From positions 1 to 36,384 of the forward strand of contig CADAHF010000005.1 in NCBI GenBank assembly GCA_902787665.1: a DNA stretch of 36,384 nucleotides, read 5' to 3'. Source of the DNA: an uncultured Pseudomonadota bacterium (lineage in GTDB: Bacteria > Pseudomonadota > Alphaproteobacteria > Rs-D84). Every line of letters starts with the position of its first letter. The stretch's first letter is position 1. The notes under the pieces were generated by a model. It ran no database searches. It saw only the letters and a program-made list of their open reading frames with translations, and was not told where the DNA came from. Below are positions 1-36,384 of this stretch, piece after piece. Made by a program: the position numbers and the translations under genes.

Positions 1-18
1 TTTTTTATCACAAAGAAT

Positions 19-24
19 TATAAT
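19..24 (+). promoter_or_regulatory. Possible -10 box ahead of recO
   Basis: A perfect TATAAT lies 10 bases before the recO ATG. If used, transcription would begin about 3-5 bases before the start codon and give a nearly leaderless mRNA. No clear Shine-Dalgarno sequence precedes the ATG, which fits. The -35 region falls at or beyond the window edge, so the promoter cannot be judged fully. Confidence 0.3.
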
Positions 25-33
25 CGTATAGAA

Positions 34-687
34 ATGAAATTGGAATCAAATGGTATTTTAATTGGCTTGCGCCCGACTGGTGAACGCGATTGCGTTGCGC
101 ATATTTTTACGCGCGAATATGGTATGTTGCACGGCATTATGCGCGGGGCATCCGTTGCGAAAAAAAATCGTGCATTGGTGGGCCAGGTGGGTCTTGCAAT
201 TTGGAATGCGCGTCTTGAATCACAGCTGGGGGCATTTCATTGGGAATCAACCGAAAACGTGGCTGTGAATTTAATGGGCGACAAGCGAACTCTATCATGT
301 ATGAATTCAATGTTCGCATTAATTGATGCGTTGTTGCCAGAACGCGAAGCATATACAAATTTATATGATGAAACGGTTGCGATGTTAAAACAGATGTCGG
401 CGGACAACACGATGGATATATATTTAAATTGGGAAATGGTTTTGTTGCGCGAATTGGGGTATGCGCTGGATTTATCACATTGTTCGGGATGTGGTAAAAC
501 AGACAATTTAAATTATCTGTCGCCAAAGACGGGTCGGGCAGTGTGCAGCGATTGTGCCGCACCATATATAAATAGATTATATAAATTACCGTTAACATTA
601 GATATAACAATGCGTTTTGTTTCGAACGTGTGTGGGCAACAAGGCATTGATGTTCCAGTGGCACGTCTGTATTTATCGCGTATATAA
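34..687 (+). CDS. recO: DNA repair protein RecO
   Basis: RecO works with RecR (and RecF) to load RecA on SSB-coated single-stranded DNA in gap repair and recombination. The 217-aa protein has the typical N-terminal OB-fold opening (GILIGLRPTGERD, then a FTREYGMLHGIMRGA-type stretch) and a zinc-binding site with Cys150, Cys153, Cys171 and Cys174, spaced as in zinc-containing RecO proteins. It is somewhat shorter than the roughly 240-aa family norm, mainly at the C-terminus. The start is the first ATG in the window in this frame; no good ribosome binding site is visible. It is followed 87 bases later by a DsbA-like gene on the same strand. The family call is firm; the exact start less so. Confidence 0.9.
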   Translation: MKLESNGILIGLRPTGERDCVAHIFTREYGMLHGIMRGASVAKKNRALVGQVGLAIWNARLESQLGAFHWESTENVAVNLMGDKRTLSCMNSMFALIDALLPEREAYTNLYDETVAMLKQMSADNTMDIYLNWEMVLLRELGYALDLSHCSGCGKTDNLNYLSPKTGRAVCSDCAAPYINRLYKLPLTLDITMRFVSNVCGQQGIDVPVARLYLSRI

Positions 688-774
688 ATTTTTTAACTTT
701 TTGAAAAATTACTCTTGCGAATATGAATAAAATTTTCTAAGGTATTTTTGTTCAACAAGCAAAGGAGAAAAAAT

Positions 775-1599
775 ATGACTTGGACAATATTGGTCTTGAT
801 ATTGGCGATCGCGCTGTTCTTGTTCGGCGGCATGCTGGTCAAGGGTGATGCGAAAAAACCAACATTGGGCTTTATCGTATGCAAAAAATCAATCAAATTG
901 GTTGCAATTTTGCTGATTGCGGGCTGTGTTACACGTTTGTACACTCCGTATTACTTAACAAGTGTTAACCCAGGCATTGTGAAAGAAATGATTTCTGCAA
1001 TGCAGAGTCAGGAACAGGCCGAAAAGAACAAAGCTGTTCGCGCGTATGTTCGTTCGAATGCTGGCAAAATGATGGCGGATGCCCCAGTTTTGGGTAACCG
1101 TGATGCAAAGAAAACAGTCTTTGTTTGGACTGACTTTAGCTGTCCTTTCTGTCGTCGTGTTCATGGCGAATTAGCACGTGTTTTGGAAGAACGTGATGAT
1201 GTTCGCGTTGTTATCAAGAACTTCTCTATCCATGGCGCGTTGTCTGATGGTCCAGCAAAAGCAGCAATCGCTGCAAAAATGCAAGATGCAGACAAAGCAG
1301 CTGTCTTTGTTGACATGATGATGACTCGTGATTTCTACAGCCAAGATGATTTGAAAGATCAATCCAAAATTGCAGAAAAAGTCGAAGCAAACATCATGAA
1401 GATGGCAAAAGAAGCAGGTTTGGATACAGCCAAATTGAAAAAAGACATGGAAAACGAAATCGTTTCTCGTGAATTGGCGAATGTTCGTGATTTGGCACAG
1501 CGTTTTGAAATTAATGGAACACCGTTCTTGGTTATTGGCGAACAAGCATTTCCAGGTGCGATTCCATATGATCAAATCATGACAGCATTGGATAAATAA
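775..1599 (+). CDS. Membrane-anchored DsbA-family thiol:disulfide oxidoreductase
   Basis: Predicted periplasmic oxidoreductase of the DsbA/Com1-like thioredoxin fold, 274 aa. Two hydrophobic segments (about residues 2-20 and 40-60) tether it to the inner membrane. The catalytic CPFC motif is Cys123-Cys126 and the cis-proline loop is GTPF with Pro250, both hallmarks of the fold. The region between them is the usual helical insertion. I start it at ATG 775, preceded by an AAGGAG Shine-Dalgarno at 762-767, rather than at an in-frame TTG nine codons upstream. Many Cys-rich exported proteins are encoded in this window (for example 19847-21340 and 22554-25583), so it may help oxidise or isomerise them; that link is inference. 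Oxidase versus isomerase activity cannot be decided from sequence. Confidence 0.88.
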   Translation: MTWTILVLILAIALFLFGGMLVKGDAKKPTLGFIVCKKSIKLVAILLIAGCVTRLYTPYYLTSVNPGIVKEMISAMQSQEQAEKNKAVRAYVRSNAGKMMADAPVLGNRDAKKTVFVWTDFSCPFCRRVHGELARVLEERDDVRVVIKNFSIHGALSDGPAKAAIAAKMQDADKAAVFVDMMMTRDFYSQDDLKDQSKIAEKVEANIMKMAKEAGLDTAKLKKDMENEIVSRELANVRDLAQRFEINGTPFLVIGEQAFPGAIPYDQIMTALDK

Positions 1600-1608
1600 T
1601 AACTAATG

Positions 1609-1629
1609 TTAGTTATTAGTGATTAATAA
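1609..1629 (+). repeat. Heptanucleotide tandem repeat (TTAGTGA type), 3 units
   Basis: Three contiguous 7-base units, TTAGTTA, TTAGTGA and TTAATAA, lie between the stop codon of the DsbA-like gene and its terminator. The preceding bases add an inverted repeat, AATAACTAA at 1598-1606 against TTAGTTATT at 1609-1617. The same unit family recurs at 32698-32725 in an equivalent position after tsf. Confidence 0.7.
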
Positions 1630-1631
1630 AA

Positions 1632-1656
1632 ACCACCGCGATTGCGGTGGTTTTTT
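1632..1656 (+). terminator. Bidirectional rho-independent terminator
   Basis: A perfect 8-bp stem, ACCACCGC and GCGGTGGT around a GATT loop, is followed by six Ts on the plus strand. The bases before it are A-rich, giving a T-run on the minus strand as well. It separates the DsbA-like gene from the convergent lptB gene, which ends at 1669. Confidence 0.9.
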
Positions 1657-1668
1657 ATATTGCTTTTA

Positions 1669-2397
1669 TCACATTACGAAATCTTCGCCCAGGTATACCT
1701 TTTTCACCATTTCATCGCTGATGATTTCATCTGTGGTTCCCTGTTTTAAAATCATACCGTCGTGCAAAACATAACTGCGGTCGGTGATGCCCAATGTTTC
1801 ACGGACATTATGGTCGGTGATAATCACACCTAAACCACGATTTTTTAATTGCGACACCAATGAACGAATTTCGTTAACTGCGATTGGGTCAATACCAGCA
1901 AACGGTTCGTCCAACAAAATAAACTTTGGATCGTTTGCCAATGCGCGCGCAATTTCAACACGACGACGTTCGCCACCCGACAATGATGTGGCTGGACTGC
2001 GTCGCAGTGATGATATTGCAAATTCATCTAATAACGCATCCAATTTTTCTTTGCGTTTTTGTTTGTTTGGTTCGACAACCTCTAAGATAGACATAATGTT
2101 TTGTTCAACGGTCATTCCGCGGAAAACACTATTTTCCTGGGGTAAATAACCAATGTGCAGACGCGCCCGTTGATAAAACGGCAAATGTGTTATATCCTGG
2201 GAATTCAAGAATATTTGACCACCAGTAGCGTTTAACTGGCCCGTTATGCAATAGAATGCGGTGGTTTTTCCCGCGCCGTTTGGCCCAAGCAGTCCAACCG
2301 ATTCGCCCTGGCGCGCATACATTGATATGTCGCGTAATACCAAACGTTTGCCGTATGCTTTGGATAAATGTTCAATTCGTAATACAGATTGTTTCAT
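1669..2397 (-). CDS. lptB: LPS export ABC transporter ATPase LptB
   Basis: LptB is the cytoplasmic ATPase of the LptBFGC complex, which extracts LPS from the inner membrane and pushes it across the Lpt bridge. The 242-aa length equals the family norm. Visible motifs are Walker A GPNGAGKT (residues 38-45), the signature LSGGERRRVEIARA (from about residue 139) and Walker B FILLDEPFAGIDP with the catalytic Glu, followed by the switch-His region IITDHNVRE. Its ATG overlaps the TGA of lptC by four bases (ATGA), so translation is probably coupled. lptA, usually encoded between or near these two genes, is absent from this locus. Confidence 0.96.
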   Translation of the reverse strand: MKQSVLRIEHLSKAYGKRLVLRDISMYARQGESVGLLGPNGAGKTTAFYCITGQLNATGGQIFLNSQDITHLPFYQRARLHIGYLPQENSVFRGMTVEQNIMSILEVVEPNKQKRKEKLDALLDEFAISSLRRSPATSLSGGERRRVEIARALANDPKFILLDEPFAGIDPIAVNEIRSLVSQLKNRGLGVIITDHNVRETLGITDRSYVLHDGMILKQGTTDEIISDEMVKKVYLGEDFVM

Positions 2398-2873
2398 AGT
2401 TTTATCACCAATTCATCAGTTATCATTTTGTCGTTTGTTGTTGAATCAACATGGACATTTCCTTTTAATGTGACCGTGCGATTCGGGATACTATATTGAC
2501 CGGACTTCGCCGATATGTTTGTGGTTTCTTTCTTGTCATCAACAACGCGTGTGATTGTTCCAGAAACCCGGTCCAAGAAAATCGTGTCTTGATTATCATA
2601 TTCTTGGCGTGCAGTTGCGGCGCGTAATTTAAACGGGTTGCCATCTTTATCAATCCCGGCAAACGACGCATTGGTCATTTTGAATTGATTGGTCACAATG
2701 TCGTTCATATTTATCGCAGAAATCGGTGTCCACAATAATTGATGTGTGAACAATGCGCCCGCAACCAAAGCTGCAACCATTATCAAACCCCAGCCAGTGA
2801 AAAAAAACTGCCACAGGCGTTGAAGACGGCGGTGCTTGGTAAATATGATAAATGTGCGTTTATCCCTGTTCAT
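2394..2873 (-). CDS. lptC: LPS export bitopic protein LptC
   Basis: LptC is anchored in the inner membrane and passes LPS from LptBFG to LptA. The 159-aa product has a basic cytoplasmic N-terminus, one transmembrane helix (about residues 26-45) and a periplasmic beta-jellyroll-like region with the family pattern: FKMTNASFAGIDKDG, the turn DRVSGTI and the closing GNVHVDSTTNDKMITDELVI. I chose ATG at 2873 over an in-frame TTG at 2909 because the family starts just before the basic stretch; neither has a strong ribosome binding site. It overlaps lptB by ATGA. It is shorter than the about 190-aa E. coli protein. Divergent from the gene at 2962, with 88 bases between them. Confidence 0.85.
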   Translation of the reverse strand: MNRDKRTFIIFTKHRRLQRLWQFFFTGWGLIMVAALVAGALFTHQLLWTPISAINMNDIVTNQFKMTNASFAGIDKDGNPFKLRAATARQEYDNQDTIFLDRVSGTITRVVDDKKETTNISAKSGQYSIPNRTVTLKGNVHVDSTTNDKMITDELVIKL

Positions 2874-2937
2874 AATGCGAATTTTAACGCAGATGGCAAC
2901 AAAATGCAATTTTTATATTTGTTTGGCTTATGTTTTG

Positions 2938-2946
2938 TGTTATAAT
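2938..2946 (+). promoter_or_regulatory. Extended -10 promoter for the 2962 gene
   Basis: TGT followed by a perfect TATAAT gives a TGnTATAAT extended -10 element. A recognisable -35 box is lacking, which is common for this promoter class. The predicted start of transcription is near 2953, leaving a leader of about nine bases containing GAGAG before the ATG. Confidence 0.55.
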
Positions 2947-2961
2947 AAACTATACAGAGAG

Positions 2962-3768
2962 ATGAAAAAAGCCTTTAATGCATTTATCGTAACGGTATTG
3001 GCCGTGACCACAAATGTGGCCATGGGGGCGGTTACTGTGAAAAAGGCGGCGCCCGTTACGACCCAGTCGGCATCGTCAACAAGCACAACGGCAAGCTTGG
3101 TGCCTAATGTTTTGTCGCTGGTTTCAAATGTGCAACAATTGTCGGTAAAACAAAAGGCAATGGTGCAAGAATGTGTTCCATCAAGTACCGAAATTTCTTT
3201 TGTGGATGATGTTATTAAAGAGTGGGCGAAAACAGGCGCGGCGACTGCGGAAGAGGTTGCATCAAAACTTAAACGTAAACCATGTTCATCTGTGCGTGGA
3301 TATGCAAGTGATTTGCGTGCAAGTGTGGCAACTGGTGGAGAAGTATGTTTTGCAACGTTTAATTCTAGAAATGACGAAGGGACAGTATGGTACGGTTTTC
3401 CAAAGGTTAGTATTGTAAATGATTTTTGTGAAGACGGAACAACCAACTGCAAAAATAAACAATCCGTGTCCGACATATATCAAATATTTGATTTGGTCGA
3501 TTTTAGTTATGAAGATTACACCAAAAAAGAGGCCACTATGGCGGCAAAGTTGATTGCAAAGATTGATAATTGTTCTGATTCTAAATTGTCCGAAAAGAAA
3601 CGTGCAATGTGGGGCGAGTTCTTAACCACAACGATTGGTGGGGTCGGGCAAAAGACGAATACGGCAACAATTATGAATACTGTGGGTGATATCGCAAAAA
3701 GCGGAACAAATGTGACTGGGGGACTGTCGTCTTTGGGTTCGGTTGCGACACAATTTTTAAATAAATAG
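2962..3768 (+). CDS. Exported protein of unknown function
   Basis: A 268-aa protein I do not recognise. Residues 1-22 form a signal peptide ending at NVAMG/AVTV. A Thr/Ser/Ala-rich linker follows (about residues 30-50), then a mixed alpha/beta region with five Cys between about residues 85 and 165 (QECVPS, KPCSSV, GEVCFA, DFCEDG, NCKNK). After another Cys in IDNCSDSK the C-terminus becomes Gly/Thr/Asn-rich, with patterns such as TTIGGVGQ and NVTGGLSSLGSV. The ATG at 2962 follows a short GAGAG element; the reading frame stays open upstream to 2836, but only from 2962 does it give a signal peptide, and the promoter lies between. It stands alone between divergent lptC and the OmpA lipoprotein gene. 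Likely periplasmic or surface exposed. Confidence 0.75.
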   Translation: MKKAFNAFIVTVLAVTTNVAMGAVTVKKAAPVTTQSASSTSTTASLVPNVLSLVSNVQQLSVKQKAMVQECVPSSTEISFVDDVIKEWAKTGAATAEEVASKLKRKPCSSVRGYASDLRASVATGGEVCFATFNSRNDEGTVWYGFPKVSIVNDFCEDGTTNCKNKQSVSDIYQIFDLVDFSYEDYTKKEATMAAKLIAKIDNCSDSKLSEKKRAMWGEFLTTTIGGVGQKTNTATIMNTVGDIAKSGTNVTGGLSSLGSVATQFLNK

Positions 3769-3792
3769 TATTTTGATTTTTGTTTTTTCTGC

Positions 3793-3821
3793 TGGACTAA
3801 TTTTTCCAAAAATCGTATAAT
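3793..3821 (+). promoter_or_regulatory. Promoter of the OmpA-domain lipoprotein gene
   Basis: TGGACT (3793-3798, 4 of 6 to the -35 consensus) is separated by 17 bases from a perfect TATAAT (3816-3821). Transcription would start near 3828, giving a roughly 20-base leader that holds the AAGGGG ribosome binding site. Confidence 0.65.
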
Positions 3822-3848
3822 ACCGTATACAAGGGAAAGGGGACATTT

Positions 3849-5339
3849 ATGAAAGTTCAAAGTTCAAAATTCAAAGTTCAAATATGCTTGGGCGCAGTAT
3901 TGTTGGTTTTGGCGGGTTGTGCTGGTAATTCCAACCAATTGGCAAACGGCGATATTGCAACACCAACGGTTGATTATGTTGAAGGTTTGGATGTTTATTC
4001 TGCCCCACATCAAGATTCTTTCTTGAATCAATTGGCTATGAATTATCGTTCGTATGCAATATATAATGCACGGACCAGTGGTTATCCAGAAATGGGCGAA
4101 TTGTTTGCGCAAAAGGCCGTGGCGGCATTCTCAGGCGAATTACCATTTCCAGAGACACAGGAAAACTGGCCGATCGATGACGATGATTTATCGTATGAAT
4201 TAGTGACTGCATATAATGATTTATTAGAACAATTGCAAAATGACGCAAGCCAAAATCAACCGGAATTAGCGGCAGAGGTTCAAGCAAAATATGATTGTTG
4301 GTTATCTGCAAGTGCCAGTGGCCAGAACGCAACTGCTGCACAATGCCAGGAACGTTTTTACAAAGCTTTGACTGCTTTGCGTGATTGCAAGGGCGGCAAG
4401 ATTGTGTCGAAAACCAAACCGGTGGCTGAGGTAAAAACACCTGTGGCGGAAACTGTTATCCAGGAAACTGCGTATTATCCGGAAACTCGCAATATGAACG
4501 CTATGCATGGCGCCCCCGCACGTGAGGGTGTGATTATTGTGAACAATGTTAATGTTCCAGAACATCTGATTAACCCGGTGCCTGTGCAACCAGTGGTGTT
4601 TAATCAAAATATTTATGGTGGCGACAAGACTGTTTCAAACAGTGGTAATTCATTGGATGCACGTCATTTGGGTGTTGTAAATGCGGTGTCTGGTAATTGT
4701 CCGTGTAATGCTGAACCTGCCCAAGCGGACGCACCTTGTGATTGCGAAGTTGTTGCAGAACCAGAACCAATTCAAATGATTAATGATGACTTGGTCACGC
4801 GCGAAGAATTTGTCGATATGATGATGGCAATGCGTGAAGAATTGGCAGCAATTAATGCGCGCTTAGATGAATTGCAAGCTGCATCTGGTGAAAAGACAAT
4901 GATAAAGGTGCAACAGATTCCATTGGAACCAAAACAGCATGTCATGGAAGAGGTCTTTGAAATCCGTTTTGATTTTAACAAAGCGACAATTAAGCCAGAG
5001 TATCGTGAATTGATTGAAAAATTAGCAAGTGCAACCCAGGAAAACAAGAATATTAAGGTTTCTGTGGTGGGGCATACCGATACGGTTGGAACCAAGAATT
5101 ATAACTATGCACTTGGTGGCCGTCGCGCAGAAGCTGTTCAGAAAATGTTGATTGGATATGGAATTCCAGCAAGTCAGATTGTTGCTGTGTCCAGTGGCGA
5201 AGAAGATTTGGCTGTGCCGACACCGGATAATACGCCAAACGCGGAAAACCGTCGTGTGCGTGTTGTCAAAGAAACATATTACACCAAAAATGAGCCAGCG
5301 GGCAGCCCCGTTGCGATTGAGGTGGAAGAAACAGAATAA
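3849..5339 (+). CDS. OmpA-domain (Pal-like) outer-membrane lipoprotein
   Basis: A 496-aa lipoprotein expected to anchor the outer membrane to peptidoglycan. A lipobox LAGC places the lipidated residue at Cys24. Residues 25-345 are a long, poorly conserved periplasmic region containing a Cys-rich patch (NCPCNAEP, PCDCEV, about residues 282-300) and a short helical stretch (REELAAINARLDEL). The C-terminal OmpA domain (about 370-480) shows FDFNKATI, VVGHTDTVG, the Arg in ALGGRRAEAV and ENRRVRV, which supply the peptidoglycan-binding Asp and Arg. The first codons are built from a 7-bp tandem repeat (3852-3882), so the n-region QSSKFKVQ is repeat-derived. Gains or losses of one unit would shift the frame. 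It is much larger than Pal (about 170 aa), so I do not call it pal. Confidence 0.88.
   Translation: MKVQSSKFKVQICLGAVLLVLAGCAGNSNQLANGDIATPTVDYVEGLDVYSAPHQDSFLNQLAMNYRSYAIYNARTSGYPEMGELFAQKAVAAFSGELPFPETQENWPIDDDDLSYELVTAYNDLLEQLQNDASQNQPELAAEVQAKYDCWLSASASGQNATAAQCQERFYKALTALRDCKGGKIVSKTKPVAEVKTPVAETVIQETAYYPETRNMNAMHGAPAREGVIIVNNVNVPEHLINPVPVQPVVFNQNIYGGDKTVSNSGNSLDARHLGVVNAVSGNCPCNAEPAQADAPCDCEVVAEPEPIQMINDDLVTREEFVDMMMAMREELAAINARLDELQAASGEKTMIKVQQIPLEPKQHVMEEVFEIRFDFNKATIKPEYRELIEKLASATQENKNIKVSVVGHTDTVGTKNYNYALGGRRAEAVQKMLIGYGIPASQIVAVSSGEEDLAVPTPDNTPNAENRRVRVVKETYYTKNEPAGSPVAIEVEETE
3852..3882 (+). repeat. In-gene heptanucleotide repeat AAAGTTC, 4 units
   Basis: Units at 3852-3858, 3859-3865, 3866-3872 (variant AAAATTC) and 3873-3879 are followed by a partial AAA. 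The tract begins immediately after the ATG of the OmpA-domain lipoprotein. Because 7 is not a multiple of 3, a change in unit number would frameshift the gene. Confidence 0.9.
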
Positions 5340-5363
5340 GTTGACAAAAACAGAAAATTGTGC

Positions 5364-5391
5364 TTGACAAATGACCTTGCGACGATATACT
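5364..5391 (+). promoter_or_regulatory. Strong promoter ahead of a 43-codon small ORF
   Basis: A perfect TTGACA (5364-5369), a 16-base spacer and TATACT (5386-5391, 5 of 6 to consensus). It is among the best promoter matches in the window. Transcription would begin near 5398, about 28 bases before the small ORF. Confidence 0.75.
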
Positions 5392-5425
5392 GGGATTGTC
5401 AGAGAGATGTTTTAGAGGTAAAAAC

Positions 5426-5557
5426 ATGACTGATAAAGCAAAAGTTTTGAAAAAAGGTGCGTTTCGGGCAGCTTCACAAAGGGTGGCAGTGGATTTGACC
5501 GCAGAGTTTAGTAAACGTGACCTTGTTTTGCCATCACATAATGCTAACGAACTGTAA
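5426..5557 (+). CDS. Small ORF, 43 aa, unknown
   Basis: An ATG preceded by AGAGGT (5414-5419) opens a 43-codon frame ending in TAA. The product starts MTDKAKVLKKGAF, is rich in Lys/Arg and Ala in its first half and ends ...PSHNANEL; it has no signal peptide or membrane segment. A consensus promoter lies just upstream and an intrinsic terminator just downstream, so this is a self-contained, probably abundant transcript of about 220 bases. I do not recognise the protein. The alternative is that the RNA itself is functional (an sRNA) and the frame is incidental or dual-function. The good ribosome binding site and clean frame favour translation. Confidence 0.55.
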   Translation: MTDKAKVLKKGAFRAASQRVAVDLTAEFSKRDLVLPSHNANEL

Positions 5558-5587
5558 TGTGTTTAAACTATTTTAGTGCCAATTTGT

Positions 5588-5622
5588 AACGGGGATGCAA
5601 TTTTGCGTCCCCGTTGCTTTTT
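5588..5622 (+). terminator. Rho-independent terminator of the small-ORF transcript
   Basis: Stem AACGGGGA (5588-5595) and TCCCCGTT (5608-5615), with an inner GCAA/TTGC pairing in the loop, is followed by GCTTTTT. It sits 30 bases after the small-ORF stop and just beyond the stop of the convergent 62-aa gene. Confidence 0.88.
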
Positions 5623-5624
5623 GG

Positions 5625-5813
5625 TTATTTTCTTGTGGATCGGAACAATGACCAAAGCCACGCAATGAAAGTCCAACCCAATAACCAACTTGCAATTCTG
5701 GTGCGGACCATATCTGTTTTATCTAATTCTGACTGGCGCGCCAAGTATGCCGGCAAACAAATCACAAATGCCAGCAGTAATATTGCAATAATATATTTCA
5801 CAACTACTATCAT
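5625..5813 (-). CDS. Small two-helix membrane protein, superinfection-immunity-like
   Basis: A 62-aa protein with two hydrophobic segments (about residues 2-24 and 41-57) joined by a polar loop. The second segment reads WLLGWTFIAWLWSLF, which resembles the LLLGWTGIGW core of the Imm_superinfect family (phage T4 Imm-like small membrane proteins, also widespread as bacterial chromosomal genes). The match is from memory of the motif only. The start ATG at 5813 has no strong ribosome binding site. The gene lies 52 bases downstream of eno on the same strand, separated from it by the eno terminator. Function in this organism is unknown; the resemblance does not prove a role in phage exclusion. Confidence 0.6.
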   Translation of the reverse strand: MIVVVKYIIAILLLAFVICLPAYLARQSELDKTDMVRTRIASWLLGWTFIAWLWSLFRSTRK

Positions 5814-5816
5814 TTT

Positions 5817-5848
5817 CTAAAAATAAACGGGGGCTTTGTCCCCCGTTT
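5817..5848 (-). terminator. Rho-independent terminator of eno
   Basis: On the minus strand, AAACGGGGG and CCCCCGTTT pair perfectly (9 bp, 5825-5848) around a 6-base loop and are followed by ATTTTTAG. It begins 17 bases after the eno stop codon. Confidence 0.9.
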
Positions 5849-5864
5849 CCCGTTGTTCAACTGT

Positions 5865-7127
5865 TTATATACCATATTTTGCAGATTTGTCCAGTTCTTC
5901 TTCAATTCTTAATAACTGGTTATATTTTGCCATGCGGTCAGTTCGTGACATTGAACCGGTTTTGATTTGTCCGGCATTTGTCGCAACCGCCAGGTCTGCA
6001 ATAGTTGTGTCTTCGGTTTCACCACTGCGGTGCGAAACGATTACACCATAATTTGCATCTTGGGCCATTTTGATTGCGCGCAGTGTTTCGGTCAATGTGC
6101 CAATCTGATTAACTTTTATCAAGATGGCGTTTGCAACATGTGATGCGATTCCACGTTCTAATCTTGATGGGTTTGTAACAAACAAATCGTCGCCAACCAA
6201 TTGACATTTGTCGCCGATTTTTTGTGTTAATTTTTCCCATGCGGACCAATCTTCTTCAGCTAATGCATCTTCAATGGAAATAATAGGGTATTCACCAATT
6301 AGTTTTTCGTAATAAGAAATCATTTCATCAGATGTAAATTTGTTTCCTTCGAATGAATAAATCCCGTTTTCGAAAAATTCAGATGATGCGACATCCAGCC
6401 CAATTGATATGTCGGCGCCTGGTTTATATCCAGCGGCATTTATTGCTGATATAATTGTATCAAGTGCCTGACGGCAAGAGTTAAAGTTTGGTGCAAAACC
6501 GCCTTCGTCACCAACATTTGTTGAATTGCCTGATTTTTTAAGAATTGTTTTTAAATTATGAAAAACTTCCATTCCCATTTGAATTGCTTCAAATTCGTTT
6601 TTTGCACCGTTTGGAATAATCATAAATTCTTGGGCATCTAAACCATTATCAGCATGCACACCACCGTTGATTATGTTCATCATAGGGCGGGGCAAAACGC
6701 AAGGATTTGGATTGCCGTATATTTTTGCAATGTATTTATAAAGTGGTAATTGCATTGCGTTTGCTGCCGCATGTGCCACCGCAAGTGATACAGACAAAAC
6801 AGCATTTGCACCCAATTTAGATTTATTTGGTGTGCCGTCTAATTCAAGCATTTTGTTGTCGATTTCACTTTGTTTTGTTGCATCCATCCCTATAATCGCA
6901 GGTGCAATAATTTCGTTTACGTTTTTGACAGCATTTAAAACACTGCGTCCCATAAATGTTGGGTTGCCATCGCGCAACTCAATGGCTTCAAATTTTCCGG
7001 TTGATGCCCCAGATGGAACCGCTGCGCGACCAAATACGCCAGAATCAAGAGTTATATCACATTCGATTGTTGGATTGCCGCGGCTGTCCATAATCTGACG
7101 CGCGTGAATTTTTGTAATTGAATACAT
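5865..7127 (-). CDS. eno: Enolase (phosphopyruvate hydratase)
   Basis: Enolase converts 2-phosphoglycerate to phosphoenolpyruvate in glycolysis and gluconeogenesis, using Mg2+. The 420-aa product has the full family length. Visible hallmarks: N-terminal [16 protein letters not shown]; the loop [15 protein letters not shown], with the active-site His and Glu; [10 protein letters not shown], with the acid/base Glu; the metal-binding region [11 protein letters not shown] and VGDDLFVTN; the Lys in [18 protein letters not shown]; and the C-terminal [24 protein letters not shown] 7127 is chosen over upstream in-frame codons because it follows AAGGAG and begins at the conserved residues. It is monocistronic here, with its own terminator, and is divergent from the autotransporter gene. 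Confidence 0.97.
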
Positions 7128-7185
7128 ATTTTTTCTCCTTAAATATAAAACAAGTATTTTTTGTCTTTTTTGGTGCACTAATTTA

Positions 7186-7194
7186 TGGTATAAT
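7186..7194 (+). promoter_or_regulatory. Extended -10 promoter of the autotransporter gene
   Basis: TGG followed by a perfect TATAAT forms a TGnTATAAT extended -10. No good -35 is visible at 17 bases. Transcription would start near 7201, leaving a 30-base leader with an AAGGA (7209-7213) that lies unusually far (17 bases) from the ATG at 7231. Confidence 0.5.
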
Positions 7195-7230
7195 ATAAGC
7201 ACAAATACAAGGATAAAAAAACTAAAAAAT

Positions 7231-10200
7231 ATGATAAAAAAGATACTGCCGTTTTTATGCAGTCTGGCGCCACTTTATGCATTTGGTGATGCTGGTGATC
7301 CTGTTGATATTTCCAGTGCGTCCGTAGATTCTATATCAATCGTTTCTAGTGAGCTTAGTCCTAATCAATATGGCAATGTTTCAAACCCGGCATGGGTTGG
7401 GTTGACGACCACAAATGGCGTTAGGCTTGGTGGAAACCTTATGTTGTTGGATACTGGAATACGACAAACGCCAACGAATTCCGCCGGGGATTTATACATT
7501 TTGAATACTGTTGGTACTACTTCGTCTGGGGTGTTTGGTATTACAAGTGGTGGTGATATTTCTGTTGGTGACAGTATAAGTATTGTGTCTGGGCGTGGAT
7601 TAAAACTTAGTGCGACGGCGGGCAAGGTTGTTGATATGTCTATCGCAGGAAATGTGTTGGCAAACGGGTCTTTTTCTGTAGATGGTGCGACAAGTTTTAG
7701 TGTTACTGGAACAAAACCAGGCACAAATGGAACAATTGCGTCAGCGGATCTTTTGTCGTTAAAGGCCGGAACAATAAGTATTGCAGGAAATGTTGCTCAG
7801 TCACAGTTTGCAAATAGTGTTCTGCCAGAAAATAGAAAATTAAATATTGAGGCAACAACTGGTGCGTTGTCTGTTGGTGGGGTGTCTACATATGCGCCAA
7901 CGGCGACAATCAAAAGTGCAACAACAATAACTTCAACTGGTGCAATACAGAATTCTGTTGGCGATATGACAATTCTTTCGTCTGGCAATTTTGTTGTATC
8001 TGGTGCGGGTAATGGTGTTCAAAATACCGGTTCCAGTTTAACCATAGATACCACACAGAATAGTGGAACGGGTGCGATTAATGTTGCGGGTGTGTTAAGC
8101 AGTACAGGTGGTCATCTTAATATAACATCCAAGGGTTTATCAGCGGATTCTTTTGTTAATGCTGGTGATGCGGTGCTTAGTATTGGGGGTGCAACATCTT
8201 TTGCAAATGGTATGGATTTATCTGGGATGTCGGCAACTTCGGTAATGAGTGTCACAACAAATACTTTATCGTTGGGTACTAATAATCTTATTTCAAACAA
8301 TAAGTCATTTGTTAATTTGACGGTGTCTGGCGATGCATTAAATGCGGGAACCGTTGTAAATGGTCAGCTTGGCGGTAATTCAAATGTTTCGGCGAAATTG
8401 TTCCTTAGTGGTGTTGGTGTGTCGTTAGCTGCTGTTCAAAACTATGGCAATCTGTTGCAAATCACAAACACCACCCAAACGGCTGATGATGATATTGGTA
8501 TTATTGAAGATCTGCGTGCTGCGACAGGAACACAGACAAATATTACTGCGTATGACGAATTAACTGTTGGTGGTTCGGTTATAAATTCGGGTAATATGTC
8601 ATTGCGTGGAAAAACAGTTGATTTAGCAACGGTGACAAACACTGGTGATGGATCGGTGTTGAATGTTTTGGCAACTGCTGCTGGTGGAACGGTGCATGTC
8701 TCGGGTGTGGTTACAAATGAAAACGGAACAACAACAATTAATTCTCAAAATGCAACATTTGATGATGTTGTGAAAAATAAAAGTGGCACACTTACAATAC
8801 GTGGCGCAGGTGTTGGTGGAATTGCATTATCTGTTAATGAAATTGCTGTCGAAGGTGGCGTGTTTAACATAAATTCTTGGTCGGGCGGTGTTGAAACCAA
8901 CGCGTTGAGCGTAACTGGTGGTGTGTTGAATTTTGGTGATACTATATATAATGTTACAACAGCTGGTAATGTTAATATTGGTGGTAATGTTTATTTGGCG
9001 GGTGAATCAAATACTGGGACGCAAGATGTTCGTTTGAATGCTGTTGGTGGTAATATTAACTTTATATCTGATACTGCAATAAATATAGCTGGTGATATTA
9101 TTGCAACTGACAATACTTCCGTGCGTAATGCAACATTGGATGCACCAACTATTTCTGTAAATGCGGTGAATGTTCAAAACAAGGGGCATGTAAAGTTTGG
9201 CACAGACACGACTTCTGTATTGGATATTGTCGGTGCATTAAGTGTTACGAACAATGGTAAGGTTGATATTTATTCTGGAACGGCTGTTGCTGGGACAATT
9301 ACAGAATCCGATAATGGTTTAATTAAGATTTATGGACCATCCTTGATCGCTGATGCGGGTGCAATAAATATTGCTGATGGAATTTATTTTGACGGCAGTA
9401 CTACAAGCATTGGTATGGTTGTTGATGATTCATTAGATGCATTCACATTAAAGAATACTCAAAATAATACCGATATGACGATAGGTGGGGGTATTTCGGT
9501 TAGTGATGACAATGTGTTGGCCTTGAATTCCGCACATGATGTATTGATTTATGGTGATACAGATGTTAGTGGCGCATTGGATATTGATGCGAAAAATTCT
9601 GTGGTGTTTAATGCACCAATAACAACAAGTGGTAATGCAACAACCGCTTTGGATATTAATGCAAAATCAATATTTGTTGCGGGAATTACAAATAATGCGA
9701 CGGGTGTATTTACTGCAACAAACGGTACGTTTACAACGACTGGTGCGATTGTAAATAATGACGCTTTGTCTATATCCGCAAGTGGTAATATATCTTTGTT
9801 AGATGTCACATCAAATTCGGGAAATGTTACGATTTGGTCAGATACAGGAAATGTAATCGCAACAGGTGATGTTTCCGTGGCAGATGGAACATTTGTAATC
9901 GATGGCGATGTTGTCACATTGAATTCGTTAGAATTATTGGGGGGAACAACGACAGTATCTGCAAGTCAAAAGTTGTCAGTTGTTAATGGGTTGACTTTGT
10001 CTGGTAATTTGGTTCAAGGAAATGCGACCGATGTGGTATTGGTTGGTGGCGCGTTAAAGTTGGCGGACACAACATTGGTTGAAGCATCAAGTTTGGATAT
10101 TACATCTGGTGAATTTATTGCAAAGTCTGGGTCAACACATTATGTGATTACAGGTGCTGCTAATTTGGGCGATGCTGTAACTGTAGCGAATGGCGCAATA

Positions 10201-12519
10201 GTTGATGTTTCTGCATCATCAATCAGCGCAAATGGTGATGTTATAAGTAATGGAACGTTGTCTTTGACAACAACTGGTGTTGTATCTGGGATAAGTTTTG
10301 AAAATGTTATTAACAATGCGAATTTATCAATAGATACAAATGGTTCATTCATTGCAACATCGTTTAACAATGGCGCAAATGCAACAGCAACTATTGTCAG
10401 TGACGAGATGAATTTGACTGGTCCATCAAATATTCAAAAAGCATTAAATGTTGCAAATAATTTGTATCAAAACTATTCGGGTACACTTGTTGGGGGCGAT
10501 GTTAATATTATCAAAAATAATTATACTATTTCTGCATCTGGGGTTGATGTTGCGGGCATTAACCAATATGGTCCGTCGGTAATGACAATTAATACCAGTG
10601 ATTTAACAGTTGGTGGTGATATCAATGCGACAAATTTAACAATTGCTGCAAATCCATCGAACAATTGGTCTAATATCGCCGTGGGCGGCAATGTGTCTGG
10701 TGGAATCAAGGTTTATGGTCTTGAACATATGACGATAGGTGGTAATTATACGTTTGATGACAATAGCTTGTTGCATGTTGCAGTTTTACCATATGCCGCG
10801 GGTCCATCGTTAAATTCTACAACATATAATTATTGGGCAGATGTGTCATTAAATGATGATAATACATTGGGGCAAATAACAAATCTTGATAATAATCCAA
10901 ACAATGCGTTGGTTCATGTTGGTGGTCGCTTTATCAGTGATATTTCTACAATTACAAATGCGACAAATGGTGTTGCAATGGATACACCACAAATTGGAAT
11001 TAATCTGTATAATGTTGTTGACCAAGGTAAAGCAATTTGGTTGTTGTATGCAGAAAATGGTTTGAATGATTTGGCAGAAAAGATTCGCGGATTAAATGTG
11101 AATTTCTGTAATTCGGATGGTTCAATTTGCTTTAACTATTTTGATGCATACAGTTCGGTTGCAAATGTAAACAATAATGGCACGGAAAACGAATTACCAA
11201 TATATTTATCTGTTCGTGATTTTGATAACAATGGCATAATGGACAGTTTGTATATCGTGTTTGATTCAAGATTTGGGGGACCAGCAACACTGTTTGATAC
11301 CGAATCGGTTGTTGACCGCACAGAAGGTTCCGGTGATGGGGAAAAATCTGCGGCAAATGCGTTGGATAATATGATTGTGGGACAATTAGACAATGCTGGA
11401 TTTAACAACGATAAATTAATTGATGCAATACCAGGGGCATTTGCAGGAACTAATTTATCAGAATTAGCAAACGAATTATATAATCGTATGGAACAATATT
11501 TGGTTGACCGTAATGGTGCACCGATTACAAACATCGCGCGCTTGGTCCAGCCGCGTGAGTTAGAACAGGTTGCGGGCAGTATTGTTTTGAATGAACATAC
11601 ATCTTTCCGTGATTTCGAAGATCGTATGTTTAATGAATTTATATGGAATCGTAATCGCAGTTTGAGTAATGCATGGTTTGATGCTGACTTTGGCTTCTTC
11701 CGTCAAAATGCGACAGACGATAAAACTATAACAGGCAACAGATTCAGTTTTACTGCGGGCTTCGATTGGCAAAGTTCTAATAAAACAATATTGGGGTTAA
11801 TGGCACGAGTGTCGCATATGTCTGGTGATAATTCCGATAAAATGGATTTAAGTTATAAACCTGGTGAAACGGTTGCTGGACAGAACAAGATGAGTGTTGC
11901 AGATACAAATATTGGTGTTGGCGGGTATTTAATGCATACGCTTGGATTCAAAACACGCATTTATGGAAATGCAATGTTAGATTTACATTTGTTGGATGTT
12001 TCACGTGAACAGAACTTTGTTGATAATATAAGCGGGGTTGGTTCAGATGTCAGTTTGATTTCGGAATGGGGATTGATGCACGATTGGTTGAATCAATATA
12101 TTGTTGGAAATCTTTATACTCGTTTTGGATATAACCTTGGGTTTGATGTCAAAGAAAAATCTGCTGGTGCTGAATATATGCGTTTGAAATCTGATGGATA
12201 CTTTATTTTGACGCCGGGGTATTCGTTGACTGCACAAAAGCGCATTTACACATCGCCGTGGTTCCAGTTGCGCCCATATGCAACAATCGGTATAGAATAC
12301 GATTTGTTGGGGTCGCCAGATGTGGCAAAGTTCAAATTTGCACCCGCTGACAAATATAGCGAATATGATATAGATGTTAATCCGTTGTGGGCAAACATTG
12401 GTGGTGGTATAGAAATGTTATCTGCAAATGGTGCCCAGGTCGGATTTGATTATCGGTACCAATATAATAACTATATCCAAATACATAATTTGAAATTATC
12501 TGGATCGTTGAGATTTTAA
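7231..12519 (+). CDS. Large type Va autotransporter (beta-helix passenger plus beta-barrel)
   Basis: A 1762-aa surface protein. Residues 1-19 form a signal peptide ending before DAGD. The passenger (about 20-1300) is a long run of short imperfect repeats rich in Gly, Asn, Thr, Ser and Val with recurring patterns such as SVGG, NAGT, ISAxG and GNVN, typical of a right-handed beta-helix adhesin. Near residue 1330 a DFDNNGIMD stretch matches a DxDxNGxxD calcium-loop pattern. A helical linker (about 1390-1470) leads to a C-terminal autotransporter barrel of about 290 residues with alternating hydrophobic strands and a terminal ...LSGSLRF; the final Phe suits recognition by the BAM complex. The function of the passenger (adhesion, aggregation or other) cannot be told from sequence. 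No protease motif was seen. The gene is monocistronic with its own promoter and terminator. Confidence 0.9.
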
Positions 12520-12543
12520 AAAATGCCCAAACGGGCATTTTTT
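12518..12543. terminator. Bidirectional terminator between autotransporter and smpB
   Basis: AAATGCCC (12521-12528) and GGGCATTT (12533-12540) form an 8-bp stem with an AAAC loop. As lie before it and Ts after it, so it can stop transcription from both sides. It overlaps the stop codons of both convergent genes. Confidence 0.85.
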
Positions 12544-13012
12544 ATTTTCCTTTTAATATGCGTGATTTATTGCGGTTCCATTCACGAGTTTTGATTGTTT
12601 CGCGCTTGTCAATTTTATGTTTACCGTGACCAATACCCAGCAAGACCTTTAATTTACCGCGATTATTAAAATACATTTTCAATGGAACTATGGTTGCACC
12701 CTTGTCCTGTAATTGCCCAATCATACGGTTAATTTGGCTGCGATGTAATAATAATTGGCGTGGACGACGTTCGTCAAAGTTCACAACACGTGCCGCAGTT
12801 GGTAATTTTTGAATTTCAACACCGGCTAAAAACAGGTTGTCGCCACGTTTTTGCACAAATCCATCAACAATCGTAATCAAACCATATCGCACAGATTTTA
12901 TTTCCGCGCCAGTCATAGAAAGCCCCGCCTCAATCGTGTCTTCGATTGAGTAATTAAACCGCGCTTTGCGGTTTTCAGCAACTTGTCCAAATTTTATAAT
13001 ACTGCGTGTCAT
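12542..13012 (-). CDS. smpB: SsrA-binding protein SmpB
   Basis: SmpB binds tmRNA and delivers it to stalled ribosomes for trans-translation. The 156-aa product has the family features: the start VAENRKARFNYSIEDTIEAGLSMTGAEIKSVR (OB-fold, spans residues 11-42), the RQLLLHRSQI stretch, VPLKMYFNNRGKLKVLLGIGHGKHK and a basic C-terminal tail (KIDKRETIKTREWNRNKSRILK) that inserts in the empty decoding channel. Its ATG overlaps the TGA of tatD by four bases, so it is the last gene of the polA-dacC-holB-tatD-smpB series. The tmRNA gene itself was not found in this window. Confidence 0.97.
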   Translation of the reverse strand: MTRSIIKFGQVAENRKARFNYSIEDTIEAGLSMTGAEIKSVRYGLITIVDGFVQKRGDNLFLAGVEIQKLPTAARVVNFDERRPRQLLLHRSQINRMIGQLQDKGATIVPLKMYFNNRGKLKVLLGIGHGKHKIDKRETIKTREWNRNKSRILKGK

Positions 13013-13770
13013 ATCTGTTGTTTTATTTTTGGATACAGGTTTAATGTATTTTGTTCAAGTATAGATGCCAATTCATTTATTTGCAAATTTTTAATTTCTG
13101 CCAAAACCTTTGCTGTTTCAGTAACCATAAACGGTTCGCATGTCTTGCCACGATATGGCACCGGCGCGCAATAGGGCGCATCTGTTTCAATAACAATTCG
13201 ATTGGTTGGAATCTTTGCAAATGTTTCACGCACATCTGTTGCGTTTTTAAATGTTAGAATACCAGATGCAGAAAAGAAAAAACCGCGGTCCAGCATAACC
13301 TTGGCTAGTTGCCAGCTGGATGTAAAACAATGCATAACGCCACAAACATCACGCGCAATCGCAGCAGTGTCTTCATCTGCATCACGCGTATGAATTGCAA
13401 CAGGTAATTTATGTTCGCGCGCAATTTCCAACTGTTGTTCAAACAATTTTATTTGTGCATCGCGATTGTTGTTGTTTTCATGATAATCTAGACCAATTTC
13501 CCCGATGCCGATAACTTTAAAATGAGACAACACATCGTTCGTTAAATATGTATCTGGGACAGTTCCAGCGTATTCAGGATGAATCCCGGTTGTCACAAAT
13601 ACATTATTATATTTTTCAGCGATTTTAATTGATGGGGCGATATCTTTTGGGTCTGCCGTTGCACAGATCATACGCGTAACACCCGCGTTACCTGCGCGTG
13701 CCAAAACATGTTCTAATTCATTACCTGAACAATATTCGTCTGTTAAATGGCAGTGGGTGTCTGTAAACAT
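13009..13770 (-). CDS. tatD: TatD-family metal-dependent hydrolase / DNase
   Basis: Member of the TatD family (TIM-barrel, two-metal hydrolases; E. coli members act as 3'-5' exonucleases). The 253-aa protein has the N-terminal metal ligands in FTDTHCHL, then TTGIHPEYAG, GEIGLDYHEN (metal-ligand Glu), PVAIHTRDADEDT, VMHCFTSSW and VIETDAPYCAPVPYRGKTCEP with the final Asp. It sits between holB (28-base overlap with its 5' end) and smpB (ATGA overlap), as in alphaproteobacterial dnaX/holB-type clusters where metG often lies between; metG is absent here. The start at ATG 13770 is fixed by the universally conserved HCHL motif. Confidence 0.95.
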   Translation of the reverse strand: MFTDTHCHLTDEYCSGNELEHVLARAGNAGVTRMICATADPKDIAPSIKIAEKYNNVFVTTGIHPEYAGTVPDTYLTNDVLSHFKVIGIGEIGLDYHENNNNRDAQIKLFEQQLEIAREHKLPVAIHTRDADEDTAAIARDVCGVMHCFTSSWQLAKVMLDRGFFFSASGILTFKNATDVRETFAKIPTNRIVIETDAPYCAPVPYRGKTCEPFMVTETAKVLAEIKNLQINELASILEQNTLNLYPKIKQQI

Positions 13771-14666
13771 TTCTTTATATCGTTTATAATTTTGAAAATT
13801 CCGATTTCCGGCTCCAAATGCACGCGTTCAATATCTGCAATGCCAATGGTTGCAGTTGGATATATTTCCGCCAAACCAAAGTGCGCAATCGCGTCCAACA
13901 AAATTCCATATATCGCTGGTTCTGGTGCAATCTGTTTGGCAATCGTCATTAAATCACTGGATGTAGTATGTGGGTTTTCAAGTGTTTCAATAAGGTTTTC
14001 GTATATTTCGTCCGCCCCAGATGTTTTGATGTTTGCAATTTTCCCGAAACTGCCGTTGGCCAGGCGCAATGTTTCATCGCTAACAGGCGCGTCAGGCATA
14101 AAGTGCGCGCACAATTCACGCAATTCGTTTATAGTCAATGGGCGCATTTTTTCCACGCGGGCGCGCGAACGAATTGTTGGTAATACATTTGCTAATTTAT
14201 GCACGACCAATAAAAACAGAACATTTGCGGGGGGTTCTTCCAACATTTTAAGTAATGCATTTGACGCAGATGTTGTCAATTCATCAACCGCATCAATAAT
14301 AATCACGCGCCAACCACCCGACATGGCGGATAATTGCATTTTTTCAATCACTGTTGTAACGGTTTTTACCGAAATAGATTTACCAGATGGATATGGGTTG
14401 CCGTTTGTGTCAAGGTTATGTGCCAAATCAATTATGAAAAAATCGCCCACATTGCCGTAAACCATCTTTGCTATTTTGTATGCCAATGTTGCCTTGCCAA
14501 TACCGCGGGGACCACACAACATCCAAACCGGATGCATTGGATGGGTGTCGCGCATATTCCATGCAGACATAAAATTTTTCAAGACATCGCCATGCCCAAC
14601 CAACATATCGTTGTCGATTGGTGCTGGAAAAGAAAAGGGGGATTTCACTGATTTCCGTGGTGCCAT
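13743..14666 (-). CDS. holB: DNA polymerase III subunit delta' (HolB)
   Basis: HolB (delta') is part of the clamp-loader complex that opens the beta sliding clamp. The 307-aa product has an AAA+ fold: a Walker-A-like GPRGIGKATLA at about residues 50-60, a Walker-B-like VIIIDAVDELT, the SNALLKMLEEPPAN stretch and the SRARVEKMRPL (SRC-like/arginine-finger) region, followed by a C-terminal helical collar. I use ATG 14666, one base after the dacC stop, preceded by a G-rich GGGGGGCGGT; an in-frame TTG at 14681 is the alternative. It overlaps tatD by 28 bases. tmk, usually just upstream in related genomes, is missing from this cluster. Confidence 0.92.
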   Translation of the reverse strand: MAPRKSVKSPFSFPAPIDNDMLVGHGDVLKNFMSAWNMRDTHPMHPVWMLCGPRGIGKATLAYKIAKMVYGNVGDFFIIDLAHNLDTNGNPYPSGKSISVKTVTTVIEKMQLSAMSGGWRVIIIDAVDELTTSASNALLKMLEEPPANVLFLLVVHKLANVLPTIRSRARVEKMRPLTINELRELCAHFMPDAPVSDETLRLANGSFGKIANIKTSGADEIYENLIETLENPHTTSSDLMTIAKQIAPEPAIYGILLDAIAHFGLAEIYPTATIGIADIERVHLEPEIGIFKIINDIKKCLQTPTAI

Positions 14667-14667
14667 T

Positions 14668-15864
14668 TTACCGCCCCCCAAGTATTACAGATATATTTTT
14701 TAATATACGGCGAATAAATTGAACACGACGTACGCGTTCCGCGGAAACTAACGGCGCACGCGCAATAATTTTGCCATCGCGTTCTGCAATAATTTCACCC
14801 AATTTATCACCTGGCATAATTGGTGCAGCAACCGGGTCGTTAAATCGCGCCAAGACGCGCACAGATGAGGTTGGTGTTTGCTTTGGCAATGTTACAGCAA
14901 ACGGTTGTTCCACCGTCGCATTAACAGTTTTTGTACGTCCATACCAAACTGGAATCGCAACAACAGTGTCGCCCGGACGATAATATGTTTTGTTCATTGT
15001 TGTTGTATAACCATAATTCAGCAAGCGTTTCATTTCTGCCGCCAAAGCGTCGTGACCGCGTGCGTTAAAACCATTTATAACACCGACCAGTCGACGTCCA
15101 CCAACGCGTGCGCTGGCCACCATACCGTATCCACCATCTGCAGTGTGTCCTGTTTTTAAACCGTCTGCACCAGACATTGTAAATAATAATTTGTTGTAAT
15201 TAACGGTGTGGGTGCGCCCCCAATCACGACACCAATCGGTTTTATAATCACCAAATTCAAATCGCTTTGTTGCGAACATTGGGTATAAATCTGGATAATC
15301 GCGAATAATATGCGTTGCCAATATCGCCAATTCGCGCGATGTTGTTAAATTGTTAGGGTCGGGCAGACCGCTTGCATTTCCAAATGTCGATTGTTCCATA
15401 CCAATCGCACGTGCCTTGGCCGTCATCTTCGCGGTGAACGCATTTTCATCACCAGCTAATTTTTCAGCAACCACAACAGATGCGTCACCGCCTGATAAAA
15501 CAATCAGACCCAAAATGGCATCACGAACGGTTATTTCCTGGCCAGTGACCAGACAAATCTTGCTTGCTGGATACCACAGCGGGTTATTATAGTCGGCATT
15601 TTCGGAAACAGGTAATTTGCTGTCCAGGGTTAAATTGCCCGCCTTTATCTCGTCAAACAAGACCGCCAAAGTCATCAGTTTAATCATCGATGATGGTGGC
15701 ATCAATTTATCGGCATTTTTCGCAACGATTTCTACGCCAGAATCATAATCAATTAAAAAAGCAGACTTTGCCTTGGTTGTGAATTCAGGGGTTTTTACAT
15801 TGGCTGCATTTGCAGCCGTTGCAAACAATAAACCAACAAGAAAAAGCCACTGCCGTATTTTCAT
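14668..15864 (-). CDS. D-alanyl-D-alanine carboxypeptidase (low-molecular-mass PBP)
   Basis: DacA/DacC-type serine DD-carboxypeptidase that trims the terminal D-Ala of peptidoglycan stem peptides in the periplasm; 398 aa. A signal peptide (residues 1-20, ending TAANA) is followed by the peptidase S11 domain. The catalytic SxxK appears as SMIK within PPSSMIKLM, and the KTG box within DGLKTGHTADGGYGM. The middle SxN motif reads SGG in VLSGGDASVVVAE, so the usual Asn is replaced by Gly. A beta-rich PBP5-like C-terminal domain ends in a basic amphipathic stretch (RRVQFIRRILKNISVILGG) that could lie on the membrane. ATG 15864 is chosen because it starts the signal peptide; the frame is open upstream to 15933 and overlaps polA, so the start is slightly uncertain. 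Confidence 0.9.
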   Translation of the reverse strand: MKIRQWLFLVGLLFATAANAANVKTPEFTTKAKSAFLIDYDSGVEIVAKNADKLMPPSSMIKLMTLAVLFDEIKAGNLTLDSKLPVSENADYNNPLWYPASKICLVTGQEITVRDAILGLIVLSGGDASVVVAEKLAGDENAFTAKMTAKARAIGMEQSTFGNASGLPDPNNLTTSRELAILATHIIRDYPDLYPMFATKRFEFGDYKTDWCRDWGRTHTVNYNKLLFTMSGADGLKTGHTADGGYGMVASARVGGRRLVGVINGFNARGHDALAAEMKRLLNYGYTTTMNKTYYRPGDTVVAIPVWYGRTKTVNATVEQPFAVTLPKQTPTSSVRVLARFNDPVAAPIMPGDKLGEIIAERDGKIIARAPLVSAERVRRVQFIRRILKNISVILGGR

Positions 15865-15920
15865 ACTCGGATAATAGCAACCAATAAAGGCACTTTCAAG
15901 ATGTTTTGTTTGTGGGATTT

Positions 15921-18701
15921 TTACTTTCCCCATTTGGTGCCGATTACATATTCGGCGACCAATGGGACGGATATGTGGGTCACATTTTCCATCGCTGATT
16001 TTATCTTTTTGGCAAATTCTTCGGCACGCGCTTCATCACATTCAAATATGATTTCATCGTGAACCTGCATAATCATACGGATTGTATCTGTATTTGGCTG
16101 AACAATATTCTTATCAATTTCAACCATTGCGCGACGAACTATGTCCGCCTCAAAGCCCTGAATTGGTGCATTAACCGCGGCACGCAGTGCATATGCGCGC
16201 ATACGCGGATTTTTTACATCTGGCAATTCAATGCGCCGACCCCACGGTGTATAAACACATGCATTTTTCAACACAAAATCGTGAATGTCGTCAATATAGT
16301 TGCGAATTTCTGGTATGCTGGCCATGTATGAATTTATGATATTTGCGGCCGCTGCGCGCGATATACCCAGTTGCCCCGCCAGGCCAAATGACGATATGCC
16401 ATATATGATTGAAAAGTTCACAGTTTTTGCCGCGCGTCGTAATTCGCGTGGCACCGGTTTATCTGGTGCAATACCAAAAATTTTGCGTGCGGTTTGTTCG
16501 TGAATATCCAATCCCATATTAAATGTTTCACGAAAAGTTGGGACATTTGCCACATCCGCCAACAGACGCAGTTGAATTTGTGAATAGTCCACCGATATAA
16601 GTACGCGACCGCTTGGCGCAACAAAACATTTTCGAATTTCTTCGCCCAGTTCGGTTTTAATAGGAATGTTTTGCAGGTTCGGATCGCGACTGGACAGACG
16701 ACCTGTGTTGGTGCTGGTCTGCAGATATGTTGTATGAATGCGCCCATCATGCGCAATTTGTTTTGGTAATGCGTCCGCATAAGTTCCCGCCAGTTTTGCA
16801 ATAGAACGCCATGACAATATTTTTTCAATTACCGGGTGTGCATCAATCATTTCATTTAATGTTTCGGCATCGGTTGATCGCTTACGATTTTCAGGTAATT
16901 TTAATTCGTCGAACAAAATTGCCGCCAACTGTTTCGGGCTTGCGATATTAAATTCATGTCCAACCATTTGCCAAATTTCACTTTCCAGTTTTGTTAATTG
17001 GTCATGAAATGCGCCAGACAAACTTGCCAATTCCGTACGATTAACCAAAACACCGTTACGTTCCATTTGCATCAATATTGGCATTAATGGTAAATCACAA
17101 GTTTCATATAATTTGCGCAACTTTTCATTTTTGTTCAATTCTGGGCGCATTAATTCATACAGCGCAAAACATACAGACGCATCTTCGGCGGCATACGGGG
17201 CGGCAACATTTATATCCAGTATATCAAAATGTTTATCGCTGTCGCGTGCGACATTCGGGAACAGTGAGGCAAACGAAATATCATTATGGTTCAGATATTT
17301 TGTCGCCAATTCATCAAGCCCGTGTCCGTGCAACGACCCGTGCAAAACATAAGACAACAACATCGTGTCATCGATTGGACGAATCGCTGATGTGTTGATA
17401 CCTTCGTTTTCCAAAATGTGAAAATCGTATTTAAGGTTATGTCCAATCTTTACAATATTTGGATTTGTGAATATCGGCCAAATATGTGCACGGACAGTTT
17501 CAATATCCAATTGATTCGGGGCAAGAGCATCAGTCGCAAATAAATCGCCGCCCGATGTGCGATGCCGAATCGGTATATATGCTCCGCGTGCCGAATCGAT
17601 TGCCAACGACATACCAACAATTTTATCTGTTATTTGATTTAAGCCCGTTGTTTCTGTGTCAAAAGCAATAACATTTTTGACGTTTGCCAAAAACGTGTCC
17701 AATTCATCAGTGGTTCGAATAATAACAAATTCACTTGCGATATTATTTTTGTTTTCATGCGCTGGGGCAGGGTGTGTTGGTTCAATATCTGTTGGACAAG
17801 CGGAACCAGGAAATGTGGTCGGCGGAACAATCGCCGCTGGATTAAATTTATCCATTGGAAAAAGTTTTTCTATTTTTGCCGCCAGTGACGCGCTTTCCAC
17901 CGATTCGCGAACGAACTTTAATGCGGCCGATGTATTAAACGAAAGCGGTGCAATTTTTAATCCGTCTAAATCAACATCTGTTTTAAGAGTGACCAGTCGT
18001 CGCGATATATATGCCATTTCACGATTGTCGTGCAACAGATTGCGCGTTCGTTCGTTTTCAATTTCGTCCAAATGTGCATATAAATTGTCCAATGAACCGA
18101 ATCGGTTTATTAATTCTGCGGCTTTCTTTGGACCAATCCCGCGCACACCAGGGACATTGTCGGTTGAATCGCCCATTAATGATTGCACATCAATTACTTG
18201 GTCGGGATGAACACCGAATTTTTCCAAAACTTCTGGTTCGCGAATGTTTTGCGATTTCATACCGTCATATAAAAATATACGGTCATTGATTAATTGCATT
18301 AAATCTTTATCGCTGGTGATAATTCGTGTTTCAGCATTTGTATTTTGTCGAGCAAGTGTTGCGATAACATCATCTGCTTCAACCCCCGGAATACACAAAA
18401 CCGGCACACCCATATCGGCAAGTCCACTACGAATCATTATACCCTGGGCCAGCAGGTCTTCGGGTGTATCGGAACGATTAGATTTGTATTCTGGATAAAT
18501 ATCCTGGCGAAAAGAAATTCGCGATGCATCAAACACGCACACAAACGAATCGTTTGGCTTTGCCGATGCGAACACCGGCAAGACCATATTAAAAAATCCG
18601 TACACTGCACCAGTTGGTGTCCCGTCGCGCCGGGTCAGGTGACCGTGTACCCCATAATATGCGCGAAACAATAAAGAGTTCCCATCAATCAGTGTCAGCA
18701 T
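15921..18701 (-). CDS. polA: DNA polymerase I
   Basis: Pol I fills gaps and removes RNA primers during replication and excision repair. The 926-aa product has three domains. The 5'-3' exonuclease (about 1-290) starts LTLIDGNSLLFRAYYGV and includes SDKDLMQL and the GVRGIGPKKA helix-hairpin-helix. The 3'-5' proofreading domain (about 320-510) keeps its residues: FDTETTGL (DxE), IGHNLKYDF and YAAEDASVCF (YxxxD). The polymerase domain (about 540-926) shows TGRLSSRDPNLQNIPIKT, DYSQIQLRLLA (motif A), RRAAKTVNFSIIYGIS (motif B) and MQVHDEIIFEC (motif C). An intact proofreading site is worth noting because many polA lineages have lost it. The gene lies 15 bases after an OMP gene and 56 bases before dacC. 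Confidence 0.97.
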   Translation of the reverse strand: MLTLIDGNSLLFRAYYGVHGHLTRRDGTPTGAVYGFFNMVLPVFASAKPNDSFVCVFDASRISFRQDIYPEYKSNRSDTPEDLLAQGIMIRSGLADMGVPVLCIPGVEADDVIATLARQNTNAETRIITSDKDLMQLINDRIFLYDGMKSQNIREPEVLEKFGVHPDQVIDVQSLMGDSTDNVPGVRGIGPKKAAELINRFGSLDNLYAHLDEIENERTRNLLHDNREMAYISRRLVTLKTDVDLDGLKIAPLSFNTSAALKFVRESVESASLAAKIEKLFPMDKFNPAAIVPPTTFPGSACPTDIEPTHPAPAHENKNNIASEFVIIRTTDELDTFLANVKNVIAFDTETTGLNQITDKIVGMSLAIDSARGAYIPIRHRTSGGDLFATDALAPNQLDIETVRAHIWPIFTNPNIVKIGHNLKYDFHILENEGINTSAIRPIDDTMLLSYVLHGSLHGHGLDELATKYLNHNDISFASLFPNVARDSDKHFDILDINVAAPYAAEDASVCFALYELMRPELNKNEKLRKLYETCDLPLMPILMQMERNGVLVNRTELASLSGAFHDQLTKLESEIWQMVGHEFNIASPKQLAAILFDELKLPENRKRSTDAETLNEMIDAHPVIEKILSWRSIAKLAGTYADALPKQIAHDGRIHTTYLQTSTNTGRLSSRDPNLQNIPIKTELGEEIRKCFVAPSGRVLISVDYSQIQLRLLADVANVPTFRETFNMGLDIHEQTARKIFGIAPDKPVPRELRRAAKTVNFSIIYGISSFGLAGQLGISRAAAANIINSYMASIPEIRNYIDDIHDFVLKNACVYTPWGRRIELPDVKNPRMRAYALRAAVNAPIQGFEADIVRRAMVEIDKNIVQPNTDTIRMIMQVHDEIIFECDEARAEEFAKKIKSAMENVTHISVPLVAEYVIGTKWGK

Positions 18702-18716
18702 ACGGATACATCACCA

Positions 18717-19283
18717 TTAGAATATATAACGCAATTTGACACGCGCATCGTAATGGATGGCTTTGGCTGTTTCGTTAACAGGTGCCTCAAAATCGATTAA
18801 TTTTGGTGCATACATTAAACGACCTTCGACATCAACCTTGATTGGCAATGTTGGAATATCAAATGTCGCACCAAGCATCCCTTGGTATATTGCCTTGCCA
18901 GATAATTCGTAATTAGCGGGTATAAGTGATTTAACGGTATCAACTTTTAACACACCACCGATACCGGCACCGGCATATGGTGTTACAATAATCAATCCCG
19001 GCATTTTGACATACGCGTTCAAAGCCAAGATTTGCACATCGACCTTTTCGCCAGTCATATAATTATATTCACCTTCAAGACGAACGAACGGAATATCAAT
19101 ACCAGCAACCAAACCATAAGAATTGGCAGATTCGCGTTTGCTGTAATTATCCATGGTGAATTTATGCCCACCAATACCAGCGGTCGCCCCGGCATAAAGG
19201 TCAAAAGCAATTCCAGCATTTGCATTTGCCGCGCCCAACATCAATGTTGCAGCGGTCAAAATTGATAAAGAATTTAATTTCAT
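18717..19283 (-). CDS. Outer-membrane beta-barrel protein (OmpA/Opa-type small barrel)
   Basis: A 188-aa exported protein with a signal peptide (residues 1-23, ending ANANA/GIAFD). The mature part alternates short amphipathic strands and turns (FDLYAGATAGIGG, SYGLVAGID, VRLEGEYNYM, ILALNAYVKM, VTPYAGAGIGG, QGMLGATFD, KVDVEGRLMY) and ends YDARVKLRYIF with a C-terminal Phe, as expected of an eight-stranded OMP of the OMP_b-brl type. ATG 19283 follows AAGGAGAAAAAAT, the same ribosome binding site arrangement as eno and the DsbA-like gene. It is the first gene of the series leading into polA, with only 15 bases between them and no terminator visible. Specific function unknown. Confidence 0.82.
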   Translation of the reverse strand: MKLNSLSILTAATLMLGAANANAGIAFDLYAGATAGIGGHKFTMDNYSKRESANSYGLVAGIDIPFVRLEGEYNYMTGEKVDVQILALNAYVKMPGLIIVTPYAGAGIGGVLKVDTVKSLIPANYELSGKAIYQGMLGATFDIPTLPIKVDVEGRLMYAPKLIDFEAPVNETAKAIHYDARVKLRYIF

Positions 19284-19331
19284 ATTTTTTCTCCTTTGTG
19301 TAATAATATAATAGAAAAAAGAGATACGAAT
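19284..19331. promoter_or_regulatory. Compact divergent promoter region, OMP-polA series versus pth
   Basis: Only 48 bases separate the two divergent ATGs. A plus-strand TATAAT (19307-19312) lies 20 bases ahead of pth, and the same AT-rich stretch reads TATTAT on the minus strand, just upstream of the OMP ribosome binding site. Neither has a convincing -35. Two overlapping divergent promoters are likely but not proven. Confidence 0.4.
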
Positions 19332-19850
19332 ATGCAAGAAAATAAACCCATTATGATAGTTGGCCTGGGCAATCCAGGACCGGAATATGCGCGCACACGA
19401 CACAATGTTGGATTTATGGCTGTGGATTATTTGGCGGGTGAAAATGCCAAATGGAAAAACGAACACAACGCATTAACATACCGCACAGAAACAGACGGTT
19501 GCCGCATAATGTTTGTTAAACCGACAACATTTATGAACCTGTCGGGTGATGCGGTTGGTGCGATTGCGCGTTTTTATAAAATTCCAACTGAAAACATAAT
19601 TGTGATTCACGATGATATGGATTTAAAGGTCGGCGATGTTCGGGAAAAGGTTGGCGGATCCAGTGCGGGTCACAATGGTATAAAATCGATTGATGCGGCG
19701 GTTGGTGCAGAATATAAACGCATAAGAATCGGTATTGGACATCCGCGTGATGCTGGGTTGCAAATGGACGGTGCCGATTGGGTTCTTGGGCGGTTCAGTG
19801 ACGATGAATTGTCCAAAATTGAATCGGCAATAAAAACGATTAAATTTTAG
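19332..19850 (+). CDS. pth: Peptidyl-tRNA hydrolase
   Basis: Pth cleaves peptidyl-tRNA released from ribosomes, recycling tRNA. The 172-aa product keeps the catalytic core: VGLGNPGPEYARTRHNVGF (Asn and catalytic His), FVKPTTFMNLSGDAV, VIHDDMDLKVG (Asp) and GGSSAGHNGIKSI (Asn). It is about 20 residues shorter than E. coli Pth, ending soon after GRFSDDELSKIESAI, so the C-terminal helix is abbreviated. ATG 19332 is chosen because the family begins a few residues before the IVGLGNPG strand; the frame is open back to 19296. Its stop codon overlaps the stop codon of the convergent 497-aa gene by three bases, and no terminator lies between them. Confidence 0.95.
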   Translation: MQENKPIMIVGLGNPGPEYARTRHNVGFMAVDYLAGENAKWKNEHNALTYRTETDGCRIMFVKPTTFMNLSGDAVGAIARFYKIPTENIIVIHDDMDLKVGDVREKVGGSSAGHNGIKSIDAAVGAEYKRIRIGIGHPRDAGLQMDGADWVLGRFSDDELSKIESAIKTIKF

Positions 19851-21340
19851 TTACACGTATCGCCTGCGCACAATATACTGTCTATCATTGTTGGTGACAT
19901 TTGGAACAGGGCGTCGTCTTTTTTTGATATTGATGTGGACTTAGTGTTATCTTTCAGGGTCAGCGGACTTGCCCAGTATTGGCAATCGCGCAAACGTGAT
20001 TTGCCGGTGTCGATGGTTGTTGCCTTTAACGGACATTTTGTCATAATCAATTTTGCACAATAATTGCCAGTTATACAATCTGACAGAGGTTGTATGTCTG
20101 TAATGGTTTTATCATTACTAGCCAGTGTATTGATTACCGTCGTATTATCAGTATTCAGTGTGTATATGTGCGTGTTACGAGAATAAGAGCCATAAGGTTT
20201 ATTCTGATTGTCTGAATTAGCATCAAAGTCAGCAATATACTTACCAGGGTTAGTATTATCCTGATCTATAACATCACATGTAGTCCCATCACAGTTGTGT
20301 GAAAAGTATTCATTACCGTCATTAGATTCTTTTAATTTGAGAGCCCAATCAGAAATACTAACACATTTTAGTGGTTTTATTGATACTGTTATAGTGTCAG
20401 ATGTATCCATGTTGGTAACAGTAATGCTGGTGATATTTAATCCTTCGTCAAAGTGAGTCATGAATCGAAATGGTTTAGTTGTATCTAATTTCGTAAGTGT
20501 ATCGTTGCTGTCATAATAGTATATGGTACCATCACCACATTGATCACAATACAATTTTTTTGAATCAAAAGTTCCATCGTTTTGTATATGGGGCATTGCA
20601 TTAATGAAACAAGATTGAACATATGTGCATATGTTTGGATAGTATACGTTTTGATTGTCAGCAGCAATATGTGATAAACCCAAATCACAGTTTTTGAAAC
20701 AACTGGTTATACCTTGTGCCGAATAATTGCCACTATTTGTTGCGTTTGGGTGCGATGATGGACATCGTGTACATTTTTCCACGTTGTTATCTATTTCATA
20801 ATAGTATCCAGATGCGCACTTGGCACATTCGTTGTTCTGCCAGACATAGAATTTATTGTCGTCGGTTTTGTTGCACCATGTTTGACTGTAACATTCAACA
20901 GGCAATTCGTTGGGGTAATAAAAATTGTTGCCGTTACATGTTTTATAACAACTTTCTTTGCCCGCATTGTTGCCAGCGGCTGATAGCGGATACTGTGTTT
21001 GTGTTTCAACACTGCAACTTTTACAAACAGTTGAACCGTTTTCCGTTATTGTATAATAACCAGCACCACAAGTTGCGGCTGGAACACAAGAATTGCCTGC
21101 GCCTGTTCCACCAGACATAACATATCCATTTTTACATGATGTGTATTTTTTAGTCGCTGGGTCGCATACATACGGCGATGTTTCATCAGCAAATGAAGCG
21201 GTTGCGGCAAATATGATGAACAAAACAGGGCCGATACGGGAAAAAGCGATTTTATAACCACATCGGCTCGTTACACTCGCCACCCCTTCAATTAATGAAG
21301 GGGATTTGTTGCTATTAAAGATTTTGTTCAATAATTTCAT
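19847..21340 (-). CDS. Cys-rich exported protein of unknown function
   Basis: A 497-aa protein I cannot assign. Residues 36-51 (IGPVLFIIFAATASFA) look like a signal-peptide core, but the stretch before it is unusually long (35 residues) and contains an imperfect palindrome-encoded segment. The mature N-terminal half (about 55-285) has more than 20 Cys in repeated short modules, such as CDPATKKYTSC, CGAGYY, CKSC, CYKTC, CAKCASGYYYE and CTRCPSSHPNA, reminiscent of growth-factor-receptor/furin-like Cys-rich repeats. The C-terminal half is Asp/Asn/Thr-rich with fewer Cys and ends GDTCN. It is the last gene of a four-gene minus-strand series and its ATG directly abuts the stop of the preceding lipoprotein gene. 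Secreted or surface exposed, probably disulfide-stabilised. Confidence 0.75.
   Translation of the reverse strand: MKLLNKIFNSNKSPSLIEGVASVTSRCGYKIAFSRIGPVLFIIFAATASFADETSPYVCDPATKKYTSCKNGYVMSGGTGAGNSCVPAATCGAGYYTITENGSTVCKSCSVETQTQYPLSAAGNNAGKESCYKTCNGNNFYYPNELPVECYSQTWCNKTDDNKFYVWQNNECAKCASGYYYEIDNNVEKCTRCPSSHPNATNSGNYSAQGITSCFKNCDLGLSHIAADNQNVYYPNICTYVQSCFINAMPHIQNDGTFDSKKLYCDQCGDGTIYYYDSNDTLTKLDTTKPFRFMTHFDEGLNITSITVTNMDTSDTITVSIKPLKCVSISDWALKLKESNDGNEYFSHNCDGTTCDVIDQDNTNPGKYIADFDANSDNQNKPYGSYSRNTHIYTLNTDNTTVINTLASNDKTITDIQPLSDCITGNYCAKLIMTKCPLKATTIDTGKSRLRDCQYWASPLTLKDNTKSTSISKKDDALFQMSPTMIDSILCAGDTCN
21283..21303 (-). repeat. Palindromic element inside the start of the 497-aa gene
   Basis: CCCCTTCA and TGAAGGGG form an 8-bp perfect inverted repeat with an ATTAA centre. 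On the coding strand it encodes residues 13-20 (SPSLIEGV). It splits a KIF-type N-terminus like that of the neighbouring genes from the hydrophobic signal core, as if a small palindromic repeat had inserted in frame. Confidence 0.6.
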
Positions 21341-21916
21341 TTATTTCTGTTTATTTATTGTCCAACCGTTTTGAACGAACCATAAACTGTCTTCGGGAAC
21401 CATGGAAGCACGACCTGGAATAAAATCAAAATTACCACGCCCGTGAATTTTTGGTGAAACATTTATTTTTTCTTGCAGTTGTTTACGAGTTTGCGTGATG
21501 CCAGCAGGCAGTATGCTACCTTGTTTCCAATCAAAATCTGGAGAAGGAACCAAATAAATATTAGAGACAGTATCACAATTAGCATATTCTTGTAATGTTT
21601 TTATTGTTGGCTCAAGAGATTCGGTGCCAGTTACTGATTTTAAGAACAGCATCACATCCCGTTGTTTTATGTTTGTGGTATCAATTCTGCCTGCATTAAT
21701 TGTATCAGTTTGCAACACATAGATCGTATCATTGTGCGGTGTATAAATTGTATCATTACGCGATGTATAGATTGTATCGTGTTGTGTGATAATTTCGGGG
21801 TCTTTTTCGATAACCATCGGTTTGTCACCACCGCAGCCCGTCGCTGTTAATGCAGTTAACCCCAGCATTGCTGGGATGTGTTTTATTTGGTAAAAGATTT
21901 TATTATGAAATTTCAT
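21341..21916 (-). CDS. Repeat-containing lipoprotein, copy A
   Basis: A 191-aa lipoprotein of unknown function. The signal segment ends with TATGC, making Cys28 the likely lipidated residue. After GGDKPMVIEK comes a run of five 8-residue repeats starting DTIY or DTIN (residues 47-86). The C-terminal half carries the landmarks LQEYANCDT, NIYLVPS, SPKIHGRGNF and PEDSLWFVQNGWTINK, all shared with the next gene upstream (copy B, 21930-22514). The ATG at 21916 follows AAAGGGG. It lies 13 bases after copy B, and its TAA directly abuts the ATG of the 497-aa gene. The pair clearly arose by tandem duplication. I do not recognise the family; an outer-membrane or periplasmic location is inferred from the lipobox. 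Confidence 0.8.
   Translation of the reverse strand: MKFHNKIFYQIKHIPAMLGLTALTATGCGGDKPMVIEKDPEIITQHDTIYTSRNDTIYTPHNDTIYVLQTDTINAGRIDTTNIKQRDVMLFLKSVTGTESLEPTIKTLQEYANCDTVSNIYLVPSPDFDWKQGSILPAGITQTRKQLQEKINVSPKIHGRGNFDFIPGRASMVPEDSLWFVQNGWTINKQK
21659..21778 (-). repeat. In-gene 24-bp repeats (5 units), lipoprotein A
   Basis: Five consecutive 24-base units encode octapeptides DTIYTSRN, DTIYTPHN, DTIYVLQT, DTINAGRI and DTTNIKQR. The first units are closely similar at DNA level (ATTGTATC recurs on the plus strand), while the last two have diverged. Confidence 0.85.
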
Positions 21917-21929
21917 TTTAGCACCCCTT

Positions 21930-22514
21930 TTAACGTCCCTTGTTTATTGTCCAGCCATTTTGAACGAACCATAAACTGTCTTCGGGAATTTCGGATGGTG
22001 CACCACGCAGAAATGGAAAATCGCCACGACCATGCATTTTTGGTGAAAGCTCAATGCGCGGTTGTAAAAAAGCACGTAATTGTGGGATGTATCTTGTTCC
22101 ATATCCATACCAATCTTCCTGTGATGATGGAACAAGATATATGTTTTCAATTGTATCACAATTTGCATATTCTTGTAACATTTCAATTTTTAAGTCAGAT
22201 GCATAGTTGCCGGGATTACCAAGATTGTTAAAACCATATATAATAAACACCGCATCATTCTTTTTTGTTATGATTGTGTCGATTCTGCGCGCGTCAAGGG
22301 TATCGATTACCAGTATGTATGTTGTGTCAATTTTGGTTAAATACGTCGTGTCTGGTTTCGGTATATAAGCCGTGTCGCGCTTTATAATCGGGTCAACTTC
22401 TTTTTCGATAACCATCGGTTTGTCGCCACCACAGCCTGCCGCGGTTAACGCAGTAAGTCCCAACATTGCTGGAATACGTCTTATTTTGTAAAAAATGTTC
22501 TTTTTATATTTCAT
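21930..22514 (-). CDS. Repeat-containing lipoprotein, copy B
   Basis: A 194-aa paralogue of the adjacent 21341-21916 gene. The signal segment ends LTAAGC, placing the lipidated residue at Cys28, followed by the same GGDKPMVIEK. Five octapeptide repeats (residues 47-86) start DTAY, DTTY, DTTY, DTLD and DTII. The C-terminal region shares LQEYANCDT, NIYLVPS, SPKMHGRGDF and PEDSLWFVQNGWTINK with copy A, whereas the segment just after the repeats differs clearly. The ATG at 22514 follows AAGGTG at good spacing. It is 39 bases downstream of the 1009-aa gene and 13 bases upstream of copy A, inside one apparent transcription unit. Function unknown. Confidence 0.8.
   Translation of the reverse strand: MKYKKNIFYKIRRIPAMLGLTALTAAGCGGDKPMVIEKEVDPIIKRDTAYIPKPDTTYLTKIDTTYILVIDTLDARRIDTIITKKNDAVFIIYGFNNLGNPGNYASDLKIEMLQEYANCDTIENIYLVPSSQEDWYGYGTRYIPQLRAFLQPRIELSPKMHGRGDFPFLRGAPSEIPEDSLWFVQNGWTINKGR
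22257..22376 (-). repeat. In-gene 24-bp repeats (5 units), lipoprotein B
   Basis: Five units encode DTAYIPKP, DTTYLTKI, DTTYILVI, DTLDARRI and DTIITKKN. They occupy exactly the same codon positions (47-86) as in the paralogue A, but have drifted further from one another. Confidence 0.8.
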
Positions 22515-22553
22515 TTTTTTTCACCTTTTTGGTTTTTTGCTACATTCTCTCCA

Positions 22554-25500
22554 TCAAGGTTGTTGTTCCTGATACTTTATCATCCATTGTTGCGGATTTT
22601 GACATTCCGAGAAACCATCCCATGTGCCATAGGTTCCAGTGCCATCATTATCCGGTTGCCATACACATGACACAGTTTCGTTCTTGGGATTAACAACTGT
22701 TGTATCAATTACATTTGTAACAAATTCTTCAGATGTTGGCGAAGAATAATAGAATTTATATCCGTCATTTCCTGCTTTAATCAGAACGTCAACCAGTGTG
22801 CCATGGCATGTCAAATCGGAACCTTCCATTTCCATAGAAACGGTACCACCATCACATATCAAAACATGCCAACGTGGAGGTGAGGCTATATCTTGATATG
22901 GTTCGGTTATAACCAAACTGTTAGTACCATCTTTGACACAGAAATCCACCTGTTTGTTAAACGGCTGATCAAGTGTTACAGAAACAGATTTACCGCTTGC
23001 ACAGCAATTACCGCCAGAATCACGCACATTACAACACACACATGGAATAACGATACTGCTGGAACCAGTCGGGAAAATACGATCGTTACCATTGCATGTT
23101 GTTCTGTCTTGCCCAGATGGTGCATCATAGTATAAGCTATTTGTTGTGCACATTTCAGTTGTTTTTGTACATTTTCCGTTTGTCATCTGGTATCCAACCG
23201 GACAAGATGTGTCAAAGCAACTTTTGCTTTCTTGTTCTGTGCCGGTATTAACCGCAAACCAATAAAGCAGAGATTGGTCCTGGTCATCAGCAAGTTTTTT
23301 GATATAGTTGTGTTCGCTTTGTTCTTCTGTATAGGTGATGCCATCGATTTCGGAACGTGTTGCAACAAATTTTGTTTCCAGGTCGGTTGTTGGTTCAAGT
23401 TCGCAATTACCCCAAATGCGTTCCGCCAAACGACATGCGATGCAATCATCGGTCAAATCGTCGTTTTTTGTACACTTGTCGGCACAAATATCATAAACGC
23501 AATTTAAATTTGTACCTATTTGTTTGCAGCTTTCTTCGTTGGCTTTATCATTTGTAAATATTTGCGGGTCGCCTGGGTACATTACACTATAGAAATTCAA
23601 AGTTGCATCTGTCGCATCGCTTAAGCCTAAATGTGTCGTGATAATGTCGTTAAGTTGTTTGTCGTTTTCTGCAACTTTAACAGTTTTTATACAATCAACG
23701 ACATCTTGCCAGCACGCATCACGATTGATAATCGTTTTGCGGTTGACCGATGTTGATATGTTTTCACACAAACCAAAATTCCCAGATGTCGATTTGCACA
23801 ACTGTATTATACAGGCCTGACCAATCTGGCGACAGGTTTGCATAAGTGTTTCATATGTCGTAGCAATCTGAATTCCAGTTATACCAGATTCCCATGTGTC
23901 ACCATCATCATTTGTTGTGTTCAACAATGCCGTGCAAGATTTTATAACATCGTCACACAGTGCGTTCGCGGTTTTATTGGCAGTAACACCAAATGTTGAT
24001 AGTGCGCGCGAATCAAATTCCTTGATTGATTCTGTGGCTTCAGATAAACACTGGGCGGTTAAGATTGTGCAACTTTGACGAACATCATCAAGTTTTTTAT
24101 CCTGGGCCAATTTGATTTGTGCTAACGCATCTTCAACAAACGCGTCCCATACATCATCGGCAATAACCTGACAATGCTCGGTCGCTGGTTCCAAAAATTT
24201 CTTTTTGGAATCCAGGTATGTTACAAATGCAGAATTTTTACCGGTAGATGTCCATGTTGAACCATCAGATGGTCGGGTAAGCAATGTTTCCAGGTTGCTT
24301 AATTTCGGTGTTAAAAACACTTCGCCAGTTGATGGGTCGATGTATTGTCCAGTTATGTCCAAACATTTACCCAGGTCTTCGCCACACACAGTTGAATCGG
24401 TTAACATGTCCAACATTTTCTTTTTGCAAGTTAAAATATCATCAGAATTACGTTTTTGATAAATATCCAAACGCGACATATCAAGCAGGGCGCTGCCTTC
24501 TAATACCTTGGATCGTGTCTGAGCTGTTTGTGCAGAATATGTTTTTGCAACTGCGTTACAATCTTGTTCAATTAATGCCTGGTATCCGCCCTCAGCCAGC
24601 GAAATGTCAGATTCTGCACAAACCTCAGCCGCCATTTGACGACAAACTGGTAATGCAGCAGAATAAAGCGCCGTGCCAGTTTTGGTTGTGGTGGATGCAC
24701 CGCGCAAAGAATCGACATTGTCGAACGCCGCATCCATGTCCAATGACCACGACAACACATTTAAATCGCTGTTGAAGTTGCTGGTATCAAAGCTGGTGTT
24801 TAATTTTTTGGCGATAGCATCAAGAGTTTTCTTGGAATCGGTATTATCCTTGGTAGACAGATATGCCGTTTCCCCCTCAGTCGCGACGGATAACGCCGCA
24901 GCATCTTCTTTTTCCATGTTAACCGTTAAAAGCCGTTGGTTGAAATCAAGCATTTTGTCTTCAACCTTGTCCAATTGCTTTTTGATAGAGTCAAATTCAT
25001 TTATACGGGATGAACATGCACAACGTTTTAATTGAGCATCCTTGTTCGCACAGAATTCATCCATACAGTCAAAGAATACAGTTTTGCACTTGCTGTAATT
25101 TCGGTTCAATATGTCGTCGCGTGTCACAGCGCCAGTTGTAGCAGCACGAGATATTGCGCGTGAACTTGATGGGTTTTTTCCAATTGTCTTGGCGGTGCGG
25201 GTTGTGGTTTTTTGTGTGACAGTGCGTGTTGTTGGCGTTGTCGTGCGTGATGCCGCCGATCCAACCATAGCGCGCGAAACAACATTGCCTGTATTGCGTG
25301 AAGTTGCGCCCGTTGTACGTTCTGTAACATTTTGTGTACGATTTTGTGTGGTTGTACCACGTCCACGAACATTTTGGGTTGTTTGTGTGACAGTTGCAGT
25401 GTTGCCACGCGGTGTAGTGACAACGGCGGACTCATTCGTCTTTTGACGGCTTGTTGTTGTTGGGGTATTTGATGATACACGACGAATTGCGGCGCGCGTA

Positions 25501-25583
25501 GCGTCGCCGACAGTATCTGCGTGCGCGCCGTATATCCCAACGAACGCAAGGCACACAGCTAAAATCAGCCCAAACTTTTTCAT
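22554..25583 (-). CDS. Large exported Cys-rich protein with basic Thr/Arg segment
   Basis: A 1009-aa protein of unknown function. The signal peptide spans residues 1-22 (ending GAHA/DTVG). Residues 30-160 are low complexity, rich in Thr, Arg, Ser and Val (TTTRQKT-like and RTVTQKTTTRT-like runs), strongly basic and probably disordered. From about residue 165 a Cys-rich helical region starts (CKTVFFDCMDEFCANK, RCACSS), with a predicted coiled coil (IKKQLDKVEDKMLDFNQRL). Further CxxxC pairs recur to about residue 760 (CDDVIKSC, CRQIGQACIIQLC, CVYDICADKC). The C-terminal part has spaced Cys modules (CPVGYQ, CVCCNV) and a Trp-containing end (CVWQPDND, NPQQWMIKYQ). ATG 25583 gives the signal peptide. 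It heads a four-gene series and has its own promoter. Disulfide-rich cell-envelope protein by inference. Confidence 0.75.
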   Translation of the reverse strand: MKKFGLILAVCLAFVGIYGAHADTVGDATRAAIRRVSSNTPTTTSRQKTNESAVVTTPRGNTATVTQTTQNVRGRGTTTQNRTQNVTERTTGATSRNTGNVVSRAMVGSAASRTTTPTTRTVTQKTTTRTAKTIGKNPSSSRAISRAATTGAVTRDDILNRNYSKCKTVFFDCMDEFCANKDAQLKRCACSSRINEFDSIKKQLDKVEDKMLDFNQRLLTVNMEKEDAAALSVATEGETAYLSTKDNTDSKKTLDAIAKKLNTSFDTSNFNSDLNVLSWSLDMDAAFDNVDSLRGASTTTKTGTALYSAALPVCRQMAAEVCAESDISLAEGGYQALIEQDCNAVAKTYSAQTAQTRSKVLEGSALLDMSRLDIYQKRNSDDILTCKKKMLDMLTDSTVCGEDLGKCLDITGQYIDPSTGEVFLTPKLSNLETLLTRPSDGSTWTSTGKNSAFVTYLDSKKKFLEPATEHCQVIADDVWDAFVEDALAQIKLAQDKKLDDVRQSCTILTAQCLSEATESIKEFDSRALSTFGVTANKTANALCDDVIKSCTALLNTTNDDGDTWESGITGIQIATTYETLMQTCRQIGQACIIQLCKSTSGNFGLCENISTSVNRKTIINRDACWQDVVDCIKTVKVAENDKQLNDIITTHLGLSDATDATLNFYSVMYPGDPQIFTNDKANEESCKQIGTNLNCVYDICADKCTKNDDLTDDCIACRLAERIWGNCELEPTTDLETKFVATRSEIDGITYTEEQSEHNYIKKLADDQDQSLLYWFAVNTGTEQESKSCFDTSCPVGYQMTNGKCTKTTEMCTTNSLYYDAPSGQDRTTCNGNDRIFPTGSSSIVIPCVCCNVRDSGGNCCASGKSVSVTLDQPFNKQVDFCVKDGTNSLVITEPYQDIASPPRWHVLICDGGTVSMEMEGSDLTCHGTLVDVLIKAGNDGYKFYYSSPTSEEFVTNVIDTTVVNPKNETVSCVWQPDNDGTGTYGTWDGFSECQNPQQWMIKYQEQQP

Positions 25584-25596
25584 TCTCTGTGATTGG

Positions 25597-25624
25597 ATTT
25601 TAGCAAATTTAAATCGTCTAGCAA
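25597..25624 (-). promoter_or_regulatory. Promoter of the Cys-rich/lipoprotein series
   Basis: On the minus strand TTGCTA (25624-25619) and TAAAAT (25602-25597) are 16 bases apart, 4 and 5 matches to consensus. Transcription would begin close to the ATG at 25583, giving a leader of only a few bases. Confidence 0.5.
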
Positions 25625-25639
25625 GCACAAAATGAGAGT

Positions 25640-25660
25640 TTTATATATAAAATATATAAA
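25640..25660 (-). repeat. Perfect AT-only inverted repeat after the tRNA
   Basis: TTTATATAT and ATATATAAA form a 9-bp stem with a 3-base loop. It starts four bases past the encoded CCA of the tRNA. There is no T-run on the minus strand, so it is at best a weak terminator or a processing signal. Confidence 0.6.
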
Positions 25661-25664
25661 TTCT

Positions 25665-25749
25665 TGGTGCGACCAGGGGGACTTGAACCCCCAAGGATTT
25701 CTCCACAGCATCCTTAGTGCTGCGCGTATACCAATTCCGCCATGGTCGC
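25665..25749 (-). tRNA. tRNA-Leu, anticodon AAG
   Basis: An 85-base class II tRNA with encoded CCA. The acceptor stem GCGACCA pairs with TGGTCGC and the discriminator is A73, as in Leu tRNAs. The D-arm is GCG/CGC with an AATTGGTA-type loop. The anticodon stem CAGCA/TGCTG holds the loop CTAAGGA, so the anticodon is AAG (25715-25713), reading CUU. The long variable arm has a GGA/TCC stem. The T-arm is GGGGG/CCCCC with loop TTCAAGT. All stems are fully paired, arguing for a functional gene. A34 is unusual for bacterial Leu tRNAs, which normally carry GAG, UAG, CAG, UAA or CAA. Confidence 0.95.
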
Positions 25750-25821
25750 AAAACAATCCTTGTTGGGATTTGTTGCCAGTGGCTATTGTTGCAAGAAGTA
25801 TTTTATTTTTCAACCTTTTTG

Positions 25822-25830
25822 TGATAAAAT
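25822..25830 (+). promoter_or_regulatory. Possible extended -10 promoter of the OMP triad
   Basis: TGA followed by TAAAAT gives a TGnTAAAAT element with no clear -35. Transcription would start near 25837, with a G-rich ribosome binding site (GGGGGGA, ending near 25855) ahead of the ATG at 25864. Confidence 0.35.
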
Positions 25831-25863
25831 ATCATGGGTAATACATCGGGGGGGATACAGATT

Positions 25864-27294
25864 ATGAATTTACATAAGTATATTTGGTTAAATTGCTTAG
25901 TTTTGCTTGGTTTTACAGGTGTTGCGAATGCTGCAGGAACATATTATACGGGTGCGTCATATCAACCAGCACAATATCGTTACGGACAAAGCGGGTCTTA
26001 TGTGAATTCGGGGACGTATAATCGTGCGCCTTCTGGGGAAACGCCAAGTTATGTGTCTAGTGCGCGATATAACAATTATTCGCAATCAAATGCACAACAA
26101 AATTCACGCGTAGCAACGACAAAAACTAACCAAACGGTTTCATCGAAAAAAGGTTTCTTTGTAAATGGTGGTCTTTCACATGAATTTGGTATGTGGAAAA
26201 TTGATATGGTAAATACTGCAAACTCTGTGTTGAAATACAACAATTTGGAATGGAATGTGTTTGATTTAAATGCGGGCTATGTCTTTGATTTAGGCCGAAC
26301 AAAAATGCAAGTTGATGCCGGGTTTAAGTACGGTATGCAATGGGGCGAATCAAGTATGACCGATGACGATATTTCAAATGGTGGATATGGTGTACAGGAG
26401 TATACAAAAAGTAACGGTGATGTGATTGGTACCGTCATAGGACATGGTTTGTCAATTGGCACCAGTCAAGATGGCAATATGCTTGGTTTTAATGTTGGTT
26501 TGGGGTTAACGGATGTTTGGAAATGGGGTAATATCAAAATAACACCATCAATTGGGTATCGTTACTTCAAACATAAACTAGAAACAAAAGATAATTATGG
26601 TATGCTTATGGATACCGTTTTGGGTGGTTGTGATTCTTCGGGTGGGGAATCAATATGTGGGACGGTTTTGATGTTCTATACCAGTGCAAACGGCAGTTCC
26701 CCTAATGCTATTTTAGCGTCAAACGGTCGTGTTCAAATTCCAGGTGGTGAATTGTATGTTGGGGCTTCGGATACATATTATTTTGAACAGCTTGGAACAA
26801 GTCATTCATACGAAACAGAATGGTCGGGACCATATATTGCGTTGGATATGTTGTACGACATAAATCAAAACAACAGTATCAATGGTCGTATCGAACTTGG
26901 TTTTCCAGGTTATACATCAACCGGTGATCAACCATATCGTTGGGATTGGACCCATCCAAAAAGTGTTGAAGATTCCGCTGGTATGTTTTCTGCGTTTCAT
27001 TTGGGATTGGCGGCAAATTGGAAAACAGCGATTACAAACAGTGTCGCATTGTCATTGGGTGTAACATATGATTATTACACGGTCAGTGGTGCTGATACAG
27101 AAACGTATTTAAACGAAAAATATTATAATCAACTGGCAAATTTAGATTCTCGGACAGAACAAGAACAGTTGAAAATGAATTATTTGGATAGTTTAAGACA
27201 AGATTGTGGTGGGTGGGTGTGTAAATCAAGCAAAGAAATAGATTCTGTATACAAATCAATGGGCGTTCGGGCTGGAATTGATGTTCGATTCTGA
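25864..27294 (+). CDS. Predicted outer-membrane beta-barrel protein
   Basis: A 476-aa exported protein. The signal peptide covers residues 1-24 (ending GVANA/AGTYY). Residues 25-100 are a Tyr/Ser/Asn/Gln-rich, probably disordered linker. From about residue 100 the protein alternates aromatic-flanked strands with polar turns (FFVNGGLSHEF, VFDLNAGYVFDLG, MLGFNVGLGLTDVW, ITPSIGYRYFKHK, GPYIALDMLYDIN, INGRIELGF, VALSLGVTYDYYTV) and ends MGVRAGIDVRF with the terminal Phe typical of BAM substrates. Strand arrangement faintly recalls 10-stranded barrels such as omptins, but the omptin catalytic residues are not evident, so I give no enzyme call. ATG 25864 is preceded by a G-rich site; an in-frame ATG at 25834 would place extra polar residues before the signal peptide. 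First of three same-strand exported genes. Confidence 0.75.
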   Translation: MNLHKYIWLNCLVLLGFTGVANAAGTYYTGASYQPAQYRYGQSGSYVNSGTYNRAPSGETPSYVSSARYNNYSQSNAQQNSRVATTKTNQTVSSKKGFFVNGGLSHEFGMWKIDMVNTANSVLKYNNLEWNVFDLNAGYVFDLGRTKMQVDAGFKYGMQWGESSMTDDDISNGGYGVQEYTKSNGDVIGTVIGHGLSIGTSQDGNMLGFNVGLGLTDVWKWGNIKITPSIGYRYFKHKLETKDNYGMLMDTVLGGCDSSGGESICGTVLMFYTSANGSSPNAILASNGRVQIPGGELYVGASDTYYFEQLGTSHSYETEWSGPYIALDMLYDINQNNSINGRIELGFPGYTSTGDQPYRWDWTHPKSVEDSAGMFSAFHLGLAANWKTAITNSVALSLGVTYDYYTVSGADTETYLNEKYYNQLANLDSRTEQEQLKMNYLDSLRQDCGGWVCKSSKEIDSVYKSMGVRAGIDVRF

Positions 27295-27336
27295 TAATTG
27301 TTGCAGATAAAGTTTTTTAAGTTTAATATGTGCGAT

Positions 27337-27948
27337 ATGAAAAAATTGCTATTGTTTTTCTTGTTGACTGTTGGGAGTGGGGTGTATGCTGCCGAATTAA
27401 TCGGGTCGGCATATGTCAATATGACAAGTGATACATCATCTGCGGCTAAAACAATGGCGATAAATGATGCGCGCCGTCAGATACTTATTGATAAATTATC
27501 CCCGTATGCGATGACAGATCAGTTGGTGCCTGCTATCAAAGATGCAAAAAGTGCAGATTTGGTAAATTTAATTGCCGAAACTAAAATTGATAACGAAAAG
27601 ATTTCTGATACGGCATATTCGGCAAAAATTACGATGACTGTTGACAAGGTTGCATCGCGCACATGGATGGTTGAAAACGATATTCAAAATTGGTTAAATG
27701 ATGGTTCAAATACAGATGTGTTTGTTGCACAGATTATATTGGGTGATGATGCGATTACTGATTGGGCTGATTTTAACCGCATTATGCGTGCTGAACGCGT
27801 TGACTTTACGACAAAATATATTGTTGGAAAATCAGTGACAGTTGAATTACCGACATCATCGCGCGCATCAATAACCATTGCCTTGCGTGGGGCGGGGTGG
27901 CGAACTGCTGCATCGGCCGCAGATGAACTGATGCGTGTTTGGAAATAA
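27337..27948 (+). CDS. Exported protein, unknown, with FlgT_N/LPP20-like N-terminal region
   Basis: A 203-aa protein with a signal peptide (residues 1-19, ending GVYAA). The mature start, with an ATS-type strand then AINDARRQILIDKLSPYA, resembles the alpha/beta region at the start of LPP20 and FlgT-type periplasmic proteins (a helix of the form AxxxARRxAL). This is a weak motif resemblance only. The rest alternates strands and helices (SAKITMTVDKV, VFVAQIILGDD, ASITIALRGAGW) and has no Cys. Starting codon 27337 is best for the signal peptide; ATG 27328, three codons upstream, is an alternative, and neither has a strong ribosome binding site. It lies 42 bases after the OMP gene and 10 bases before the next, so it is probably co-transcribed. 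Confidence 0.6.
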   Translation: MKKLLLFFLLTVGSGVYAAELIGSAYVNMTSDTSSAAKTMAINDARRQILIDKLSPYAMTDQLVPAIKDAKSADLVNLIAETKIDNEKISDTAYSAKITMTVDKVASRTWMVENDIQNWLNDGSNTDVFVAQIILGDDAITDWADFNRIMRAERVDFTTKYIVGKSVTVELPTSSRASITIALRGAGWRTAASAADELMRVWK

Positions 27949-27958
27949 AAAGCGAAAC

Positions 27959-28822
27959 ATGAAAAAAGTATTTATCTATTTGTTTTTATTGTTTATTCCG
28001 TTTGTGGCAAATGCAGACGACAATCGTGAATTATTTTTGGATATTCGCCGCATTGGGCTTGATTTGTCCAAGACATCTGTTAAAAATGCTGCTGAATACC
28101 AAGATTCACCAATTCAGGCTTTGAAGGCAGATGACCAAGAGTTTATCCGTGGTGTTTGGGATACTGCATTACAATACAATGTTAATGATTTACATTGGGG
28201 CAACAGTTTGTTTATGGAATACGGTAAAACAACTCTTAAACCATATAACGGTGACAGAATTACCAATGAAAACGCTGATAAAATATTGTTGTCTTCGGAT
28301 TTGGCGTGGGCATGTTGGCACCTTGGTGATTTAAAGTTTGGACCATTGGCGCGTGCCGAATACCAAACAGAATTTGTCGCGTCGCATGGTGCACCGCGTA
28401 TGAATGTTGTGCGTGCAAATGCCGGGTTGTCTTTGTTCGATCATCCTATTATCAAAAGTTTGTATATAACAGGTTTATATGAATATGACTTTACATATCA
28501 TGATAATGTTGTGAATAAGGGCGCGGTTGAAGGTGGTTGGCGTCTTGAATATGCAATTCGTGATGGGGTAAAGGTATCTACGAATGGATATTATCGTGCA
28601 TATTTGACTTATTCTGCGTATGAGGCAACCGATTTAAGGCGCGATTTCAGTGCAGAATTGCGTATGGATACAAATTTATGGAATAATTTCACAATGGGAC
28701 CGTATGTCCAATATCGCCGGGCCAAGGCGCGTGGTGCCGATGTATACGGCAGTAACCTTATGATTGGCTTGTCGTTTAATTACATTGTTAAATATGATTT
28801 GTTGAATTATGATAAAGAATAA
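27959..28822 (+). CDS. Exported, probable outer-membrane barrel protein
   Basis: A 287-aa protein with a signal peptide (residues 1-18, ending VANA/DDNRE). The first third (LDIRRIGLDLSKTSV, helices) is followed by a series of amphipathic strands typical of a barrel (NSLFMEYGKTTL, LGDLKFGPLARAEY, VVRANAGLSLF, LYITGLYEYDFTYH, VEGGWRLEYAI, VSTNGYYRAYLTYS, FSAELRMDTNL, FTMGPYVQYRRA, LMIGLSFNYIVKYDL). It lacks a terminal Phe, ending DLLNYDKE. I do not recognise the family. It is the last gene of the 25864-28822 series and is followed by a terminator starting two bases after its stop codon. Confidence 0.65.
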   Translation: MKKVFIYLFLLFIPFVANADDNRELFLDIRRIGLDLSKTSVKNAAEYQDSPIQALKADDQEFIRGVWDTALQYNVNDLHWGNSLFMEYGKTTLKPYNGDRITNENADKILLSSDLAWACWHLGDLKFGPLARAEYQTEFVASHGAPRMNVVRANAGLSLFDHPIIKSLYITGLYEYDFTYHDNVVNKGAVEGGWRLEYAIRDGVKVSTNGYYRAYLTYSAYEATDLRRDFSAELRMDTNLWNNFTMGPYVQYRRAKARGADVYGSNLMIGLSFNYIVKYDLLNYDKE

Positions 28823-28823
28823 G

Positions 28824-28846
28824 AAACCGCCATTTTGGCGGTTTTT
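28824..28846. terminator. Bidirectional terminator between OMP triad and protease gene
   Basis: AAACCGCCA and TGGCGGTTT pair perfectly (9 bp) around TTT. Plus-strand Ts follow to 28846, and the minus-strand read-out is TTTCTTATTC. It overlaps the stop codon of the convergent protease gene. Confidence 0.88.
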
Positions 28847-30707
28847 AAAATGCTAATTTTGTTTTTGCAAATACATAGAATTCATTTTTACCGTATGGAT
28901 TATCAACAAATCCAGCAGTCATGAAATTCCAGTTTGCCATATATTCAATCGCCGGTGTGGACGCCATATCAATTTTGTAATCGTTATATGTGATTTTGCC
29001 AGCACTGTCACGACCAGATGCCAAATGTAATTGCATGTTACCGTTTACAATTGTGTCTGGCATACCGACCGACAAAGACCAATCGTTGCCACGAACACCG
29101 ATATATGCCGATGCAGTATAGATATTGGAAAATGACGAAATCACAGATTCGTTTGACGCTTGTGGTCGTGCAACACCAATTTGTGTATGACCAAACAATT
29201 CGATGCTGCCAAAACTGTATGATTTGTTTGTGCCAATATATGATGTTGTTGTGTCGCCATCGGTTGCCAAAAATCCAGATCCCAACAACATATCGTTACG
29301 ATAGAAACCAAATTCCATATCACCAAATTCGAACTTTGCACGTGTATTTTCGCCACGCATACGTTCAAATCCCAAACCACGATTTTGTGCGGATATATTG
29401 TCGGCAACACTTGTTTCAAAATCACGACCGTATTGATCGAAAAATGCCATTGTTGGTTTTGATGATTTGATATTATGTGCGATTGATGCAGATACACGCG
29501 CGGTTGCCAATGGTTGCGATATTGTATCTGAAATAGCGATTGTTTGTGCGCCAACAGGACGTGTCGCAGCTTCCAGGTCTAACATGCCATGCCCATATAT
29601 TTCATCAACACCGGCTTCGCCCAAATCGGCGGCGGTATCAAACAGAATTTGTGTAATTGTTTCCGATGGCAAATAATTCCATGCTTCACGAATTACAGCG
29701 ATTGCGGCGGAAACAACTGGGGCTGCAAACGATGTCCCGCGTTTGGTGCGACCATTTGACATTGATATTGTTCCGGGTGCAGTAATGCAATAGTTCTGTG
29801 TCACCCCGCAAGCATTACTGTATTCAGCCAATGCGCTGGTGTTGCTGTCCCATGCAACCACATTAACAAAGTGTCCGTTTAATTCTGGCATAACATTTGG
29901 CATTGCCGACAACATACCGCTTTGGATATTTGAATCATTGCCAGCCGCCCATACAAATATGGCGTCTTTTTGTGTTGCGGCATTTGAAATTGCATCAACA
30001 AAATTTTGGCTAGTTAATTTAACTAACTGATTGCGGTTTCTTATTGTATTTGCCGCTTGTGGTGTGTTCCAAGAATTGTTGTAAATGTTTGCGCCGTTTG
30101 TTTCTGCGACTATTGTGCCAATTTCATCATATGGCATAAAATCATTTGTGTTATACGCAATAGAATGATGTTCAATGGTGGCACCAGGGGCAACCGGGGT
30201 AATAGTGTCCATAACATATTCAGCATGTTTGGCAGATGTACCAAGTGCGGTATCAAATACAGCAATTTTTGTGCCGACACCAGTGTATCCACGTGCCAAA
30301 GAATAAGCTAACTGAATTTCGTCATATTGCGTTGCGTTGCGATCGTATTGGTTTGATGAAATAGTAGATTCTAATTGTGCAACAGATATGTCATTACCGA
30401 CATTGGCGCGCATAATAGATGTCGGCATGATTGAACGAGCATATGATTGTGCGCCGGCATCACTGCCACCAGATGACGATCCACCCGAATTGCCTCCTGC
30501 TAATGCAACCAATGCCGCCCCAGCAGCTGCAACCCCAGCACCAATCATCAAATATGTTGATGTATTTGTAGATGTGGACGCATATTGACAGCGGTCCGGA
30601 TGTTCTTGTTTATACTGTAATTTTGAACAATCGTCAGCAGCCAGCCCGTTGGTTGATATCAACGCGCCACATAAAATTCCGGTAAAGATTTTATTCAGAA
30701 GGCTCAC
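28845..30707 (-). CDS. Subtilisin-like (S8) surface protease, autotransporter-like
   Basis: A 620-aa protein. The signal peptide covers residues 1-23 (ending NGLA/ADDC). A second hydrophobic, Gly/Ala-rich segment (53-71) is followed by a Gly/Ser linker. The S8 domain (about 125-395) shows the catalytic Asp152 in AVFDTALG, the oxyanion Asn257 in WAAGND and Ser326 in the perfect GTSFAAP. The His box is degenerate: KHAEYVM with His161 instead of HGTxVA, followed by the usual VAPGATI. A C-terminal part of about 225 residues is beta-rich and ends VFAKTKLAF with a terminal Phe; it could be a small barrel. The start is GTG 30707, supported by an excellent AGAGGTGAG site. It has a strong promoter with a palindrome over the -10. 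Proteolytic activity is likely but not certain. Confidence 0.85.
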   Translation of the reverse strand: MSLLNKIFTGILCGALISTNGLAADDCSKLQYKQEHPDRCQYASTSTNTSTYLMIGAGVAAAGAALVALAGGNSGGSSSGGSDAGAQSYARSIMPTSIMRANVGNDISVAQLESTISSNQYDRNATQYDEIQLAYSLARGYTGVGTKIAVFDTALGTSAKHAEYVMDTITPVAPGATIEHHSIAYNTNDFMPYDEIGTIVAETNGANIYNNSWNTPQAANTIRNRNQLVKLTSQNFVDAISNAATQKDAIFVWAAGNDSNIQSGMLSAMPNVMPELNGHFVNVVAWDSNTSALAEYSNACGVTQNYCITAPGTISMSNGRTKRGTSFAAPVVSAAIAVIREAWNYLPSETITQILFDTAADLGEAGVDEIYGHGMLDLEAATRPVGAQTIAISDTISQPLATARVSASIAHNIKSSKPTMAFFDQYGRDFETSVADNISAQNRGLGFERMRGENTRAKFEFGDMEFGFYRNDMLLGSGFLATDGDTTTSYIGTNKSYSFGSIELFGHTQIGVARPQASNESVISSFSNIYTASAYIGVRGNDWSLSVGMPDTIVNGNMQLHLASGRDSAGKITYNDYKIDMASTPAIEYMANWNFMTAGFVDNPYGKNEFYVFAKTKLAF

Positions 30708-30722
30708 AACTCACCTCTTACA

Positions 30723-30738
30723 CACTATAATTATAGTG
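30723..30738 (-). promoter_or_regulatory. 16-bp perfect palindrome over the protease -10 box (candidate operator)
   Basis: CACTATAATTATAGTG is perfectly symmetric and covers the whole -10 hexamer of the S8 protease promoter. Its placement suits binding of a dimeric repressor; part of the symmetry comes from the AT-rich TATAAT itself, but the outer CACT/AGTG arms do not. Confidence 0.5.
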
Positions 30739-30757
30739 CAAAAAGTGTTTTTGTCAA
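30730..30757 (-). promoter_or_regulatory. Promoter of the S8 protease gene
   Basis: On the minus strand a perfect TTGACA (30757-30752) and a perfect TATAAT (30735-30730) are separated by 16 bases. Transcription would start around 30723, giving a leader of about 16 bases with the AGAGGTGAG ribosome binding site. Confidence 0.85.
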
Positions 30758-30804
30758 GTATATAGCGGTCTTTGTTAATATATGTAAAATATCGCATTTA
30801 TTAC

Positions 30805-30833
30805 TTGATTTCTGTGATTTTTTATCTTAATAT
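30805..30833 (+). promoter_or_regulatory. Promoter of rpsB-tsf
   Basis: TTGATT (30805-30810) and TAATAT (30828-30833) are 17 bases apart, each 4 of 6 to consensus. Transcription would start near 30840, producing a leader of about 108 bases before rpsB. Confidence 0.5.
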
Positions 30834-30840
30834 TGCGACA

Positions 30841-30947
30841 CGCTTACATAAGCGAAGAACACAACCATTGGGAATGTTTCTGTCCGGGATTCCGGTTTTG
30901 TATGTCCCTGATGGCGAGGATAACAACAGAAAACAAAGGATTATATC
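30841..30947 (+). promoter_or_regulatory. Structured 5' leader of rpsB, candidate S2 autoregulatory site
   Basis: The leader can form a hairpin CGCTT/AAGCG (30841-30854) and an internal CCGG-GATT-CCGG hairpin (30884-30895). A longer pairing joins TGTTTCTG (30875-30882) to CAGAAAACA (30927-30935, one bulged A), which reaches the first A of the AAAGGA ribosome binding site. rpsB leaders are known feedback targets of S2 in other bacteria; that this one works so is inference. No long ORF is hidden here. Confidence 0.45.
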
Positions 30948-31808
30948 ATGGCATTGCCAGTATTTACTATGAAACAGTTGATGGAAGCTGGTGTTCATTT
31001 TGGTCACCATACACGTCGCTGGAACCCGTTGATGACACCATATGTTTATGGGGTTAAAGATAAAATTCATATTATCAATTTGAACAAAACTGCACCGTTG
31101 TTACATCGTGCGTTGGTTGCATTGGAAGCAATCACTGCCGCCGGGGGCAAGGTTTTGTTTGTCGCAACCAAGCACCAGGCAAAAGATATTGTCAAAGATG
31201 CAGCGGAACGTTGCGGTCAATTTTATGTAAACAATCGTTGGTTGGGCGGTATGTTAACCAACTGGACAACCGTTTCACAAAGCATTCGTCGTCTGAAAAA
31301 GATGGAAGCCGACATTGAAAACGCTGACAAATTGGGTTTAACCAAGAAAGAAGTCGGTGTTATGACCAAAGAAGTCGCTAAATTACGTGAAGTTTTTGGT
31401 GGTATTTTGGAAATGCATGGCACACCACAAGCGATGGTTGTAATTGATGTTCCTCGCGAATTGAACGCGGTTCGTGAAGCAAAAACTTTGGATATTCCAA
31501 CAATTGCGGTTTGCGATACAAACGCTAACCCAGAAATGGTTGATTATCCAGTTCCGGGTAATGATGATGCCGCACGTGCATGCCAGCTGTATTGCGATTT
31601 GTTCGTAGATGCAATTTTGTCTGGTATTGAAAAACGTCTTGGTGGCGCAGCCGCTGCAAAGAAGGGCGATGTTGACGCATCCGCCGAAGCAGACGAATTC
31701 GAAGCAGATGTAAAAGATGCTGAAGCAAAGCAGAAAACCAAAACAATGGTTGCACGCGAAACTCGTCGCAGCAAATTGGCAGACAAGGCTGAAAAAGCAG
31801 ATAAATAA
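30948..31808 (+). CDS. rpsB: 30S ribosomal protein S2
   Basis: S2 is an essential small-subunit protein bound near the neck of the 30S particle. The 286-aa product starts with the family hallmark FTMKQLMEAGVHFGHHTRRWNP and continues with IHIINLNKTAPLL, VLFVATKHQAKDIV, NNRWLGGMLTNW, FGGILEMHGTPQAMVVIDV and VDYPVPGNDDAARA. The last 50 residues form an Ala/Lys/Asp/Glu-rich, charged extension (KKGDVDASAEADEFEADVKD, then EAKQKTKTMVARETRRSK), longer than in E. coli (241 aa) but common in alphaproteobacteria. AAAGGA precedes the ATG at good spacing. tsf follows 23 bases later. Confidence 0.98.
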   Translation: MALPVFTMKQLMEAGVHFGHHTRRWNPLMTPYVYGVKDKIHIINLNKTAPLLHRALVALEAITAAGGKVLFVATKHQAKDIVKDAAERCGQFYVNNRWLGGMLTNWTTVSQSIRRLKKMEADIENADKLGLTKKEVGVMTKEVAKLREVFGGILEMHGTPQAMVVIDVPRELNAVREAKTLDIPTIAVCDTNANPEMVDYPVPGNDDAARACQLYCDLFVDAILSGIEKRLGGAAAAKKGDVDASAEADEFEADVKDAEAKQKTKTMVARETRRSKLADKAEKADK

Positions 31809-31831
31809 TCAAAGGAATAATGGGGGATACA

Positions 31832-32701
31832 ATGGCAGAAGTAACAGCAAAATTAATTCAAGAACTGCGTGAAAAAACATCCGCAGGTATGATGGATTGT
31901 AAAAAAGCATTGGTCGAGACAAATGGCGATATCGAAGCCGCAGCCGACTGGCTGCGCCAGAAAGGTATTGTTAAAGCCGCATCCAAGGCAAGTCGTGTTG
32001 CCGCATCGGGCTTGGTCACCGTTGTAAAATGCAACGATATGGGCTGTGTGGTTGAAGTTAATGCTGAAACAGACTTTGTTGCGAAAAACGACAAGTTCCA
32101 AAAATTGGTTGCCGATGTTGCAAACAAAGCGTTGGAATTGGCGGGCGATTTTGATGCAACAATGAATGCAGTCAAAGATGACATTGCTGCGACAATCGCA
32201 ACAATTGGTGAAAATATGAATCTGCGCCGTATCGCAAAGGTTAACGGTGAACACATTTATTCATATATTCACAATGCGTTGGTTCCTGGTATGGGCCAAA
32301 TCGGTGTTGCAGTTGCAATCAATGGTGGCAACGAACATATCGATGAAATCGGTCCAAAAATCGCAATGCATATTGCTGCAAACAAACCTGAATTCATGAC
32401 AATTGCCGATGTTAATCCGGCGGCTGTGGAACGCGAAAAGAAAGTGTTCATTGAATCTGGTGCAACAGCGGGCAAACCAGAAGCTGTTGTTGAAAAGATG
32501 GTTGCTGGCCGTATCAACAAATGGTATGCAGAATCAGTATTGGAAGAACAACCGTTTGTTATGGATCCATCAAAGACCGTTAAACAGGTTATTGATGAAG
32601 CCGGTGGTAAATTGGCTGGATTTGCATATTTTGTTTTGGGCGAAGGTATCGAAAAACGTGAAGATAACCTGGCCGACGAAGTTGCAAAGATGTTAAGCTA
32701 G
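31832..32701 (+). CDS. tsf: Elongation factor Ts
   Basis: EF-Ts exchanges GDP for GTP on EF-Tu. The 289-aa product begins MAEVTAKLIQELREKTSAGM with MDCKKALVETNGDIEAA, the conserved N-terminal UBA-like domain, and carries VEVNAETDFVAKNDKF, the EF-Tu contact region. The core repeats (HIAANKPEF) and a C-terminal NRLL-like helix follow. I start it at ATG 31832 because the family begins with MAE and a GGGGGA site lies just upstream; the in-frame ATG at 31820 with AAAGGA is an alternative that adds four residues. Its stop codon falls inside a 7-bp tandem repeat that leads directly to a terminator. Confidence 0.98.
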   Translation: MAEVTAKLIQELREKTSAGMMDCKKALVETNGDIEAAADWLRQKGIVKAASKASRVAASGLVTVVKCNDMGCVVEVNAETDFVAKNDKFQKLVADVANKALELAGDFDATMNAVKDDIAATIATIGENMNLRRIAKVNGEHIYSYIHNALVPGMGQIGVAVAINGGNEHIDEIGPKIAMHIAANKPEFMTIADVNPAAVEREKKVFIESGATAGKPEAVVEKMVAGRINKWYAESVLEEQPFVMDPSKTVKQVIDEAGGKLAGFAYFVLGEGIEKREDNLADEVAKMLS

Positions 32702-32725
32702 TGGTTAGTGATTAGTAGTTAGTAA
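32698..32725 (+). repeat. Heptanucleotide tandem repeat (TTAGTGA type), 4 units
   Basis: Units CTAGTGG, TTAGTGA, TTAGTAG and TTAGTAA run without a break from inside the tsf stop codon into the left arm of the terminator stem. The same unit family occurs at 1609-1629, also between a stop codon and a terminator. Confidence 0.8.
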
Positions 32726-32752
32726 ATCGGGCGATTTTCGCCCGATTTTTTT
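32724..32752 (+). terminator. Rho-independent terminator of rpsB-tsf
   Basis: AAATCGGGCG and CGCCCGATTT form a perfect 10-bp stem around ATTTT, followed by further Ts (7 in all). It lies 23 bases after the tsf stop codon. Confidence 0.93.
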
Positions 32753-32762
32753 AAGAATAAAC

Positions 32763-32791
32763 TTGCCCATCAAATAAAACAATGCTATGAT
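32763..32791 (+). promoter_or_regulatory. Promoter of the 32815-tyrS-envC series
   Basis: TTGCCC (32763-32768) and TATGAT (32786-32791) are 17 bases apart. Transcription would begin near 32798, with AAGGA (32801-32805) as ribosome binding site for the ATG at 32815. Confidence 0.6.
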
Positions 32792-32814
32792 TCCGGCATA
32801 AAGGAATTATAAAA

Positions 32815-33216
32815 ATGGAAAAATATAGAATAACAGGTGTTGGTGTTGGCGATGGACCAAATATGACGGTGTTTGTTGGTGATGGTAAATTTTTCAATGT
32901 TCCAAAACCAAAAGAAGGTTATTTGATTCCAGGCGATAAAATCCGTATTATATATGGCGGTGTTTTGGGTTATACGCCAATGGCATATATTTACAATGGT
33001 AATATTATAGATATGGGTGTTTTGGCGCCATGTGAATTAATGGGTGGACAACACTATATCGGCATGATGAAATGGTATGACAGATTAATCTTTAATTTTG
33101 TTGCACGTAAAAATATAATTGCAAATGGTAAAAAACCGAGTGTGCGTGCGTGGCGTAATGCACAAATACTTGCGGGAATTGGCATAAAAAATTGGAAACA
33201 ATCACAAGGGTTATAG
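32815..33216 (+). CDS. Hypothetical cytoplasmic protein, 133 aa
   Basis: A 133-aa protein I do not recognise. No signal peptide or transmembrane segment is evident. The first half is Gly/Val/Ile-rich with strand-like segments (YRITGVGVGDGPNMTVFVGDG, split by turns; DKIRIIYGGVLG; MAYIYNGNIIDMG), which suggests a small beta fold. The second half is basic and helical (MMKWYDRLIFNFVARKN, VRAWRNAQILAGIGIKNWKQ). It has its own promoter and an AAGGA site, and its TAG ends one base before the tyrS ATG, so it is probably translated together with tyrS. A nucleic-acid role is possible given the basic tail but is only a guess. Confidence 0.7.
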   Translation: MEKYRITGVGVGDGPNMTVFVGDGKFFNVPKPKEGYLIPGDKIRIIYGGVLGYTPMAYIYNGNIIDMGVLAPCELMGGQHYIGMMKWYDRLIFNFVARKNIIANGKKPSVRAWRNAQILAGIGIKNWKQSQGL

Positions 33217-33217
33217 A

Positions 33218-34441
33218 ATGCAAAACGAAAAAACACAAAAATTATTCGATATGCTACAGGAACGCGGTTTCGTAAAAGATATGACGCATCCTGAACAGAT
33301 AAAGAACTTATTAAATAGTGATAAAAAAATATCTTTTTATTTAGGTATAGATCCAACCGCAGATAGTTTGCATATTGGGCATTTCTTTGCGTTGCGTATG
33401 TTCAGACATTTACAAGATGCTGGACATCATGGTGTTTTGTTAATTGGTGGCGCAACATCTTTGATTGGTGATCCAACAGGCAAATCAGATATGCGCAAGA
33501 TGTTAACAAAAGATCAAGTAAAACACAATCTGGATGAAGTGAAAGAATTAGCGCGTCGTTTCGTTTTGCCGGAAACCGAAATAGTAAATAATGCCGATTG
33601 GATGGATAATTTTTCATATATCGATTTTATGCGTCTTGTTTGTGTTCATTTCAATGTTAGCACGATGTTAGCAAGTGAAGCATACGCACGTCGCCGTGAA
33701 AATGGCGGGCTGACATTTCTGGAAATGGGCTATATGCCGATGCAGGCGTATGACTTTGTTCATTTGTATAATACCAAGGGGTGTATTTTGGAAATTGGTG
33801 GCAGTGATCAGTGGGGAAACATTGTGGCTGGAACCGAATTATTCCGTAAAATGAATATTGAACAAGGAAATGAAAAATCAGAAATATATGGTTTAACATC
33901 ACCATTGTTGATGACCGCAGATGGTAAAAAAATGGGCAAAACCGAAAAAGGTACGCTTTGGGTTGCTCGTGAAAAAACAACACCATTTGATTTCTATCAA
34001 TATTTTTATAATACCGCAGATGACAATACAGAAATGTTATTGGCTTTATTCACCGATATATCAATGGATGAGATCAAAGAGATGTGTAAAACAGACATTA
34101 TTGCGGCTAAAAAACGGATGGCGTTTGAAATTACCAAATTAATTCATGGGGAAGAATTGGCACAATCGGCGGCCAATACAGCAGCTTCGTTGTTCAGTGG
34201 GGGTAATGCAGATGATATGCCGACGGTTGAAATTGAAATGAAATCCCCAATGGGAATACTTGATTTCTTGTGCACGGCGGGATTGTTTGAATCTAAATCT
34301 GATGCGCGCCGTAATGTAGAACAGGGAGGAATCCAGATTGACGGACAAAAAGTCACCGACCCGAAAACGATGATTGCACCTGCAACGGAAATTATGGTGC
34401 AAAAGGGCAAGAAAGTATTCTTGCGCGTGATTTGCAAATAA
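33218..34441 (+). CDS. tyrS: Tyrosyl-tRNA synthetase
   Basis: Class I synthetase that charges tRNA-Tyr. The 407-aa product has the Rossmann core with YLGIDPTADSLHIGHFFALR (HIGH motif), LIGDPTGKSD, DFVHLYNTKGCILEIGGSDQW and the second signature KKMGKTEKG (KMSKS equivalent, in the KMGKT-like form seen in many TyrRS). The C-terminal S4 RNA-binding domain is MGILDFLCTAGLFESKSDARRNVEQGGIQI in outline. It begins one base after the preceding hypothetical gene, and its TAA shares its last A with the ATG of the envC-like gene (TAATG), indicating translational coupling. Confidence 0.98.
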   Translation: MQNEKTQKLFDMLQERGFVKDMTHPEQIKNLLNSDKKISFYLGIDPTADSLHIGHFFALRMFRHLQDAGHHGVLLIGGATSLIGDPTGKSDMRKMLTKDQVKHNLDEVKELARRFVLPETEIVNNADWMDNFSYIDFMRLVCVHFNVSTMLASEAYARRRENGGLTFLEMGYMPMQAYDFVHLYNTKGCILEIGGSDQWGNIVAGTELFRKMNIEQGNEKSEIYGLTSPLLMTADGKKMGKTEKGTLWVAREKTTPFDFYQYFYNTADDNTEMLLALFTDISMDEIKEMCKTDIIAAKKRMAFEITKLIHGEELAQSAANTAASLFSGGNADDMPTVEIEMKSPMGILDFLCTAGLFESKSDARRNVEQGGIQIDGQKVTDPKTMIAPATEIMVQKGKKVFLRVICK

Positions 34442-35517
34442 TGAAACGAATAATATTATTATTTGTTGTGTTGGCTTGTGTTGTGCCGGTGGCATATGGT
34501 GCAAATGATTTGGCGCAAATTCAATCTCAAATTCAACAGGCCGAAAAGCAAAGCAAGGAATTGTCAGTTCGGGTTGCGTCCAGTGAACGCGATATTGCCA
34601 AAACAAAAAAACAACTTGTCAAAGCCGCAGACCAGGTAAGTTCGCTTGAATCGCAGCGCGCAGAAATAGCAAAGAAAATTGCTGAACTGGATATGCGAAT
34701 TGATTCAATAACGCGCGAAATCGAAAAAAATCGTGCGCGGATTTCTGATGCGGCGGCTTCGATTTTATTTGTTGCAATGAACCCAAGTTTTGATGCAGAC
34801 AATATGCACGAATTTGTTTTGACTTCATCGGTATTAACCGGGGCGGCAGACAATTTTGGTGATGAAATTGAACGCGCTAATAAACAGGTTGCCGAACTGG
34901 AACGTGTGCGCGATGCGCGTGCGGTGGAAAAAGAAAAACTGGATCGAACCGCGAAAAAATATGTGTCGCAACGTAACGAATTGGATAAATTGTTGCGGAC
35001 GCGTTCGGCGCAAAATGAACAATTAAAAACTAAACAAGCAGATTTGCAGAAAAAACTGCACGATTTGTCGGCGCGCGCAAAAAGTATTTCCGAATTGTCG
35101 GCTGGTGTTGGTTCGTCCGAAATGTCGGCGGATGCGCGTTTTTCCCGGCGTAAATTAAATTTGCCGGTGCGTGGTCGTGTTGTTGTGCGTTATGGCGAAA
35201 AGACGGCTTTGGGGTTAAAGTCGGACGGTTGGCGTGTTCGCACACGTGGTGATGCGTTAGTTATGGCGCCGGCAGACGGTATTGTAAAATTTGCTGACAG
35301 TTTTCGTGGCTTTGGCAAAGTCGTAATTATGTCGCATAAGAATGGGTACAATACAGTTATGACAAATCTTGGGTCGATTGATGTCTTGCCAGAACAAGAG
35401 GTTTTAGCCGGTGAACCCGTTGGTCGTATGAGTGCGGATAAACAAGAGATGTATCTGGAAGTTCGGCGCGGAAATCAATCGGTTGACCCGGCGCGTTTGT
35501 TCCGTGACGAAGATTAA
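34441..35517 (+). CDS. EnvC-like murein hydrolase activator (coiled coil plus degenerate LytM/M23 domain)
   Basis: A 358-aa periplasmic protein. The signal peptide covers residues 1-20 (ending VAYG/AND). A long coiled coil (about 22-225) is rich in Gln, Lys, Glu, Ala and Arg, with a break around residue 100-140. The C-terminal LytM/M23-type domain (about 240-355) contains PVRGRVVVRYGE, VMAPADGIVKFADSFRGFGKVVIM and the closing MYLEVRRGNQSVDPARLF. The zinc-binding residues are missing: the HxGID position reads RTRGD and the YxHL position reads MTNLG. This matches EnvC-family proteins, which do not cut murein but activate amidases at division. It starts on the last base of the tyrS stop codon. 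An AmiA/B/C-type amidase partner is not in the window. Confidence 0.88.
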   Translation: MKRIILLFVVLACVVPVAYGANDLAQIQSQIQQAEKQSKELSVRVASSERDIAKTKKQLVKAADQVSSLESQRAEIAKKIAELDMRIDSITREIEKNRARISDAAASILFVAMNPSFDADNMHEFVLTSSVLTGAADNFGDEIERANKQVAELERVRDARAVEKEKLDRTAKKYVSQRNELDKLLRTRSAQNEQLKTKQADLQKKLHDLSARAKSISELSAGVGSSEMSADARFSRRKLNLPVRGRVVVRYGEKTALGLKSDGWRVRTRGDALVMAPADGIVKFADSFRGFGKVVIMSHKNGYNTVMTNLGSIDVLPEQEVLAGEPVGRMSADKQEMYLEVRRGNQSVDPARLFRDED

Positions 35518-35522
35518 TTTGT

Positions 35523-36384
35523 TTATTTTGAAAACTGTTTTTCAAGATTTTGAATAGATGCAATCTGGGTGCGCATAAATGCAATTTTTGCAGCATTATT
35601 ATTTACACTTTTATCGTTTTTTGGACTGGTGCGTAAATCATCAGATGCTTTGATAAAACGTTTTAAGTAAATGCAAATAAGCCGGTATTTCATTATGTTA
35701 CGTAAATTTTCGGTTTTTATACCCGGAATTGTATACAATGATTTATCGTGCAATTTTACATACATATCATACACTTGTTTGTAAATACCCAGTTCAAGTT
35801 GCAGTGGTGAAAAAATATCACGATAGATAAAGTTATAATCTGTTTCTGCAAAGTCAATAAATGACAAACGGCTTGTTTTGGAATCATAAAAAACATTGCC
35901 AGAGTTCAAATCTGAATGTGACCACGCTAGATTCGTTGTATATTCAAAAGAACATATGTGATCACGTATGCGTGATATTTGACGAATGTCGTTCTTGTTA
36001 AACCATTTTGACATTTTTTGATCAATAAATGTATCAAGACGTTTTATTTTTAATTCATCAGTTAATTTGTGTTGCAAAGGTTCGCTTACTGGTTTTAATT
36101 CATTCATATCAACCAAAAAACTGCCAATGCTGTTAACAATTTCGTATTGTTGGCGTTTTGATAATGTGCGAAACAGTTCGCATGTCAGCGGTTCCCCCGG
36201 GGCGCGTTCCTCAAGCACTTGGAATTCGTCATCGTTCACAAATATCATATCAGGAACGTTATATACAGGGTTTGCTACGGAACGAATTTCTTTGATAACT
36301 TGTTGGGTTTTATGTTGTTTGTCCAACCATTGTTGGTTGTTTTCTTCGTTTTTGTTGGGCAGAGGGCGTTTTAAAACGAAATCA
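35523..36384 (-). CDS. Aminoglycoside-phosphotransferase/choline-kinase-fold protein, 5' end outside window
   Basis: The reading frame is open to the window edge, so the gene is partial at its N-terminus. The visible start, FVLKRPLPNKNEEN, carries the Lys expected in the third strand of a kinase-like fold, followed by VLEERAPGEPL (hinge region). The catalytic loop is WSHSDLNSGNVFYD (HxDxxxxN pattern) and the metal-binding motif is LSFIDFAETD. These are the core motifs of the APH/choline-kinase superfamily; the substrate cannot be told. The C-terminus is helical and ends NLEKQFSK. A TTG at 36326 is only an internal codon, not a start. The gene converges on the envC-like gene with a 5-base gap and no visible terminator. 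Confidence 0.75.
   Translation of the reverse strand, partial: DFVLKRPLPNKNEENNQQWLDKQHKTQQVIKEIRSVANPVYNVPDMIFVNDDEFQVLEERAPGEPLTCELFRTLSKRQQYEIVNSIGSFLVDMNELKPVSEPLQHKLTDELKIKRLDTFIDQKMSKWFNKNDIRQISRIRDHICSFEYTTNLAWSHSDLNSGNVFYDSKTSRLSFIDFAETDYNFIYRDIFSPLQLELGIYKQVYDMYVKLHDKSLYTIPGIKTENLRNIMKYRLICIYLKRFIKASDDLRTSPKNDKSVNNNAAKIAFMRTQIASIQNLEKQFSK

Follow-up and report, generated by a model that had tools for sequence, protein, structure and literature searches.

The only tRNA gene in the window (the whole 36,384-nucleotide stretch of DNA analysed here) encodes a tRNA-Leu with the anticodon AAG, and it stands where relatives of the host have an ordinary tRNA-Leu(GAG) gene. Judging from the gene, its relatives and their loops, it is likely that GAG was changed to AAG in place, with a rewriting of the anticodon loop, and that TadA deaminates A34, giving a tRNA-Leu(IAG) for CUU and CUC. 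The switch is an independent, recurrent alphaproteobacterial case of a known phenomenon.

The tRNA-Leu(AAG) gene and the tRNA set of the host

ARAGORN finds a single tRNA in the window, a tRNA-Leu(aag) (Table 1) with the sequence GCGACCATGGCGGAATTGGTATACGCGCAGCACTAAGGATGCTGTGGAGAAATCCTTGGGGGTTCAAGTCCCCCTGGTCGCACCA. It has a 7-bp acceptor stem, pairing in every stem, a long variable arm, an anticodon stem of CAGCA/TGCTG with the loop CTAAGGA, A73 and a genomic CCA. Its score against Rfam RF00005 is 55.6 bits, with a gathering score of 29. A preliminary description of this DNA had called the gene a complete class II tRNA-Leu with AAG, A73 and CCA, and ARAGORN, the sequence and RF00005 all confirm it.

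Table 1. The tRNA-Leu(AAG) gene and the genes beside it, in window coordinates
Feature	Position	Strand	Basis
tRNA-Leu(AAG) gene, class II, CCA encoded	25665..25749	-	ARAGORN; sequence; RF00005
Anticodon AAG, positions 34–36	25713..25715	-	ARAGORN, anticodon at gene position 35; sequence
tRNA positions 31–39, ACUAAGGAU	25710..25718	-	Comparison with tRNA-Arg(ACG), ACUACGGAU
1024-aa ORF directly downstream of the tRNA, no Pfam family, synteny marker	22554..25628	-	
Pom-like outer membrane protein gene, divergent, upstream of the tRNA, synteny marker	25834..27294	+	PF17251

PF17251 is the Protochlamydia outer membrane protein family, and the Pom-like gene is conserved across the family. Besides the 1024-aa ORF, the window ORFs without a Pfam match are those at 7231–12519 (1762 aa) and 19847–21340 (497 aa).

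The host genome is 793 kb in 29 contigs and is 92% complete. The nearest sequences to its 16S rRNA (L306:9763–11266), at ca. 81%, are from Alphaproteobacteria (Ensifer, Sinorhizobium and Shinella), among plasmid-borne copies, and the relatives of the regulator adjoining tadA are mostly from the same class. The host is probably an alphaproteobacterium. Its genus, of which over 150 species have been sampled, has genomes of 0.6–1.1 Mb and fits the gut genus Enterousia of the order Rs-D84 (PMC12306168), a name that we infer. The family and genus codes used below (f1, f6, f141, g263 and so on) are those of the search tool.

There are 45 tRNA genes in the host genome, each in a single copy, and they form a complete isoacceptor set. 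The leucine anticodons are AAG, CAG, UAG, UAA and CAA. The preliminary description had raised the absence of tRNA-Leu(GAG) from the whole genome as a point to check, and a second, normal copy of it as a finding that would tell against its reading. No tRNA-Leu(GAG) was found in this 92% complete genome, in which the other 44 tRNAs make up a full isoacceptor set; AAG takes its place. Apart from tRNA-Leu(AAG), the only host tRNA with A34 is tRNA-Arg(ACG), and the remaining four-codon boxes retain G34.

Distribution of the AAG and GAG forms

At least 81 of the 88 sampled genomes of the genus have a tRNA-Leu with AAG, which rules out a sequencing error as its source. The remaining seven comprise G020, which has GAG, and six that were not resolved, three of these being incomplete. 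In a wider sample, GAG was found in three further congeners (G152, G178 and G215) and also in sister genera. Family f6, of the same order, has AAG in G095 and G097 and GAG in G092.

A scan of 385 genomes of the class gave one other good AAG case, G516 of family f141; this and the other class counts are lower bounds, because the pattern demands a purine where the host tRNA has T and so misses the host gene itself. Pattern counts also miss divergent tRNAs. Family f141 stands far off within the class. Its 61 genomes include 10 with AAG, 44 with GAG and none with both, and four genera (g263, g305, g308 and g323) each hold genomes of the two kinds. No genome among those examined has AAG and GAG together. 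The exact A34 pattern was found at 10 places across 84,980 species genomes, a count from which near records may be omitted, and ARAGORN called none of these a tRNA. A tRNA-Leu(AAG)-like sequence in G525 (L242, family f23), with the loop TTAAGGG and no encoded CCA, is doubtful – it may be degenerate or unrelated.

In-place replacement

The two neighbours of the tRNA, the Pom-like outer membrane protein gene and the 1024-aa ORF, are the same whether a species has AAG or GAG. The AAG gene is an in-place conversion of the ordinary tRNA-Leu(GAG) orthologue, since tRNA-Leu(GAG) occupies this locus in four congeners and in the sister genera. That the gene instead came by horizontal transfer, or is a surplus copy that is not expressed, is very improbable. 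The CAGCA/TGCTG arm is shared with f6, the nearest GAG relatives having CTACC instead, and short-arm recombination is possible, but the locus is that of GAG in relatives, GAG is absent, and the gene is intact in more than 80 species.

Within the host family, a tree of the two flanking proteins that was constrained to one AAG clade was 18.5 lnL better (p-AU 0.85), so a single conversion, ancestral to the AAG species, suffices; two changes, as in a quick flanking-gene tree, were dropped for the same reason. The flanking-protein tree of f141 has seven changes of state between GAG and AAG, at least six of which well-supported branches make unavoidable, and most of the genera with both kinds keep the tRNA gene at one locus. 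Recombination of the tRNA gene between f141 species could lower the true number of mutations.

The anticodon loop

Positions 31–39 are ACTAAGGAT in 77 of the 78 AAG tRNAs, and they are the same in f1, f6 and f141; the stem at 27–30 varies. In all three lineages the AAG form brings A31 and C32 on one side and A38 and U39 on the other (77 of 77), giving ACUAAGGAU, while all 81 GAG tRNAs have U32 with U or G at 38 and none has C32/A38. The lone exception among the AAG tRNAs is that of G525 (gttaagggc, with U32/G38).

The host tRNA-Arg(ACG) reads ACUACGGAU at 31–39 (ACTACGGAT in DNA). The AAG tRNAs match it at eight of these nine positions, and the mismatch is base 35, the middle of the anticodon. 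This convergence of the loops is the part that adds something beyond the known tRNA-Leu(IAG). The tRNA-Arg(ACG) of the host carries C32, G37 and A38; host TadA must therefore accept G37, and base 35 alone is new. The loop CUAAGGA fits the consensus YUAMGRA established with S. pyogenes TadA (PMC11472039), and positions 32, 37 and 38 are published determinants of TadA (PMC11066159).

In family f4, tRNA-Leu(UAG) at three loci (L156, L158 and L159) has C32/A38 in the loop CTTAGGA, without A34; U32/U38 is usual for this tRNA. The 32–38 pair tunes decoding, and C32/A38 might accordingly serve to adjust a weaker codon pairing of A34 or I34 on the ribosome, with no part in recognition by TadA, whether or not deamination occurs. 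The f4 tRNAs are consistent with this. It is nonetheless quite unlikely, as the identity with a TadA substrate extends to the whole of 31–39 and positions 32 and 38 matter for TadA (PMC11066159).

The course of events that we favour begins in the ancestor of most of the genus, where G34 would have become A34 together with a rewriting of the anticodon arm – the 31–39 pair to A-U, U32 to C and U38 to A – that left the loop a near copy of that of the resident tRNA-Arg(ACG). TadA would then most likely deaminate A34, and the resulting tRNA-Leu(IAG) would be the only tRNA dedicated to CUU and CUC, with the UAG and CAG tRNAs taking CUA and CUG. Deamination by TadA is proposed because the loop copies a TadA substrate and because 32, 37 and 38 matter for the enzyme (PMC11066159).

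TadA

The host has an intact tadA gene (L046:2003–2455) with HAE and PCAMC (PCxxC) motifs. The best relatives of its product are TadA structures, and the NCBIfam TadA model is its best match, although at 102 bits it falls short of the 150 bits set for an equivalog. The preliminary description had named the TadA residues that contact the anticodon loop as a point to inspect. In an alignment across the order that included one GAG congener, no residue distinguished the AAG species of the family from its GAG species. Unusual TadA positions (the Leu preceding HAE and others) were rejected as the cause of a substrate expansion, being common to GAG relatives. Either TadA would already be tolerant, or the decisive change would be one that this comparison does not show.

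A second deaminase, L047:2594–3040, was weighed as a dedicated leucine editor and set aside, because it resembles a nucleoside/guanine deaminase and is missing from many AAG congeners. This cytidine/guanine-type gene adjoins tRNA-Pro(CGG) and is found in part of the genus only.

In published work, E. coli TadA partly converts to inosine (ca. 15%) an AAG tRNA with the loop of tRNA-Arg2, from which it differs at 35; the tested changes at 32, 37 or 38 abolish this editing, and an AAG loop with G37 is not edited (PMC11066159). The loops edited by S. pyogenes TadA fit YUAMGRA, and this enzyme converts its own tRNA-Leu(AAG) fully; E. coli TadA cannot edit the tRNA-Leu(AAG) of Streptococcus (PMC11472039).

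A wider proposal is made tentatively, and it may well fail: that there were many switches between GAG and AAG at one locus in Alphaproteobacteria, each AAG form reaching the same TadA-substrate loop, and that TadA, with G37 in its native tRNA-Arg, may be pre-adapted to A35, changes in the tRNA alone recruiting an unchanged enzyme.

Codon usage

The rarity of CUC in the host genome was read at the window and at loci L277 and L304–L308. In ca. 39,000 codons of the host there are 10 CUC and 409 CUU, with CUC making up 10 of 3205 leucine codons; its share outside ribosomal regions is 10/419. CUC is nearly extinct throughout the host family, whichever of the two anticodons a species has, although other C-ending codons are common. 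The composition-corrected deficits of CUC overlap, with means of ca. −2.6 logits in AAG species and ca. −2.3 logits in GAG species. In the AAG congeners, the share of CUC is slightly raised in ribosomal-protein regions, 49/411 compared to 55/1148 elsewhere (CMH odds ratio 1.57, p 0.046), while in the same regions C-ending codons fall in the Arg, Pro, Ala, Thr and Gly boxes.

The AAG species of f141 use CUC much as their GAG relatives do. In f6, CUU and CUC together are 62% of leucine codons in the AAG genome G095 (L315 and L316), compared to 26% in the GAG genome G092, a shift that resembles the recoding in Lactobacillales. Raised use of CUU and CUC, a correlate and no requirement, is thus seen in G095 and not in the host.

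These data bear on whether A34 stays unmodified, CUC having become rare enough in the family that the loss of G34 cost little, with A34 reading CUU and the few CUC codons being read weakly by A34 or through superwobble of tRNA-Leu(UAG). We consider this unlikely. It agrees with the 10/419 share in the host and with the strong deficit of CUC in GAG relatives too, by which the loss probably came before the switch. E. coli TadA leaves the AAG loop with G37 unedited and unmodified A34 pairs mostly with U (PMC11066159), and some bacterial A34 tRNAs are unmodified (PMC8266599). However, an unmodified A34 would leave unexplained the coordinated change to C32, A38 and A31-U39 in at least three lineages. 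The composition-corrected deficit is about equal in AAG and GAG species, the CUC share does not drop in ribosomal-protein regions, the AAG species of f6 and f141 use CUC freely, and G37 is native to the tRNA-Arg(ACG) of the host. The rarity of CUC was rejected as proof of an unmodified A34, GAG relatives being poor in CUC too. The likely order of events is that CUC was lost first and the anticodon switched after.

Codon use favours I34 where CUC is common (f141 and G095), and in the host genus it favours neither state of A34. Several observations count against deamination: the near absence of CUC in the genus, unexpected for an efficient CUC reader; the lack of a TadA residue that tracks AAG within the family, along with the inability of E. 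coli TadA to edit the Streptococcus tRNA; and the occurrence of C32/A38 without A34 in the three f4 tRNAs and of U32/G38 in the AAG sequence of G525. The preliminary description had offered the two alternatives, action of TadA on tRNA-Leu or an unmodified A34. Both are sound, and TadA is the better supported. Its further suggestion, a reading of CUU, CUC and CUA, held only in part: CUA is redundant since tRNA-Leu(UAG) is present, and the gain of CUC through I34 would be small in the host genus because this codon is almost unused (10, against 409 CUU).

Comparison with known systems

The same description had regarded AAG as abnormal in bacteria. It is rare but not unprecedented, as it is known in Oenococcus oeni, Streptococcus and other Lactobacillales. 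In O. oeni and Streptococcus, tRNA-Leu(AAG)/IAG has been shown biochemically, and in several families of Lactobacillales GAG has been replaced by AAG (PMC13249217, PMC11472039, PMC8266599). AAG or inosine in bacterial leucine tRNAs has been reported as almost confined to Bacilli (PMC13249217). No alphaproteobacterial tRNA-Leu(AAG) was found in the literature searched, which was open-licence papers.

The alphaproteobacterial switches are natural and repeated, with AAG and GAG species in one genus that otherwise share the locus, and such paired species let one ask what makes a TadA substrate and whether TadA must change. They also bear on what drove the spread of the inosine that later marks eukaryotes. 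The host genus, with CUC nearly extinct, tests whether the loss of a codon opens the way to a switch.

As in the tRNA-Leu(IAG) of Lactobacillales, AAG replaces GAG one for one and never occurs with it, UAG and CAG are kept, the loop fits YUAMGRA, and TadA is the candidate editor. Unlike that system, the present one belongs to another class and has a separate origin, and its editing is predicted; CUC is nearly unused in the host genus and not raised (though f6 G095 does show a rise), and the local tRNA-Arg(ACG) has G37. Compared to tRNA-Arg(ACG)/ICG, the canonical TadA substrate, the host gene is the same at 31–39 but for base 35, which is A, and has a leucine tRNA body with a long variable arm. 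The alphaproteobacterial tRNA-Leu(GAG) shares its locus and tRNA body, and differs in having G34, U32, U38 and another 31–39 pair.
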